From an uncultured Pseudanabaenaceae cyanobacterium (GTDB lineage Bacteria; Cyanobacteriota; Cyanobacteriia; Pseudanabaenales; Pseudanabaenaceae), in NCBI GenBank assembly GCA_937927915.1, contig CALGKB010000001.1:124001-188000 (forward strand): a DNA stretch of 64,000 bases, read 5' to 3'. Position 1 is the first letter of the stretch. Each line of letters starts with the position of its first letter. A program made the position numbers and the translations under genes. Positions 1 through 64,000 of the stretch are shown piece after piece. The notes under the pieces are model-generated. The model made no database searches. It saw nothing but the letters and a program-made list of their open reading frames with translations, and was not told the DNA's origin.

Positions 1-1
1 C

Positions 2-2704
2 CGCTCCTACAGCAATAGACCAGAGCAAAGTCTATTATTCCATGTTGTGAATGGGCTAATGATCGCCTGGAATCTTTCCAAATACCTAGATGAACCCTTG
101 ACTGAGGTAGAACAACGGCTGCTTTGCCTAGCTATGATTCTGCACGACTACGGTAAGTTTTTGTACGACCTGGAAGTAGAAGAACAAATTACAGCGGCAA
201 CAGTAGATAGAATTATAAATATTTGTAGGCAACTAGGGGAGGAATTACACTTTGGAGATTTTTGGTCTGACTGGCATTTCTACCTGACGGATATTGCTTA
301 TCTTGCCCAAAACACCCAGGCAAAAGTAGGGGCAAATTTGGTAGGTAGTAACTGGCAAAAGGTAGCGAAATTTGGCAGCGATGACCGTCGCCTCGATAAT
401 CCCCTCCGTCACCTATTGAGCTTTGGAGATGTTGCTGTCCATCTAACTAACCCTGGTGAAATTCTCACAGATACGATCGGAACAAGATTAAACGAGCGGT
501 TACAGTACTTAGGTATAGACAGGAGATTGTCCTATCATCGGTTACGGGATAGCAGGGGAATTATCACTAACATTATTCACAACCAAGTCATTTCCTATCT
601 CCGTAACAAAGGTTATGAGCCAATCATTTTTCTTGCCGACGGAGTAGTTTATCTGACCCCGTTAGAAAATTCTAATGTGGATATGACAGAAATTAAATGC
701 CGGATTTGGCAAGCCATAGAGAGGACACTAAGCGAGAAATTTAGCAAGGGACAGATTGGTTTTGTCAGGGATGGTAAGGGACTGAAGTGTGCACCTTTCG
801 TCAAAGAATTACTGTCCTCAAAAGCATTGCTGGAGTGCTTACCTCAGGTAGTAGAGTTAAAAGTGGCGAATGTGGAAAAACCCGCTACCGAAAAACGTCT
901 GCAAAAGATGCCCACCTTTGAGAAAAACGAACTGGAACAATATGCAGATATTCGTGCCGATCGGGTAGCTGAATTTATTATCTTTGCACAGCGAGAAGTA
1001 TTCAAAAACAATTCGCAATTTACCAAGGTGGTTTTGGATTTTCTGGGCTTATCTAACCAGTTCAAAGAAGAAGATACCCAGATAGAGAGGGGAGGAGTTA
1101 ATTATGGCTGGTATTGGGTAGCTGCTCACTATGTGCGCCAAAATGCTACCTTAGATAATCAGCAAATGTGTGCTAGATTAGCAGATTTAGCACGACGTCT
1201 TGTAGAGTTATGCCAGCAAGAGTCGAGAGCTACAGAATACACAAGGCAGGAATTTGATCAATACTTGGACAGTTACCTAGAGGTTAGGGGGAGTCTGGTA
1301 CTGAACAAAATTTTTCTGCAGGAGCTGACAAATTACATAAGAAGTAAAGCAGAAAAAAATAAGCTTCTATGCTCTCTCAGTTCTGCTGAGTTTGTAGGGG
1401 TAGAACAACTAGATACTGTAGTTTTATTTAAGCCCCAACAGTACAGTAATAAAAACCCCCTGGGTGGTAGTCGATTGAAGAGGGGGATTTGCCGTATCTG
1501 GGCATTGGAAATGATCTTGAGACGATCGAACTGGGCAAATGATGTGAACCGACTAAAGGATGGCAAGCTTGTGTTTTTGTACATCTATCCTGCCTATACC
1601 TATTCTCCACAGTTGACCAAAGTAGTTAGGGTTTTAGTGTCTGAGTTCAGGCGTATTGATTTTAAGAAGGTGCGGGAGCATTGGATTGACAGTCGCCATC
1701 AAATTGATGCAATCGCCAAGGGAATACAGATAGCAGAAGATGGGCAAAATGATAGTAAATACTCTGAGAAGGAGTTGCCATTTTTAGCTATAATTCCCCT
1801 TGCTACTAAAAGTGATACGCTAAGTGGTAGCTGGGTAGAACCCATTTTACTCTCTCTCAGTTTGCCCCTGTTTTTGGGTGTAAAAGTTGTTGCGTCATTT
1901 AGTCCTATTCCTCTGTATAATAGTGATAGGGAACTACAAGAATATGTCAGTATAGACGGGGGGTCAGTGTTCGCTAATCTATTAGGATATGGCTCCAACT
2001 TAAGTCTACCTAGCTTGGAGAATGCTTTGAAAGCTTTACTGACTATTTATGCCCTGCACATGGAGAATAGAAGTACCAGAAAGGGGAGTGTGTGGGATGG
2101 TATTGTGAAAACAGTGAAGGAGTGTATTACGGATGTTTTGTATGTCTTTTCTATTGCTAAGGAGGGGTTGCGTAAAAGTCAACGGGAAACTCACAGTAAG
2201 GAAGAGGTAAATCGGATTTTGGACTATGCTGATATGTTGTCTATTATTGGAGGTCAAAGTATGCAGGAAAAATTAAGGGCAACTTCTCTGGTGGCAGAAA
2301 AAATGTTTGCTTTTTATCGCGTAAAGCCAAGTGATAGTGGGCACACTCTATTACTACCTTTTAATAAGTTTTTGGATTTGATTCTCTCCGTACCTGACAC
2401 CTGGGACGATGAAGAGTTACTCAATCAGGGAGTGGGTCTGCTAGTAAAAGCCATGGATCGGCAACAGATATTCAGACGACCAGTTCTTTGCGATACAGAG
2501 ATAGACTGGGAAGAGAGGAAATGGCAAGAAGAGGAGAGAATCCAGGAGTTTGTGCAAGTGTGCATCACAGAAGTTTTCCGCAAGATGTGTCAGGGCGATC
2601 GTGCTCTGTTGCAGGAACACAGAAATCGACTGCGAGATGGGGTGGAGTTTGCCTACAAACGCCTGCTCTACAGTCAGAAACAGTCTGCTAACTTGGCAGA
2701 ATAA
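2..2704 (+). CDS. cas10d: Type I-D CRISPR protein Cas10d (Csc3), 5' partial
   Basis: Large subunit of the type I-D Cascade-like complex. The frame is open to the window edge, so the true start lies upstream; the first possible in-window start is GTG 47, giving 885 residues. Numbered from that GTG, an HD-nuclease motif (ILHDYGK) sits at residues 31-37, with an upstream His in LFHVV that may be another HD ligand. A degenerate palm motif, ADGVVYL, lies at 197-203, as expected of Cas10d, which lacks the active cyclase GGDD. The order cas10d-csc2-csc1-cas6 is the standard type I-D interference operon; cas3 would be expected upstream, outside the window. Family knowledge: Cas10d supplies the HD nuclease in I-D instead of Cas3. 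Identification is firm; the missing N terminus cannot be assessed. Confidence 0.9.
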   Translation, partial: RSYSNRPEQSLLFHVVNGLMIAWNLSKYLDEPLTEVEQRLLCLAMILHDYGKFLYDLEVEEQITAATVDRIINICRQLGEELHFGDFWSDWHFYLTDIAYLAQNTQAKVGANLVGSNWQKVAKFGSDDRRLDNPLRHLLSFGDVAVHLTNPGEILTDTIGTRLNERLQYLGIDRRLSYHRLRDSRGIITNIIHNQVISYLRNKGYEPIIFLADGVVYLTPLENSNVDMTEIKCRIWQAIERTLSEKFSKGQIGFVRDGKGLKCAPFVKELLSSKALLECLPQVVELKVANVEKPATEKRLQKMPTFEKNELEQYADIRADRVAEFIIFAQREVFKNNSQFTKVVLDFLGLSNQFKEEDTQIERGGVNYGWYWVAAHYVRQNATLDNQQMCARLADLARRLVELCQQESRATEYTRQEFDQYLDSYLEVRGSLVLNKIFLQELTNYIRSKAEKNKLLCSLSSAEFVGVEQLDTVVLFKPQQYSNKNPLGGSRLKRGICRIWALEMILRRSNWANDVNRLKDGKLVFLYIYPAYTYSPQLTKVVRVLVSEFRRIDFKKVREHWIDSRHQIDAIAKGIQIAEDGQNDSKYSEKELPFLAIIPLATKSDTLSGSWVEPILLSLSLPLFLGVKVVASFSPIPLYNSDRELQEYVSIDGGSVFANLLGYGSNLSLPSLENALKALLTIYALHMENRSTRKGSVWDGIVKTVKECITDVLYVFSIAKEGLRKSQRETHSKEEVNRILDYADMLSIIGGQSMQEKLRATSLVAEKMFAFYRVKPSDSGHTLLLPFNKFLDLILSVPDTWDDEELLNQGVGLLVKAMDRQQIFRRPVLCDTEIDWEERKWQEEERIQEFVQVCITEVFRKMCQGDRALLQEHRNRLRDGVEFAYKRLLYSQKQSANLAE

Positions 2705-2722
2705 ACTAACTATGAACAATAC

Positions 2723-2729
2723 AGGAGGT
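2723..2729 (+). promoter_or_regulatory. Shine-Dalgarno site of csc2
   Basis: AGGAGGT lies 6 bases before ATG 2736. It decides the csc2 start against the in-frame ATG at 2712 and the longer open frame that begins inside cas10d. It is one of the strongest ribosome sites in the window and fits a backbone subunit needed in several copies. Confidence 0.8.
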
Positions 2730-2735
2730 AAAACT

Positions 2736-3815
2736 ATGACAATGACTCTGGCAAATTTGACTTCTTTCTTTCACACAGAAATTCCCCGTTTGCCCAATGG
2801 TAAGTATATCCACTTTGTTACTCTCCGTTACAGTAAGTCTTTCCCTGTCTTTCGCACTGATGAGGTTCTCAATACAGTACGTACAGCAGCAGGTTTGCAG
2901 GATCAAAAGCCTATCAGTCGCTTGGTGATGTTCAAGCGCAAACAGACCACGCCTGAGAGATTAGTAGGAAGAGAACTATTGCGGTCTTTGGGTTTGACTA
3001 GCGCTAACAAGGATGACAAAGAGAAATATTGTGCTTACAATGGGGAGGAGTCTTGTAAAAAATGCCCTGACTGTATCATCTACGGATTCGCCATTGGTGA
3101 TAGCGGTTCAGAACGATCGAAGGTCTTGTCCGATTCTGCTTTTTCTATCACTCCCTATGAGGTATCCCACCGATCGTTTACTTTTAATGCTCCCTCAGAA
3201 CAGGGAACAATGAGCGAAGGTGGTAAAATGCGATCGAGTATCAATGAGCAAGACCATGTGTTACCCGAGATTACCTTTCCTGCCATTGAAACCTTGCGCG
3301 ACCCCACCAGAGAATCTTTTATCTATGTTTTGGGAAATCTATTGCGGACAAAACGCTACGGAGCGCAGGAAACCCGCACAGGGGTCATGGAAAACCATAT
3401 TGTGGGTATTATTTGTGCTGATGGAGAAATTTTTAGCAATCTGCATTTTACACAGGGTTTGTATGATAGTTTGGGTCTTACCAATGGTCATTTGCCGTCA
3501 TTTAGTGAGTTAAAGGAAACGGCGGAGAAAGTTATGACAGATTTGTTGCAGAAGGAAATGGTGCGTGTTAGTCACTGTTTATGTGGTGAGGATTTAGCAG
3601 CTGTGTTGCAGGAGGTGCAGTCAATTTACCAAGATTCGGAGCTATTAAGACAGACGATGACAGTTCTGTATAAGCAGACCACTACATACTCAGAGAAGTA
3701 CGGGGCTTATGCGTCAAAAGATCAAAGCGGTGGTGAGGATGGCAAGGCAGGCAGTAAGGGTAAGAACCCTAAAAAGAACGAGCAACAGCAAGAACTGACT
3801 TTGGAGAAAGAATAA
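2736..3815 (+). CDS. csc2: Type I-D CRISPR protein Csc2 (Cas7 family)
   Basis: Backbone subunit of the type I-D effector; Cas7-like proteins polymerise along the crRNA. The 359-residue protein starts at ATG 2736, chosen by the strong AGGAGGT upstream. A cysteine cluster at residues 99, 107, 110 and 113 (CKKCPDC) is a likely zinc site, as seen in Csc2. The C terminus is a low-complexity charged tail rich in Gly, Lys and Gln. The stop codon overlaps the csc1 ATG (TAATG), so the two are probably translationally coupled. Length and order match the family, and nothing suggests loss of function. Confidence 0.92.
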   Translation: MTMTLANLTSFFHTEIPRLPNGKYIHFVTLRYSKSFPVFRTDEVLNTVRTAAGLQDQKPISRLVMFKRKQTTPERLVGRELLRSLGLTSANKDDKEKYCAYNGEESCKKCPDCIIYGFAIGDSGSERSKVLSDSAFSITPYEVSHRSFTFNAPSEQGTMSEGGKMRSSINEQDHVLPEITFPAIETLRDPTRESFIYVLGNLLRTKRYGAQETRTGVMENHIVGIICADGEIFSNLHFTQGLYDSLGLTNGHLPSFSELKETAEKVMTDLLQKEMVRVSHCLCGEDLAAVLQEVQSIYQDSELLRQTMTVLYKQTTTYSEKYGAYASKDQSGGEDGKAGSKGKNPKKNEQQQELTLEKE

Positions 3816-4576
3816 TGAAGCTGTACTTTTGTCGTCTAACTCTCCATGATAATGTTTTTTTTGCCACAAGGGAGATGGGGGAGTTGTTTGAAACAGGTAG
3901 TTATTTGCACAATTGGGCTTTGAGCTATGCCTTTTTCTCAGATGAATTAATCCTGTCTCCCTACGGTTCCTGTGGCAATAGTGCTCAGACTCCTGTGTAC
4001 TTGGAGGATGTGAATGAGCATAGTCTGCAATCTCTAAACAAAGCAGGTGTATATCTTTTCCCTGGTAAGCCTGTTGTTTGGAGTTATCAGATCAATACGT
4101 TCAAGGCAGCACAGACTGCTTACTATGGCAAGTCTCAGAAGTTTGGTGAGGGTAGTGCAAACAAAAACTATCCCACCAACATTGGTCGAGCAAAAGAGCT
4201 GGCAGTCGGTAGTGTCTATCATTCTTTTCTATTGGTTAAGGAGGGGGCAAAGTTACCGTCTTTCCTGGAAAGGTCGTCTGAACATACGTGGATTAGGCTG
4301 GGCAAATGGGCTAGCAAGATCAAGGTGGAGACAAAAGAAATCTCTAACTTCCGTAAAAGGAATGGTAAGTTTATTTGCTATCATCCTGTCAATCCTATTG
4401 ATCTTGAACCTAAGATAAATGTGCTTTTGTACGATCGAGTGGTGATGTGCCCTTGTAGCTTGTTTGGTGTAGCGGAAATGGAGGGGGAATATTGGGAAAT
4501 AAGTACCAATAGTTTTCTACCTCACCCTGTTGCTTTACCTTGTCATGTAGGTTATGGCTATGGTCCATCGGGATAG
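3815..4576 (+). CDS. csc1: Type I-D CRISPR protein Csc1 (Cas5 family)
   Basis: Cas5-like subunit expected to cap the 5' handle of the crRNA in the I-D complex. It has 253 residues, starting at the ATG that shares one base with the csc2 stop. The N terminus (MKLYFCRLTLHDNVFFATREMG) fits the RAMP fold of Csc1, with the conserved LHD and a following aromatic stretch. Its 3' end overlaps cas6 by 23 bases in another frame. The assignment rests on sequence resemblance plus its invariant place between csc2 and cas6. The frame is intact. Confidence 0.88.
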   Translation: MKLYFCRLTLHDNVFFATREMGELFETGSYLHNWALSYAFFSDELILSPYGSCGNSAQTPVYLEDVNEHSLQSLNKAGVYLFPGKPVVWSYQINTFKAAQTAYYGKSQKFGEGSANKNYPTNIGRAKELAVGSVYHSFLLVKEGAKLPSFLERSSEHTWIRLGKWASKIKVETKEISNFRKRNGKFICYHPVNPIDLEPKINVLLYDRVVMCPCSLFGVAEMEGEYWEISTNSFLPHPVALPCHVGYGYGPSG

Positions 4577-5360
4577 TTCTTCTTTACTCGCGATTGTCAT
4601 TGAGTTAGGAGCAGAGGGAAATAAATTTTTACCTGGTACTCTGGGTCGTGCTCTGCATAGTCAGGTGATAGGATGGATTGCCGATGTAGATGCGGTTCTG
4701 GCAGAAGCTATTCATACTGCAAGAGATACGCCCTTTACTATTTCCCCTTTGTTTGGTAATAGACGGCATGGCAAGCCTGTTGTAGGTGAGTCTTTCTTCT
4801 TTCGGATTAGTCTTTTGCAGGGTTCCATCTTACCTATCATTTTGCAGGGACTGGAGAGATGGGAAGATAAAAGTATTGTTTTGGGTGGTCATGCTTTTCG
4901 GTTGAAGGCAATTTATTGTCTGCCTGGTAGTCATAGGTGGGCTGGTTCATCAGATTATAATCTATTGTCCTCTTTAGCCATACCCCAGAAGGAAATTACT
5001 TTGGTCTTTCACACTCCTACTAGTTTTAAGCAAAAGGATTTTGTGCAACCTTTCCCTTTGCCTGATCTAGTGTTTGGTAGTCTGTGGCGTAAATGGAATA
5101 GTTTCTGTCCAGCCGATTGTAAAATGGAGGAGGAAGTATGGCAGGTTTTAGTGTCTGGGTTTGATTTGCAAACTAGGGTGTATCGCTTAGAGGGAGGTGC
5201 AGAAATTGGTTGCCAGGGTTGGGTGCGTTATGTTTTTACAGAAGAAAGACAGGCAAGGTGGGGTTCTGTTCTATCTCATTTTGCTTTTTTTGCTGGTGTC
5301 GGTAGAAAGACAAGTATGGGTATGGGTTTGACACGTTTGAGGGAAAGTTATGAGCAATGA
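4554..5360 (+). CDS. cas6: CRISPR endoribonuclease Cas6 (type I-D)
   Basis: Processes the precursor crRNA at the base of the repeat hairpin. It is 268 residues, usual for I-D Cas6. The C-terminal glycine-rich segment GVGRKTSMGMGLTRL is the Cas6 signature loop. ATG 4554 overlaps csc1; a second in-frame ATG six bases on is an alternative. The stop TGA 5358-5360 overlaps the start of the cas4 stub at 5350. Cleavage of the + strand transcript in the repeat would leave the usual eight-base handle ACTGAAAC. Confidence 0.88.
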   Translation: MAMVHRDSSSLLAIVIELGAEGNKFLPGTLGRALHSQVIGWIADVDAVLAEAIHTARDTPFTISPLFGNRRHGKPVVGESFFFRISLLQGSILPIILQGLERWEDKSIVLGGHAFRLKAIYCLPGSHRWAGSSDYNLLSSLAIPQKEITLVFHTPTSFKQKDFVQPFPLPDLVFGSLWRKWNSFCPADCKMEEEVWQVLVSGFDLQTRVYRLEGGAEIGCQGWVRYVFTEERQARWGSVLSHFAFFAGVGRKTSMGMGLTRLRESYEQ

Positions 5361-5433
5361 AGACTTGCTTTTATTAAGCAGTTTGAATGCCTGGGAATAC
5401 TGTCAAAGACGTTGTCTACCCTTTTTTACCTAG
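5350..5433 (+). pseudogene. cas4: cas4 remnant (27 codons, truncated by deletion)
   Basis: ATG 5350 overlaps the cas6 stop and opens a 27-codon frame ending at TAG 5431-5433. The peptide contains LSSLNAWEYCQRRC, which matches the start of Cas4, where a Leu-Asn-x-x-x-Tyr-Cys-x-Arg-Arg motif contributes the first iron-sulfur cysteine. The sequence then passes directly into cas2. A full cas4 is about 190-200 codons and cas1 about 330, so roughly 1.5 kb has been lost between this point and cas2 (inferred from typical locus order cas6-cas4-cas1-cas2). The stub is too short to have nuclease activity. Confidence 0.82.
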
Positions 5434-5705
5434 TTATCTATGATTTACCCTATGATAAGGCGGGTAACAAGCGGAGAAACCGTTTGCATAAACTGCTATC
5501 TGGCTTTGGCAAATGGACTCAGTACAGTGTATTTGAATGTTTTCTATCTGATATGCAATTTGCTAAACTGCAGGTCGGCATCCAAAAGATTATCAAGCCT
5601 CAGGAAGATGCGGTGCGTATCTATATTTTAGATGCCAGTGCGGTTAAGCGTACTGTTACCTACGGCTCAGATAAACCTACCCATAGGGATACTATTCTGT
5701 TCTAA
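5412..5705 (+). CDS. cas2: CRISPR protein Cas2 (type I-D), TTG start after deletion
   Basis: 97-residue Cas2 of the kind linked to type I-D. LFYLVIYDLP carries the metal-binding Asp after the first beta strand, and GKWTQYSVFECF is the conserved core. The frame begins at TTG 5412 within the cas4 stub in another frame; no ATG or ribosome site precedes it, and the natural start codon seems to have been lost at the deletion junction. Cas2 alone cannot integrate spacers, since that needs Cas1, which is absent here. Expression and purpose are therefore doubtful even though the protein sequence is intact. Confidence 0.85.
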   Translation: MSTLFYLVIYDLPYDKAGNKRRNRLHKLLSGFGKWTQYSVFECFLSDMQFAKLQVGIQKIIKPQEDAVRIYILDASAVKRTVTYGSDKPTHRDTILF

Positions 5706-5721
5706 TATGCTAGTATAGTTT

Positions 5722-5766
5722 TGGCAAACCTCTAGCGGAGCCTATTTACCTAGGGGGTTCGCCAAT
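5722..5766 (+). terminator. Stem-loop after cas2
   Basis: TTGGCAAACCTCTAG near 5722 can pair with CTAGGGGGTTCGCCAA ending at 5766, a stem of about 15 bp with a few mismatches and a loop of about 14 bases, followed by TTTC. It lies 17 bases after the cas2 stop and could end the cas operon before the array promoter. The U tract is weak, so it could instead be a processing or attenuation structure. Confidence 0.45.
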
Positions 5767-5866
5767 TTCCCAGAACCAAGACAAATCAATACTTTTACCA
5801 TTTTGCCTAGCTTACTATTTTCTTCTCTTAGTGCCAATTCTCTTCCAAAGCGGGGGTCTGCCAAAC

Positions 5867-5896
5867 TTGACGCTGTAATCCCTTTCAGGGTATGAT
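5867..5896 (+). promoter_or_regulatory. CRISPR leader promoter
   Basis: TTGACG (5867-5872), an 18-base spacer and TATGAT (5891-5896) form a good sigma-70-type promoter. Transcription would start near 5903, just before the first repeat at 5911. This fixes + strand transcription of the array, in agreement with the repeat ending in GACTGAAAC. Confidence 0.72.
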
Positions 5897-5910
5897 CATA
5901 GGCGTACGCA

Positions 5911-6387
5911 GTTTCTTTCTGATGAATCCCGATCGCGGGACTGAAACCGTTGTAAAGCCTCAGTGAAACGTACCTGTTCAAGTGTTTCTTTCTGATGAAT
6001 CCCGATCGCGGGACTGAAACAGGAATGGCTCTGTACAAGGATTTGAGGGTGCTACGTTTCTTTCTGATGAATCCCGATCGCGGGACTGAAACGGGTGGGA
6101 GAATCTTTAGATTGAACTGTTCCGACCGTTTCTTTCTGATGAATCCCGATCGCGGGACTGAAACCGTTGTAAAGCCTCAGTGAAACGTACCTGTTCAAGT
6201 GTTTCTTTCTGATGAATCCCGATCGCGGGACTGAAACCGGAAATGGCTACTGAAGCAGAACCCACAGGAGGTTGCGTTTCTTTCTGATGAATCCCGATCG
6301 CGGGACTGAAACTGGAATACACAGTCGAGACCGTGTCTTGTCGTTTTGTGGTTTCTTTCTGATGAATCCCGATCGCGGGACTGAAAC
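5911..6387 (+). CRISPR. Type I-D CRISPR array: 7 repeats, 6 spacers, one spacer duplicated
   Basis: Seven identical 37-bp repeats start at 5911, 5984, 6056, 6128, 6201, 6276 and 6351. The repeat begins GTTTCTTTCTGATG and ends GCGGGACTGAAAC, with the hairpin CCCG-ATCG-CGGG in the middle. It resembles the type I-D repeat of Synechocystis in its hairpin and ACTGAAAC handle. Spacers are 36, 35, 35, 36, 38 and 38 bp. Spacer 1 (5948-5983) and spacer 4 (6165-6200) are identical over all 36 bases. The last repeat shows no decay. The leader is on the cas side, with a promoter at 5867-5896. Confidence 0.98.
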
Positions 6388-6465
6388 ACCCTCTTCCTAA
6401 ACCGACTGATTTAGCACTATTGAACCCTACCCTTAACTGGCTGGAAGCATCAGATCTCCATTTCC

Positions 6466-6492
6466 TAGGGAGACCAGCTATTGATCTCCCTA
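6466..6492. terminator. Hairpin between the CRISPR array and the convergent EndoU-like gene
   Basis: TAGGGAGA (6466-6473) and TCTCCCTA (6485-6492) form a perfect 8-bp stem with an 11-base loop, followed on the + strand by CTTTT. It sits between the end of the array and the stop of the convergent gene at 6502, where a shared terminator is expected. Confidence 0.55.
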
Positions 6493-6501
6493 CTTTTGGG
6501 A

Positions 6502-7809
6502 CTATCTAATTACGCAGGCGGGGAACTTGCCAAACTCAGGCGTGGCATCGGGATAGAAGGTGCGAATGCCAGAAGCACGGCGGAAGAACATGGTCTTGAA
6601 GTTCTTGCCATCATCTGTCACATCCAGAATGCAACCATCGCTGCTCGCAGTGTTACTGGAGGGATTGTCACGGAAGGCTTTGGTGACAAACTTCAGGAGG
6701 TCTTCGGCACTCAGAGTATAGCCATAGCCCTTGATAGCGCTCTCGGAAATGCCACCGCTAGCATTGCGCATCCGTACTCCGATCGTGTAAATCACCCCTG
6801 GCACAATTTCCTGTTTACTGCTGTTATTGAGAAGACGACCAGCTAGACCCTTTTCCTGCAGGTCCAAATAACGGGCGTGGAAATGCAAACCACCTACTTT
6901 GCCCCCTGGCTCTGGCTCACCGCAGAAGATATGGTCAAACCCTTTGGTGTTGGGGTCAAACCAAGCCGCTGCTAATTGATCGAGGTACTGGTCGGGGTTG
7001 GTGTACTGGGCAGGACGGTTACCAAAGACGCGATAGCCCGTAAACTGCATGATGCGGTTAAGTTCGGCGGGGTATTTCTTCATGGCGTTCTTGAAAGTGG
7101 TAGCGCTTACAGCAGTCCCAGGTGCCCCGCAGATGGCTGCCATTTCCCGATCGAAGGCAGTGAGAGTAGGAGGGGGTGGGGTAGGGTCAACATTGCCACC
7201 GAAGGCATTATTTTCGGGATTGTTGATTGTGTCAAAGAAGGGACCAGTGCCAGGAATACCACCACCAGGAGCAGGAGTAGGCGTAGGAGTAGGGGAGGGA
7301 GTGCTAGAGCTGGCAACCTGAATGACATTGCCACAGCCGCTAATAGCTGTCCAGTCCAAAACACCGCCGTTATTCAACTGGACGTGGGTAGAAGCAGCAG
7401 GATTCGTTTGCTGATTGAAGGCAGTGATGGCATAGAAAGTGCCATTTTGTAAGCGCTTGCTGCTAGAAGAAATACCGGCAATACTACTAGCTACACGACA
7501 GGTGTTAGTAGATTGAAAGACAGGCAACCTGCCGCAGCCATTGATAGCCACCCACATTAACTGACCGTTATATTCAATGCGTACGTGGGTAGAGTCGTTA
7601 TAGCCTCTATTGATTTCACGGGCATTGTACTGAATGTTGCTGACCAGCCTTTGGGAGCTAGATGTGATACCACTGATGGAACTAGCCACTTGACAGGTGG
7701 AAGTAGCAGTAAACTTAGTTCCAGGGGGGAGAGTCGTTGCAGCAAAAGCCGGAAAAACTAGAGTCCCTAAGTATAGAGGGACTGCCAAAAGTGCACTACG
7801 TTTGAGCAT
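6502..7809 (-). CDS. Secreted protein with two SH3-like repeats and an EndoU-like nuclease domain
   Basis: 435 residues. A signal peptide (about 1-23, ending AFA) is followed by two tandem repeats of about 65 residues, each with a Cys-x-VASSI-x-GI-x-SSS start and a Trp-x-x-Ile-x-x-CG end (about 38-93 and 103-161). Next come a Pro/Thr linker (about 168-182) and a C-terminal domain. That domain holds GFDHIFCGE and GGLHFHARYL. His293 and His309 are 16 residues apart, the same spacing as the two catalytic histidines of XendoU, and Lys360 is a candidate third residue. Family knowledge: EndoU proteins cleave RNA and occur as secreted toxins and effectors. No immunity gene is evident next door. The repeats may bind the cell wall; this is inferred. 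Confidence 0.68.
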   Translation of the reverse strand: MLKRSALLAVPLYLGTLVFPAFAATTLPPGTKFTATSTCQVASSISGITSSSQRLVSNIQYNAREINRGYNDSTHVRIEYNGQLMWVAINGCGRLPVFQSTNTCRVASSIAGISSSSKRLQNGTFYAITAFNQQTNPAASTHVQLNNGGVLDWTAISGCGNVIQVASSSTPSPTPTPTPAPGGGIPGTGPFFDTINNPENNAFGGNVDPTPPPPTLTAFDREMAAICGAPGTAVSATTFKNAMKKYPAELNRIMQFTGYRVFGNRPAQYTNPDQYLDQLAAAWFDPNTKGFDHIFCGEPEPGGKVGGLHFHARYLDLQEKGLAGRLLNNSSKQEIVPGVIYTIGVRMRNASGGISESAIKGYGYTLSAEDLLKFVTKAFRDNPSSNTASSDGCILDVTDDGKNFKTMFFRRASGIRTFYPDATPEFGKFPACVIR

Positions 7810-7917
7810 AAATTCCTGCAGAAAAAGACAGCTTTATTAGGATAATACCCAAACCATACCCCTTAGGTTAAGGTCTGTTTAACTTTCTTTGCCCTGGTAG
7901 TGGCTGCCCCCCTAGTA

Positions 7918-9438
7918 TTAGTGTAAAAAGTGCCGCACCTTGCTAAACATCATTGCTATTCCCAACTCATTTGCCGCCTGGATGGAGTCCTGATCACGGA
8001 TGCTGCCCCCCGGTTGCACGATCGCTTTTATACCTGCCTGCGCCGCTGTTCTCACAGAATCGGCAAAGGGAAAGAAACCATCACTGGCTAGGACTGCTCC
8101 CTGTGCTTTATCCCCTGCTTGTTGAAGGGCAATTGCCACAGACCCCACGCGGTTCATCTGCCCTGCCCCAATCCCTAGAGTGACACCTGCTTTTGCCACC
8201 ACGATCGCATTAGATTTCACATGACGACAGACCCGCCAAGCAAACACCAAATCTGCCAGTGTGTTCCCATCGGGGGTGAGAGTAGTAACGGTCTGCCATT
8301 GACTGACATCAACGGGGAAGGTATCTGCTGTCTGTACTAAAAAGCCTCCACTAATACATCTAACTAACGTTGGGGGACTTTGCCTAAAATCAGATAGGAG
8401 TAGCACTCGCAAATTGGGCTTCTGTTGCAAGATCGTCAGTGCTTCTTGGTCTGCGGCTGGGGCAACTACACATTCCAAAAACGTGCGGGTCAACTCCTGG
8501 GCAGTAGGCGCATCGATTGGTTTTGTCAGCGCTACAATCCCCCCGAAGGCAGAGACGGGGTCCGCAGCAAATGCTTTCTGATAGCTTTCTAGGAGGGTTT
8601 CCCCCTGAGCCACACCGCAGGGATTGGTATGTTTGATGATGACGGTAGTGGGCAGCGCTGTACTTTCACCCATGAACTCAGCGGCAAGGGCGCGGGCTGC
8701 CTCCAGGTCTAGCAGATTGTTGTAACTGAGTTCTTTGCCTTGCCATAGAGTTGCCGTAGACCAGCCTACCTGACCAGTTTGGTACCAAGTAGCCTGCTGG
8801 TGGGGATTTTCGCCATAGCGCAGCGGTTTGGGATTTGTCCCCCGTAACAGGAAATCTTGCCTGCCAGCTAGGTAGTTGCTAATTGCCCGATCGTACTCCT
8901 GCGTGTGGTCAAACACCGCGATCGCTAATTGACGGCGGAATTCTAGGGTTGTACCCCCCGCTGCCAGTTGGGAGAGATAACGATCGTATTGACTGGGCTG
9001 ACAGAGAACTGTGACGTAATGAAAGTTCTTAGCTGCCGCCCGCAGTAAGGTGGGACCGCCAATATCAATCTGCTCGATCGCTTCTGCTTCTGTGACACCC
9101 TCCTTGGCAATTGTCTGTTGAAAGGGATAGAGATTGACGACTACTAGATCAATGGGGGTAATGCCCTCTCTCTCCAGGTCTGCCACATCCTCGGCTATAC
9201 CCAAGCGCGCCAAAATCCCGCCGTGAATCTTAGGATGGAGGGTTTTTACCCTGCCCCCCAAAATCTCCGCTGCCCCTGTGTAGTCCGATACCTTGGTAAC
9301 AGGGATGCCTGCCGCCTGCAAAACCTGCGCCGTACCGCCACTGCTGAGGATTTGGTAGTGATAGCGATCGGTCAGCACCTTTGCCAATTCTACAATTCCT
9401 GTCTTGTCCGCCACACTGAGGAGAGCCAGTTTAGTCAT
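7918..9438 (-). CDS. purH: Bifunctional AICAR formyltransferase / IMP cyclohydrolase
   Basis: Catalyses the last two steps of purine synthesis to IMP. The chosen start at 9438 gives 506 residues beginning MTKLALLSVADKTG, the normal PurH N terminus; an upstream in-frame start at 9492 would add 18 unrelated residues. The N-terminal MGS-like cyclohydrolase domain contains GGRVKTLHPKIHGG. The C-terminal formyltransferase domain contains RYGENPHQ and the catalytic KHTNPCG motif. The gene stands alone, divergent from the DUF1800 gene, and is full length. Confidence 0.95.
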   Translation of the reverse strand: MTKLALLSVADKTGIVELAKVLTDRYHYQILSSGGTAQVLQAAGIPVTKVSDYTGAAEILGGRVKTLHPKIHGGILARLGIAEDVADLEREGITPIDLVVVNLYPFQQTIAKEGVTEAEAIEQIDIGGPTLLRAAAKNFHYVTVLCQPSQYDRYLSQLAAGGTTLEFRRQLAIAVFDHTQEYDRAISNYLAGRQDFLLRGTNPKPLRYGENPHQQATWYQTGQVGWSTATLWQGKELSYNNLLDLEAARALAAEFMGESTALPTTVIIKHTNPCGVAQGETLLESYQKAFAADPVSAFGGIVALTKPIDAPTAQELTRTFLECVVAPAADQEALTILQQKPNLRVLLLSDFRQSPPTLVRCISGGFLVQTADTFPVDVSQWQTVTTLTPDGNTLADLVFAWRVCRHVKSNAIVVAKAGVTLGIGAGQMNRVGSVAIALQQAGDKAQGAVLASDGFFPFADSVRTAAQAGIKAIVQPGGSIRDQDSIQAANELGIAMMFSKVRHFLH

Positions 9439-9541
9439 CGCTATCATGTCAAGGGTCTGTACTAGGTTAGTCCGTCGGGGGAGGACGGTCAATACGCTTC
9501 TATCTAGGGGTATAGTCTAAATAGTAGCCCTTGTAACTACT

Positions 9542-10789
9542 ATGGACCCCCACCAACAAAAAGCCCATTTTTTACGCCGTGCCACAGGCGGTGCCACCCT
9601 GGAGGAACTAAACAGCAACTTCTCTCCCCTGGACTACCTGGAGCGGTGGCTAAATGATGTCACTCCTGACCCTGTTCCCCCTTTGCCAGGCTTGCCCACC
9701 AACGACCCCAAATTAGTAACAGAAGTGCGGCAGCAGTTCTTGGACTGGTTGGTCAAACAGACTCTCACTGCTAGTAATCCCTTTCATGAGCGGATTGTCA
9801 GCTTTTGGCGGGATCACTTTGTCGTTAGTTTGCGCAAAACCAACAACCCCTATATGTTAGCGGACTACGAAAGACGACTGCGCAACTATGCCCTGGGGGA
9901 TTTCCAAGAGCTGTTGTTTCAGGTAACCACTAGCCCTGCCATGCTCCACTACCTCGATGGCAACCAAAACCGCAGGGGCAAAATCAACGAAAACTACAGC
10001 CGCGAGGTGATGGAACTATTTACGATCGGGCTGGGCAATTACAAGGAGACAGACATACAAGAGGGGGCACGTGCTCTCACAGGATGGACAATACAAACTA
10101 ACTGGCAAGAGGCTAATTCTATTGCTGTCTTTCGTCCTGCACAACATGACAACGGTGTAAAGACATTTCTCGGCAGAAAAGGCAACTTCAAAACAGAAGA
10201 CATTGTGCAAATTCTGGCTAACCATCCGCAAACGGGGCGGCAACTGGGAGCAAAACTGTGGCATACCTTTGTCTATCCGAACCCTGAGCCACACATCATC
10301 GATCGTTTAGGCAGAATCTATCAGGAAAACAACCGTTCCATCGCCAAGCTCTTAGAGGCAATTTTTACCAGCGAAGAGTTTTATAGCGATCGGGCTTATC
10401 GCAGTCAAATCCGCACGCCGCAGGAGTTTATGGTGGGTGCTATTAGACAGTTACAAGTACAAGCTGACCCTAAACGTGTCAACAGTGCTCTGCGGTCCAT
10501 GGGACAAGCCATGTATAACCCTCCGACAGTCAAAGGTTGGGCAGATGATGCAGGTTGGTTGACAGCTTCCTCCTTGTTGAGTCGGTTAAACATTGCCCGT
10601 CAAATTGTTCTTGCTACAGGGGATATGGCAGGTTTTAAGTTCGATCGGCAAAGATTTACTAAACCAGACCTCATCTTTTTGCTGTTAGACAACAGGACGG
10701 AGGGCACCCTTCCCCCCAGTACGGAAAATTTAGCTGTCCATGAATTTGCTGCTGTTTTACTTTCTTTGCCCCTCTATCAACTAGCTTGA
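9542..10789 (+). CDS. DUF1800 family protein
   Basis: 415 residues matching DUF1800: HFLRRATGG near the N terminus, a central RIVSFWRDHFVVS, and NENYSREVMELFTIG, all characteristic of the family. Biochemical function is unknown. It is followed after 7 bases by a DUF1501 gene; DUF1800/DUF1501 pairs are common in bacteria and are thought to act together in export or surface-linked processes. TATAGT at 9511-9516 may be its -10 box. There is no clear ribosome site, and a small hairpin (AGTAG 9523-9527 with CTACT 9537-9541) abuts the ATG. Confidence 0.85.
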   Translation: MDPHQQKAHFLRRATGGATLEELNSNFSPLDYLERWLNDVTPDPVPPLPGLPTNDPKLVTEVRQQFLDWLVKQTLTASNPFHERIVSFWRDHFVVSLRKTNNPYMLADYERRLRNYALGDFQELLFQVTTSPAMLHYLDGNQNRRGKINENYSREVMELFTIGLGNYKETDIQEGARALTGWTIQTNWQEANSIAVFRPAQHDNGVKTFLGRKGNFKTEDIVQILANHPQTGRQLGAKLWHTFVYPNPEPHIIDRLGRIYQENNRSIAKLLEAIFTSEEFYSDRAYRSQIRTPQEFMVGAIRQLQVQADPKRVNSALRSMGQAMYNPPTVKGWADDAGWLTASSLLSRLNIARQIVLATGDMAGFKFDRQRFTKPDLIFLLLDNRTEGTLPPSTENLAVHEFAAVLLSLPLYQLA

Positions 10790-10796
10790 GGTTGTT

Positions 10797-11945
10797 ATGA
10801 AAAGAAGAGAATTTCTGACATTAGCTACTCTTTCTACGTTTGCCAGCCTTTGGCAAGCCCGCGCCCAGAACATCTCCAGTGAGCAACGTACTTTGGTGGT
10901 AGTACAACTGGTGGGAGGAAATGATGGCTTGAATACCTGTATTCCCTACAATGACCCTAACTACTTCCGCCTGCGCCCCAACCTGGCTATTAAAGACGGC
11001 ATCCCCCTCACCAATCACATTGCTCTCCATCCCAGTTTAGAAAAATTAAAACCTCTGTTTGCAGCCCAGAAGTTGACAATTGTGCAAAACGTCAGCTATC
11101 CCAATCCCCATCTGTCCCATTTTCGTTCCCAAGACATTTGGCAAAGTGGGCAACTGACAGAAGGTAACAGTAGCGGCTGGTTAGCCCATTATCTCTCTAG
11201 TATCAAGGCTGACCCTGGGGATGCCATTTTCATTGGCGATGAATATCCCCTCGCGCTCCTGGGGACAAAGGACGAACGCTATTTACAGCTTTCTCCCCGT
11301 CTCCGCCTGCAAACCAGCGGTAAGGTTGGGCAAGCCCTTCAAGTTGCTTACAACACTCCCCACTCCAACCCCTTAGCAGAAGCAGTACGGGAAGCAGTCC
11401 TAGACAGCCAAGCCGCCCTCAATCGCTTCCAAAGCAAGGTCAACCAACGCACTGCCAGCGGTGGCTATCCCCAAGACAATATCGGTAACCAATTTGCCTT
11501 TGCTGCCGCCGTTCTGGAAGCTCTACCCCCGATCGTTTACCTCACCGTGGGGGGGTGGGATACCCATGTCAATCAGTTGCCCAAACATCAACGCTTACTA
11601 AAAAGCGTAGGGGACAGCCTAGCAGCACTACTGCAAGACCTGCAAAACAGGGGCACCGATCGGAATGTGCTGATCATGGTGCAGACAGAGTTCGGGCGGC
11701 GGGCAGCCCAAAATGGCTCTGGGGGAACAGACCACGGCACAGCTACCCCTGTTTTTTTCCTGGGGAGCAACCTCAAAGGGGGCATCTTGGGGGGAGAGCC
11801 GGGCTTAGACAGCTTGGTGAACGGGAACTTACCCTGGCAGATTGACTTCCGCAGTTTGTATGCCGAAACGATCGATCGGTGGCTAGGGGGCAATTCCAGG
11901 GCAATCCTGGGTGGCAGCTTTCCCTATGTGGAGTTTCTAGCCTAG
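10797..11945 (+). CDS. DUF1501 family protein with Tat-type signal
   Basis: 382 residues. The N terminus MKRREFLTLATLSTFASLW has the twin arginine and hydrophobic stretch of a Tat signal, cleaved probably near ARA, so it is probably exported folded. The body shows the DUF1501 pattern: QLVGGNDGLNT, NPHLSHFRSQDIWQSG, and VQTEFGRRAAQNGSGGTDHGTA, a set of His/Asp/Glu motifs shared with the sulfatase/alkaline-phosphatase fold. It forms a two-gene operon with the DUF1800 gene upstream. Substrate unknown. Confidence 0.85.
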   Translation: MKRREFLTLATLSTFASLWQARAQNISSEQRTLVVVQLVGGNDGLNTCIPYNDPNYFRLRPNLAIKDGIPLTNHIALHPSLEKLKPLFAAQKLTIVQNVSYPNPHLSHFRSQDIWQSGQLTEGNSSGWLAHYLSSIKADPGDAIFIGDEYPLALLGTKDERYLQLSPRLRLQTSGKVGQALQVAYNTPHSNPLAEAVREAVLDSQAALNRFQSKVNQRTASGGYPQDNIGNQFAFAAAVLEALPPIVYLTVGGWDTHVNQLPKHQRLLKSVGDSLAALLQDLQNRGTDRNVLIMVQTEFGRRAAQNGSGGTDHGTATPVFFLGSNLKGGILGGEPGLDSLVNGNLPWQIDFRSLYAETIDRWLGGNSRAILGGSFPYVEFLA

Positions 11946-11949
11946 CTTT

Positions 11950-13095
11950 CTAGTAGCGCGGCACAGAGGGGTCAATTTCTTCTGACCAGGCAAGGATACC
12001 GCCTTTAACGTTAACACCCTCGATCCCCGCCTGCTTGAGGATTTTGACCGCCTTAGCCGATCGCCCCCCCGCCTTACAGTGGACAATCAGTTTATGACCC
12101 GCTGCCAGGGAGCGAATTTTTTCCACCCCCGGTCCCTGTTCAATTTCCGGCAGGGGGACAAGAATAGCACCCGGAATAGAGGCGATGGCATACTCATTGG
12201 GATTGCGCACATCCACCAGAACATACTCCCCTGTATGGCGATCGAGAATTTCTTTCAATTCCTGCACCGTAATTTCTGGCACGTCGACGGTAGCTTGCTG
12301 CGCTTGGGGAATACCACAGAACTGCTCGTAGTCGATGAGTTTTTCAATCACAGGGCGGACAGGATTGGGGCGTAACTTTAGCTCCCGGAACTTCATATTC
12401 AGGGCATCGTAGAGGAGGAGTCTACCGCTGAGAGTCGTACCCTGACCCAGGATGATCTTGATAGTTTCAGTGGCTTGGATAGTGCCAATCACCCCCGGTA
12501 ACACACCCAGCACGCCCCCTTCCGCACAGGAGGGCACCATACCAGGGGGAGGTGGATCGGGGTAGAGGTCGCGATAGTTGGGACCGTCCTGGTAGTTAAA
12601 GACCGTCGCCTGTCCTTCAAAGCGGAAAATAGAACCATAGACGTTGGGTTTCCCCAGGAGCACACAGGCATCATTGACCAGATAGCGGGTGGGGAAGTTA
12701 TCCGTGCCATCTACAACGATGTCATAGGGAGCAATAATATCGAGGGCATTGGCGGAGGTAAGGCGAGTTTCGTAGAGGTCAACCTGACAGTAGGGATTTA
12801 TATCCAGAATGCGTTGCTTAGCAGATTGAATTTTCGGCTTGCCTACCCAGGAGGTACCGTGAATGATCTGCCTTTGTAGGTTAGAGGCATCCACTACATC
12901 GAAGTCCACAATGCCTATGCGTCCTACACCAGCGGCAGCCAGGTAGAGCAAGAGGGGAGAACCCAGCCCCCCTGTACCAATACAGAGTACTTTCGCTGCC
13001 TTGAGCTTCTTCTGTCCTTCTAAACCGACTTCCGGCAAGATGATATGGCGGGAATACCTTTCGTACTCGTCTTTGCTAAGGGTTACTGCGTCCAT
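11950..13095 (-). CDS. moeB: MoeB-type adenylyltransferase with C-terminal rhodanese domain
   Basis: 381 residues. The ThiF/E1-like domain contains GTGGLGSPLLLYLAAAGVG (nucleotide binding) and VDGTDNFPTRYLVND. The motif CAEGGVLGVLPG follows. The C-terminal rhodanese domain (about 275-381) carries the loop HCKAGGRS with the active-site Cys. Fusion proteins of this type (MoeZ/MoeBR) adenylate and then sulfurate the C terminus of small sulfur carriers such as MoaD or ThiS. The gene ends 5 bases from the convergent DUF1501 gene. The exact sulfur carrier cannot be told from this window. Confidence 0.9.
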   Translation of the reverse strand: MDAVTLSKDEYERYSRHIILPEVGLEGQKKLKAAKVLCIGTGGLGSPLLLYLAAAGVGRIGIVDFDVVDASNLQRQIIHGTSWVGKPKIQSAKQRILDINPYCQVDLYETRLTSANALDIIAPYDIVVDGTDNFPTRYLVNDACVLLGKPNVYGSIFRFEGQATVFNYQDGPNYRDLYPDPPPPGMVPSCAEGGVLGVLPGVIGTIQATETIKIILGQGTTLSGRLLLYDALNMKFRELKLRPNPVRPVIEKLIDYEQFCGIPQAQQATVDVPEITVQELKEILDRHTGEYVLVDVRNPNEYAIASIPGAILVPLPEIEQGPGVEKIRSLAAGHKLIVHCKAGGRSAKAVKILKQAGIEGVNVKGGILAWSEEIDPSVPRY

Positions 13096-13249
13096 TATTT
13101 ACGATCGAGACAATTGCTGCAGTTTAGTTTAACCGATGGGGAGGCTGAATACAGCGAAATTAAGATAAAGTTTGAGATTGTCTCCCTGGGGGGGTAAGGT
13201 TTCCTAGGAATTATTCGCTATCTTAGAAGTGTAGGCAAGAGGGACAGAC

Positions 13250-13909
13250 ATGGGTTTATTTGGTTTTGGCAAGAAGTTAACTATGCCTTCTCCCCAGGAG
13301 GCTCTCCCCGGCAGACCAACCCCTATATCAGTCAGTGATTTTCATTACGTCAACGGCAATAGAATTAAACCACCTTTCCCGCCAGAGATGGAGCAGGCAA
13401 TGTTTGGTATGGGCTGTTTCTGGGGCGCAGAACGGAAATTCTGGCAGTTGGAGGGGGTCTATGTTACGGCAGTTGGCTATGCGGGCGGCTATACCCCCAA
13501 TCCCCTCTATGAAGAGGTATGCACGGGTTTGACTGGTCACAATGAAGTTGTGCTAGTGGTGTTTGACCCCCGTAAAATCAGCTACGGGCAGTTGTTGCAA
13601 GTCTTCTGGGAAAATCACAACCCCACCCAAGGTATGCGCCAAGGTAATGATGTGGGCACTCAATACCGATCGGGTATTTACTACTATTCCGAGGCACAAA
13701 AACAACTGGCGGAAAGAACCAGAGATGCCTACCAAGAGGTGCTCACCAAAGCGGGATACGGGAAGATTACCACAGAGATTCTGCCTGCCCCTGAGTTTTA
13801 CTATGCCGAAACCTACCATCAGCAATATCTGGCTAAGCATCCCAACGGCTATTGTGGTTTGGGTGGCTGTGGTGTTAAGTTGCCAGCAGAGGTTTTATTG
13901 GCTCCATAG
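13250..13909 (+). CDS. msrA: Peptide methionine sulfoxide reductase A
   Basis: Repairs methionine-S-sulfoxide in proteins. In 219 residues, the catalytic [10 protein letters not shown] motif contains the nucleophilic Cys, and the fold continues with VGYAGG, GHNEVV and FWENHNPT. The C-terminal YCGLGGCGV supplies resolving cysteines. An N-terminal extension of about 45 residues precedes the catalytic motif, as in many cyanobacterial MsrA proteins. The gene stands alone and is divergent from moeB across a 154-bp gap that presumably holds both promoters. Confidence 0.94.
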
Positions 13910-13977
13910 GATTTTCCCCAGCGGCAGAGCTATTCTGCCCTAATAACTTCTAGGGTAGGTGTTCCCTTTTGGGAAAG

Positions 13978-14346
13978 TTAATTAGAAAGCAGTTGTACAT
14001 CAGCTGACTGTCTGAGGGAGACAAGATATGCTTTGACTTGGTTTCTATGATTGTCAGAGAGAGATTCCACTGTTTTTAACTCCACTACGATAGGAGCAGA
14101 TAGATTAATTCCCTCTGATTGGCAGGGTCTGATCACAAAATCAGGTCGATCTAAGCCTAGAGGTACCCCCTTGTAAATAATTTCAATGTTAGCTTCTCTT
14201 TGAAAGTTGATCTGTTTTTGTCTGAATTCCTATGCCAAAACACTCTGGTAAATAACTTCATCAAAACCTGCTCCTAGGTGCCTGTAAACTGCCGGGGCTA
14301 GTTCTTGTATCAGGTTAGACCAAGATTGTAACTCTGTACTGTCCAT
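13978..14346 (-). pseudogene. GxxExxY (PD-(D/E)XK-like) protein, broken by in-frame stop and frameshift
   Basis: Reading on the minus strand from ATG 14346, the translation contains VYRHLGAGFDEVIYQSVLA, a TAG stop at 14232-14230, then EFRQKQINFQREA, a YKGVPLGLDRPDF stretch, APIVVELK and NQVKAYL, ending at 13978. This is the layout of the GxxExxY family (PDDEXK_3): an N-terminal G-x-x-E-x-x-Y segment, a lysine-rich middle and a VVELK nuclease-like core. After the VQLL segment another frame continues as LINFPK, the usual family ending, so a frameshift seems to lie near 13985. Two lesions make it a pseudogene. The gene is unlike its neighbours and may have arrived by transfer. Confidence 0.75.
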
Positions 14347-14367
14347 TTACTGTCGTGTCACATGCCT

Positions 14368-14385
14368 CCCCTTCCCCTTCCCCTT
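14368..14385. repeat. Short tandem repeat (CCCCTT)x3
   Basis: Three perfect copies of CCCCTT followed by CACTATATAAAA, in the non-coding stretch between the GxxExxY pseudogene and the sulfotransferase gene. Probably a slippage product with no evident function. Confidence 0.6.
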
Positions 14386-14476
14386 CACTATATAAAACAC
14401 ACAACTATGCGTGGAATTGCATCTGAATACAGAACTTAATGCTCCTCTACCCAGACTCCATACATAGCAAATTACC

Positions 14477-15229
14477 CTAAATATCAGCACTGGCTTCTAA
14501 TTCCTGCAATACCATAAGGGTTTCTCTATCCAAAGCATCAAACTGGGGCGGCAATTGGTGCAATAGTTCCCGATGGAATACTTCTTTTTGGATTTGCTCT
14601 AGGTTATCGCTACTGAGGGGTAGATTTAATTTAGTTCGGCAGAGGTGAATTAACTGGGGCAACCGATCGAGGTGATGGATAGAAAACAGCAAACATTGTT
14701 GGGGATAGCGGTGATAAAAATTCAGTAAATGTCGATTGTAGTAGCGCCAGATAGGGAGAATATATTCGGGGTGGGCAGTAAAAATGGGAGCATGGAGGCG
14801 GCGGATGGAGTCTGCTACATCCCAGGGATAGCGAAAAACAAAGAGATATTTAGCCTGGGGAATTAAACTATGCCAAAAGTCCAACATCAGGGAAGTGCGG
14901 GGGTCTTTCCAACCCCAAATCCCTCTGAGGTGTGCCCGTTTTTCTAGGAGTGCTAATGCCTGGTCTTGGTAGTGCACAAATAATTCGGGTTGCAGGGTTT
15001 CTTCCACAGTCCAGCCCCAATCATGCCAACCAGGGTCGCCAGGGTCACAACACTTTTGTAGGACCTGCCTTTGAAACTCTAAAAAGTCCACATCCTCAAA
15101 ATAACCCCTGGGGTTAAACCGATCGGCAGGAAACAAATTCTCCCCCACATTTACCCCTAGTTTTTGCAACAGTGCCGCCGTTAAAGATGTACCCGATCGG
15201 TGCATTCCCGTGATAATCAAAACTGTCAT
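14477..15229 (-). CDS. Sulfotransferase-family protein
   Basis: 250 residues. The 5'-phosphosulfate loop is GMHRSGTSLTAALL at the N terminus, and a later FVFRYPWDVADSI fits the 3'-phosphate-binding segment of PAPS-dependent sulfotransferases. GWKDPRTSLMLDFW is shared with bacterial sulfotransferases acting on saccharides or lipids. Its start overlaps the end of the ABC ATPase gene by 4 bases, so they are one operon; sulfation of an exported polysaccharide is a reasonable inference. The acceptor is unknown. Confidence 0.78.
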   Translation of the reverse strand: MTVLIITGMHRSGTSLTAALLQKLGVNVGENLFPADRFNPRGYFEDVDFLEFQRQVLQKCCDPGDPGWHDWGWTVEETLQPELFVHYQDQALALLEKRAHLRGIWGWKDPRTSLMLDFWHSLIPQAKYLFVFRYPWDVADSIRRLHAPIFTAHPEYILPIWRYYNRHLLNFYHRYPQQCLLFSIHHLDRLPQLIHLCRTKLNLPLSSDNLEQIQKEVFHRELLHQLPPQFDALDRETLMVLQELEASADI

Positions 15230-16563
15230 TTTTTCCCCGCCATAAACCCATTTAATTCTGCACTATAGCTAAAGGCAATGTCCACAGGCACAGCCAACAA
15301 ACCATAGGAACACACTGTACCTATTACTGTCAGGGGTAGAAAATCCCGCCGCCGATCGAGGGGCAAAATTTTTTGGTCAGGCAGCAGAGCTGATACCCCC
15401 GCTGTGAGAGTGTAATTGCCAGGGGCTAGGTGACAAATCCAATGAAATTCCACCACAACTGTTGTGCCTGCTTTGACCGAGGGAAGAGGAGTAGGAGAGC
15501 CGTGGGTACTATGTCCAATTGCCGCAATACCATTGAGAGTTTTAATCTTAAAACCAGCGATCGGTTGGGGAATATCTTCATAAAAACGAATAACCGATCG
15601 GATTGTTACCCGCATCCCACAGCAGAGGGTTTGGGTTGCATTGCCCCGCTCATCTAATACCTGCACGTCTAATAGCTCTGCCCCCCCAATACCAATGCGT
15701 GTTTCAGGCACATCGTGATTAGAATTGTGGTAAATCTCTTGCCGAAATTGCTTCTGCCGAATTCCCTGATTTTCTGCTTCCCGCTGCGCCATGAGGGCAC
15801 TATAGGCAAGGGTGACAGGATGGGGTTTATCCTCATAGATAATACGATGATTGTCAATCAAAACCGCCCGATCACACAAATTCAAAACACTATTGAGGTC
15901 ATGGGAAACAAATAGAATTGTTACACCCCGTTCCGACATTTCTTCCAACTTGGCAAAGCATTTTCTCTGAAACAAAACATCCCCCACTGCCAAAGCTTCA
16001 TCTACGATTAAAATTTCGGGGTCAACATTTACTGCCACTGCAAATGCCAAGCGCACAAACATCCCACTGGAGTAGGTTTTGACAGGTTGGTCAATAAAGT
16101 CACCAATGTCGGCAAAAGCAGCGATCGTGTCAAATTTTGCTGCAATTTGGGCTTGGGAGAGTCCCAGCAGTCTGCCGTTGAAAAAGACATTTTCTCTCCC
16201 TGTAAATTCGGGATTGAAACCACTGCCCAATTCCAACAGCGCTGAAATCCTGCCGTAGACCTCCACCGTGCCTGTTGTGGGAGTGAGGGTACCTGCCACT
16301 ATTTGCAATAACGTACTCTTACCAGAGCCATTCTGCCCGATGATCCCCAAGGTCTGCCCCTTCATCACCTCCAGGTTGATGTCCTGCAACGCCCAGAACA
16401 CCTCTGCTTTGGACTTGTGGGGAAACAGCAACTCCTTCAACCGATCGACGGGATGGCGATAGCGCTTAAAGCACTTAGAGACGTTCCGAAGGCGAATTGC
16501 GACCTGACTCACTCCACTTTTTGCCTGAGACCAAGTATCAAGATAACAAGGGGAGAGGGGCAA
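15226..16563 (-). CDS. Polysaccharide ABC exporter ATPase (Wzt/TagH type)
   Basis: 445 residues. The N-terminal ATPase has Walker A GQNGSGKST, an LxxGR-type segment with TGRENVFFNG, signature YSSGM, Walker B ILIVDEAL and the switch His in FVSHD. Residues after about 285 form a beta-rich C-terminal domain (from about EIYHNSNHDVPETRIG) of the kind that in Wzt recognises the modified end of the O-antigen chain. No partner permease (Wzm/TagG) lies in the window. Start M1 at 16563 is used; translation could begin later, near the VAIRLRNVSKCF segment. Confidence 0.85.
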   Translation of the reverse strand: MPLSPCYLDTWSQAKSGVSQVAIRLRNVSKCFKRYRHPVDRLKELLFPHKSKAEVFWALQDINLEVMKGQTLGIIGQNGSGKSTLLQIVAGTLTPTTGTVEVYGRISALLELGSGFNPEFTGRENVFFNGRLLGLSQAQIAAKFDTIAAFADIGDFIDQPVKTYSSGMFVRLAFAVAVNVDPEILIVDEALAVGDVLFQRKCFAKLEEMSERGVTILFVSHDLNSVLNLCDRAVLIDNHRIIYEDKPHPVTLAYSALMAQREAENQGIRQKQFRQEIYHNSNHDVPETRIGIGGAELLDVQVLDERGNATQTLCCGMRVTIRSVIRFYEDIPQPIAGFKIKTLNGIAAIGHSTHGSPTPLPSVKAGTTVVVEFHWICHLAPGNYTLTAGVSALLPDQKILPLDRRRDFLPLTVIGTVCSYGLLAVPVDIAFSYSAELNGFMAGKK

Positions 16564-16633
16564 ATGCCTGCATAAATCAGCAAATTCTCTGGTTTTCTGT
16601 GATAATCATCTAGTTGTTGACAACTAAACCCCT

Positions 16634-17914
16634 ATGTCTGACCTCGTGCGGCAAGTGGATCAGGTGGCGATCGATTGGACCAAATTTTTTGATTACCCCA
16701 AATTGGTAGCAGAGGAGATTGAGGAATATTCCAGCACAGAAATTACCGATCGGCTATTATTAGGCGGCATCCATGACCAACCCGCTTGGCGATTTTGGTT
16801 TCAATTTTTGCACCAACAATGGGGTACGCATTTTGGCAAGGAAGTAATCGATTTTGCTAACCAACTGGAGTATCCCCGCTTATTAAGTTTGGGCTGTGGT
16901 CATGGCGGTTTTGAAATTGAGATTGCCAGTAAACTAAAGCCTCCCTACCAGTTAATTGCTGTGGATTTGAATCCCCATATTTGGGCAGAGGCAACTAGGC
17001 GGGTGAAGGCACAGAATTTAGCCGTAGAGTTCCAGCAAATTGACCTCAATTTTGTAGAAATTACCCCCCACAGTTTCGATGTCATTTTTGCCCATGCCTC
17101 CCTCCACCATATACTCAATTTAGAACACCTGATGCTACAAATCTACCAGGGCTTAAAACCCAATGGGCGCTTTATTGTTTTGGATATGATCGGGGAAGTA
17201 CAGACCCTCTTTTGGCGTGAAAATGTGGAGTTTGCCCGCCAATTAGTAGAAGAATTTCCCCCCCGCTTCCGTTCCCGCTTTGGGGCAAATCCTATCCCTC
17301 CCTATCAACCGCCCTCTGTGCAGGTGGGCATGGAAGGGATTCGCCAGGAGGAATTGGAAGCAGAAATTGAACGCTTCTTTGTCCCTGTTAAATGTTTGAA
17401 ATACAACAGTTTTATGCGCTTAATTGGTACTAATCCTGTCCTCGGTAATTTGTTTGATTTAGCAGATGGAGAAGACCGTGCGTTTTTGGAGAGTTTATGC
17501 CAGCTGGATTTGATGCAGATTCGTACGGGCAAATTGTGCCCAACGGAGATGTTGGGGGTCTATGCCAAAAAGGAGCATCCTCCCTGTCTCCACAGCAATC
17601 AAGCGCGTCTTAAATTCTGCCAAACCCTCCTGCACCAACCAAATCCGCATCCACCTGCTGCTCCCCCCGCAACCTCTAGAGATGGGGAAACCGAAATCTA
17701 TCAAGAAATAACAAAATTGACCGCCCAACTCTCTCAGCTCACCAAACTCTTAGAAAAACAACTTAACCGCACAGCAGAACTGGAAAAACTCAACCACAAA
17801 TTGCAACAATACATCAGTTGGATGCAAAGTAGTAAATTCTGGCGCCTACGGCAATTCTACAAGGGGCTGTTCAAGGGCAAAAATCCTGACCCTCCCCACC
17901 CAAGTAACCAATAA
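16634..17914 (+). CDS. Class I SAM-dependent methyltransferase with C-terminal coiled coil
   Basis: 426 residues. Motif I is LLSLGCGHGGFEIEIA (SAM-binding Gly loop), followed by LIAVDLNPHIW and FDVIFAHASLHHI, typical of class I methyltransferases. The C-terminal 80 residues (about 350-415) are a heptad-like segment with QLSQLTKLLEKQLNRTAELE, a likely coiled coil of the type seen in polysaccharide-modifying enzymes. It is divergent from the Wzt-type gene, and its 3' end overlaps convergent ribD by 44 bases. A role in glycan methylation is inferred from the neighbours. Confidence 0.75.
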   Translation: MSDLVRQVDQVAIDWTKFFDYPKLVAEEIEEYSSTEITDRLLLGGIHDQPAWRFWFQFLHQQWGTHFGKEVIDFANQLEYPRLLSLGCGHGGFEIEIASKLKPPYQLIAVDLNPHIWAEATRRVKAQNLAVEFQQIDLNFVEITPHSFDVIFAHASLHHILNLEHLMLQIYQGLKPNGRFIVLDMIGEVQTLFWRENVEFARQLVEEFPPRFRSRFGANPIPPYQPPSVQVGMEGIRQEELEAEIERFFVPVKCLKYNSFMRLIGTNPVLGNLFDLADGEDRAFLESLCQLDLMQIRTGKLCPTEMLGVYAKKEHPPCLHSNQARLKFCQTLLHQPNPHPPAAPPATSRDGETEIYQEITKLTAQLSQLTKLLEKQLNRTAELEKLNHKLQQYISWMQSSKFWRLRQFYKGLFKGKNPDPPHPSNQ

Positions 17915-18962
17915 CTAGTACATCCTGCCCGATCGTTTGTACCTCCACTCTATCTAACACTTTTGCCGCTGCCATTTTGGTAATGCCCAGGTCGCCGATC
18001 GGGTTGATTCCTGTTCCCCCCACAATTTTCGGTGCAATAAAGGCATAAACTTTTTGTACTAATCCCTGCTGCACTGCCTGCGCCGCTAGATTCCCGCCAC
18101 ATTCCCATAACACTTGATTGCAGCCCCTAGCTGTTAAATTAGCTACCACCGATCGGGGGGATACTTCTTCTAACTCCACAATTTCTACGCCCTTAGCTAT
18201 CAATTTCTCCTTCCTATCTGGATTAGATGTTGGGGTGGTAAAAATTACTGTAGGTGCATCAGATAATTGGAATATATTTGCATCTAGGGGTAAATCGAGG
18301 GAACGGGACATGATGACACGCAGGGGATTGTGCCCCACACCGTGACTAGTGAGACGGGGATTGTCCTGGCGTACCGTGTTGCCCCCTGTGATAATGGCAT
18401 CGCTGTAGTTGCGGAGTTGATGCACTACCTGGCGGGATGCTGGGGTCGTCACCCAAAAACTGTCCCCTGTGGCAGTGGCGATCTTGCCGTCTAGGGTCAT
18501 GGCGTACTTCCAAATGCCAAAGGCCCGCTGATAGCGCACCCGATGGACAAAGGCTGCATTGAGAGCTTGACACTCTGCCTCCAATACCCCCACTGTAACC
18601 TCAATACCTGCCGATCGCAGTCTCTCGATGCCCTTGCCGCTGACTCTGGGGTCGGGGTCAATCATCCCCACCACTACCCGCTTGATCCCCGCTCTGATAA
18701 TGGCTTCCGTGCAGGGGGGAGTCCTCCCAAAGTGATTGCAGGGTTCTAGATTGACGTAGAGAGTAGCGCCCGCGGGGTCAGGACAGCGACTGAGGGCTTC
18801 TGCTTCCGCATGGGGCATTCCCGCCCGTTGATGAAAACCAGTAGCAATTACTTCACCATTTTTGACAATGACTGCTCCCACCATAGGGTTTGGGGCTGTT
18901 CTCCCCTGCTTTGCCAGTTCTAGGCACTTTTGCATCCACAAATGATCGGTTTCTAGCATCAT
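17871..18962 (-). CDS. ribD: Riboflavin biosynthesis deaminase/reductase RibD
   Basis: 363 residues, second and third steps of riboflavin synthesis. The N-terminal deaminase has APNPMVGAVIV, the zinc motif HAEAEAL and NLEPCNHFGRTPPC. The C-terminal reductase starts near residue 145 with KYAMTLDGKIA and includes ITGGNTVRQDNPRLT. Its 5' end overlaps the Hsp70-like gene by 4 bases, so the two are probably cotranscribed. Full length, no missing motifs. Confidence 0.94.
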   Translation of the reverse strand: MMLETDHLWMQKCLELAKQGRTAPNPMVGAVIVKNGEVIATGFHQRAGMPHAEAEALSRCPDPAGATLYVNLEPCNHFGRTPPCTEAIIRAGIKRVVVGMIDPDPRVSGKGIERLRSAGIEVTVGVLEAECQALNAAFVHRVRYQRAFGIWKYAMTLDGKIATATGDSFWVTTPASRQVVHQLRNYSDAIITGGNTVRQDNPRLTSHGVGHNPLRVIMSRSLDLPLDANIFQLSDAPTVIFTTPTSNPDRKEKLIAKGVEIVELEEVSPRSVVANLTARGCNQVLWECGGNLAAQAVQQGLVQKVYAFIAPKIVGGTGINPIGDLGITKMAAAKVLDRVEVQTIGQDVLVIGYLGGEGQDFCP

Positions 18963-20551
18963 TCTAAGAGAGCGATCGGTTTATTTTCTGCTAATAATTC
19001 CCCTGAAAGTAAGTCGGTAATTGTTGCCAGTAAAATGCGTTTTTCGTTCACTGTAAAATCTACCCGAATGCGATCGACTCCTACCTGCCCTGGCGGAGAT
19101 AACTTAGCAACACAGACATTATAGGGAGAGGTTGTAGGGGAAGAGAATTTACGAGTTTCTACGAGGGAGCGAAAATCTGCTTGGCGCACCAACTTACGAC
19201 TAGTCATTCTTCCCATTGCATCATAGGCTACTTCTATTTCTGCTGTATCAGCTAGCTCCCCAATATCGAGGCGAATTTCCGTCTGTCCGTTGTTAGCTGC
19301 TTGCAGGATTAACGGCTCTAATCTTTTGGTGGGGTACCTAGTGCCCTTTTCAAAAATTGGATAATAGGAATAGGAACGGCTGTAAGGCTCCCACAGGCGA
19401 ATAGCGTAGGAGTGGCGGAGAAAATCATCCACTTTTTTTACCTTGGTTGCCAAGGCTAGAGCACCTATCCCCACGGCTGTAAATGGCTGGTCAAGAATTA
19501 CCTTTTGCCTCCCAAAATAGGAAGTGATTAGTTGTTTGACGGCAGTAATCTGACTGCTGCCCCCCACTAACAAAACCCGCTCGATCATCTGTTTAGTTAT
19601 CCCCCGCCCCTGGGCAAAAGTAAGTACCTCATCTAGGGCTTGTCTAATTTGCTCCAATACTTGATGTTCTTCCAGTAAATCCGTCAATTGTTCCTGTGAT
19701 AACTGCATATCTAATGAGCACATCAATTCCCCATCAGACCAGCTATCAGTAACAACTTCTGCCTCCGACAATTTAATTTTTAACTCCTCCGCCTTTGCTA
19801 ACAAATCTAGCCACCCTAAATCACTGATCTCTTCCCGATCGATTTGCCACTGTTCTAGAAACAATTCCGCTATCCAATGGTCAATATCCATCCCCCCCAC
19901 ATAGGCATCGGACTTAGCAATTACTTCCCCTCTCAACGTCCGCCTTTCATCCCACACACTGTTAGTAATAACTAAGCTTAAATCTAAAGTGCCTGCCCCA
20001 AAATCCACTACTAAAATTGCTACCCCCGGTTGCTCAATACCATAGCCCAAGGCTGCTGCTGTTGATTCATCTACAAACCTGACATTAGGAAGATCGAGGG
20101 ACTGACTCACATCATAATACCAGTCCAAATAGGTTTCAAATGCTCCCACAGGCACAGTGAGAATTACCTGGGTTGGTGTGATCCCTTGTGATAAAATTCC
20201 CTGCCAAATTTGTCTGAGAAAAATCTCTCCGATCGCTTCTGCATCATACATTTGCCCATCAATACAACGACTGGGAGGACGAAATTTTGCCGCTATATCC
20301 CGCTTGAAGTTATGGAAAAACCGATCGGGTTGTTGCCAGCCCAATTTTTGGTCCCTTACCTCTGCTCCAATAACAAAGTCACTATTACCCCGAATAAATA
20401 CTTGACTAGGGATAGTGTATATAGTCCCATTTTTGCTTCTCAGTTCACAACAAAGACCGGGTAAATTGACAACTTGGGGGCGATTAGTGATGGGATCAAT
20501 GGCACATACCACCGTGTTACTGTTGCCAAAATCGATCGCTACTGCTGTCAT
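18959..20551 (-). CDS. Hsp70-family ATPase, short form
   Basis: 530 residues with the actin/Hsp70 fold: phosphate-1 motif IDFGNSNTVVCAI, phosphate-2 VVDFGAGTLDLSLV, connecting ESTAAALGYG and adenosine motif LLVGGSSQI. The substrate-binding part is short and lacks a DnaK-type helical lid, so this is a cyanobacterial DnaK-like ATPase rather than DnaK itself. It overlaps the histidine kinase gene by 4 bases on one side and ribD by 4 on the other. Client and function unknown. Confidence 0.85.
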   Translation of the reverse strand: MTAVAIDFGNSNTVVCAIDPITNRPQVVNLPGLCCELRSKNGTIYTIPSQVFIRGNSDFVIGAEVRDQKLGWQQPDRFFHNFKRDIAAKFRPPSRCIDGQMYDAEAIGEIFLRQIWQGILSQGITPTQVILTVPVGAFETYLDWYYDVSQSLDLPNVRFVDESTAAALGYGIEQPGVAILVVDFGAGTLDLSLVITNSVWDERRTLRGEVIAKSDAYVGGMDIDHWIAELFLEQWQIDREEISDLGWLDLLAKAEELKIKLSEAEVVTDSWSDGELMCSLDMQLSQEQLTDLLEEHQVLEQIRQALDEVLTFAQGRGITKQMIERVLLVGGSSQITAVKQLITSYFGRQKVILDQPFTAVGIGALALATKVKKVDDFLRHSYAIRLWEPYSRSYSYYPIFEKGTRYPTKRLEPLILQAANNGQTEIRLDIGELADTAEIEVAYDAMGRMTSRKLVRQADFRSLVETRKFSSPTTSPYNVCVAKLSPPGQVGVDRIRVDFTVNEKRILLATITDLLSGELLAENKPIALLE

Positions 20552-22293
20552 TTTCCCTGCACTCCCATTAGCGGCTGCGTTGTGAGGTGGGCTTCCTCTA
20601 CCAAGAGAGAAATTATGAATTTTGTCCCCTTACCCACTTCACTTTCTATCTGAATTGTAGCACCCATTACTTCACAGAGACGCTGAACAATTGCTAAACC
20701 CATGCCCGTTCCTCCCTGTGCCCGTGTGGCGGAAGTATCTACCATGACAAAGGGATCAAATATGCGCTGCCAATCCTCTTGTTTGATGCCAATACCGGTA
20801 TCCGCAATTGTCAATACTACATTACCCTTGCCATCCGTTAAGGGCTGATAGTTTACTCTAATTCTGATTTCCCCTGCAGGGGTAAATTTAATGGCATTGT
20901 CTAAAAGCCGATCGAGTATTTCCTGCAATTTATTACCATCAGTGGTAACAATAGTAGGCAAATCGGGAGATATTTCTAGGTGTAATTGCAAGTCTTTTTT
21001 ACTGAGCACTCCCAAATATTTTGCCTGTAGATCACTGAGAATACTTCTAATACTACAATTCTCCCTTGTCAGAAAACTAGAGCCTAGGTGAATGTAGTTA
21101 ATAATATCATTCATCAAACCAAGAAGTTGATTGCCACTCTTTATAATTGAAGTGACGTATTCTTCCTGTTCTGCATCAAGAGTTGTAGTTTGTAAGAGTT
21201 GTGCCATCCCTAATACGGCATTCATGGGAGTCCGTAACTCATGGTTCATTATAGAGATAAACTCTGTTCTTATCTTGTTAGCAGCTATAGCAATTTTTGT
21301 CTCCTCTATAACTTTTAACATTTCTTGGATAGCTATGCTCAAGTCCGCTAGCTCATCTTTACCTATGACTTTTAATTCGGGTAGCACATCAGGGTTAGCT
21401 TTAATAATTTGCACCTGCTGGTCAAGCTGAGATAGACGGGCTAAGAATAATCGATCGAGGAGTAACAGAACCAAGGCAGTAGCAGAGATAGAAATGATGA
21501 AAATAGCTATGGCAAGAAACTGCAAGCCTACCATAAATTGTTGATAGATGTAGCGATGGGTAATTACCTTTAAAACTAGGGGGGGGCTGTTATTGATTGT
21601 ATCTAAGTAAGTGTAGCCCGCTATTTTATCTCGACCGAGGGCTTTGATAGCGAATCCATTAGAGTCTAGGTTGCTAATAATCTCATCCCTTGGATTAAAT
21701 TGACGATGGGGATGTATTTCCACTTCAACTCGTGCTTCCTGAGAGAGTTTTTTTAATCTATATTTATCCACTGCTCTTGCCATCAGTAGCCATCCCCTGG
21801 GTTGCCCCTGTTTATTAGAGGGAAGTATATTATGTACTGATAAGATAAATACTTGTTGTTGAGGACAGATAACTAGCCCAGCTTGATTTTGAAGGCTAAT
21901 TTGGGGAAAGGATTGCATAACCCTTTGTTCCTGAGCAAAATTAAACCAGCGATCAAATACTATATTCTGATTTGTATCAATAAGGCTGATACGGTTAATC
22001 TCTAGGTTTGTCAGAGTTTCTGCTGAATAATTGGCAATAATATATTGCTTGTTGGGTTTAGCCATGTATGTATAGGTATCGTCCCAATTCGCATAGTCGA
22101 CAACCACTCTATCCAGCTGTTGTATCTCACGATAAAGAATATCAGCTATTCTAGCTGTTTCAGACTGGACAAACTTGTGTTCCAGCTTACGATAGCTTTC
22201 GTAGGTATAGTACTTAATCACACCAAACACAGCGATACTTAAACAACTAATTGTACTCCCCACAATCACTAGTGCTTTTATTCTCAGCTTCAT
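20548..22293 (-). CDS. Membrane sensor histidine kinase with CHASE4-like sensor
   Basis: 581 residues. A first membrane helix (about 7-27) and a second (about 255-285) enclose a periplasmic domain of about 225 residues with VVDYANWDDTYTYM near its start, as in CHASE4 sensors. A HAMP-like linker follows, then HisKA with the phospho-acceptor NHELRTPMNAVLG, and HATPase with DRLLDNAIKFTPAG, DTGIGI and GTGMGLAI. No response regulator gene is adjacent. It is operonic with the Hsp70-like gene downstream and begins at the DUF2325 stop. Confidence 0.9.
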   Translation of the reverse strand: MKLRIKALVIVGSTISCLSIAVFGVIKYYTYESYRKLEHKFVQSETARIADILYREIQQLDRVVVDYANWDDTYTYMAKPNKQYIIANYSAETLTNLEINRISLIDTNQNIVFDRWFNFAQEQRVMQSFPQISLQNQAGLVICPQQQVFILSVHNILPSNKQGQPRGWLLMARAVDKYRLKKLSQEARVEVEIHPHRQFNPRDEIISNLDSNGFAIKALGRDKIAGYTYLDTINNSPPLVLKVITHRYIYQQFMVGLQFLAIAIFIISISATALVLLLLDRLFLARLSQLDQQVQIIKANPDVLPELKVIGKDELADLSIAIQEMLKVIEETKIAIAANKIRTEFISIMNHELRTPMNAVLGMAQLLQTTTLDAEQEEYVTSIIKSGNQLLGLMNDIINYIHLGSSFLTRENCSIRSILSDLQAKYLGVLSKKDLQLHLEISPDLPTIVTTDGNKLQEILDRLLDNAIKFTPAGEIRIRVNYQPLTDGKGNVVLTIADTGIGIKQEDWQRIFDPFVMVDTSATRAQGGTGMGLAIVQRLCEVMGATIQIESEVGKGTKFIISLLVEEAHLTTQPLMGVQGK

Positions 22294-23315
22294 TAACTAC
22301 CTCCGAAACGGCGAGCTAACTCCTTAGTTTTGAGGGCAGTTTCAATTACTTCTAGTACCCTTGTCATGCCTGTTGTGTTCACAATTTCGTAGGGAACGCC
22401 CAATTTCTTGCAGGTATCGATCGCTTTTTCTGTCAAAGAATGACTAGCATAACCTGTAACAATAATCACCACATCAGCGCTGGCAATGTGACTTTCTCCC
22501 TGGGCTGCCAACTGTAGCCCCCCTTGTTCTGTACACCAAATTAACTCCACATCAGAGTCCCGCAGCCGATTGCGCACAGCTGTCTCTAACCGATCGTGTC
22601 CCCCATAAACCACTACTTTACCTGAGAGATCACCATACAAACTGGGGCGTTTTTCTGTCTTGCGATGTCTGGTACTTGGTTGTACATCAGGTGCCCGATC
22701 GACCCGCGATCGGTTTTCCATCGCCTTGTGGTAGATAAAGTTGAGGGTTTGTTCGTGGGTTCCCCGTAGTTTGGCAACTGGTCCCTCGTCACTGTGGAGA
22801 TTGATTTGATAAATGAGAGCTTCCACAATCTCTTCTAACGCCCCGATCGCTTTGAGGTCATTGACATAGCCCTTGATGGCAACAGCGGCATCCGTGGCAC
22901 TGAAGAAGTCTTTTTGTTCGCGGATCATGTCTAGGAGGTCTTCCTTTAATTCATGCCGCCAATTGTTGATCTGCACTGCCATCTGTTCGTCCAGCAGGCG
23001 CTCTTCCTGCAGAATCATCTGCCGATCGGCAATGTTAGCTGCCCAGGTTGGTGCTTCTTCTAGTTTACGTTTAATTTCTTCCGCCTGTTCCTGCAGTTTT
23101 TTGCGTACGGGACTGTCATCATTTTCATCGTAGTCTTTAAGACTCTCTTCCACCTTTGCCAGTAAAGGCTTAAGACGGGCATAGATCTGCTGCACAATCT
23201 CTTCTATTTGTTTATTCCTCTGTTGTTCTAGTCGTTTTTGTTCCTTTTCTAGCTTAGCCCTGGCTAGCAGCTCATTAACGGCAGCTTCAAATTCATCCAG
23301 TTCGGCAATATTCAT
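22293..23315 (-). CDS. Coiled-coil protein with C-terminal DUF2325 domain
   Basis: 340 residues. Residues 1-150 are highly charged and heptad-like (EQKRLEQQRNKQIEEIVQQI), a long coiled coil. Residues about 230-330 form a DUF2325 domain: VVVYGGHDRLETAVRNRL, LIWCTEQGG and ADVVIIVTGYASHS. DUF2325 looks like a small Rossmann fold; its role is unknown. The stop shares one base with the histidine kinase start, suggesting coexpression. Confidence 0.8.
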   Translation of the reverse strand: MNIAELDEFEAAVNELLARAKLEKEQKRLEQQRNKQIEEIVQQIYARLKPLLAKVEESLKDYDENDDSPVRKKLQEQAEEIKRKLEEAPTWAANIADRQMILQEERLLDEQMAVQINNWRHELKEDLLDMIREQKDFFSATDAAVAIKGYVNDLKAIGALEEIVEALIYQINLHSDEGPVAKLRGTHEQTLNFIYHKAMENRSRVDRAPDVQPSTRHRKTEKRPSLYGDLSGKVVVYGGHDRLETAVRNRLRDSDVELIWCTEQGGLQLAAQGESHIASADVVIIVTGYASHSLTEKAIDTCKKLGVPYEIVNTTGMTRVLEVIETALKTKELARRFGGS

Positions 23316-23359
23316 ATCCCTCTATCACAATAGACGTAATTGCTTATCATACCCTAATT

Positions 23360-24901
23360 TTACTCACGGCGGGCAATGACATTAAGGACTCCCTCTAATT
23401 GGGATAAATTATCAATCAACTGCAGTTGCATAAGGAAGGGACGATAGCGATATAGTTTGTAACCCCGCTCCTGCAAGTAGGTGGCTACCTCGGTATTACA
23501 GTCCTGATCATTCATGTTTTCATACATGATCACGGGAGAGTGCTGCTCGAGTAAGGATTCCGCCCCCCGCAGAACGGCTAGTTCATGCCCCTCCGCATCA
23601 ATTTTCAGAACATCGACCCTAGACAGATTTAATTCCTGGGTCAATTGATCAAGGGTAACAGTAGGTACTTCTACTCCTGTGGTAGAAAACTGCTCTGTAA
23701 CAGTATTAAATTCGCTGGCACCTGCTGTGCACAAGTAGACTGTCCCTGTTTTGTCACTAGCTGCTGCTTGTCTAATCACTACTTGCCCAAAATTGTTCAC
23801 CCGCCTTGTTTCCTCTAAACAAGTAATACAGGGAACAAAAGGCTCGATCGCTATCACACAGCCAGTTTCCCCCACCGCCCGCGCTGCAGTAAAGGTGTAA
23901 ACTCCCACATTTGCCCCCACATCAATTACTGTCATACCTGGTTGTAAACTATGCACCCAAAATTCCATTTCATCTTCTAACCAATCCCCATCAGCTAATA
24001 GAACGACAGTAATCACTTGGGATAAATCTGGCAGCACAGCTAGTAGAATATTGCCCTGTAGAAGGACATAGGTAAAGGCGGACTCTTCAGGTAGAGCTGA
24101 CCAGAACCACAGAGGGTTTTGGGGGTCAGTGGCTAAATAGTAATCCCGTGCTAGATTTTTCCAGTAAGTAGAGAGAGGAAATAATTGTAATTTTCTGTAG
24201 GCGAGATACAGGGCTTGGATTATAGTGGGGTGTGCGGGGTCTTGTTTTTGTGCCTGATGCAGATAGAGCAATCCCTCATGTTGTTGATTCCAAAGATGGG
24301 CTAGGGCGTGCTTGAATTTTACGCTTGTAAAGTCTGGTAGGAGCACATCTGCTAGACCAATCAAACGGGTTTGCACGTAAAAGCTTCTCACTCGTGTTAA
24401 GAGAGCACCAATCAACAAATGGGACTGGCAAAAGCCATTAGTTTCTGTGAGAACTCTTGCCAGTGCTTGCTGCAGTTGCGGCGGAAGATAAACAAGTCCT
24501 GCAGGAATAACTTCTCCCATTCCTAAATAGGGATGGACATAGTTAATTAAAACACTAAAAATGTTGTTAATTGATAAACCTTTCTCACCTATGAGATTGA
24601 ACAACAACCAGTAGTGTAATCTGGCTAAAGGGTATGCTAAAGCTGACTGAAAGTACTTAAATGCCGAGTCAAAATGAGTCTGTCGTTCCGTCAAGTTAGG
24701 GGCATATTCTGCTTTAATTATCTCTATTACACCCCGGTTATGGTGATCAAAGGGTGTAGTCGGCTCATCCCAATTAGTCTTCTCCACGATTGCCTCTACA
24801 TGGGAGAAAATATCCAAATCAGCATTGGGAAGAGCATAGATGAGATATTGTGCATAAACATCAGCATAGTGCATATGAATTCCTCGCAGTGTCATTCTCA
24901 T
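23360..24901 (-). CDS. FkbM-family methyltransferase with long N-terminal region
   Basis: 513 residues. The C-terminal 220 residues carry the FkbM pattern: TVIDVGANVGVYTFTAARAVG (SAM loop), IAIEPFVPC, and VLKIDAEGHELAVLRGA. The N-terminal 280 residues are helical and repeat-like, with no named domain that I recognise. FkbM enzymes O-methylate sugars and other small moieties. Start M1 at 24901 overlaps the transporter stop by 1 base; M10 is an alternative. The acceptor is unknown. Confidence 0.82.
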   Translation of the reverse strand: MRMTLRGIHMHYADVYAQYLIYALPNADLDIFSHVEAIVEKTNWDEPTTPFDHHNRGVIEIIKAEYAPNLTERQTHFDSAFKYFQSALAYPLARLHYWLLFNLIGEKGLSINNIFSVLINYVHPYLGMGEVIPAGLVYLPPQLQQALARVLTETNGFCQSHLLIGALLTRVRSFYVQTRLIGLADVLLPDFTSVKFKHALAHLWNQQHEGLLYLHQAQKQDPAHPTIIQALYLAYRKLQLFPLSTYWKNLARDYYLATDPQNPLWFWSALPEESAFTYVLLQGNILLAVLPDLSQVITVVLLADGDWLEDEMEFWVHSLQPGMTVIDVGANVGVYTFTAARAVGETGCVIAIEPFVPCITCLEETRRVNNFGQVVIRQAAASDKTGTVYLCTAGASEFNTVTEQFSTTGVEVPTVTLDQLTQELNLSRVDVLKIDAEGHELAVLRGAESLLEQHSPVIMYENMNDQDCNTEVATYLQERGYKLYRYRPFLMQLQLIDNLSQLEGVLNVIARRE

Positions 24902-26241
24902 TATCCATCAGATTTGCCCCCCCAAGGCGCTACCCACCACAGCAGAATTAAGCCCGGTAGAGACAATACAATGCTACCCAAGAAAAAGTTGACCCACCCG
25001 ATCGTTTTTGCCACTTCCCCAGCAGGGCTGACCAGGACATCACGACTGATGGCAAACAAGCTGGAGAGTAGGGCATATTGGGTAGCGGTAAATTGGCGAT
25101 GGCAAAGATGCATCAGGTAGGCAGTAAAACCCGCTGTAGCCAGTCCCCCACAGAAGTTCTCAATGTTAATTGTCAAAAATGCTAGTCCCCAGTTGTTGCC
25201 AACCCATGCTAAGAGGGCATAACTAAAATTGCTCAGAGTTTGCAAGATGCCAAAGAGCCATAACGATCGGTTAATACCTAATTGACTGACTGCTCCCCCC
25301 CCTACCAGGGTACCCACGATCGTTGCCACTAGCCCTACAGTCTGCAGGATGCCTAACTGTCCCTCTCCCAGCCGTACACCATTCAACAAAAAGGGAACTG
25401 CCATATTATTGACAATGCCATCGCCAATTCTGTACAGGCTAACAAACATAAGAATTAACCACCAGCGGGAACGGCTGACAAATTCTTTGAGGGGGGCAAC
25501 AAAGGACTGCAGTAAGCTGGCAGGCTCCCCTATTCCTTCCTCTGGCGGGGCAACCCAGGTCACGACTATTGCTAGCAACATCAGGAGTCCCAAGGCGCGA
25601 TAAATCAGGTCCCAGTTGAAGGTCTCCGCCAGAGCAAAGGCTAACCCCCCCGTGAGCACGAGAGCAAAGCGATAGCCAAGGACAAAAATGGCTGCCCCTG
25701 CCCCCATTGCCGCTGTTGGCAATATCTCCGTGCGATAGGCATCGGCCACAATATCTTGGCTGGCACTGGCAAAGGCGACTAGGCTCGCGACCCAAAAAAA
25801 AGGACTCCGATAGACGGCTGTCAGCTTGGCTAGAAAGGAGCAAATTCCATCCCCTGCCCCACAGGTGTTTGGCGGGAGGGTGAAGCCTCCAGGACTGAGG
25901 AAAGAAAGGAGCACGATCGTTAGGAGTAATAACCCCTGGGTGACGAACAACCAGCCCCGCCGCCGCCCCAGAAACGGTAGGGTATAGCGATCGAAAACAG
26001 GGGACCACAGAAATTTCAGGCTATAGGGCAAGCTGACGAGGGAGAAAGCCCCAATCACCCCTAAATCCACCCCTGCCTTGGTCAGCCAAGCCTGCAGATT
26101 TTTTTGCACCAAAAACAAGGGTAGCCCTGAAGCTATACCTAGCCCCAGGAGCGCCAACATTTTGGGATGACCGTAGACTCTCATCTTGCCGAAATTGCCT
26201 TGACCGATTAAAATAGCATTGTTTCTGGCAGAAACAGTCAA
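24901..26241 (-). CDS. AmpG-like major facilitator transporter
   Basis: 446 residues with about 12 hydrophobic segments. The region GLGIASGLPLFLVQKNLQAWLTKAGVDLGVIG followed by PYSLKFLWSPVFDRY is the AmpG/PAT signature; these carriers import anhydromuropeptides or acetyl-CoA-type substrates. The start is uncertain: M21 or M28, just before the first membrane segment, would give a more usual length. It is divergent from the Yfr1-trxA unit across a 150-bp gap. Specificity is inferred from family only. Confidence 0.8.
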   Translation of the reverse strand: MTVSARNNAILIGQGNFGKMRVYGHPKMLALLGLGIASGLPLFLVQKNLQAWLTKAGVDLGVIGAFSLVSLPYSLKFLWSPVFDRYTLPFLGRRRGWLFVTQGLLLLTIVLLSFLSPGGFTLPPNTCGAGDGICSFLAKLTAVYRSPFFWVASLVAFASASQDIVADAYRTEILPTAAMGAGAAIFVLGYRFALVLTGGLAFALAETFNWDLIYRALGLLMLLAIVVTWVAPPEEGIGEPASLLQSFVAPLKEFVSRSRWWLILMFVSLYRIGDGIVNNMAVPFLLNGVRLGEGQLGILQTVGLVATIVGTLVGGGAVSQLGINRSLWLFGILQTLSNFSYALLAWVGNNWGLAFLTINIENFCGGLATAGFTAYLMHLCHRQFTATQYALLSSLFAISRDVLVSPAGEVAKTIGWVNFFLGSIVLSLPGLILLWWVAPWGGKSDG

Positions 26242-26274
26242 ATCCCTAAATTTGCCATTACAATAGTTTATAGC

Positions 26275-26335
26275 GGGAACGCGAGTTTCCGTTCACTCCT
26301 CACACCACTTGCCGTCCAGCAATGGACGGTTTCTT
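26275..26335 (+). ncRNA. yfr1: Small RNA Yfr1
   Basis: A 5' hairpin (CGGGAA with TTTCCG around 26274-26291), the unpaired core ACTCCTCACACC (26295-26306) and a terminator hairpin CCGTCC/GGACGG (26312-26317/26324-26329) followed by TTTCTT match the cyanobacterial Yfr1 family in sequence, size and structure. Its place directly upstream of trxA is also the known one. The core pairs with ribosome sites of outer-membrane porin mRNAs in the strains where this was studied. Confidence 0.93.
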
Positions 26336-26391
26336 AGTCGCAAGGGGGAGAACACCTGATATACTCAAAAAGAAGTGTTAGGTCTAGGTAA

Positions 26392-26714
26392 ATGTCAGCA
26401 GCAGTTCCTGTAACCGATGCCTCCTTTGAAGAGGATGTGCTCAAGAGCGAAATCCCTGTCCTCGTCGATTTTTGGGCGCCCTGGTGTGGTCCCTGCCGTA
26501 TGGTGGCTCCTGTGGTGGATGAGATTGCCGAACAGTACGACGGCAAAATTAAGGTGGTCAAGCTGAACACGGACGAAAATCCCAAAATCGCCAGTGAGTA
26601 CGGCATCCGCAGCATTCCTACCCTCATGCTTTTCAAAGATGGACAGAAGGTAGATACTGTGGTGGGGGCTGTGCCCAAGGCAACCCTGGCAAACACGATC
26701 GAAAAATACCTGTA

Positions 26715-26715
<1 letters not shown>
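26392..26715 (+). CDS. trxA: Thioredoxin
   Basis: 107-residue thioredoxin (m-type) with the active site WCGPC at residues 31-35 and the cis-Pro loop in [10 protein letters not shown]. It reduces disulfides of target enzymes using electrons from ferredoxin- or NADPH-thioredoxin reductase. ATG 26392 follows AGGTCTAGGTAA. The gene is 57 bases after the Yfr1 terminator, and its stop overlaps the pyrR start (TAATG), so pyrR is probably expressed from the same transcript. Confidence 0.96.
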
Positions 26716-29599
<2,884 letters not shown>

Positions 29600-29642
29600 A
29601 ATTTTGCGTAGAATTGCCCTATAGAGCTTTGCAGGAGAGAAT

Positions 29643-30065
29643 ATGTACCGCCATTTGCTGCTGGGAGTTTTGCTGTGGCTGGGGGGCAGGATCGCCCAGT
29701 CCCCTACCGCCGCTCGTGAGCTTAGCCGCCCGGACAAACCCTATGCCTTGACCTGCATCGGCAATGATACCGACCTAAAAATTAACTATTTCGTCAAATG
29801 GGGAGAGGGGGAATGGCAGCGGGTCAGCGTTGCTCCCCAGAAGTGGATGTGGCACACCTGGACTTACAAGACAGAAGGGCAATCGCCAGAACTGCTCATT
29901 CGTTTTGATGCTGATTTGACTCCCGGTCAGACATGGATTGTCGCTCCCCTGGAGAAATACGCTTCCCCCAGTCGGGGCCAGGCGGGGGACTGTGAAAAAT
30001 TTGGCAGACGCTATCAGTTCAAGCGCACGACGAAGGATTTGCTGGAATTGATCTCCCTCGACTAA
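29643..30065 (+). CDS. Small secreted protein of unknown function
   Basis: 140 residues after GGAGAGAAT and ATG. A hydrophobic N terminus (MYRHLLLGVLLWLGG) with AQS nearby suggests a signal peptide. The mature part has two Cys (about 38 and 117) and a pattern of alternating hydrophobic residues (LKINYFVKWGEGEWQRVSV) that suggests a beta sandwich. No family recognised. It lies between crtB and rpiA on the same strand and could be cotranscribed with either. Confidence 0.7.
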   Translation: MYRHLLLGVLLWLGGRIAQSPTAARELSRPDKPYALTCIGNDTDLKINYFVKWGEGEWQRVSVAPQKWMWHTWTYKTEGQSPELLIRFDADLTPGQTWIVAPLEKYASPSRGQAGDCEKFGRRYQFKRTTKDLLELISLD

Positions 30066-30094
30066 GATATTCATGGTCTATTTGGTGAGTATGT

Positions 30095-30799
30095 ATGAGT
30101 CTGTCTGCTACTGTCCTCAAACAAAAAGTTGGTATTGCTGCTGCCCAACGGGTGCAATCTGGTATGGTAGTCGGGTTGGGGACGGGTTCCACTACTGCTT
30201 TTGCCATTGAGGAAATTGGGCGCAGACTCAAAGCGGGGGAGATCAAAGACATTGTGGGAGTGCCCACCTCCTTTCAAGCCAGTGTCCTCGCTAAACAGTA
30301 CGGTATTCCTTTGGTCACCTTGGATGATGTCAGTGGTGTTGATTTAGCTATTGACGGTGCCGATGAGGTCGATCCCCACAAAAATCTGATCAAGGGGGGC
30401 GGGGCTGCCCACACCAGGGAAAAAGTGGTGGATTACTTGGCAAAACAGTTTATCGTCGTTGTCGATCAGTCTAAATTGGTCGATCGCTTAGGCTCTACCT
30501 ATCCCGTACCGATCGAAGTAATTCCCATGGCAACTGCACCAGTGATGCGCACTATTACTGCCCTGGGGGGTAAACCAGAACTGCGCTTAGGCGTTAAGAA
30601 AGATGGTCCCATTATCACTGACCAGGGCAACTTTGTCATTGATGCCACCTTTGCTGAAATTGCCAACCCAGGGGAGTTAGAGAAAACTCTCAACAACATC
30701 CCCGGTGTCGTAGAAAATGGGCTATTTGTGGGAGCAGCGGATATAATTTTAGTGGGAGAAGACCAGAACGGCACTGCCGTTGTACGGGAGATTGTGTAA
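30095..30799 (+). CDS. rpiA: Ribose-5-phosphate isomerase A
   Basis: 234 residues. Interconverts ribose- and ribulose-5-phosphate in the Calvin cycle and the pentose phosphate pathway. Motifs [24 protein letters not shown] and [11 protein letters not shown] are all present with the catalytic Asp, Glu and Lys. Length matches the family. ATG follows a weak GGTGAG ribosome site. Confidence 0.95.
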
Positions 30800-30902
30800 G
30801 AGGGGTAAAATACACTACTAGGGGAATTCGGTTTTCTGCCCACCCCATTTCTATCTACTATGTCACACTATAGTTGTCACAGACAAAACTTAGGAGTGAC
30901 CT

Positions 30903-31211
30903 ATGTTTGATCATACTGACCCGAACACGCAAAATCCCCTGCTTGCCTACTTGCGTCAACAATCCCCTGAGACCCTAGAGGCGATCGCGCGCTCCGTATC
31001 GCCAGAGGTACGGCAAATTATCGCCCAGAATGTGCAAAATATGTTGGGGATATTGCCAGAGCAGCATTTCCATGTCAGTATCTCCACCGATCGGGAAAAT
31101 TTGGCAGGGATGCTGGGTTCAGCCATGATGACGGGTTACTTTTTAAGTCAGATGGAGACGCGCATGAAACTCGATCGGTGCTTGCAGGCAACGGCTGACC
31201 ATGATTCCTAG
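30903..31211 (+). CDS. DUF760 family protein
   Basis: 102 residues with the DUF760 pattern found in cyanobacteria and plastids: NPLLAYLRQQSPETLEAIARSVSPEVRQII, followed by LGMLGSAMMTGYFL-type helices. A clear AGGAG ribosome site lies 8 bases before the ATG. In plants a DUF760 protein has been tied to thylakoid protein turnover, but no function is established for the bacterial members. It overlaps ftsX by 11 bases. Confidence 0.8.
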   Translation: MFDHTDPNTQNPLLAYLRQQSPETLEAIARSVSPEVRQIIAQNVQNMLGILPEQHFHVSISTDRENLAGMLGSAMMTGYFLSQMETRMKLDRCLQATADHDS

Positions 31212-32082
31212 GGCGCAGTGGTACAAACTGCTTTATCTAGCCCAGGAGACGGGGCGCGCCTATCGCCAAGGGGGCTGGATGAACGGGGCGGCAATTTTAA
31301 CTTTGACACTGATGCTGTTTTTACTGGGGCTGGGCTACCTCGCCCGCTGGGAGTTAGAATATTTGCTCCAGAGTATTGGCAGTGCCCTGGATATAACTGC
31401 TTACCTAAAGCCTGAGGCGGATGCCCAACTAGTCCAGTCCCAGGTGAGCTTGTGGTCAGGGGTGCAGGCGGTAACAATTGTGCCTAAGGAATTAGCTTGG
31501 CAACAGATGTTAAATGATTTAGGTCAGCTTGCCTCGGAAACAAATGCCCTGCTGGGGGAAAATCCCCTCCTAGATAGCTTAAAGATTTCTGTGGGGGATA
31601 GTCAGTTTGTGCCCCAGGTGATCGAGCAACTAAACCACCTAGAAACCGTAGATAGTGTGTGGTATCCCTACGGTTTGTTGCAACAATTGCAAACTTTACA
31701 ACAGAGCTTACAAACCCTGACAACTTTTGCTATTACTTTATTGGCGACAATTGCCATTGTAGTTACCTATACAACAATTCGCCTAGTGAACTTAGCCAGG
31801 GCACCTGCAATCGAAATTATGCGTTTGGTGGGGGCTTCTCCCCGTTGGATTTATGCACCAGTCCTGTGCCAGGGTTTGGGGTTTGGAGTAGCGGCAGTCT
31901 TGCTATCTAGTACTTTGATTGCTCTTAGTAGTGTGGGCATAGGACAATTACTACAAAAGTGGGATTTATCCCTGGCTCCCCTCTCCCTTGGCTTTTCTCC
32001 TCTCCTCTTTGCTCTCTTTGGCATTGGTGTAGCCACGATGGGGACTTGGTTTAGTTTACTTGAAATGCGTGGGCAGCAATGA
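31201..32082 (+). CDS. ftsX: Cell division ABC permease FtsX
   Basis: 293 residues with four membrane helices: one near residue 30 (LTLTLMLFLLGLGY), then an extracellular loop of about 125 residues and three in the C-terminal half (LTTFAITLLATIAIVVTYTTIRL, VLCQGLGFGVAAVLLSS and FSPLLFALFGIGV). RAPAIEIMRLVGASPRWI is the conserved cytoplasmic loop. With FtsE it regulates septal peptidoglycan hydrolases. ftsE is not adjacent. Its 3' end overlaps the convergent small gene by 32 bases. Confidence 0.88.
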   Translation: MIPRAQWYKLLYLAQETGRAYRQGGWMNGAAILTLTLMLFLLGLGYLARWELEYLLQSIGSALDITAYLKPEADAQLVQSQVSLWSGVQAVTIVPKELAWQQMLNDLGQLASETNALLGENPLLDSLKISVGDSQFVPQVIEQLNHLETVDSVWYPYGLLQQLQTLQQSLQTLTTFAITLLATIAIVVTYTTIRLVNLARAPAIEIMRLVGASPRWIYAPVLCQGLGFGVAAVLLSSTLIALSSVGIGQLLQKWDLSLAPLSLGFSPLLFALFGIGVATMGTWFSLLEMRGQQ

Positions 32083-32425
32083 TGGGATATTCTTTCCCCA
32101 GGGTGCGCTGAAACCGATCGGTGACTTCTTCTATTTTGCTGCTGGGGATGGCTTTCCATTCTTGGTAGGAATTCCAGCGCACGATCACAATTAAGCGATG
32201 GGGATTTTGCCGATCGAGCCAGATTTCTTTAGCTAAAAAGCCGGGATACTGACTTAAAAACTGATCCCAGATCAAACGGTCTTGTCTGATAAATTCTGCT
32301 TGCTCCGCCGGGGGGACATGAAATTCCAACCACTCGATCGTAACAGCAACAGCGGGAGATGCATCACTCATACACACAGCAAGCCATAGCAGCAGTAACA
32401 AGAGGACCCTAACAGGTTTTAGCAT
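32051..32425 (-). CDS. Cyanobacterial TIGR03792-type small exported protein
   Basis: 124 residues with a signal peptide (about 1-27, ending VAV) and a C-terminal ferredoxin-like domain of the ABM fold: EWLEFHVPPAEQAEFIRQD, FLSQYPGFLAKEIWLD and VIVRWNSYQEWKAIP. This fits an uncharacterised cyanobacterial family I recall as TIGR03792; members resemble antibiotic biosynthesis monooxygenases but lack a known substrate. Overlaps convergent ftsX by 32 bases. Confidence 0.7.
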   Translation of the reverse strand: MLKPVRVLLLLLLWLAVCMSDASPAVAVTIEWLEFHVPPAEQAEFIRQDRLIWDQFLSQYPGFLAKEIWLDRQNPHRLIVIVRWNSYQEWKAIPSSKIEEVTDRFQRTLGKEYPIIAAHAFQVN

Positions 32426-33174
32426 ACACTCCCTTTATTATTGTCAGGAACAACTGCCAAATCTAGTAGAGCTATCATACTACACAATCCTATGCACTAC
32501 AATGGATAAAAACAGAGATTTACGACTCTCGCCAATAGAGTCACTGATTAACAATTAAAAAACATAGTAGTATTGAATAATAGTTGAAATGGATAAGAAA
32601 AATGGATAAAATCTATTTTGCCTAATCGATAAATCTAAAAAATTTTATCACTGTGCTAAATCATCTCTCTAGAGCATCTGGATTAAATTGATAAATACTG
32701 TAAAGTGTATATTCCAAGACCTCCCTACCAAGAATTATTCCAAACTCAATGTTCGGCGAGCTAGCATAGAGTTGCACTTATCTATTTTGTGAAATTGGAT
32801 TAATATTGATACTAGACTTGAGTTTCTGCAAGATGCGTTAATCTTTTGCTTCAAGTAATGCTTACATTTCCATACTCAACCTAGCACAAAGCTCCGAGTT
32901 TACCTAGGTCTCAAGCTTCTGTAGGCAAATGGTTTAACGTAGGAGCATTTGAATTTGTAAAAAGTTAATAATGAATTTCAGCGCCCTTTCTCTCCCATTT
33001 CAACTATCACTCAGCACCACTGCTATCTCTAGGGTTTATTTCTCAAAACATAGTGTAAAAAATACAGGTTTGAGTACCATACGGTTTTTATCCCCAGCCC
33101 TGAACGGCTAAAATATAAAAATTACCGCCACTTAACAGGCAAACCTGGAAATAGAGACCAGAGCACAACCCTAG
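32426..33174. other. AT-rich intergenic stretch, 749 bp, no gene seen
   Basis: No frame on either strand gives a convincing protein, and no tRNA, known small RNA or clean transposon end is visible. It is clearly richer in A and T than its neighbours and contains no CGATCG between about 32,340 and 33,185, unlike almost all other kilobases here. It probably holds promoters of the two divergent flanking genes. Confidence 0.6.
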
Positions 33175-34086
33175 ATGAAAAAACGACCGATCGACCTACT
33201 CCTGGGCAAAGTCCAGATGGAAATGGAACGTCTCACGGCGCAAATCAATAGCAAAGCGCAAAATTTTCGCACTCAATTTGATAGTATTTGTGCCTCCCTA
33301 GAACCTCTCAGGCATACTCTGGTAGATTTGGAGGGAATTTTTGTCCCTGCTCCTAGGTCGGGGGAGTCAGTGGTGTTAGACTTCGATCGCTTGCAGTTTT
33401 TTAGTAAGAGCGATGGGGTAGCAGAGCTGCTCAGTAACCCCCTGTTAGATGCAGAAACGATCGAGGAATTTCGCTGGAAATTTTTTTACTACGAGATAAA
33501 GCTAGAGGCTTTAAGTTTAGAAGTACAGAGATTACAAAACCGCAGTGTGAAAGCTGGGATCAGTATTGATGAACTGATTCGCAATTGGTTAAACCCGCCA
33601 GAACGGATACTAGCAGAATATCGGGAAATCCTAGAGCAGAAACGGGCGCTGCGCCGACAGATCAGGGAAGAACTAGTGCAAAATTCTAACCTCGCTAGAA
33701 AATACATTGCTCATGGCTTGCGACAAATTTACCAGTTTTTCCGTGTCATTGAAACAGAGCTACCGCAAAATCAACAATTACGCTTTTACAAACAGGAAAA
33801 TGACCCGTATCCTCTCCTAGCAGAATTAAACTTACTGCAAAAACAGGACTATCTTACTTTTTGGTGTAGCTACAGCTTGCACCGATCGGTACAACTAGTT
33901 GCTGTTTTGCAGGACAATTGGCAGTATTTGAAAACCACAGGCAGTCACTCAGTGGAGTTACAAATTGTGTTGAGTTGGCTCACCCAATTACTTGCTACTT
34001 ACGCCACCAGCAATGATTTGATCGCCGCTAAAGTGGTAATTTACGATAAATTGACCGATCGGGAGCGTGTCTACAACTTGCCTTAA
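33175..34086 (+). CDS. Helical protein of unknown function
   Basis: 303 residues; I do not recognise the family. It is soluble, without signal or membrane helix, and mostly helical, with a charged middle part (ILEQKRALRRQIREELVQNSN) likely to be coiled coil. Aromatic residues are frequent in the C-terminal half (DYLTFWCSYSLHRSVQLVAVLQDNWQYL). It starts at ATG 33175 without a clear ribosome site and stands between the AT-rich gap and desC, probably as its own transcription unit. Confidence 0.65.
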   Translation: MKKRPIDLLLGKVQMEMERLTAQINSKAQNFRTQFDSICASLEPLRHTLVDLEGIFVPAPRSGESVVLDFDRLQFFSKSDGVAELLSNPLLDAETIEEFRWKFFYYEIKLEALSLEVQRLQNRSVKAGISIDELIRNWLNPPERILAEYREILEQKRALRRQIREELVQNSNLARKYIAHGLRQIYQFFRVIETELPQNQQLRFYKQENDPYPLLAELNLLQKQDYLTFWCSYSLHRSVQLVAVLQDNWQYLKTTGSHSVELQIVLSWLTQLLATYATSNDLIAAKVVIYDKLTDRERVYNLP

Positions 34087-34164
34087 GGTAGAAATACTAA
34101 CTGCATTGGATTTCTTATGGTAGTCTAGGGGGAGTGCAAACTCTGTACACTTGTTTACAATTCC

Positions 34165-35025
34165 ATGACGTCTACTGCTAATCTGTCCCCGCGACTTAAT
34201 TGGGTCAACATAACTTTCTTTGGCGCTTTTCATCTCGCCGCCTGTGCCGCTCCCTTCTACTTCTCCTGGCAGGGATTGGGCATGATGTTATTTTTACACT
34301 GGCTCTTGGGTAGCCTAGGCATCTGCTTGGGCTATCACCGTCTCATCAGCCACCGCAGTTTTCAGGTGCCCCAGTGGCTAGAGTATATCTTTGTCACTTT
34401 GGGGGCGTTGGCACTCCAGGGTGGTCCTGTATTCTGGGCAGGTAATCACCGCCAGCATCATGGCTTTACCGAGGATGTGGAAAAAGACCCCTACTCCGCT
34501 AGGCGGGGTTTCTGGTGGAGCCACATGGACTGGACGCTGCGCTGTCGCCCTGAGCATTTCCTCTTTGAGAATTATGCTAAGTATGCCCCCGATTTGGCGG
34601 CAGACCCCTACTACCTCTTTTTGGAAAAGTATTTTGTCTTTTTACAGATTCCCCTGGCACTGCTCATCTATGCCATCGGTGCCACCCAAGGCTTGGGAAT
34701 GTCTTTTTTGGTCTATGGCGTGTTTATGAGAGCAGTGTTCCTGTGGCACAGCACCTGGCTGATCAACTCCGCCTGCCACAAGTGGGGCTATCGCAATTTC
34801 CCCGACGTGGAAGACCACTCTACCAACCTCTGGTGGGCAGCTATGCTCACCTACGGCGAAGGCTGGCACAACAATCACCATGCCTATCCCAAATCCGCCC
34901 GATCGGGTCTGCATTGGTGGGAAATTGACATCACCTGGGGTGCCATTCGGCTGCTGGAGATATTAGGCTTGGCGAAAAAGGTCTATCTACCTGCTCCCTG
35001 GCGCTCAGCCAATGCTGCCGAATAG
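34165..35025 (+). CDS. desC: Acyl-lipid delta-9 fatty acid desaturase
   Basis: 286 residues. All three histidine boxes are present: HRLISH (58-63), HRQHH (95-99) and HNNHH near 235. The hydrophobic arrangement is that of the membrane desaturases using ferredoxin. YHRLISHRSFQVPQWLEY and GGPVFWAGNHRQHHGFTE match the delta-9 (DesC) group, which makes the first double bond in stearoyl or palmitoyl lipids. Position specificity is inferred from similarity. Confidence 0.9.
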   Translation: MTSTANLSPRLNWVNITFFGAFHLAACAAPFYFSWQGLGMMLFLHWLLGSLGICLGYHRLISHRSFQVPQWLEYIFVTLGALALQGGPVFWAGNHRQHHGFTEDVEKDPYSARRGFWWSHMDWTLRCRPEHFLFENYAKYAPDLAADPYYLFLEKYFVFLQIPLALLIYAIGATQGLGMSFLVYGVFMRAVFLWHSTWLINSACHKWGYRNFPDVEDHSTNLWWAAMLTYGEGWHNNHHAYPKSARSGLHWWEIDITWGAIRLLEILGLAKKVYLPAPWRSANAAE

Positions 35026-35076
35026 TTAATTAGTTTTGCAGAGCGGACGCAGACAACTCCAGAGTGGTAGGATTAG

Positions 35077-36917
<1,841 letters not shown>

Positions 36918-38072
36918 ATTTACCGATCGACCCCGCCGATTTACCTTGGGAGACCTACTGTGTGGGGGGGTGGGTACGGGACTGCCTGTTGGGGAGACAG
37001 CGCCATAAGGTTGATATAGATTTTGTCCTGCCGGGGGAAAGTATCGCAACGGCGAAGCAAATTGCCCGCAAATACAGGGCGCCCTTTGTTTTACTCGATC
37101 GAGAGCGGGAGATTGCCCGGGTGGTGTTACCCCAGGGAAACCTAGATTTTGCCAAACAGGTGGGAGCTACGCTCCTAGATGACCTCAGCCAGCGGGATTT
37201 CTGCATGAATGCCATTGCTATACCCGTCCACCATCCCCAGGAGATTATTGACCCCCACCAGGGCAGAGCTGACCTACAACAGAAACTAGTCAGGATGGTC
37301 GCCCCCGAAAATATTGCCGCTGACCCCTTGCGCATTTTGCGCGCCTACCGCCAAGCTGCCCAACTGCAGTTCACGATCGAAGCCTGGACGCACCAGACTG
37401 TGAAACAGCTAGCCCCCCTCTTGCCCCAAGTAGCGATCGAGCGGATTCGCATGGAATTTACTTATTTACTGCAAACTGATAGCCCCTGGCTCATTACCTG
37501 CTTAGAAGACCAGATTTTCTCCCCCTGGTTGCCCTTGCACAAGCTGTGTCTCCAGCGGTTGCGTTGTCTTGCCTCTGTTATCAATGCAATTTTGGCGTCT
37601 TATCCCCTGCAGGATTACTTTGCTCAGGAAATAGTCCACCTCACTCTCAGGTACGCTGCCCTTGTCCCCCATGCCAGTCTGTGGGATTTTTTGGGATTGA
37701 GCCGCCAGGAACAAAAATGGATTACCACTCTCCTGCGCTACTTGCCCCACATGCTAGCAGCGGAAAACTCCCCCCTCGACCAGTACTATTTATTTGCCAA
37801 CGTGGGGGAAATACTGCCCGCCCTCTTTGCCCTTGCCCGCGCCGATGGAATTCCCGTCAGTAAAATGTGGCTCGATCGGTGGTTGAATCCCCAAGACCCC
37901 ATTGCCCACCCCCCCACCCTAGTTACGGGGGATGACCTCCAACAAATATTGTCCATCAAACCAGGACCCCGCCTAGGACAACTGCTAACTGCTATTCGGG
38001 AAGCGCAAATTCAGCAAATAGTTAACAATCGGGAAGAAGCCCTGGCATTTGCCAAGACCTGGTGGCAGAACA

Positions 38073-39071
38073 CTAGCTAGGAATTAACACTACTTTACCT
38101 TTGACCTGCCCTGTGGCAAGTAAATAGTGGGCTTGGGCAGCCCCCTTGAGGGGGAATTCTGCTCCTACCTTCACTTTTAGTTTGCCTGTGTCAAATAGCG
38201 ATCGGGCTTGTTCTAAAATCTGCACTTGTCGTCTTTGCAAATCCCGCCTTTCTTGTAACATGGGAGTCAACATCAGCTCTAAACTAATGCGCAAATTTCT
38301 ATCTCGCGCCACCTTCCAATTTGTATCTGCATCGGGGGCTAAAATTGTCACCACATCCCCGTAAATTTCTACGGCAGCAAAAGTTTGCTCTAGCACCTTA
38401 CCCCCCACCGTATCAAAGGCAACACTTACCCCTTCCCCATTTGTCCACTGCATAACCGCTGCCACAAAATCCCGCTGGCGATAAAAAATGGGATGAATAT
38501 CTTCCCCCAAGGAGAGACAAAACTCTGCCTTTTCCTGGGAACTAACTGTGGTTGTAACTGCTGCCCCTTTTAGTTTAGCCAATTGGATAGCAATGTGACC
38601 GACTCCCCCTGCCCCGCCATGAATGAGCACCTTTTTTGCTCCCTCTAAGCGCGCACGATCGTACAAAGCCTCCCAAGCTGTAATTAAAACCAGGGGTGCC
38701 GCTGCCGCTTCCGCAAAGGAGAGAGAAGAAGGTTTCAAAGCCGCCAAATCCTCCTCGATGGTTGTGTATTGTGCATAGTTCCCCTGCTGTTTACCGAGAC
38801 CGCCATTGCAAAAATAGACCGCATCTCCCACCTTAAATTTAGTGACAGCACTGCCCACTGCTTCTACAGTACCTGCCGCATCACAGCCTAAAATTGCTGG
38901 TATTTGTTTATAGAAATTACCCCGTTGTCGGAGTTTAGTATCAATGGGATTGACACTGGCTGCCTGAATTTTAACCAACATTTCTGTCGGGGATTTGATA
39001 ACAGGGTCAGGCACAGATTGGTATTGTAAAACCTCCGGCTCTCCCGTAGCGGTCATGACAACAGCGTACAT
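38073..39071 (-). CDS. Zinc-free alcohol dehydrogenase / quinone oxidoreductase family
   Basis: 332 residues of the medium-chain reductase family. N-terminal GroES-like domain with NPIDTKLRQRG and ILGCDAAGTVEAVGS, Rossmann motif HGGAGGVGHIAIQLAKLKGA. The cysteine ligands for zinc are absent, which places it with the NADPH:quinone reductase (zeta-crystallin) group. Substrate unknown. It converges on the nucleotidyltransferase gene with an 8-base overlap. Confidence 0.85.
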   Translation of the reverse strand: MYAVVMTATGEPEVLQYQSVPDPVIKSPTEMLVKIQAASVNPIDTKLRQRGNFYKQIPAILGCDAAGTVEAVGSAVTKFKVGDAVYFCNGGLGKQQGNYAQYTTIEEDLAALKPSSLSFAEAAAAPLVLITAWEALYDRARLEGAKKVLIHGGAGGVGHIAIQLAKLKGAAVTTTVSSQEKAEFCLSLGEDIHPIFYRQRDFVAAVMQWTNGEGVSVAFDTVGGKVLEQTFAAVEIYGDVVTILAPDADTNWKVARDRNLRISLELMLTPMLQERRDLQRRQVQILEQARSLFDTGKLKVKVGAEFPLKGAAQAHYLLATGQVKGKVVLIPS

Positions 39072-39115
39072 ATTTTCCTCCTCATCAATTTTGGGATTTG
39101 TAAATCAAGCTAATA

Positions 39116-39709
39116 TTAAAGCAAGCCCTTAGAACTGGGAACTTCTCCCAGGCGGCGAGGATCAAGGGCAACTGCCATCCGCAGAGCACGGGCAAAGGCT
39201 TTGAAGGAGGCCTCAATAATATGGTGGGAATTGATCCCCGCTAACTGCCTTAGATGAAGAGTGATGTGGGCGTGATTGACTAATCCCTGATAAAATTCCC
39301 GCACTAATTGTGTGTCATAATTGCCCACCCGATCGGTAGGGATTTGCAGCCCATAGACTAAGTAGGGACGACCAGAAAAATCCAGTGCCACTTCAATCAA
39401 AGCCTCATCCAGGGGAGCGAGAAAATGACCGAAGCGCTGAATGCCTTTTTTATCTCCCAAGGCTCTACTGAGACATTGTCCTAGGGTAATACCCACATCT
39501 TCGTTGGTGTGATGGTCGTCAATGTGCAAGTCCCCCTTTGCCCTAATAGTGAGGTCAATCAAACTGTGGGCGGAAAGCTGTTGCAGCATATGGTCGAGAA
39601 ACGGAATACCCGTATCAATGTCCCCCTTCCCTGTGCCGTCGAGATTGACAGTGACATCAACAAAGGTCTCCCCCGTTTGCCGTTTGACTTGCGCTATCCG
39701 ATCGGTCAT
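39116..39709 (-). CDS. hisB: Imidazoleglycerol-phosphate dehydratase
   Basis: 197 residues starting at 39709 ([15 protein letters not shown]), the usual HisB N terminus; an upstream ATG at 39727 would add six residues. The manganese-binding motifs are [21 protein letters not shown] and [11 protein letters not shown]. Monofunctional, without the phosphatase domain found in enterics. Histidine synthesis step six. No other his genes lie nearby, as is common in cyanobacteria. Confidence 0.95.
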
Positions 39710-39786
39710 AGAATTAACTTTGTGCAAAGTATCTCAATTGTAAAACCAATTTTCTAGTTGGGTGCAACAGTCTAGTGCCAAGCTTT

Positions 39787-40410
39787 TTAGTTTACAACTG
39801 CGATACTATCACAGTACTGTTGCAAAATGTCTGGCAGCCGATCGGGGTCAGTCAAGCAAACACTGGTAATCCCTAATTTTTCTGCTCCGATCACATTGGG
39901 GGGGGAATCATCAATAAAGAGGGTCTCCTGGGGCAAAAATCCCATCCGATCGAGGACAATTTGAAATATCTGCGCTTCTGGTTTGCGGGTGCCTAACTCA
40001 CAGGAGAAAAAGCAGTGATCGAACAACTGCAAAATCTCGCCGCAGTCCTTTTGCACATATTCCAAATGCAATTCGTTGATGTTACTCAAAAGAGCCAGTT
40101 TGTAGTGGGGTTTGAGTTGGGCAAGCAGTTTCTGACGGTCAGGGAAGACAGCGACTAAAAGGGAATTCCAAGCCTGATCAATTTCGGCATCAGTGGCAAT
40201 TAATTGTAATTCTTCCCTCAAGCGTGCCCGAAAAGTGGGAGTATCGATCGTGCCCCGTTCATAGTCGGAAAAGGCAGGGGGTTGGTGGTAGCGGGAATAG
40301 ATTTCTGTAGCACTGGCTTGCCGTTGTAGAGCGTGGAGATTGCGGTTAAAGCGGGCAAAATCCAACTGGTAAATCACCCCCCCCAAATCAAAAATAATGT
40401 TTTTAATCAT
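39787..40410 (-). CDS. HAD-family hydrolase
   Basis: 207 residues. The HAD motif I is normally DxDxT/V; here it reads IIFDLGGVIY, with Leu in place of the second residue as in many class-IA phosphatases of the YihX type. Motif II is LLSNINELH and motif III/IV includes LFIDDSPPNVIGAEKLG. Start ATG 40410 shares one base with the radC stop (TGATG), indicating coupling. Substrate unknown. Confidence 0.85.
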   Translation of the reverse strand: MIKNIIFDLGGVIYQLDFARFNRNLHALQRQASATEIYSRYHQPPAFSDYERGTIDTPTFRARLREELQLIATDAEIDQAWNSLLVAVFPDRQKLLAQLKPHYKLALLSNINELHLEYVQKDCGEILQLFDHCFFSCELGTRKPEAQIFQIVLDRMGFLPQETLFIDDSPPNVIGAEKLGITSVCLTDPDRLPDILQQYCDSIAVVN

Positions 40411-41123
40411 CACTCCTCCCATAAATTAGTCACACTACGCATACTAGTAAAGGTACCATTGCCAAGGATTAAATGGTCTAGTAGAGGGATGTCTAAAATT
40501 TTTGCTGCCTGCAGCAGTTGCCTGGTGAGTTTAATATCCTCGGGGCTGGGGTCGGTGTTGCCGCTGGGATGATTGTGCCCCAAAATTAACTTCACTGCCC
40601 CCTGGCGTAAAACTTCCCCAAAAATATCCCGAGGATGGGCGATCGTTTCGTTGACAGTGCCAATAGTAATTAGCTTTTGACCAATAATTCTGTTGCGATG
40701 GTCTAATAATAATACCGCTAATCTTTCCTGGGGTTGCCACATCAAAATATGACTCAAAGCATTGGCAGCTATGCTTGGTGCCGTAACCTCTGTCCGATCG
40801 GGGGGGCGACTGAAAAATACCCGTTTGCCCAGTTCAATGGCGGCTAAAATTGTGGTGGCTTTGGCGGGTCCTACCCCTGGAATTTGCATCAAGGTTTCAG
40901 CAGCAATGTTCTGTAAATGGGGTAGGGGGTCAGCTTTTTCATCCGGTGCAATGGTTTGTAAAATTAACTGCCCTAGCCCCACCGCTGATAGTTTACCCGA
41001 ACCAGTCCCTAGTAAAATGGCTAACAATTCTGCATTGGAAAGGGCGCTTACTCCCTGGGCTAACAGTCTTTCGCGGGGACGATCGGCAGCACTCAGGTCT
41101 TTAATACGCCAAGAGTAGGTCAT
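40410..41123 (-). CDS. radC: RadC/JAB-domain protein
   Basis: 237 residues. Helix-hairpin-helix-like segment [19 protein letters not shown] in the N-terminal half and the JAMM metal motif in [16 protein letters not shown] at the C terminus. RadC was once linked to DNA repair; the true role is unknown. Stop overlaps the HAD gene start, and start overlaps the TPR gene stop by 4 bases, making a three-gene minus-strand operon. Confidence 0.88.
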
Positions 41124-41941
41124 TTTTCTGGTTTTGCCAGCTCATCAATGCGACTGTGGAATTGCTCTGGTGCCATTTCCTTTGCCTTAGCGAACAGTTT
41201 TTGCGCCTCTTCTGCCTGTTGCAACTCCCGTTTGATAAATGCCTGCCCCAAAACGGGACGGAAATCTTTAGGGTCAATCTCTTGTACAGCGCGATAGGTC
41301 TCTTCTGCCTCCTTAAAACGTTTTAATTGCAGATAGGTGTCCCCTAAAAAGAGTTTCACACTGGCAACGTCGGCACTGTTGGGTTTAATTTTGTTAGCCT
41401 CTTCTGATTTTACGATCGCTTCTTTTAACAGATCAATAGCCGCTTCAGGACGATTGAGGGATAACTCATTGTCTACCAATTGTTGCAGGGCTTTGAGATT
41501 GCCAGGCTCGATGGCTAAGACATTGCGGTATTCTGTGATAGCTTTCTCTGTCTCCTGCAGTTGTTGGTAGGTGCGCGCCAAAGTAAGACGATAGACAGTC
41601 TGTTCGGGGTAGGTATTAGCCAGGGTTTGCAGATGGGGAATAGTCCCCTGGATGTCACCGATTTCTGTTTTCAGTTGAATGATGTTTTCCAAAGCAAACT
41701 GATTAGTGGGTTCCTTTGCCAATACTTTTTCATAGCTGGCAATCTCTACTTTAATTCTTTCTTCCGGGGAGAGGGAATTTTCCTGGGGAACAGTTTTGGG
41801 AGCAGGAGGAGACAAGATACTGCTGATCAAAGGCATTACAGATACCCCTAAAAAGGCGAGGGAAATGAGCACAGAAAAAATGCTGATAATCCACTGCCGC
41901 GTTGTGCGTTGTTGTGCCACGATCGGTAGCCCCCTAAACAC
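41120..41941 (-). CDS. Membrane-anchored TPR protein
   Basis: 273 residues. One membrane helix near the N terminus ([20 protein letters not shown]), a short Pro-rich linker and then about five tetratricopeptide units with the usual A/G, L and P spacing (for example [22 protein letters not shown] and [19 protein letters not shown]). Such proteins act as assembly or docking factors, often for photosystems in cyanobacteria; the partner here is unknown. The start could be a few residues later (VAQQRTT). Confidence 0.8.
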
Positions 41942-41999
41942 CTGGTTTATTCTACCCTATGTTACAATTCCCCTGACTGCCATAGATATATTTTTATTT

Positions 42000-42722
42000 A
42001 TGCTCCTGTATCTGTCCACGTGGCTAGAAGTTGAGGCTTACTTGCAGCGCTCCCAGGGGATCATCATTCCCATCGGGTCAACGGAACAACATGGTCCCAC
42101 TGGTTTAATCGGTACGGATTTTATCTGTGCTGAAACGATCGCTAAGGGAATCAGTGCCCAACGGGATGTCATGGTGGGTTCCACATTGACGATCGGGATG
42201 GCGGAGCATCATACAGGGTTTCCGGGCACTATCAGTCTGCGTCCTACCACCCTAATTATGGTTTTGCGGGACTATATCACTTCCCTGGCGAAACATGGTT
42301 TTAGGCGTTTCTTCTTCATCAATGGTCATGGGGGCAACATCAATGTCATGCGCACTGCCTTCTGTGAACTCTACAGTGATCTACCCCACATTCGCTGTCA
42401 AATTGCCAATTGGTGGGTTGGTCCTGAGGTGTCCAAACTAGCGAAGGAACTCTACGGCGATCGGGAAGGTTACCACGCCACCCCCAGTGAAATTGCCCTC
42501 ACCATGTATGCCTATCCGGAAGCGATCAAGCGGGCGGAACTGCCTCCCCTCCCCTCTACAGGGGTGAAAATTTATAGCCCCCAGGACTTTCGCCAGCGCT
42601 ATCCCGATGGACGCATGGGGTCTGACCCCTCCCTAGCCACAGTGGAGCATGGCAAACGCTTCTTTGAACTGGCAGTCAAGGAGATCGGCGACCAGTACGA
42701 GAAATTTTTGGCGGAAGTGTAG
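42000..42722 (+). CDS. Creatininase-family amidohydrolase
   Basis: 240 residues from ATG 42000 (MLLYLSTWLEVEAYL); the open frame extends 68 codons upstream but that part is unlike the family and lies over the opposite-strand TPR gene. Metal-binding motifs IPIGSTEQHGPTGLIGTD, EHHTGFPGTISL and FFINGHGGNINVM match creatininase and the related MftE and FAPy deformylase groups. Substrate cannot be named. The stop TAG 42720-42722 touches the tRNA -10 box. Confidence 0.85.
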   Translation: MLLYLSTWLEVEAYLQRSQGIIIPIGSTEQHGPTGLIGTDFICAETIAKGISAQRDVMVGSTLTIGMAEHHTGFPGTISLRPTTLIMVLRDYITSLAKHGFRRFFFINGHGGNINVMRTAFCELYSDLPHIRCQIANWWVGPEVSKLAKELYGDREGYHATPSEIALTMYAYPEAIKRAELPPLPSTGVKIYSPQDFRQRYPDGRMGSDPSLATVEHGKRFFELAVKEIGDQYEKFLAEV

Positions 42723-42728
42723 TATAAT
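42723..42728 (+). promoter_or_regulatory. -10 box of tRNA-Gly
   Basis: TATAAT begins one base after the creatininase stop and ends 11 bases before the tRNA. No good -35 element is visible at the usual distance, where coding sequence of the upstream gene lies. Confidence 0.6.
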
Positions 42729-42739
42729 AACAATCTACT

Positions 42740-42810
42740 GCGGGTGTAGTTCAGTGGTAGAACGTCAGCTTCCCAAGCTGAATGTCGTGGGTTCGAGTCC
42801 CATCACCCGC
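42740..42810 (+). tRNA. tRNA-Gly (anticodon CCC)
   Basis: 71-base cloverleaf. Acceptor GCGGGTG/CACCCGC, D stem GTTC/GAAC, anticodon stem TCAGC/GCTGA with loop TTCCCAA (anticodon CCC, reads GGG), T arm GTGGG TTCGAGT CCCAT. The 3' CCA is not encoded. The last 8 bases overlap the end of the opposite-strand sulfotransferase gene. Confidence 0.97.
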
Positions 42811-43555
42811 TTCCTAGCCAGTGACTTAAATCCCGATCGAGGAGTCGTTGTAAATTTGCTATCTCCTGCCGAAACCGTTGCTGCAATATACGCCGCAGTA
42901 GAGGGGCAAGGGGCTGGTAATTGCCAACTAAAACTTGAGCGGGGGCAGGTAGTTGGGGGGGGGCATTGACTCCTAGAAATTGATAAATTTGTCGCAGTGT
43001 TCCCTCATGATCATTAGCTAAATCTTCCTGCAGTAGAACTAACACTTGCTCCCTGGGAAAATAGCGATATAAATTCTCTAACTGGGCAGTATAAAAACCC
43101 CGATCGCAATAGGAATGCACCCGTTTTGCTGTTCTTTCTGCGTCTAAATTTTGGGGCAACCGCAGGCGCAGGGGTTCTAGGGCAATTGCCAGGGGAAAGG
43201 GTAAAAACTCCCATTTTCGTTGTAACTCCATCTGGTAGTGGGAATAGGCACGATCGATGGGATTCCTGAGCAATACAATTAGCTTCATGTGGGGGTTATA
43301 TTGGGCGATGCGGGGGGCAACATGGGGTAAATACATATAGATTGGCGTGGCTTCCCCGATGCTAGTTTGTCCAGCATAGTTGGGGAAAAAACTGTGGTAA
43401 TAGTCTGCCCCCAATTGGTAATGCCGATCGTAGTCAAAAAAGTGCACCTCCTTGACGGGAGCCAGACAAATATCAGGGTGCTGACTTAAAAATTGCGCTA
43501 GGGCAGTTGTGCCTCCCTTTTGCGTGCCGACAATCAAGAAATTGACCTTAATCAT
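42803..43555 (-). CDS. Sulfotransferase-domain protein
   Basis: 250 residues from ATG 43555 (MIKVNFLIVGTQKGGTT); a start four residues earlier is possible. The PAPS loop is GTQKGGTTALAQFL, and VLLRNPIDRAYSHYQMELQ is the 3'-phosphate segment (RxPxxRxxS). The stop lies within the complement of the tRNA-Gly 3' end. It is a second sulfotransferase beside that at 14.5 kb, but they differ in motif and length. Overlaps the LivF-type gene by 8 bases. Acceptor unknown. Confidence 0.82.
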   Translation of the reverse strand: MIKVNFLIVGTQKGGTTALAQFLSQHPDICLAPVKEVHFFDYDRHYQLGADYYHSFFPNYAGQTSIGEATPIYMYLPHVAPRIAQYNPHMKLIVLLRNPIDRAYSHYQMELQRKWEFLPFPLAIALEPLRLRLPQNLDAERTAKRVHSYCDRGFYTAQLENLYRYFPREQVLVLLQEDLANDHEGTLRQIYQFLGVNAPPQLPAPAQVLVGNYQPLAPLLRRILQQRFRQEIANLQRLLDRDLSHWLGSG

Positions 43556-44273
43556 CCTTGAAACCAAGGTAGAGTTCCACCACTTTAGGATTATCTAACA
43601 AGGCTTTGCCCGTGTCTGTATAGGCAACTTTGCCACTGTCCATGACGTAACCCCGATCGGCAATTGCTAGGGCTTGGCGGGCATTTTGTTCCACCAATAA
43701 AATTGCCGTTCCCTGCTCTTTGATCCGCACAATTAGCTGGAAAATTTCTTTCACCAAAAGGGGAGATAAAGCAGCAGAAGGCTCATCCAAGATTAGCAGT
43801 TTTGGTGATACCATCAGTGCCCGTCCCATTGCCAACATTTGCCGTTCCCCCCCAGAGAGAGTCCCTGCTTTCTGTCTTCGTTTACGCGCCAAAGGGGGGA
43901 ATATACTATAAATTTCTTCCTTCTTTGCTTGTGTATCTTGCCTACTTGTGAATGCCCCCATCTCTAAATTTTCGTTAATGGTCAAAGAGGGGAAGACATT
44001 AGCTACCTGGGGAACATAGCCCATACCCAAGGGCACTAATTGTTCAGGCGGTAAACCAACGATCGATCGTCCAGCAAAGAGAATCTCACCGCGACTGATG
44101 CGCATCAAGCCAAAGATTGCCCTAGCTAGAGTAGATTTCCCTGCCCCGTTAGAACCAATAATTGCCACTAATTCCCCCGCCTGGACAGAAATTGAAACCC
44201 CCTGCAATATATCTACCTCCGGCACATAGCCGCCATACACATCATTGACAGTGAGGAGAACTGACGTATCCAT
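43548..44273 (-). CDS. livF: LivF/NatE-type amino acid ABC transporter ATPase
   Basis: 241 residues. Walker A GSNGAGKST, Q-loop YVPQ, signature LSGGERQMLAMGRAL, Walker B LLILDEPSAAL and His switch in LLVEQNA. The length and the sequence VFPSLTINENLEMGAF place it with LivF, the second ATPase of branched-chain or neutral amino acid importers (NatE in cyanobacteria). The other subunits are not in this window, so the genes are dispersed, as in other cyanobacteria. Confidence 0.86.
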   Translation of the reverse strand: MDTSVLLTVNDVYGGYVPEVDILQGVSISVQAGELVAIIGSNGAGKSTLARAIFGLMRISRGEILFAGRSIVGLPPEQLVPLGMGYVPQVANVFPSLTINENLEMGAFTSRQDTQAKKEEIYSIFPPLARKRRQKAGTLSGGERQMLAMGRALMVSPKLLILDEPSAALSPLLVKEIFQLIVRIKEQGTAILLVEQNARQALAIADRGYVMDSGKVAYTDTGKALLDNPKVVELYLGFKDD

Positions 44274-44276
44274 GTT

Positions 44277-44915
44277 TTATTCCTCCTCCTCACTAAAAGT
44301 TCTGACTAAGATCATTCCCGCTGCAAAACCCGCCACATGGGCAATAAAAGCCACGTTAGAATGTAACGCCGTAAAAGCATAAATCGTCTGTCCCACTATC
44401 CAAAATCCTAACAGAACTACAGCGGGCAAAGGCACAATAAAGATAGGGGGAATGAGAGTAAACACAATGGCACGGGGATATTTCCTGATATAAGCCCCCA
44501 TCACCCCCGATACGGAACCACTAGCGCCCACCAAAGGCGCATTCACATTAGCAGAAAAAATAGACTGCACAACGGCGGCAATCACACCACAGGCTAAATA
44601 GAAAAACATAAAGCGAAATTTGCCCAAATAGTCCTCCACATTGTTACCAAAAATCCATAGATACCACATATTGCTGAGGATATGTTCCCACCCCCCATGC
44701 AAAAATTGATAGCTAATTAGAGTGAAATATTCTTGATTAGGGTTGCTAAATAATTGCTTTGGTATCACTGCCCAAGTTTCGAAAAACACATTCATTAAAA
44801 CGTGATTACCGAGGATCAAAACTTGATACAAAAATACTGCTACATTACACAAAACCAAGGTATAAACCATGACAGGGGTACTACGGGTGGGGTTGGCATC
44901 GTAGAGGGGAAGCAT
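44277..44915 (-). CDS. Rhomboid intramembrane serine protease
   Basis: 212 residues with six to seven membrane segments. The catalytic serine lies in GASGS at residues 130-134 (Ser132) and the histidine in AHVAGFAAG (His193). FLHGGWEHILSNMWYLWIFG is the conserved H-x-x-x-N loop. Cuts membrane-spanning substrates, none known here. It lies 4 bases from the LivF-type gene and may share its transcript. Confidence 0.9.
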   Translation of the reverse strand: MLPLYDANPTRSTPVMVYTLVLCNVAVFLYQVLILGNHVLMNVFFETWAVIPKQLFSNPNQEYFTLISYQFLHGGWEHILSNMWYLWIFGNNVEDYLGKFRFMFFYLACGVIAAVVQSIFSANVNAPLVGASGSVSGVMGAYIRKYPRAIVFTLIPPIFIVPLPAVVLLGFWIVGQTIYAFTALHSNVAFIAHVAGFAAGMILVRTFSEEEE

Positions 44916-44970
44916 AGGGAAACTGATAACTCCGATCGGGTTATTTTAATATTATTTCCTGATTGGGCGC

Positions 44971-44976
44971 TATAAT
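44971..44976 (+). promoter_or_regulatory. Candidate -10 box of the GTPase gene
   Basis: Perfect TATAAT ends 7 bases before the ATG at 44984, so a transcript from it would start at or next to the start codon. No convincing -35 element. Either the gene gives a leaderless mRNA or translation starts further in. Confidence 0.4.
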
Positions 44977-44983
44977 GTAGGGA

Positions 44984-46033
44984 ATGAACGACTTACCGCA
45001 ATTTTTCTCTCCTGGGCAGGAATTGGCTAACAACGGTGTGCCACCCCTCAATCTCTTGGTGATGGGCAAGGTGAGCACAGGGAAGAGTTCCTTACTCAAT
45101 GCTCTCTTGGGCAAGGCGCGCAAAAATTCCCCCTTCAAGGTGCGGGCAGAGTCGGGGGTAACCCAAGCCCTGGAGCGCTGGCAACTCAATCCCTATCTCT
45201 GTCTCATTGATACTCCCGGTTTAGATTATCTCCACAGCAGCGATTGGCAGCTACCCCCCATCGATGTCGGTATTTTTGTGGTGGCGGGTTCGGCAGATGC
45301 GCGGCAAAAGGAACACCTCGATCGTTTACGGCAGCTATGTCCGAGGGTAGTTGTGGTACTCAACAAGATTGACCAGTACGATAAGTGGCAGCCCTTTGTC
45401 CTCGATCGGGTGATAGAGCAATGGCGGCAGGCGCTGGGCATCGATCGGATTTTCCCTACCTGTACCTTTGGTTTTGACCCCGAACTGGATTTGGCAGTGC
45501 AACTAGACCTACGGGGAATAGAAGACCTCAAGGCAGAGCTGGCAATCCTCCTGGGCAAACGCTGGCAGGAACGGCAACAACGCAAGCAAGTCTCCCTCTC
45601 CACCCTAGTTAGTATCGTGACACCGACAATCCGATCGATCGCGGAATCGGGCACTACCAGTCGCCGTAGCCCCTTCATCCCTGGACTCTTGGCAATTGCC
45701 CTGGGAGAACTCCATCACCTTTACTATGGACGCTCCCTGTCGGGGCAGGAAACCTATGTGCTTTTGCAACTGTTGCCCACGATGGGCTGGTACTGGCAGG
45801 CATCTGACCAGCATTTTCTCCTCAGTCCCGATCAGTTACAGGCAGTAGTTGTGGATAGTTTGGCACTCCTTGTGGGGGCAATCCAGGCTTGGTCGCAACA
45901 GCAAATTCTGGATCATAAAACCTGGATGGCTGCCCGCTCCTCCCTTGCCCAATATTTGCAACCTGAGTTACCCAGTTACTGGACAAAAACGATCGAGGAT
46001 ATTTTAACTAACCTGTCTGTTGTAGCTGTTTGA
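44984..46033 (+). CDS. Era-like small GTPase of unknown role
   Basis: 349 residues. G1 MGKVSTGKSSLLNALLG, G3 LIDTPGLD and G4 LNKIDQYD are intact; the G domain covers about residues 25-190. The C-terminal half is helical with a hydrophobic segment near 225-245 (PFIPGLLAIALGELHHLYYG) and may touch membrane. It resembles the cyanobacterial GTPases with C-terminal DUF697-like regions, but I cannot assign a named family. Starts at ATG 44984 beside a TATAAT. Confidence 0.78.
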   Translation: MNDLPQFFSPGQELANNGVPPLNLLVMGKVSTGKSSLLNALLGKARKNSPFKVRAESGVTQALERWQLNPYLCLIDTPGLDYLHSSDWQLPPIDVGIFVVAGSADARQKEHLDRLRQLCPRVVVVLNKIDQYDKWQPFVLDRVIEQWRQALGIDRIFPTCTFGFDPELDLAVQLDLRGIEDLKAELAILLGKRWQERQQRKQVSLSTLVSIVTPTIRSIAESGTTSRRSPFIPGLLAIALGELHHLYYGRSLSGQETYVLLQLLPTMGWYWQASDQHFLLSPDQLQAVVVDSLALLVGAIQAWSQQQILDHKTWMAARSSLAQYLQPELPSYWTKTIEDILTNLSVVAV

Positions 46034-46234
46034 TAACTATTATCGATGGCTTGAGTGGGCGTTACCGAACTCGGAACGGTATTTTGAGAGCTAATAAACT
46101 AGCTAACTATTGTTTTTAGCTTGGTAAAAGAACTTGGGACTGGTTACTAAAAATTTTGTTCTAACAAACAACAGGAAATAGGGGAAAGAGTCTGTAGCTC
46201 GACAAGCTCGCCAAGCGGTACTCAACCCCCTTTT

Positions 46235-46331
46235 TTTGGCAAAAAGTACGTGCTAGACACATCGAGAGTCAAAACCATTCCCGACTCCCCGTTCCATACC
46301 GTCGCAAACAGTTTCCAACAAGACGGAAAGC
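46235..46331 (-). repeat. Two decayed CRISPR-like repeats with a spacer-sized gap
   Basis: 46235-46269 aligns over its length with the intact repeat of 46612-46792; in the 22 bases after AAGT 15 match. 46311-46331 is an exact copy of the first 12 and last 9 bases of that repeat, with the 14 central bases (the hairpin) deleted. The gap between them is 41 bases, the size of a spacer. They read as the worn trailer end of the same array. A third, weaker match may lie at 46158-46188. Confidence 0.6.
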
Positions 46332-46365
46332 CCGGACACAAAATCAAAGTAAGTGAGGGACATAG

Positions 46366-46593
46366 TTAGTACACAGTAAATTCTGGTGGGTCTTTTGTGT
46401 AATCCATTTTGAAGGGGACAACTTCCCCTTGGGTTCTGATTTTGCCAGAAATGATTCTGCCTCTAATTTCGTAGCTAACAAGTTTGGGGCTGGGGACCAT
46501 TTCAGACAGAATATCAATCATTGCTCTCTGCAGTTCTACTTTCTGAACATCCCGGTGCAATTGTCTCAGCCTCTTTCTAAACCGACCCGTCAT
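46366..46593 (-). CDS. Small basic protein encoded inside a CRISPR-like array
   Basis: 75 residues, not recognised. The N terminus is strongly basic (MTGRFRKRLRQLHRDVQKV), followed by a helical then beta-like part and a final DPPEFTVY. AAAGGA lies 8 bases before ATG 46593, so translation is likely. The gene lies between the intact repeats and the decayed repeats of the same array, on the strand I infer to be transcribed. Its small size and basic start would suit a nucleic-acid binder, but this is only inference. Confidence 0.55.
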   Translation of the reverse strand: MTGRFRKRLRQLHRDVQKVELQRAMIDILSEMVPSPKLVSYEIRGRIISGKIRTQGEVVPFKMDYTKDPPEFTVY

Positions 46594-46611
46594 AGTTTTA
46601 TCCTTTCTTAG

Positions 46612-46792
46612 GTTTCCAACAAGTCCGTGTTAGGCACACGGAAAGCTATCCAGACCAGGAGGTTTTGGTTTCCTCTTTTCTGGTTTCCAACAAGTCCGTG
46701 TTAGGCACACGGAAAGCCATTAGAGGTATACACCCCGTCGATCGGGAGGCAATTTCTGTTTCCAACAAGTCCGTGTTAGGCACACGGAAAGC
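46612..46792 (-). CRISPR. CRISPR-like array: 3 perfect 35-bp repeats, 2 spacers, no adjacent cas
   Basis: Identical repeats at 46612-46646, 46683-46717 and 46758-46792, starting GTTTCCAACAAG and ending ACACGGAAAGC on the + strand. A 7-bp hairpin TCCGTGT/ACACGGA with loop TAGGC lies inside. Spacers are 36 and 40 bp and unrelated. On the minus strand the repeat ends TTGTTGGAAAC, like many crRNA handles; decay of copies at the low-coordinate end also puts the leader at the high-coordinate side, so minus transcription is likely. It is unrelated to the 5.9-kb array. Confidence 0.75.
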
Positions 46793-46958
46793 CTCCTCCT
46801 TTTAGGAGTTGGTTCTAGTATAGCTTCTAGGGACTGATCCCGAACACCTCTGGACAAAAAAGTTTTTGGAGGCATTTTTACCCTTCTCCAAGGGCTGAAA
46901 CCCTTACAGGGAGCACAACCGAGCACCTCCCACGTAAAAATAGGATTTTGGGCTTTGC

Positions 46959-47879
46959 CTAGGGGCGATCGGTGGAATTTTGTACTGCTTTGCCATTGCG
47001 TTGCCATTGGGCTGGTTTGATGCGGCGGAGAGCTGAGCCTGCAAATCTTTTTTCCCACTCTGCCTCGGTCATGGCTGCTAGTTCTGCGGCGGAGGGATTG
47101 AGGTTATGGGGGTAGGGCTGAAATTCTGCTACTGTGGTTGGCTGGGCAAATTTGCGGTTCCAGGGGCATACGTCCTGGCAAATGTCGCAACCTGCTACCC
47201 AATTCTGCAAGTTCGCCACGATGTCTGGGGGGAGGGTGGGGGCGCGATTCTCGATCGTGTGGTAGGCGATACATTTACGGGCATCGACGACAAAGGGGGC
47301 AACGATGGCTTGGGTGGGGCAAGCGACAATGCAACGGATGCAGGTGCCGCAGTGTTCGGTGTGGGGACGATCGGGTTCCAGGGGGAGGGTGGTGAGGACT
47401 TCGCCCAAAAAGAGCCAGGAGCCGTAATCTTTGGTGATGAGATTGCTATGTTTGCCAATCCAGCCGATGCCTGCCCGCTCTGCCCAAGCTTTTTCCAGGA
47501 GGGGTCCGGTGTCCACGTAGTAACGGGTTTGACAGGGGGCTTGCTGCTCTAGCCAGGTTGCCAGTTGTTTGAGCTTTTTGCCTAGTACTTTGTGGTAGTC
47601 TTTGCCCCAAGCGTAGCGGGAAATTTTTGCCCCCTCTTGGCTGTGTTTGTGGGGGGTGTAGTAGTTGAGGGCGACGCTGATCACAGATTTGACCCCTGGG
47701 AGGACTTGCTGGATGTCTTGGCGTTTGGGATTGCGCATCCACTCCATGTCAGCGTGGTAACCCCGATCGAGCCAGGCTTGTAATCTTGCCACTTCTTCTC
47801 CCTGGAGGGCGGGGGCAATTCCCACCTTGGTAAACCCGAGGCGGAGGGCATAGTCCTTAACTGCTTGGGCTGTCACCAT
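46959..47879 (-). CDS. queG: Epoxyqueuosine reductase
   Basis: 306 residues. Last step of queuosine synthesis in tRNA, cobalamin- and iron-sulfur-dependent. Two ferredoxin-type clusters: [16 protein letters not shown] and [11 protein letters not shown]. The N-terminal part ([27 protein letters not shown]) is typical. Its start lies 23 bases inside the aroA 3' end, so translation is probably coupled. Confidence 0.94.
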
Positions 47880-49197
47880 AGAGGAACTGCAGGGTGGGAA
47901 TAAAGGAGGGATAGGAAATGGTCACGCAGTCTGCCCGCTCTATTGCCGTGGGGTGTTTCTGAGCCACTAAGCCCGCAATAGCAAAACTCATGGCGATACG
48001 ATGGTCGTTGTAACTGTCGATCGTTGTGCCCACAAGGGGTCTGCCCCCAAAGATTTCCATGCCGTCGGGATGTTCAATTACTTCTGCCCCCATCGCCCGT
48101 AAGCCCTGGACGGTAGCGGCAATGCGATCGCTCTCTTTTACCCGCAGTTCTTCGGCATCTCTAATGACGGTCCGCCCCTCAGCACAGGCAGCCGCCACTG
48201 CCAAGACAGGTAATTCGTCAATCAAGCGGGGAATGAGACTGCCGCCAATTTCACACCCCTTCAAAGGTGCTGTCTTCACCCGCAGGTCAGCGATCGGTTC
48301 CCCTGTAATTTCCCGCTCGTTTTCGAGGGTGAGGTTGGCTCCCATTGCCCGCAGGACTTCCAAAACCCCTGTGCGGGTGGGATTGACCCCTACGTTTTTA
48401 ATCAGGATTTCTGAGTTGGGCACGATGGAGCCTGCTACTAACCAAAAGGCGGCGGAGCTGATGTCCCCTGGCACAATCACTTCCTGCCCCTGCAGACGAT
48501 TTCCCCCCTTGAGGATGACGGTGTGACTGTCCCGATCGACGCGGACATCTGCCCCAAATGCCTTGAGCATCCGTTCGCTGTGGTCCCGGGATTGTTCGGG
48601 TTCGGTAACGATCGTTTCGCCGCTGGTGAGAAGACCCGCCAACAAAATAGCAGATTTCACCTGGGCAGAGGCAATGGGGGAGATGTAGTGGATGGGGTGG
48701 AGTTTTTGCCCCATGACCGCCAGGGGTGCTTTTGCCCCGTTTTCCCGCCCCCAAATAGTAGCTCCCATGCGCCGCAGGGGATCGACAACCCGCAGCATAG
48801 GACGTGCCCGCAGAGAGTCATCCCCTGTGATGGCAAAGAAACGCCCCGTGTGGCTAGCGAGAATGCCGAGCATCAAGCGCAGAGTGGTGCCAGAGTTGCC
48901 CGCATCGAGGATGTTATTGGGTTCCTGGAGATTGCCGAGACCGATGCCTTTGATGCGTACGAAATCACTGTTGAGGGGGGAAATTTCCGCTCCCATAGCA
49001 CTAAAACAGTGGGCGGTACTGCGGGGGTCTTCTCCTAAAAGTAAGCCGCGAATGATGGTTTCTCCTTCCGCGATCGAACCCAGCATGAGGGCACGGTGGG
49101 AAATGGACTTATCCCCTGGCACAGTAATTTCCTTGCCCTGGGTGGCATAGGCACGGGGTGACAATACCAATTTGTGGTTTTCCAGCAGTTCAATCAC
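47857..49197 (-). CDS. aroA: 3-phosphoshikimate 1-carboxyvinyltransferase (EPSP synthase)
   Basis: 446 residues, sixth step of the shikimate pathway. Motifs [42 protein letters not shown] and [15 protein letters not shown] are present. [12 protein letters not shown] with Ala two before Gly-Asn and the rest of the active site resemble the glyphosate-tolerant class II in part; I do not claim a class. Overlaps queG by 23 bases. Confidence 0.95.
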
Positions 49198-49236
49198 GAC
49201 GACGCGGGCGTTGACATTTCTTTCTAGCCTACCTGA

Positions 49237-51636
49237 TTATGAGAACAGGATCGCAACTACTCTTTCCCCCGCCGCCAGTGCTACCAATGGCTCTATACTA
49301 TGCTCCCCTGGTAGGGGCACGGTCACGATGCGCTCCCCTGGATTGATTAGCAGACTAACTTCCTGGCTTGTGGCACTGCAGGCTGCCAAAACTGCTAGAT
49401 AATCATCACTGCTCCTAAAGCTAATGCCCTGTACGCCCAGACTGCCCCTGCTTGCCAAACGGATTTGTTCCCGTCCTAGGAGTTTGCCGTAGCCCTGGGC
49501 TGTCACCAAAAGGACTCGATCGGTTTCTCCTAGTGCTACACATCCCATCAGGGTTTCATCGGGTTTGAGTTTGAAACAGGCATTGCCCAGGGACGATCGG
49601 GTTTGCAGGGGAACAAATTCATCGTTGACGGGCAGACGGGTCATGCGTCCTTTGGGGGTGGCAATCACCAGGTCAGTGCCAGGGGGCAGATACCCCGCCC
49701 ATAACAACCGATCGTTTTCTTTTAGTTTGATCGCCAGCAGTCCCCGACTGGTTATATCGGCAAATTCCTGTGCCTCCAGGCGTTTTGCCCGCCCCTGGGC
49801 AGTCACCAGACCAATAGGGGCAGCGATTTTATCCAGCACAAGGATACTGACCACTTTTTCTACCTTGCCAGGCAGGAGGGGCACACCTTTACTGCGGGTA
49901 CGGGGCATAGGGGGAATGTCTTGCACAGGGAGAGGGAAAGCCACCCCCGTAGAGTCAAACAGCAGCAGTTCCCGATCGTTGGTGGTGACAATCCTGGTGA
50001 GGACGGGGTCCTCCGTTGGTAGGGGGGTAATGCCATCCCATTTACGTACATAGCCGCGATAGGAAAATTCCAACACTACTTCCCGATCGGGTGGGGGGGC
50101 TGGGGGGACAACTACCACAGTTGCTAGGTCAGACTTGGAGACAAGGCGGGTGCGCCGACTATCGCTAAATTCTGCCTTCAGTGCCTGCAGTTCCGCCTTC
50201 AGGGCTGCCAACAGTGCCGATCGGTCTTGTAAAAGATGTTGGAGGCGTTGCATTTCTGCCACTAACTGGGAGCGTTCCTCCTCGAGTTTCCGCTGTTCTA
50301 GGCTGGTCAAACGGCGTAGGGGCATGGATAAAATGGCATCCGCTTGGCTGCTAGTCAGGTGAAATTGGCTTTCCAGGGCAGTGCGGGCAACCTCAACTTC
50401 CTCCGCGTTTCTAATTACCCTAATTACAGCCTCGATCGACTGCAGGGCAATGAGGAGACCCTCCGTCCTATGCAATTTAGCTTGGCATTGCTCTAGTTCA
50501 TAGCGATAGCGGCGGGTCAGGGTTTGCTCCCGAAATTGCAAAAATTCCTGCAACAATTGCCGCAGAGATAACTGACAGGGACGACAATTGACTAAGACTA
50601 ATAAAATGGCACCAAAGTTGATTTGCAGGCTTGTCAAACGGTAGAGCTGTTCCATAATTTCCTCGGCATTGCTATCCTTGCGCAGCTCCAAGACAACTCT
50701 GATGCCAGAGCGATCGCTTTCATCGCGAATATCCACAATCCCTTCGATTTTGCCCTGGTTGACCAGCTCCGCCACCTTTTCAATCCAGGCAGATTTATTC
50801 ACCTGGAAAGGCAACTCCGTAACTACAATGGCAGTCCGTTTGCGTGTCCGACTGAGGCTAATTTCTTCTACGGTGGCTACCCCCCGCAGGGTAAAACTGC
50901 CCCGCCCCGATCGGTATAACTCCTGCAGATTTTGGTCTGCCACAATGATTCCCCCTGTGGGAAAGTCAGGAGCAGGAATCAAATTAAACAGTGCCTGGTC
51001 TTCTAGGTCTGGGTCATCAATGAGGGCAATCAAGCCATCCACCACCTCCCCCAAATTGTGGGGCGGGATATTCGTCGCCATGCCCACCGCAATCCCCGTT
51101 GCCCCGTTGAGCAGCACGATCGGTAACTGGGCAGGTAAAACCGTCGGCTCCCGCTGCGAACCGTCAAAGTTGTCCGTGAAATCGACGATATGTTCGTTAA
51201 TGTCTTGGAGTAACGCCCGATAGCCGAAGGGAGATAGCCGGCATTCTGTATAGCGCATGGCAGCAGGGGGGTCATTATCAATAGAACCAAAATTGCCATG
51301 CCCTGCCAACAGGGGGTAACGACTGGAAAAATCCTGCACCAAACGCACCAGAGCCTCATAGACCGACTGATCGCCGTGGGGGTGATACTTACCCAACACA
51401 TCCCCCACCACCCGCGCACACTTGCGGAAAGGACGATCGGGAAACAGCCCTAACTCCCGCATAGCGTAGAGAATACGGCGGTGTACGGGTTTTAGACCAT
51501 CCCGCACATCTGGCAGTGCCCGCCCCACAATAACACTCATGGCATATTCCAGGTAGGACTGTTGCATCTCCAAGTGCAAAGCCCTAGGGATAATTCCCCC
51601 CTCTGCCTGATTGAGTAGGTTTAGCTGTTCTGTCAT
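49237..51636 (-). CDS. DNA gyrase/topoisomerase IV subunit A
   Basis: 799 residues. The catalytic Tyr129 lies in AAMRYTE; the quinolone-determining region around 84-93 ([12 protein letters not shown]) is conserved. The C-terminal beta-pinwheel starts near residue 520. No clear QRRGGKG GyrA box is seen; the place has TRSKGVP or SRGLLA. This favours a ParC-like or second GyrA-like paralogue over classical GyrA, so I leave the symbol blank. Confidence 0.88.
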
Positions 51637-51788
51637 TCACTCCCTCGCTTGCTTGGGGGCTGTACCCCACCATTCCCATCAAAACATAGATTACCCACTG
51701 GGCAGAAGTGGGCAGCACGTAATTTTGGGCACAAATTTTACGGTTTGGGCTTCCTAGATGGGGGTAAGCTAAAGAAGTTGTTAAAACA

Positions 51789-53123
51789 ATGAGTATGATT
51801 TGGTCCACTCTAGCCGTAGCCGAGGGGGGCACTGTCGAAGAACCGATCGTGTTTGCGGGCGTCCTCTTGAGTTTGGTTGCCATTTACATCGCTAGCAAAA
51901 TTGGGGGGGAAATATCTAACCGTCTGGGGTTCCCGCCCGTGTTGGGAGAACTGATTGGGGGTGTCATCATTGGCGTATCGGCACTAAAGCTCGTAGTTTT
52001 TCCAGGGGAAGGGATCACTGCCTCCGACTCTCTGCTGATGCAACTGTTACAAGTGACGGCTGGTCTCAGCCCTGAGGCAGCGGGGCAACTGTTCCGAGAA
52101 GACAGCATGATTATCTCTATCCTGTCGGAGTTGGGGGTATTCATTCTCCTGTTTGAAATTGGCTTGGAGTCAAATCTCAGTGATTTATTGAAAGTAGGTA
52201 CGCAGGCGGTGTTGGTGGCGGTGGTAGGGGTAGTCGTTCCCTTTGCCGCTGGGACTTTGGGCTTGATGTACTTCTTTCACATGGACGCCATCCCTGCCAT
52301 CTTTGCGGGGGCAGCTTTAACAGCAACCAGTATTGGCATTACTTCTAGGGTGTTGGCAGAATTGGGGCAGTTGACCACCAAGGAGGGGCAGATCATTCTA
52401 GGAGCAGCAGTAGTCGATGACGTGCTGGGGATTATTGTGCTGGCAGTGGTTGCCAGTCTTGCCAGTACAGGGGAAGTAGATGTGACAGAGGTGGGTTTGA
52501 TCATCGCCAGTGCCGTTGGCTTCCTGTTGGGGGTTTTGTTTGCGGGAGGTTTGATCAACTCGGCGTTTCTCAAGATGGCGGGCTTCTTTCAAACAAGGGG
52601 AGGCATTATTGTCCCTGCTTTAATCTTGGCTTTCTTTTTAGGTTACCTAGGTACAGTTCTCAAACTGGAAGCCATTTTGGGGGCATTTGCTGCAGGGCTA
52701 GTCCTCGATGAAACTGATAAAAAAGAAGACTTAGAAAAACTGACAAAACCGATCGCTGATATTCTGGTGCCCATCTTTTTTGTAGTGGTGGGGGTAAAAA
52801 CAGACTTGAATGTCCTCAACCCTGCCATTCCTGAAAACCGCACCGGTTTGATCATCGCTGCCTTCTTAATTACAGTGGCAATCTTGGGCAAGATGGCAAC
52901 GGGCTGGGCAGTCTTTGGCAAAGATAAACTCAATCGCCTAGCGATCGGTGTGGGTATGGTTCCCCGCGGTGAAGTGGGTCTAGTATTCGCTGCCGTAGGG
53001 AGTGCCAGTGGCACCCTCAGTCCTGCCCTCGATGTCGCCATAATTTTAATGGTTATTTTCACTACCTTTTTAGCGCCGCCCCTCCTCCGTTTTGTTTTTC
53101 CCCAAAAACCGATCGAGGCATAA
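51789..53123 (+). CDS. CPA2-family cation:proton antiporter
   Basis: 444 residues with about 12 membrane segments. GFPPVLGELIGGVIIG and the pair of conserved Asp in GAAVVDDVLGIIVLAVV mark CPA2 (NapA/KefB) exchangers; AALTATSIGITSRVLAELG is also typical. No C-terminal TrkA-N domain, so it is the short type. It probably exchanges Na+ or K+ for H+. Divergent from the gyrase gene; followed after 8 bases by the DUF3685 gene. Confidence 0.88.
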   Translation: MSMIWSTLAVAEGGTVEEPIVFAGVLLSLVAIYIASKIGGEISNRLGFPPVLGELIGGVIIGVSALKLVVFPGEGITASDSLLMQLLQVTAGLSPEAAGQLFREDSMIISILSELGVFILLFEIGLESNLSDLLKVGTQAVLVAVVGVVVPFAAGTLGLMYFFHMDAIPAIFAGAALTATSIGITSRVLAELGQLTTKEGQIILGAAVVDDVLGIIVLAVVASLASTGEVDVTEVGLIIASAVGFLLGVLFAGGLINSAFLKMAGFFQTRGGIIVPALILAFFLGYLGTVLKLEAILGAFAAGLVLDETDKKEDLEKLTKPIADILVPIFFVVVGVKTDLNVLNPAIPENRTGLIIAAFLITVAILGKMATGWAVFGKDKLNRLAIGVGMVPRGEVGLVFAAVGSASGTLSPALDVAIILMVIFTTFLAPPLLRFVFPQKPIEA

Positions 53124-53131
53124 TTTAACTT

Positions 53132-54724
53132 ATGGTCAATGTTTTGCTGGTGGATGCAGACCGATCGTTTCGGCTAGGCTTGCGGGCTTGGCTGGAGGGC
53201 TATCCAGGCTGGCAGGTGACAGGGGAAGCAGGGAGTAAAGAGGAGGCTTTGTCCCTTTTGCAAAGACAGTCGTTCGGCAAGGCTCACGAACCTTCCTTTG
53301 ACCTCCTGATTCTGGAGCTAGGGATAGCAGGGGGCTTAGAACTCTGCCAAATAGTCAAACAAAACTACCCCACTATCAAGATTTTTCTGCTGACGGACCT
53401 ACCCCGATCGGTCTTGGTGGAGGGGGCATTAGCCCTGGGGGTAGAGGGTTATTCCCCTAAGGGGGTGAGCGGCAGACGGTTATTACAATCTCTGACGGCG
53501 GTGGCAACGGGGCACAAATACCAGTGGAGTTCCCCCCTTTCTCCTTCCCTGTGGCGCCTGGTGCGGATGTATATGCGGGATACAGGTTTAGCGGAAATTG
53601 ACCTCACCCTGTTTGCCCTCCATCAGAATTTGTCCCGTCCTGGTTTACCCCCCTTTGTCCGTCTGGTGCTAGAAGGCAGAAGAAGGGAGCTGCGCTGTGC
53701 CCGCTGGGTCATAGAAAGACTGTGGCGCGTCGACCAATCCTCGGAAGTAATTTTTGCCTCCCCCAAGCAGGAGTTAGTCCTTCCCTTGCCCGATCGGTTA
53801 CTTGCTAATATCCCCCCCAAGTGGCAGCAGGGCATTGAAAATCTCACGGATTTTCCCCTCGAAATCGATATATTGTTACCAGAAAAACGGCAGGAATTAC
53901 TGACAATTACTTTAGAGGAATTTCGCCACACTTTAGAGCAATGCCAACGCTCCCAAGTTACGCCTGCCCAGTTGCAATCGCAGTGGTTAGAAATAGTTAC
54001 TGATCTGTGGCAGCGCACCGCGGAATCCTTCTTTGGTAAGTACACCATAATTACCGATCGTCCCCTCATTCCCACCCTGCTACAAGACCGCCCTCTAGTG
54101 CAAAAAGCGATCCTACAAACCCTGCCCCTCGTGCCTGAACTGTTGGCTAGTTTGTTGTTTGGTACCCCCCTCAATCTCCTAGAAGAAAATGCCAATTTGA
54201 CCACAGAAACATACCTACAAGACCTCCTAGACAATCTCTGTATTCAAATTGCCAACGCCGTTGTTCAACCCCTCCTCAACAACTTTGCCCAGGCAGAAAT
54301 TGTCAGAAAACGCTTTTTCCAATACCGATCAACAAGGGAAATTGAACGCTTCCGCAACGAACTGACTTGGAAATATCGCTATAGAAATTGGTTTGGGGAA
54401 CCGCGCCATATCTTTGAAAGCAAACAGGAACTGCTGGTATTTACTCCCACAGGCATCGATCGGGTCTACATCAATCACTCCCGCCTCCAGGAATTACAAT
54501 CCTTGCGGGGATGGCAACTGGTGTTTACTTTAGCCCTAGAATTGCAGGATGCCCTTGCTCCTAGATTGCGATCGATTGTGGATTTTTTGGGCAGAGCCTT
54601 GGTGTTTCTCCTGACCGAAGTGATCGGGAGAGGGATTGGCTTGATTGGTAGGGGTATTTTACGCGGTATTGGTTACGCCTGGCAACCGGAAGCGAAAGTT
54701 CGCCGTCCCAGAAATTTCAACTGA
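53132..54724 (+). CDS. DUF3685 protein with altered receiver domain
   Basis: 530 residues. The first 125 have the receiver fold: acidic pocket Asp8 and Asp10 (LLVDADRSF), conserved Lys in YSPKG. But the phospho-acceptor place in FDLLILELG is Glu62 where receivers have Asp. The remaining 400 residues match the cyanobacterial DUF3685 domain, with LTWKYRYRNWFGEPRHIFESK and a hydrophobic C terminus. A receiver fused to DUF3685 is a known cyanobacterial layout. Glu may mimic the phosphorylated state. Operonic with the antiporter. Confidence 0.8.
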   Translation: MVNVLLVDADRSFRLGLRAWLEGYPGWQVTGEAGSKEEALSLLQRQSFGKAHEPSFDLLILELGIAGGLELCQIVKQNYPTIKIFLLTDLPRSVLVEGALALGVEGYSPKGVSGRRLLQSLTAVATGHKYQWSSPLSPSLWRLVRMYMRDTGLAEIDLTLFALHQNLSRPGLPPFVRLVLEGRRRELRCARWVIERLWRVDQSSEVIFASPKQELVLPLPDRLLANIPPKWQQGIENLTDFPLEIDILLPEKRQELLTITLEEFRHTLEQCQRSQVTPAQLQSQWLEIVTDLWQRTAESFFGKYTIITDRPLIPTLLQDRPLVQKAILQTLPLVPELLASLLFGTPLNLLEENANLTTETYLQDLLDNLCIQIANAVVQPLLNNFAQAEIVRKRFFQYRSTREIERFRNELTWKYRYRNWFGEPRHIFESKQELLVFTPTGIDRVYINHSRLQELQSLRGWQLVFTLALELQDALAPRLRSIVDFLGRALVFLLTEVIGRGIGLIGRGILRGIGYAWQPEAKVRRPRNFN

Positions 54725-54831
54725 CAACTACAGATAAGCAACGGCAATAATCCCGATCCTGTGTGGCAGAGAGAAGAAACATCCTGTCTAAAGAACGGAG
54801 GGGAGAAACTGGTTTGGAGGTAACATTTTAG

Positions 54832-55017
54832 CCGCAACAGTTGTTACAAGGCTATGGCGATAGACTGCAATACTCTGTTTTTTGTTATCGGGAAAAGCCG
54901 CCTTGGGAACTAGAAAAAATTCTCACCCCAGAGGACAGGTTGTTGCTTGCTGGTCCGTGCACAGAGTAGTTGCCTGCGATCGTCCAGAATCTTGGTACCA
55001 AGTTTTTGAGAGCATAG
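54832..55017 (+). pseudogene. cas2: cas2-like fragment with in-frame stop
   Basis: The frame starting after TAG 54829-54831 reads PQQLLQGYGDRLQYSVF, close to the Cas2 core (G-Y-G-x-x-x-QYSVF), then continues through WELEKILTPEDRLLLAGP to TAG 54967-54969, and after it LPAIVQNLGTKFL to TAG 55015. The last part is compatible with the end of a Cas2 protein. The N-terminal strand with the catalytic Asp is missing. Its sequence is not that of the I-D cas2 at 5.4 kb. It could instead be a chance match or a transposase relic, as its 3' part lies in a repeated sequence. Confidence 0.45.
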
Positions 55018-55059
55018 ATTGGCGAATGCAGTTGAGGGATTTATCCAGATTGCGGCATA

Positions 55060-55112
55060 CGACATTTCTTCCCTTTTTGCTACCCCTTCCAACTGTCTTT
55101 CAACACTTCTGG
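55060..55112 (-). repeat. Inverted partner of the repeat at 56048-56099
   Basis: On the minus strand from 55112 this reads CCAGAAGTGTTGAAAGAC and continues for 53 bases; it matches 56048-56099 on the + strand at about 46 of 53 positions with one single-base gap. Weaker likeness extends to about 130 bases. It lies just past the 3' end of the histidine-rich gene. Confidence 0.7.
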
Positions 55113-55124
55113 GATTCACTATCC

Positions 55125-55985
55125 TTAATTCACGGTCACCCAAAAGGGAGCTGTAACGATTTGCTGCCCTCGTTGGAACTGTGCCCAGAGCTTGTAACGT
55201 CCGGGGGTGGGAAACTGGGTCATAAAACGAATGGTTTCCTTGGGCTGTCGATCCAAAGCATGGGCATGGAGATAATCAGCAGGTTTGAGGGGAGTCGTGG
55301 CGCGCAAAATCACCAGATGTCCTGCTTCACCAAGGTAGGGGCGCAAGTCCGTAGGGGGTTGTTGGGTGGTAGTATCCCGTAAGCGAAAGGCTACTTCTAC
55401 GGCTGATCCAGCCTTGAGGGGTTGAGAGAGTTTGAGTTCAACGGCTGTTGTCCCAATCACCTGGGTGGTTTGGGCAGTTGGGGCACTGGATGCGGGCGGC
55501 GTCCCTTGAGCCGCGATCGGGATCATGGCTACCGTTTCCTTGGCGCCGGCAGGTTTGTAATCCGCGATGAGAGTGTAGCTACCTCCTTGGGGCAATGTAG
55601 TTGTGACCTGAAATTGACCCTCACCCAGATAACGGGGATGGAGGTGCTGAAACACTTGCAAATCCTCACTCACAATGATGAGGTGCATCAGCTCCTCTTG
55701 GAAACGCTCGAATTGTCTTACTGCCTCGCCAGTATGGGTGCGAATTGCCAGCGTGAATGTGGTTGGTTGCTGAGAAATGGGCGTAGGGGAATTCACCAGT
55801 TCAGCATGGGTGGTCGGCGCACCTCCACTGTGATCGTGAGTCGGCGTAGAACTGTGATGTTCATGGTGGAGATGACGGGGAGTAGCAACTTGCTTTTGCT
55901 GCCCTGTAGCGACGATAGCAATCGCTCCCCCAAACAGGAGTACGAGTCCTACTACTATTGGTTGCATAAAAGGCAGTTTGACCAT
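55125..55985 (-). CDS. Exported histidine-rich protein with Ig-like domains
   Basis: 286 residues. The N terminus has a signal or anchor (MQPIVVGLVLLFGGAIAIVATG) and then a His-rich stretch (HLHHEHHSSTPTHDHSGG), a likely metal-binding segment. Two beta-sandwich units follow, with LMHLIIVSEDLQVFQHLHPRY and LVILRATTPLKPADYLHAHAL, each holding an HxHP- or HAHA-like pair; this resembles periplasmic copper-handling proteins. Function not established. The gene is bracketed by the inverted repeats at 55060-55112 and 56048-56099, so it may have been acquired. Confidence 0.7.
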   Translation of the reverse strand: MVKLPFMQPIVVGLVLLFGGAIAIVATGQQKQVATPRHLHHEHHSSTPTHDHSGGAPTTHAELVNSPTPISQQPTTFTLAIRTHTGEAVRQFERFQEELMHLIIVSEDLQVFQHLHPRYLGEGQFQVTTTLPQGGSYTLIADYKPAGAKETVAMIPIAAQGTPPASSAPTAQTTQVIGTTAVELKLSQPLKAGSAVEVAFRLRDTTTQQPPTDLRPYLGEAGHLVILRATTPLKPADYLHAHALDRQPKETIRFMTQFPTPGRYKLWAQFQRGQQIVTAPFWVTVN

Positions 55986-56047
55986 GCTTGGGTTGCTCCA
56001 TTAAGGGGTTAAAGGACGTTAGTATCAGCTTTGAACTGTCCTCGCAG

Positions 56048-56488
56048 CCAGAAGTGTTGAACGAGAACTTGAAGGGGTAGAAAAAGGGAAGAAATGCCGG
56101 ATTCTGCCCTTAAAAGATGAAAAAATAACCGCTTGATTATGGCATCTTTGGGAACTATTGTCAAGTCTGTGCTCAAGATTCTCAACCCTTGGGACTATCC
56201 CGTCCTCAACTCCCAATGCTTTTCAAAATTCCGCTGACCTATATTTTTAGAGGCTAGCTTAAACAGTATGAGAGCCTTGTTTTATCGGCTCAATCACTCA
56301 GGCATTCAGATAGCGAATAAAACACGGGACAGTTAGTGATTTCAGCAAATCTACAGTTATTTAATGTTAAAAGCGAAAAAACATCATTCTTTAGGAAGGG
56401 TGCTGTTTCCTGTCGATTCCACAGTCATTATTTTGGCAGGATTGTCTGTTAAAATGTTAGTTTTTGTTACAGGATGCAACACTTCTGG
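56048..56488. repeat. Possible 441-bp non-autonomous element with 12-bp inverted ends
   Basis: The + strand begins CCAGAAGTGTTG (56048-56060, one base uncertain) and ends CAACACTTCTGG (56477-56488), a perfect 12-bp inverted pair. The first 52 bases recur inverted at 55060-55112. No transposase frame is seen inside, and no target duplication is evident. The remaining gap (55986-56519) otherwise holds no gene that I can support. Confidence 0.42.
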
Positions 56489-56519
56489 TATTCTGGTAAT
56501 CTAGCGTTGAGTTAAGTCT

Positions 56520-57425
56520 TTGGATTTTTTACGTTCCCAAGCGATCGGTCTATACTTGGAGCAACCGGTTACCTGGCTGCACAGAATTGATGCGAGGGTA
56601 AAAATCCTATGGGTACTAAGTTTATTAATTTCACCGATCTTGGCAAACAATTACTGGCGGCTGGGCATGGTTGTGCTGTTAATTTTGGTCACCCTTTCTA
56701 CGGGACTACCAATGCGGGTATGGAAGCAACAGATGGGAATATTACTGTTATTAGCTAGTCTCACCTATGCAATTGCTATTTTTTCTGGTGATGCTCTCTT
56801 ACTCAATCCCCAGCCCCGCCGCCCCACCTCAGAATTTATCACCTATGCCCCCTATCGCGGCAAGAATTGTCCCCAGCCCCAACCCACCGACTACTGTTAT
56901 ACCCTTTTCAAGGTAGGGCGTTTACAGATCACTAGACGATCGCAGGATTTGGGGGTAAGAATTAGCACTGTGATTTTTACTTATACCTATGCTCCTACCC
57001 TCTTTCTATTAGTGACTGCTACAGAAGAAATTACGGCGGCTATTACTTTTTTTGCTACTCCCCTGCGCTTTATTGGTGTACCTGTGGCAGAATTAGCCCT
57101 AACTTTGACCCTGGCATTGCGCTTTATTCCCCTTGTTATTGAAGAGGTACAAAACCTTGCCCGGGCTGTGCGGACCCGTTCCATTAACTGGCGCAAACTG
57201 GGCTATAGACGATCGGTAGAAACTCTCATCATTTTGTTGGAAAGATTTCTGCGTAATTTGTTTGACCGATCGGAGCAGATTGCTAGGGCGATGATTTTAC
57301 GAGGTTTTACTGATCCTGACCACCACCAATCCCCTTGGATTCAATTGCAGTTACGCTGGGGAGATATGTTTTTAATTCTGTTAGCAATTCTCTTTTGGAC
57401 AGTGCGACTGCTGTGGGTGTCATAA
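56520..57425 (+). CDS. Energy-coupling factor transporter membrane subunit EcfT/CbiQ
   Basis: 301 residues starting at TTG 56520 (MDFLRSQAIGLYLEQP). Several membrane helices and the two coupling motifs: ARAVRTRS and ARAMILRGF (the latter the usual A-R-G box). EcfT links ATPases to a substrate-binding S component for vitamin or metal uptake. Neither ATPase nor S gene lies nearby. The 3' end overlaps the nuclease-like gene by 6 bases. Confidence 0.85.
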   Translation: MDFLRSQAIGLYLEQPVTWLHRIDARVKILWVLSLLISPILANNYWRLGMVVLLILVTLSTGLPMRVWKQQMGILLLLASLTYAIAIFSGDALLLNPQPRRPTSEFITYAPYRGKNCPQPQPTDYCYTLFKVGRLQITRRSQDLGVRISTVIFTYTYAPTLFLLVTATEEITAAITFFATPLRFIGVPVAELALTLTLALRFIPLVIEEVQNLARAVRTRSINWRKLGYRRSVETLIILLERFLRNLFDRSEQIARAMILRGFTDPDHHQSPWIQLQLRWGDMFLILLAILFWTVRLLWVS

Positions 57426-57986
57426 TGATTTGCCTCCCTGTTGTTTAAGGCGGAAATGTTCACTGGGAGTAAGGCGCAGGGGGTTTTCGGGCTGCCAAAT
57501 ACCTAATCCTAGCAGACGGGCACGGGCTTGGGCATTTTCTAGCAGTTCCTGATAGCGATTGTTAGGGGGTCTGACATCCGCTAAAACGTAACCTTCTGCC
57601 ACTAAAACTAAATTTACTAACTTACCATCCGCCCACACATAGCCCAATAACCGATCGCTGTCATCCTTTTCTTCCACGTCTTTTTCTAATAAGAAAGGGT
57701 CACCTCCCACTAATTCTTCCAAGCGGTTGCGGGCAGCTAAACCCCAGGGGTCTTGGTCTAAAGCAGGGGCAGTTATACCAATCAAGCGAATACGTTGCCT
57801 TTGGTTAGAATTAACAGGTACAGCCTCGATCGTTTGTCCACTGATTATGCGTTTTGCCTGCCAGGCTTCTTGATTTTGGGGTTTCGGCTTACCCAAGACA
57901 TCAAGGGCAATATTAACAGCACCAGAAAGAAATAACCCTCCTGCTAATATAGCCAGGCGGCGATTCATCACAGCATCTGTGGTCAT
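57420..57986 (-). CDS. Staphylococcal-nuclease-like protein with altered active site
   Basis: 188 residues. A hydrophobic start (about 9-30) suggests export or a membrane anchor. The SNase-like OB fold spans about 43-165 with RIRLIGITAPALDQDPWG and DRLLGYVWADGKLVN. Arg67 and Arg112 match the two catalytic arginines, but the usual D-x-P-E is T72-A-P-A75 here, so the calcium Asp and the catalytic Glu are missing. Likely inactive or with another role. Confidence 0.75.
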   Translation of the reverse strand: MTTDAVMNRRLAILAGGLFLSGAVNIALDVLGKPKPQNQEAWQAKRIISGQTIEAVPVNSNQRQRIRLIGITAPALDQDPWGLAARNRLEELVGGDPFLLEKDVEEKDDSDRLLGYVWADGKLVNLVLVAEGYVLADVRPPNNRYQELLENAQARARLLGLGIWQPENPLRLTPSEHFRLKQQGGKSL

Positions 57987-57992
57987 TGTGAT

Positions 57993-58634
57993 TTAATTAT
58001 TAGCTCCTGCTTGTATAGTACTACCATTCTTTGGTTGGGGTGGACGTAAAAAACTAAGAAGAATACGAAACACTTGCTCTAGGTCAGCGGGCACGCGGTA
58101 GAGATTTAAGTCCTGTTGCACTAATTTTTGTAGGCGGTCTAAAACACCAAATTGCCATATATCTCCAGTAGTCACTGCCCCTAAAATGCAGGATTGCTGA
58201 TTTTCTAGCCACCGATCGAGGGCAATTAATGCCGCTGTGAGCTGGCTAAATCCACGGCTGAGGTCAGCTTGCTTCGCTTCAATAATAACTACACTTTGTT
58301 CTGCTTCTAGGTAGTAATCAACAATACCCTGCAGTTGCTCATTGAATTTGACACTGTATTCTACGCGTAACCTTGCCTTAGTGTAATAAATCAATTCACT
58401 AATAAGTGGCGCCATCATAAATTCACGGCGGGCAGTTTCATTTTCTAGTTCTAGATAAGGTAGGATGTCTTGAAGACGCTGTTTCAAAGGTTCTAATCTG
58501 TCTAGGACACCAGAATATAGGGGGAAATCAAGTGGTAGTTTTTGGAAGCTATAGCCAAATTCCCGCGGCACTATACCCATCTCAAAATAGTTGTTACAGG
58601 TATAAGACCGATCGAGTAATATCTTTCTAGACAT
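57993..58634 (-). CDS. PD-(D/E)XK-like protein of unknown function
   Basis: 213 residues. GIVDYYLEAEQSVVIIEAKQADLSRG has the Asp, Glu-x-Lys and hydrophobic strand of the restriction-endonuclease-like fold. It is preceded by a helical part. Such proteins in cyanobacteria are often uncharacterised relatives of restriction enzymes. No methyltransferase gene is adjacent. The end of the aminotransferase gene overlaps its start by 8 bases. Confidence 0.7.
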   Translation of the reverse strand: MSRKILLDRSYTCNNYFEMGIVPREFGYSFQKLPLDFPLYSGVLDRLEPLKQRLQDILPYLELENETARREFMMAPLISELIYYTKARLRVEYSVKFNEQLQGIVDYYLEAEQSVVIIEAKQADLSRGFSQLTAALIALDRWLENQQSCILGAVTTGDIWQFGVLDRLQKLVQQDLNLYRVPADLEQVFRILLSFLRPPQPKNGSTIQAGANN

Positions 58635-59808
58635 AACGAATTCCTGCCATCTCCCAGCGATCGATCGCTTCCCCTAAACGGTCAGGATTGGCAATCAAAC
58701 TAATGCGCACATAACCTTCCCCACCCGAACCAAAGGCATTACCTGGTGTTACTACTACGCCCGTAGTTTTGAGGCTATGCAGAGCAAAATCGGTGGAAGA
58801 AAAACCAGGAGGGCAGGGAATCCACAGGTACATAGTTGCCCTAGTTTTTTGTAGTTGCCAACCCAACTTGTTTAACCGATCGATTAAAAAATCTCGCCTT
58901 GTTTGGTAGCGTTGCCGCACTTCTTCCAAGTAAGACTCTGGCAGATTGAGGGCAGTTTCCGCCGCCGCTTGAATGGCAGCAAAAATACCATAGTCCAGGT
59001 TAGTTTTTAACGACCGCAATTGCTGAATGACATGACTATTTCCTACTACAAAACCAACGCGCCATCCCGCCATATTGTAGGTCTTAGACATCGTATGAAA
59101 CTCTACCCCCACCTCCTTGGCAGCGGGAATTTCTAACAAACTGGTGGGACGATAGCCATCAAAGGATAACTCTGCATAACAGAGGTCGTGCACTAATAAA
59201 ACCTTGTGTCTATGGGCAAATGCCACAGCATCAACAAAGAGCGATCGGGGAGCAACCGCAGCGGTGGGATTATGGGGGTAATTAAAATAGAGCAATTTTG
59301 CCCGATCGGCAATGTCGGGGGGAATATTGTGCAAATCGATGAGCCAATTATTCTGGGCAGTCAGTAAGAGTTCGTAGATTTGGGCACCAGCAATCAAGGG
59401 ACCACGGAAGTGAGCGGGATAGGCAGGACTGGGCACTAGGACTAAATCCCCCGGATTGACAAATGCCAACGCCAAATGGGTAAGACCCTCCTTAGAACCA
59501 ATAAGGGGCAGGATTTCACTCTCTGGGTCCAGTTCTACGCCGTAGTGACGGTAATACCACTTGGCAATAGATTGGCGAAAATTTGCTGTGCCCTCAAAGG
59601 GGGGATAGCCATGATTCTGAGCATCTTGGATTGCCTGCACTGCCCGATCGACTATGGGTTGGGGGGTCGCTCCATCGGGGTTGCCCATGCCTAAATCAAT
59701 CAAATCCAAACCCTCTTCCCGTGCCCGTAGTTTCAGTTCCTCCAAACGGGCAAAGACATAGGTAGGTAAGCTTGCCAACCGATCGGCAGGTTTTAGCCAA
59801 GTTTGCAT
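58627..59808 (-). CDS. Class I/II aminotransferase (aspartate or alanine type)
   Basis: 393 residues from ATG 59808 (MQTWLKPADRLASLPTYVF), preceded by AGGA; a frame open further upstream adds 33 unlikely residues over the sppA gene. The PLP lysine is in TMSKTYNMAGWRVGFVVG, and FNYPHNPTAAV and LVHDLCYAELSFDGY match the AlaC/DapL-like group. Exact amino acid specificity is open; candidates are alanine, aspartate and LL-diaminopimelate. It starts 13 bases after the sppA stop. Confidence 0.87.
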   Translation of the reverse strand: MQTWLKPADRLASLPTYVFARLEELKLRAREEGLDLIDLGMGNPDGATPQPIVDRAVQAIQDAQNHGYPPFEGTANFRQSIAKWYYRHYGVELDPESEILPLIGSKEGLTHLALAFVNPGDLVLVPSPAYPAHFRGPLIAGAQIYELLLTAQNNWLIDLHNIPPDIADRAKLLYFNYPHNPTAAVAPRSLFVDAVAFAHRHKVLLVHDLCYAELSFDGYRPTSLLEIPAAKEVGVEFHTMSKTYNMAGWRVGFVVGNSHVIQQLRSLKTNLDYGIFAAIQAAAETALNLPESYLEEVRQRYQTRRDFLIDRLNKLGWQLQKTRATMYLWIPCPPGFSSTDFALHSLKTTGVVVTPGNAFGSGGEGYVRISLIANPDRLGEAIDRWEMAGIRYV

Positions 59809-59821
59809 TAACTGTCCTTCC

Positions 59822-60625
59822 TCAACAACTGCCCCACCCTCGCCACATCCACAGAGGCATACCGCTGGTCTCCAGTTCAAAGCGCAACCGCTGCCAGACT
59901 TCCGCACTCCCCGGTAAAAACCGATTGAGGAGAGGCTTGGGGGGTCTTATAGTATAAAACTTTGCGGTCTTGGGGTCTAGCCCCGCTAACTCCGCTGCCC
60001 ATAATCTGGCATCCTCCTCGGAACCCAGACGATCGACTAGTCCTAACTCTAGCCCTTGTTCCCCCGTAAACACCCTACCATCGGCAAAGGACCGCACCGC
60101 TTCCTCTGTCAGCCTCCTCCCCTCCGCCACCACCCGCACAAACTGCTGAAAACTGCTGTCAATTAGCTGTTGCAAAATGGCAATCTCCTCTGGGGTCGCA
60201 GGACGATCGAAGGCGAGAATATCCTTGTAGGGACCGGATTTCACCACCTTAAAAGAAACTCCCACCTTGTCGAGGAGGCGCTCCAAATTGTTGCCCCGCA
60301 GGATTACACCGATACTGCCAGTGATTGACCCCGGATTTGCCATGACATAGGGAGCGCCCATCGCCACATAGACCCCCCCAGAAGCAGCAATATTGCCAAA
60401 ACTAGCTACCACCTTCACCTTGGACTGCAAGCGCCGCAACGCGGCGTAAATCTCGTGGGAATCTACCACTGTCCCCCCTGGACTGTCAATGCGTACTACC
60501 AAGGCAGGGAATTTCTGCTTCTCTACCTTCTCCAGGGACTCCAAAGTCCGATCGCGCATATTCCGATCGATCGGTCCAATAATTTCAATCCGCGCTATCT
60601 GCCTGTTTTTGAACCATCCCACCAT
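59822..60625 (-). CDS. sppA: Signal peptide peptidase SppA (short type)
   Basis: 267 residues. The nucleophile Ser is in GSITGSIGVI, and the Lys is in SGPYKDILAFDRPATPEE, the arrangement of the short (36 kDa) SppA class. RIDSPGGTVVDSHEIY precedes them. No N-terminal membrane anchor is seen, unlike the E. coli 67-kDa type. Degrades cleaved signal peptides in the membrane. Operonic with gatA (4-bp gap) and the aminotransferase. Confidence 0.9.
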   Translation of the reverse strand: MVGWFKNRQIARIEIIGPIDRNMRDRTLESLEKVEKQKFPALVVRIDSPGGTVVDSHEIYAALRRLQSKVKVVASFGNIAASGGVYVAMGAPYVMANPGSITGSIGVILRGNNLERLLDKVGVSFKVVKSGPYKDILAFDRPATPEEIAILQQLIDSSFQQFVRVVAEGRRLTEEAVRSFADGRVFTGEQGLELGLVDRLGSEEDARLWAAELAGLDPKTAKFYTIRPPKPLLNRFLPGSAEVWQRLRFELETSGMPLWMWRGWGSC

Positions 60626-60629
60626 AAAA

Positions 60630-62093
60630 CTAACCTAGCAGGGGAAAAGGCTGTTTATGCCAGGGCGTGGACTGCTCGTAGGCGTATGCCACCTGTAAAA
60701 GTAAATCTTCCCGCAGGACATTGGCAATAATTTGTAAACCGATTGGTAATCCCTCCTGACTAAAGCCACAGGGCAGACTGAGGGCAGGTAGTCCCGCCAA
60801 GTTGACAGGAATAGTCATCAAGTCCGAGAGGTACATACTGAGGGGGTCATTGGTTTTACTGCCGGCGGGGAAAGCAGGGGAAGGCGTGGTGGGACAGATG
60901 AGGACATCCACTTGCTGAAATGCCCGTTCAAAGTCCTGCTTGATGAGAGTGCGTACCTTTTGAGCTTTGAGATAGTAGGCATCGTAGTAGCCCGCCGACA
61001 GCACATAGGTACCAATCATGATCCGCCGTTTGACCTCTGCCCCAAACCCCTCTTCCCTGGTTTTGCCGTACATCTCCAGGAGATTTTTCGCTTCTGCGCG
61101 CAAACCGTACTTCACCCCATCGTAGCGGGCAAGGTTAGCAGAGGCTTCCGAGGGAGCAATGATGTAGTAGGTGGCAATGCCATACTGGAAGCGGGGACAG
61201 GAAATTTCCTCTACCGTAGCGCCCATACTCTCGAGGTGTTTAATTACCCCCTGCATTGCTGCTGCTACTTCTGGGTCAAGACCTGCCCCCATTGTTTCCT
61301 GGATCACACCGATCTTTTTCCCCTGCAGAGATTGCGTGAGATCAGGGGTCAACAGGCTGGCATAATCAGGAATTTCTACCTGCAAACTGGTGGAATCCTT
61401 GGGGTCATAACCCGCGATTCCCTGCAACAGGAGGGCGCAATCTTCCACCGTGCGGGCAAAGGGTCCAATTTGGTCGAGGGAAGAAGCAAAGGCAATCAAC
61501 CCAAAGCGGGAGACCAAACCATAGGTAGGCTTAAGACCCACGACGCCACAAAAAGCAGCCGGCTGCCGAATTGACCCCCCCGTGTCGGAGCCAAGGGCGA
61601 TGGGAACTTGGTTGCCCCCCACTGCTGCCGCTGACCCCCCCGATGACCCCCCTGGCACACATGCCAACTTCCAGGGATTAGCGGTCCTGTGGAAAGCAGA
61701 ATTTTCCGTCGAACTGCCCATAGCAAATTCATCCAGGTTCGTCTTGCCCACCATCACTGTCCCTGCCTGCTGCAATCTCGCCGTCACCGTCGACTCATAG
61801 GGGGGGACAAAATTGGCCAGAATGCGGGAAGCACAGGTTGTCGTAATACCCTGGGTACAGAGGTTATCTTTGATGGCGATGGGGACACCCGCCAAGGGGG
61901 ACATGGGCTTACCCTCCCTGAGCTGGCGGTCTACAGCTTCGGCTTGTGCCAGGGCTACCTCTGGCGTCACACAGATAAAACTCTTTAGGTGCGGCTCCGA
62001 GCGGTGGATGTAGTCCAGATACTCTTGGGCGATTTCTACTGCCGATCGCTCTTTTTTGTGCAGCCAGGATTGAATTTGCCGAATGGTGTACAT
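60630..62093 (-). CDS. gatA: Glutamyl-tRNA(Gln) amidotransferase subunit A
   Basis: 487 residues from ATG 62093 ([13 protein letters not shown]); an in-frame start 33 bases upstream is less likely. The amidase triad Lys-cis-Ser-Ser is in AIKDNLC and [11 protein letters not shown] with [16 protein letters not shown]. GatCAB turns Glu-tRNA(Gln) into Gln-tRNA(Gln). gatB and gatC are not here. It is divergent from the asparagine synthetase-like gene by about 45-78 bases. Confidence 0.95.
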
Positions 62094-62138
62094 AGCCTTT
62101 TTGTCGCCGAGTTTTAATCTTAGCACGGTTCCCTATAA

Positions 62139-63788
62139 TTGATACCGGCGCTGACTGGGAGTAAGGAATTTATGGTGGCTGCCGCTCTGGGCAAAAGTTG
62201 GTTAGTGGGTTGGGGTGAGGTGAAACCAGAAAGTTCTGTGTGGCACGAGGGGGGGAAATTGGCAATTTGGGGGTCAGGGGGGGAGATTGCTTGGACACCC
62301 AGTCGACGTTTTGTTGTGGTGGGGGAGACCACAGGGGAAGTGGCAATAAGCACCATTGCCAAACAGTGGGAAGAGGGGGGGATAGACAGTTTAATTGCTA
62401 TTAGGTCATTTTTTGCCCTCGTGATTTGGGACTGCCAAGAAGAGTTACTTTATTTGTGTCGGGATGGTGTGGGCGGCAAAACTTTGTATTACACCATCAG
62501 CGGCAAGAATGTGTGGATTGCCCCCCGTCTAAAAACTCTATTGCCTTATCACAAACGCCGGATTAACTTGGTAGCGTTGCGGGATTATTTATGCTGTGCC
62601 TTTGTGCCTGGAACACAAACAATGTGGCAGGATGTCCAAGAATTAGCTCCAGGTACAGTTTTGTGTTTTCCCTCCCAGACCCTACATATATTTTGGCAAC
62701 CGCAGTCCCAAATTAGGAATAAAGAAGGTGAAGACTTAAATTTTTGGGCAACAGAATTACGGCAATTACTAAACCAAATAGTGCAGGAAAAACTGCCCAG
62801 GCAAGGTGCAGTAGGAGTATTTTTATCGGGGGGGATAGATTCCAGTGCTGTCACCGCCCTTGCTGCCCAATTACACCCAGAAAAGGTTATCTGCTACTCC
62901 ATTCATTTCGGCAAAGATTTACCCCATGAACTACATTTTTCCAGCTTAGTTGCCCGCCATTACCATCTACCCCACGTTCTGCTGGAAATTAGTTTTCAGG
63001 ATATGTGGCAGCAGCTACCTGCAACCATGGCATTACTAGACAACCCCATCGGTGACCCCCTCACAGTCCCCAATTTATTATTGGCAAAATTGGCAAAACA
63101 ATCTGTCGATGTCATTTTGAACGGTGAAGGGGGAGACCCCTGTTTTGGCGGTCCCAAAAATCAACCCATGCTCCTCAGTCAAATTTACGGCAGTAGTTTA
63201 ATTGATTGCTATGCCCGATCGTTTCACAAATGCTTTGATGACCTACCCCAGCTCCTGCGCCCAGAGATTTGGGAATTAGTAAAAGAGGCACCCTTCTTTT
63301 TTGCCCCCGACCTCAACACTGACCTAGAACTGTTGCAGCGCCTATTTTTAATCAACATCAAATATAAGGGGGCTAATCATATCCTCACCAAAGTTAACAA
63401 TTTACTGACTGCCGTTGGTCTGCAGGGACGATCGCCCCTCTTTGATCCCAGAATAGTTGAGTTTAGTCTGCGGCTACCCCTAGGGTACAAAGTTACGGGG
63501 GCAGCAGAAAAAATTGTCCTCAAACAAGCGATGGCAAATCTATTGCCTCAAGCAATTATTGACCGTCCCAAAAGTGGCATGATGGTGCCGGTACAATTGG
63601 GATTTCAAAAATACTGGCAAAGACAGGCATGCGACCTCTTACTAGGAAAAGATGCCCCCCTGACAGAGTATTTGCAACCAGATATAATCCGATCGTGGTT
63701 AGCCTACAAAGGTGATCCCTGGCGACGCTATGGCGTAAAGTTATGGCTCCTCGTTAGTTTAGCAATCTGGCTGCAACAAAATCGCTAA
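62139..63788 (+). CDS. Asparagine-synthetase-like protein lacking the N-terminal Cys
   Basis: 549 residues (start ATG 62139; ATG 62172 is an alternative). The synthetase half has the PP-loop GVFLSGGIDSSAVTALAAQ, LNGEGGDPCFGGP and GRSPLFDPRIVEFSLRLPLG, all intact. The N-terminal half follows a glutaminase-like fold (FFALVIWD, LCRDGVGGKTLYY, GTQTMWQDVQELAPG) but neither start gives Met-Cys, so the nucleophile is missing. It may use ammonia or have another amide-forming role, as in beta-lactam synthetase. Function inferred only. Confidence 0.8.
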   Translation: MIPALTGSKEFMVAAALGKSWLVGWGEVKPESSVWHEGGKLAIWGSGGEIAWTPSRRFVVVGETTGEVAISTIAKQWEEGGIDSLIAIRSFFALVIWDCQEELLYLCRDGVGGKTLYYTISGKNVWIAPRLKTLLPYHKRRINLVALRDYLCCAFVPGTQTMWQDVQELAPGTVLCFPSQTLHIFWQPQSQIRNKEGEDLNFWATELRQLLNQIVQEKLPRQGAVGVFLSGGIDSSAVTALAAQLHPEKVICYSIHFGKDLPHELHFSSLVARHYHLPHVLLEISFQDMWQQLPATMALLDNPIGDPLTVPNLLLAKLAKQSVDVILNGEGGDPCFGGPKNQPMLLSQIYGSSLIDCYARSFHKCFDDLPQLLRPEIWELVKEAPFFFAPDLNTDLELLQRLFLINIKYKGANHILTKVNNLLTAVGLQGRSPLFDPRIVEFSLRLPLGYKVTGAAEKIVLKQAMANLLPQAIIDRPKSGMMVPVQLGFQKYWQRQACDLLLGKDAPLTEYLQPDIIRSWLAYKGDPWRRYGVKLWLLVSLAIWLQQNR

Positions 63789-63816
63789 ACCCCTACCCAA
63801 AGCTCCCAACCCATGC

Positions 63817-63822
63817 TAATAT
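63817..63822 (+). promoter_or_regulatory. Candidate -10 box of rplU
   Basis: TAATAT lies about 70 bases before the rplU start, leaving a leader of about 60 bases with GCGTTCTTTGCGC, which may fold. There is no clear -35. Confidence 0.35.
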
Positions 63823-63890
63823 AGCGTTCTTTGCGCTTGAAAGGGGCTAACCCTGTGCCCTGCCAGCGTTAATTTCGTTAGGAGCAACTT

Positions 63891-64000
63891 ATGGGTTACG
63901 CAATCATTGAAACAGGTGGCAAACAGTATCAGGTGGAGCCAGGACGCTTTATCGATGTGGAACTATTACATCGGGAAGTGGGAGACAAATTCTCCATCAC
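63891..64000 (+). CDS. rplU: 50S ribosomal protein L21, 3' partial
   Basis: The first 36 codons (MGYAIIETGGKQYQVE, then GRFIDVELL) match L21; the gene runs off the window. AGGAG lies 9 bases before ATG 63891. L21 binds 23S rRNA; rpmA (L27) normally follows and would be outside the window. Confidence 0.95.
   Translation, partial: MGYAIIETGGKQYQVEPGRFIDVELLHREVGDKFSI

Follow-up and report, generated by a model that had tools for sequence, protein, structure and literature searches.

A leader-proximal remnant of a type III-B CRISPR array, probably stranded without its cas genes by rearrangement, in a Pseudanabaenaceae cyanobacterium

The window analysed in this study, a stretch of 64,000 nucleotides from an uncultured Pseudanabaenaceae cyanobacterium, carries a CRISPR-like array at positions 46235-46792 on the minus strand, flanked on the left by a gene for a dynamin-like GTPase and on the right by queG. 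Three exact copies of the 35-bp repeat GTTTCCAACAAGTCCGTGTTAGGCACACGGAAAGC were located at 46758-46792 (adjoining the leader), 46683-46717 and 46612-46646, with 0 exact copies being expected from shuffled sequence. Between them lie a leader-proximal spacer of 40 nt (spacer 2; 46718-46757) and a leader-distal spacer of 36 nt (spacer 1; 46647-46682), the locus combining near-identical short direct repeats with unique spacers of similar size. The repeat is predicted to fold into a hairpin with a 7-bp stem (-10.6 kcal/mol, z -2.4) and to leave a single-stranded tail of 12 nt.

Beyond the third intact repeat, a truncated copy at 46311-46331 consists of GTTTCCAACAAG joined to ACGGAAAGC, the hairpin core having suffered an internal deletion of 14 nt, and a spacer-length gap of 41 nt (46270-46310) separates it from a worn copy at 46235-46269. 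The latter is identical to the repeat at 24 of 35 positions, which makes it the best match in the window outside the intact array (the next best reaches 22), and when the 278-bp region was shuffled 5000 times this level was never attained. The initial annotation had proposed three perfect repeats with hairpins, two spacers and decay at one end; all of these were recovered, and the decay holds for the distal copies, in the same region as a gap that also contains a plausible small gene, discussed below.

It had also been noted that the repeat differs from the type I-D repeat found elsewhere in the window and that no cas gene adjoins the array, and both statements hold: the two repeats are unlike each other, and the I-D cas genes lie approximately 40 kb away. 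When as many as three mismatches were allowed, the home genome (G000; 2.40 Mb in 13 contigs, 98.94% complete) yielded no repeat copies beyond the three intact ones described here, while an exact scan of the genome_contigs collection gave no match and the only Rfam match in the window was a tRNA. The small number of intact copies (three) and the lack of a phage target for the spacers would suit a non-CRISPR repeat family or a chance tandem repeat. The dispersed single copies that the initial annotation had named as the result that would speak for such a family were looked for and are absent. Furthermore, in a congeneric sister species (G002) an array of 18 copies of exactly this repeat, separated by 17 different spacers (C1:231322-232607), lies beside cas genes and has a leader homologous to that of the home array, which rules out a non-CRISPR family and leaves that explanation a negligible probability.

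In G002 the array starts 181 bp downstream of cas2, and next to it lie cas1, cas2, genes for Cas10b, Cmr3, Cmr4, Cmr5 and Cmr6, two CARF proteins and a PD-(D/E)xK protein, a composition which defines the locus as type III-B. Within the window, a gene at 57993-58634, flanked by a staphylococcal-nuclease-like gene on one side and an aminotransferase gene on the other, encodes a PD-(D/E)xK protein 38% identical to that of the G002 locus. The two arrays share the same 35-bp repeat, a homologous leader, spacers of similar size (36-43 nt in G002) and a worn distal copy, but differ in that the G002 array counts 18 repeats and adjoins cas1-cas2 and cas10b/cmr genes, whereas the home array has three intact repeats and no cas genes. 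None of the 17 G002 spacers equals either of the two home spacers; spacers therefore differ between relatives that possess the same repeat. At up to three mismatches, the repeat was found solely in G000 and G002 among 390 genomes of the class. Judged from the identity of its repeat to one that adjoins III-B cas genes, the home array can be regarded as III-B by origin, a type that the initial annotation had left unnamed.

The 181 bp at 46793-46973 (minus strand) align with the G002 sequence from the cas2 stop codon to the first repeat, being identical at 139 of 180 aligned positions (77%), and thus provide the array with a leader at one end that is homologous to the leader of the same system. 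This homology places the leader at the high-coordinate end and makes minus the crRNA strand, in agreement with the orientation previously proposed from the one-sided decay. A strongly conserved block, GAGGTGTTCGGGATCAGTCCCT...AAGCTATACTA, includes the -10-like hexamer TATACT shortly upstream of the repeat; a promoter scan called no site in the leader.

To place the repeat within a broader family, homologues of the G002 Cas10b were used to retrieve 10 further loci, in eight of which an array was found. The crRNA-strand repeat ends in TTGGAAAC or ATGGAAAC in seven of these eight arrays, one consensus among the seven having T as its last base, while the eighth ends in TTGAAAAC. At the plasmid locus of Synechocystis sp. 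B12, whose Cas10 is 44% identical, the repeats start with GTTTCCAACTAATCCG on the opposite strand, i.e. they end in GTTGGAAAC. In most repeats of the Cas10b family the hairpin comes early and leaves a long single-stranded tail, although in two the predicted fold pairs part of the tail; among the I-D and III-D repeats examined, most have their hairpin late, with a short tail behind it. The repeat RNA of CRISPR3 of Synechocystis sp. PCC 6803 (III-Bv), the one exemplar of that named subtype compared here, likewise has the form found in the home array, a hairpin and then a long single-stranded tail ending in TTGGAAAC. The CRISPR3 repeat of strain 6803 ends in TTGATTGGAAAC (PMC3575380). The resemblance is one of repeat form; the body of the CRISPR3 repeat is different, and strain 6803 retains its effector genes.

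Whole-genome cas searches of G000, covering Cas10b, RAMP and Cas1 proteins, revealed no homologue of Cas10b/Cmr2, and the five RAMP matches all fall in a single III-D locus on contig C4, which encodes Csm2-, Csx10- and Csx19-like proteins. A complete III-B system is accordingly absent from the genome as searched, and the array is an orphan, as had been suggested. Besides the III-D locus on C4, the searches returned a type I-B-like locus on C5, whose Cas4-Cas1 fusion is the sole intact cas1 recovered. On contig C3 (L045, approximately 7700-8300, minus strand), a decayed cas1 fragment with stops and frame changes, which presumably resembles Cas1 of type I-E, suggests that a further CRISPR system has been lost.

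Both tsaD and a response regulator gene, which neighbour the cas locus in G002, are present in G000 without that locus. An assembly gap was rejected as the explanation for the absence at both places, given that a different gene follows tsaD, while at the response regulator homology extends no further than the stop codon and nothing homologous to cas genes follows. For the genome as a whole, with its contigs and completeness as given above, some residual chance persists that a cas locus lies within an assembly gap.

The genes flanking the home array lie apart from one another in G002 and in a further relative (G001). The stretch homologous to the queG region of G002 starts at 46966 and the stretch homologous to the leader of G002 stops at 46973, the two overlapping in the 8-bp octamer ACCGATCG (46966-46973, minus strand), where the 3' end of queG is joined to the leader. 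The octamer is present at both parent sites in G002, namely the end of queG and the boundary between cas2 and the leader, and by this comparison it is the breakpoint of a rearrangement. It contains CGATCG, the core of the cyanobacterial HIP1 motif, and the junction would fit recombination at a short repeat containing CGATCG. No cas2 remnant was detected near coaD, where the reciprocal junction was sought.

The three intact repeats have accumulated zero substitutions in 105 nt, as against a leader divergence of 23%, which points to a recent loss if the repeats have been unconstrained since. Under that condition, and assuming leader-like rates, the cas genes would have been lost in roughly the last 21% of the branch, a rough estimate. 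Perfect repeats and a conserved promoter-like block also fit an array that is still in use.

Comparison of both spacers with phages (blastn) and IMG/VR (exact cores) yielded no credible target. Spacer 2 (window 46718-46757) resembles approximately 34 nt of the organism's own hisD (L088, 1175-1207), with about five differences including a one-base gap (E 0.0019), and a crRNA derived from it would be antisense to the hisD mRNA. The match scores 41, shuffles retaining the CCCCGTCGATCGGG core reaching a maximum of 38 (0.16 Mb). Because the gap falls within a coding stretch and CGATCG is abundant, we treat this match as suggestive only.

The 280-bp gap between the third intact repeat and the truncated copy is mostly filled by a 75-codon ORF on the strand of the array (46366-46593, minus), which was missed in the initial annotation. 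It starts 18 nt after the repeat, a Shine-Dalgarno-like AGGA precedes its ATG by 7 nt, and an ORF of such length was obtained in just 42 of 5000 random 280-mers. Its codon score lies in the low range of genes and slightly above the 95th percentile of wrong frames. A single-sequence AlphaFold model with a pLDDT of 84, comprising one long helix and four strands, favours a real protein. These features would also fit if the leader had become the promoter and 5' UTR of this ORF, making the locus an ordinary small gene, which is compatible with its being a relic. Against this stands the lack of any homologue in 58 related genomes, genome_contigs, phages, plasmids, IMG/VR, Pfam, PHROGs or NCBIfam, as well as structural matches that are middling at best, and we consider the small-gene explanation unlikely. 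In the comparison with viral structures a SIRV1 protein ranked first (E 0.016) and a chain of the SIRV3 AcrID1 reached E 1.0, while VIA-align gave a best Z of 5.6, to unrelated helix-plus-sheet proteins. An anti-CRISPR identity is unsupported by matches so weak and unspecific. The whole intergenic region had no match in plasmids or phages. The ORF may be a small gene, captured or inserted, whose sequence would ride on the transcript of the array. That it is a real gene expressed from the captured leader, for example for a mobile-element or CRISPR-inhibiting protein which replaced part of the array and whose arrival was tied to the loss of the III-B effectors, seems very improbable.

Taken together, the repeat, leader and junction make it highly probable that the locus is the leader end of a III-B array, of a Cas10b family akin to that of Synechocystis CRISPR3/III-Bv, which was stranded by a rearrangement and whose effectors were lost. 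It is a genuine CRISPR immune-memory array that lacks its partner cas genes, and most likely a recently stranded relic, not a novel type of system. In the ancestor, a promoter in the leader would have driven a minus-strand pre-crRNA, to be cleaved within the 12-nt single-stranded repeat tail, a step that in the Synechocystis system falls to the host's RNase E. The resulting crRNAs, with 5' handles derived from ...TTGGAAAC, would have been loaded onto a Cas10b-Cmr complex that senses target RNA and signals via the CARF effectors. We infer that a rearrangement at the common ACCGATCG octamer then cut the unit of leader and array from cas2, and that the effector genes were lost.

In Synechocystis 6803, RNase E cuts CRISPR3 RNAs in the course of crRNA maturation (PMC10989914); knock-out of cmr2 abolishes all CRISPR3 RNAs, and Cas6 knock-outs leave them unaffected (PMC3575380). 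The dependence on cmr2 implies that an array without cmr2 should be silent at the level of crRNA, and by this analogy the home array would be expected to yield no stable crRNAs. It is thus most likely a recently orphaned, non-functional relic.

The array might instead serve in trans, its leader driving a transcript that RNase E or a Cas6 would process and that the III-D complex encoded on C4 would take up. The intact repeats and the conserved leader block, the two Cas6 proteins of G000 and the absence of an array from the 19-kb stretch examined around the III-D locus could be adduced for this. The requirement of Synechocystis CRISPR3 RNAs for their own Cmr2, and their indifference to Cas6, argue against such use. 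In addition, a homologous III-D locus in another genome (G005) adjoins an array with an I-D-like repeat, ending in GGGACGGAAAC and with a late hairpin and thus unlike the repeat of the home array, so that the I-D array is the likelier partner of the III-D complex. We therefore rate use in trans as distinctly unlikely, and retain the reading of the locus as a stranded relic. The III-D effector locus itself (L043, 6355-16708) also encodes a Csx1-type CARF-HEPN protein.

The I-D locus of the window shows peculiarities of its own. It lacks cas4 and cas1 (window 5360-5412), positions 5411 and 5413 being contiguous at the point where in G002 a cas4-like ORF and cas1 are interposed within 1.5 kb; the home I-D array is without a Cas1 of its own. 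Within that array (window 5911-6387) a segment of 115 nt is duplicated (5911-6025 and 6128-6242, 99% identical), so that a spacer occurs twice, and the array is adjoined by a gene for a bacterial EndoU-domain protein (PF14436; window 6502-7809).

Orphan arrays are a known and ordinary kind of locus, and those of Enterococcus faecalis and Streptococcus pyogenes (PMC5294841) are likewise devoid of their cas genes, with a repeat that differs from the repeats of the genome's other CRISPR systems. The present example differs from them in being III-B and cyanobacterial, and in that its parent and breakpoint, which are unusually clear, can be named from a sister species. The intact III-B locus in the sister species and the leader with three repeats described here constitute a before-and-after pair. 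Since the break can be placed to within eight bases, the loss of this CRISPR system can be dated roughly and its cause put to the test, and a III-Bv-like array that lacks Cmr2 offers a natural test of whether crRNAs persist without their effector.
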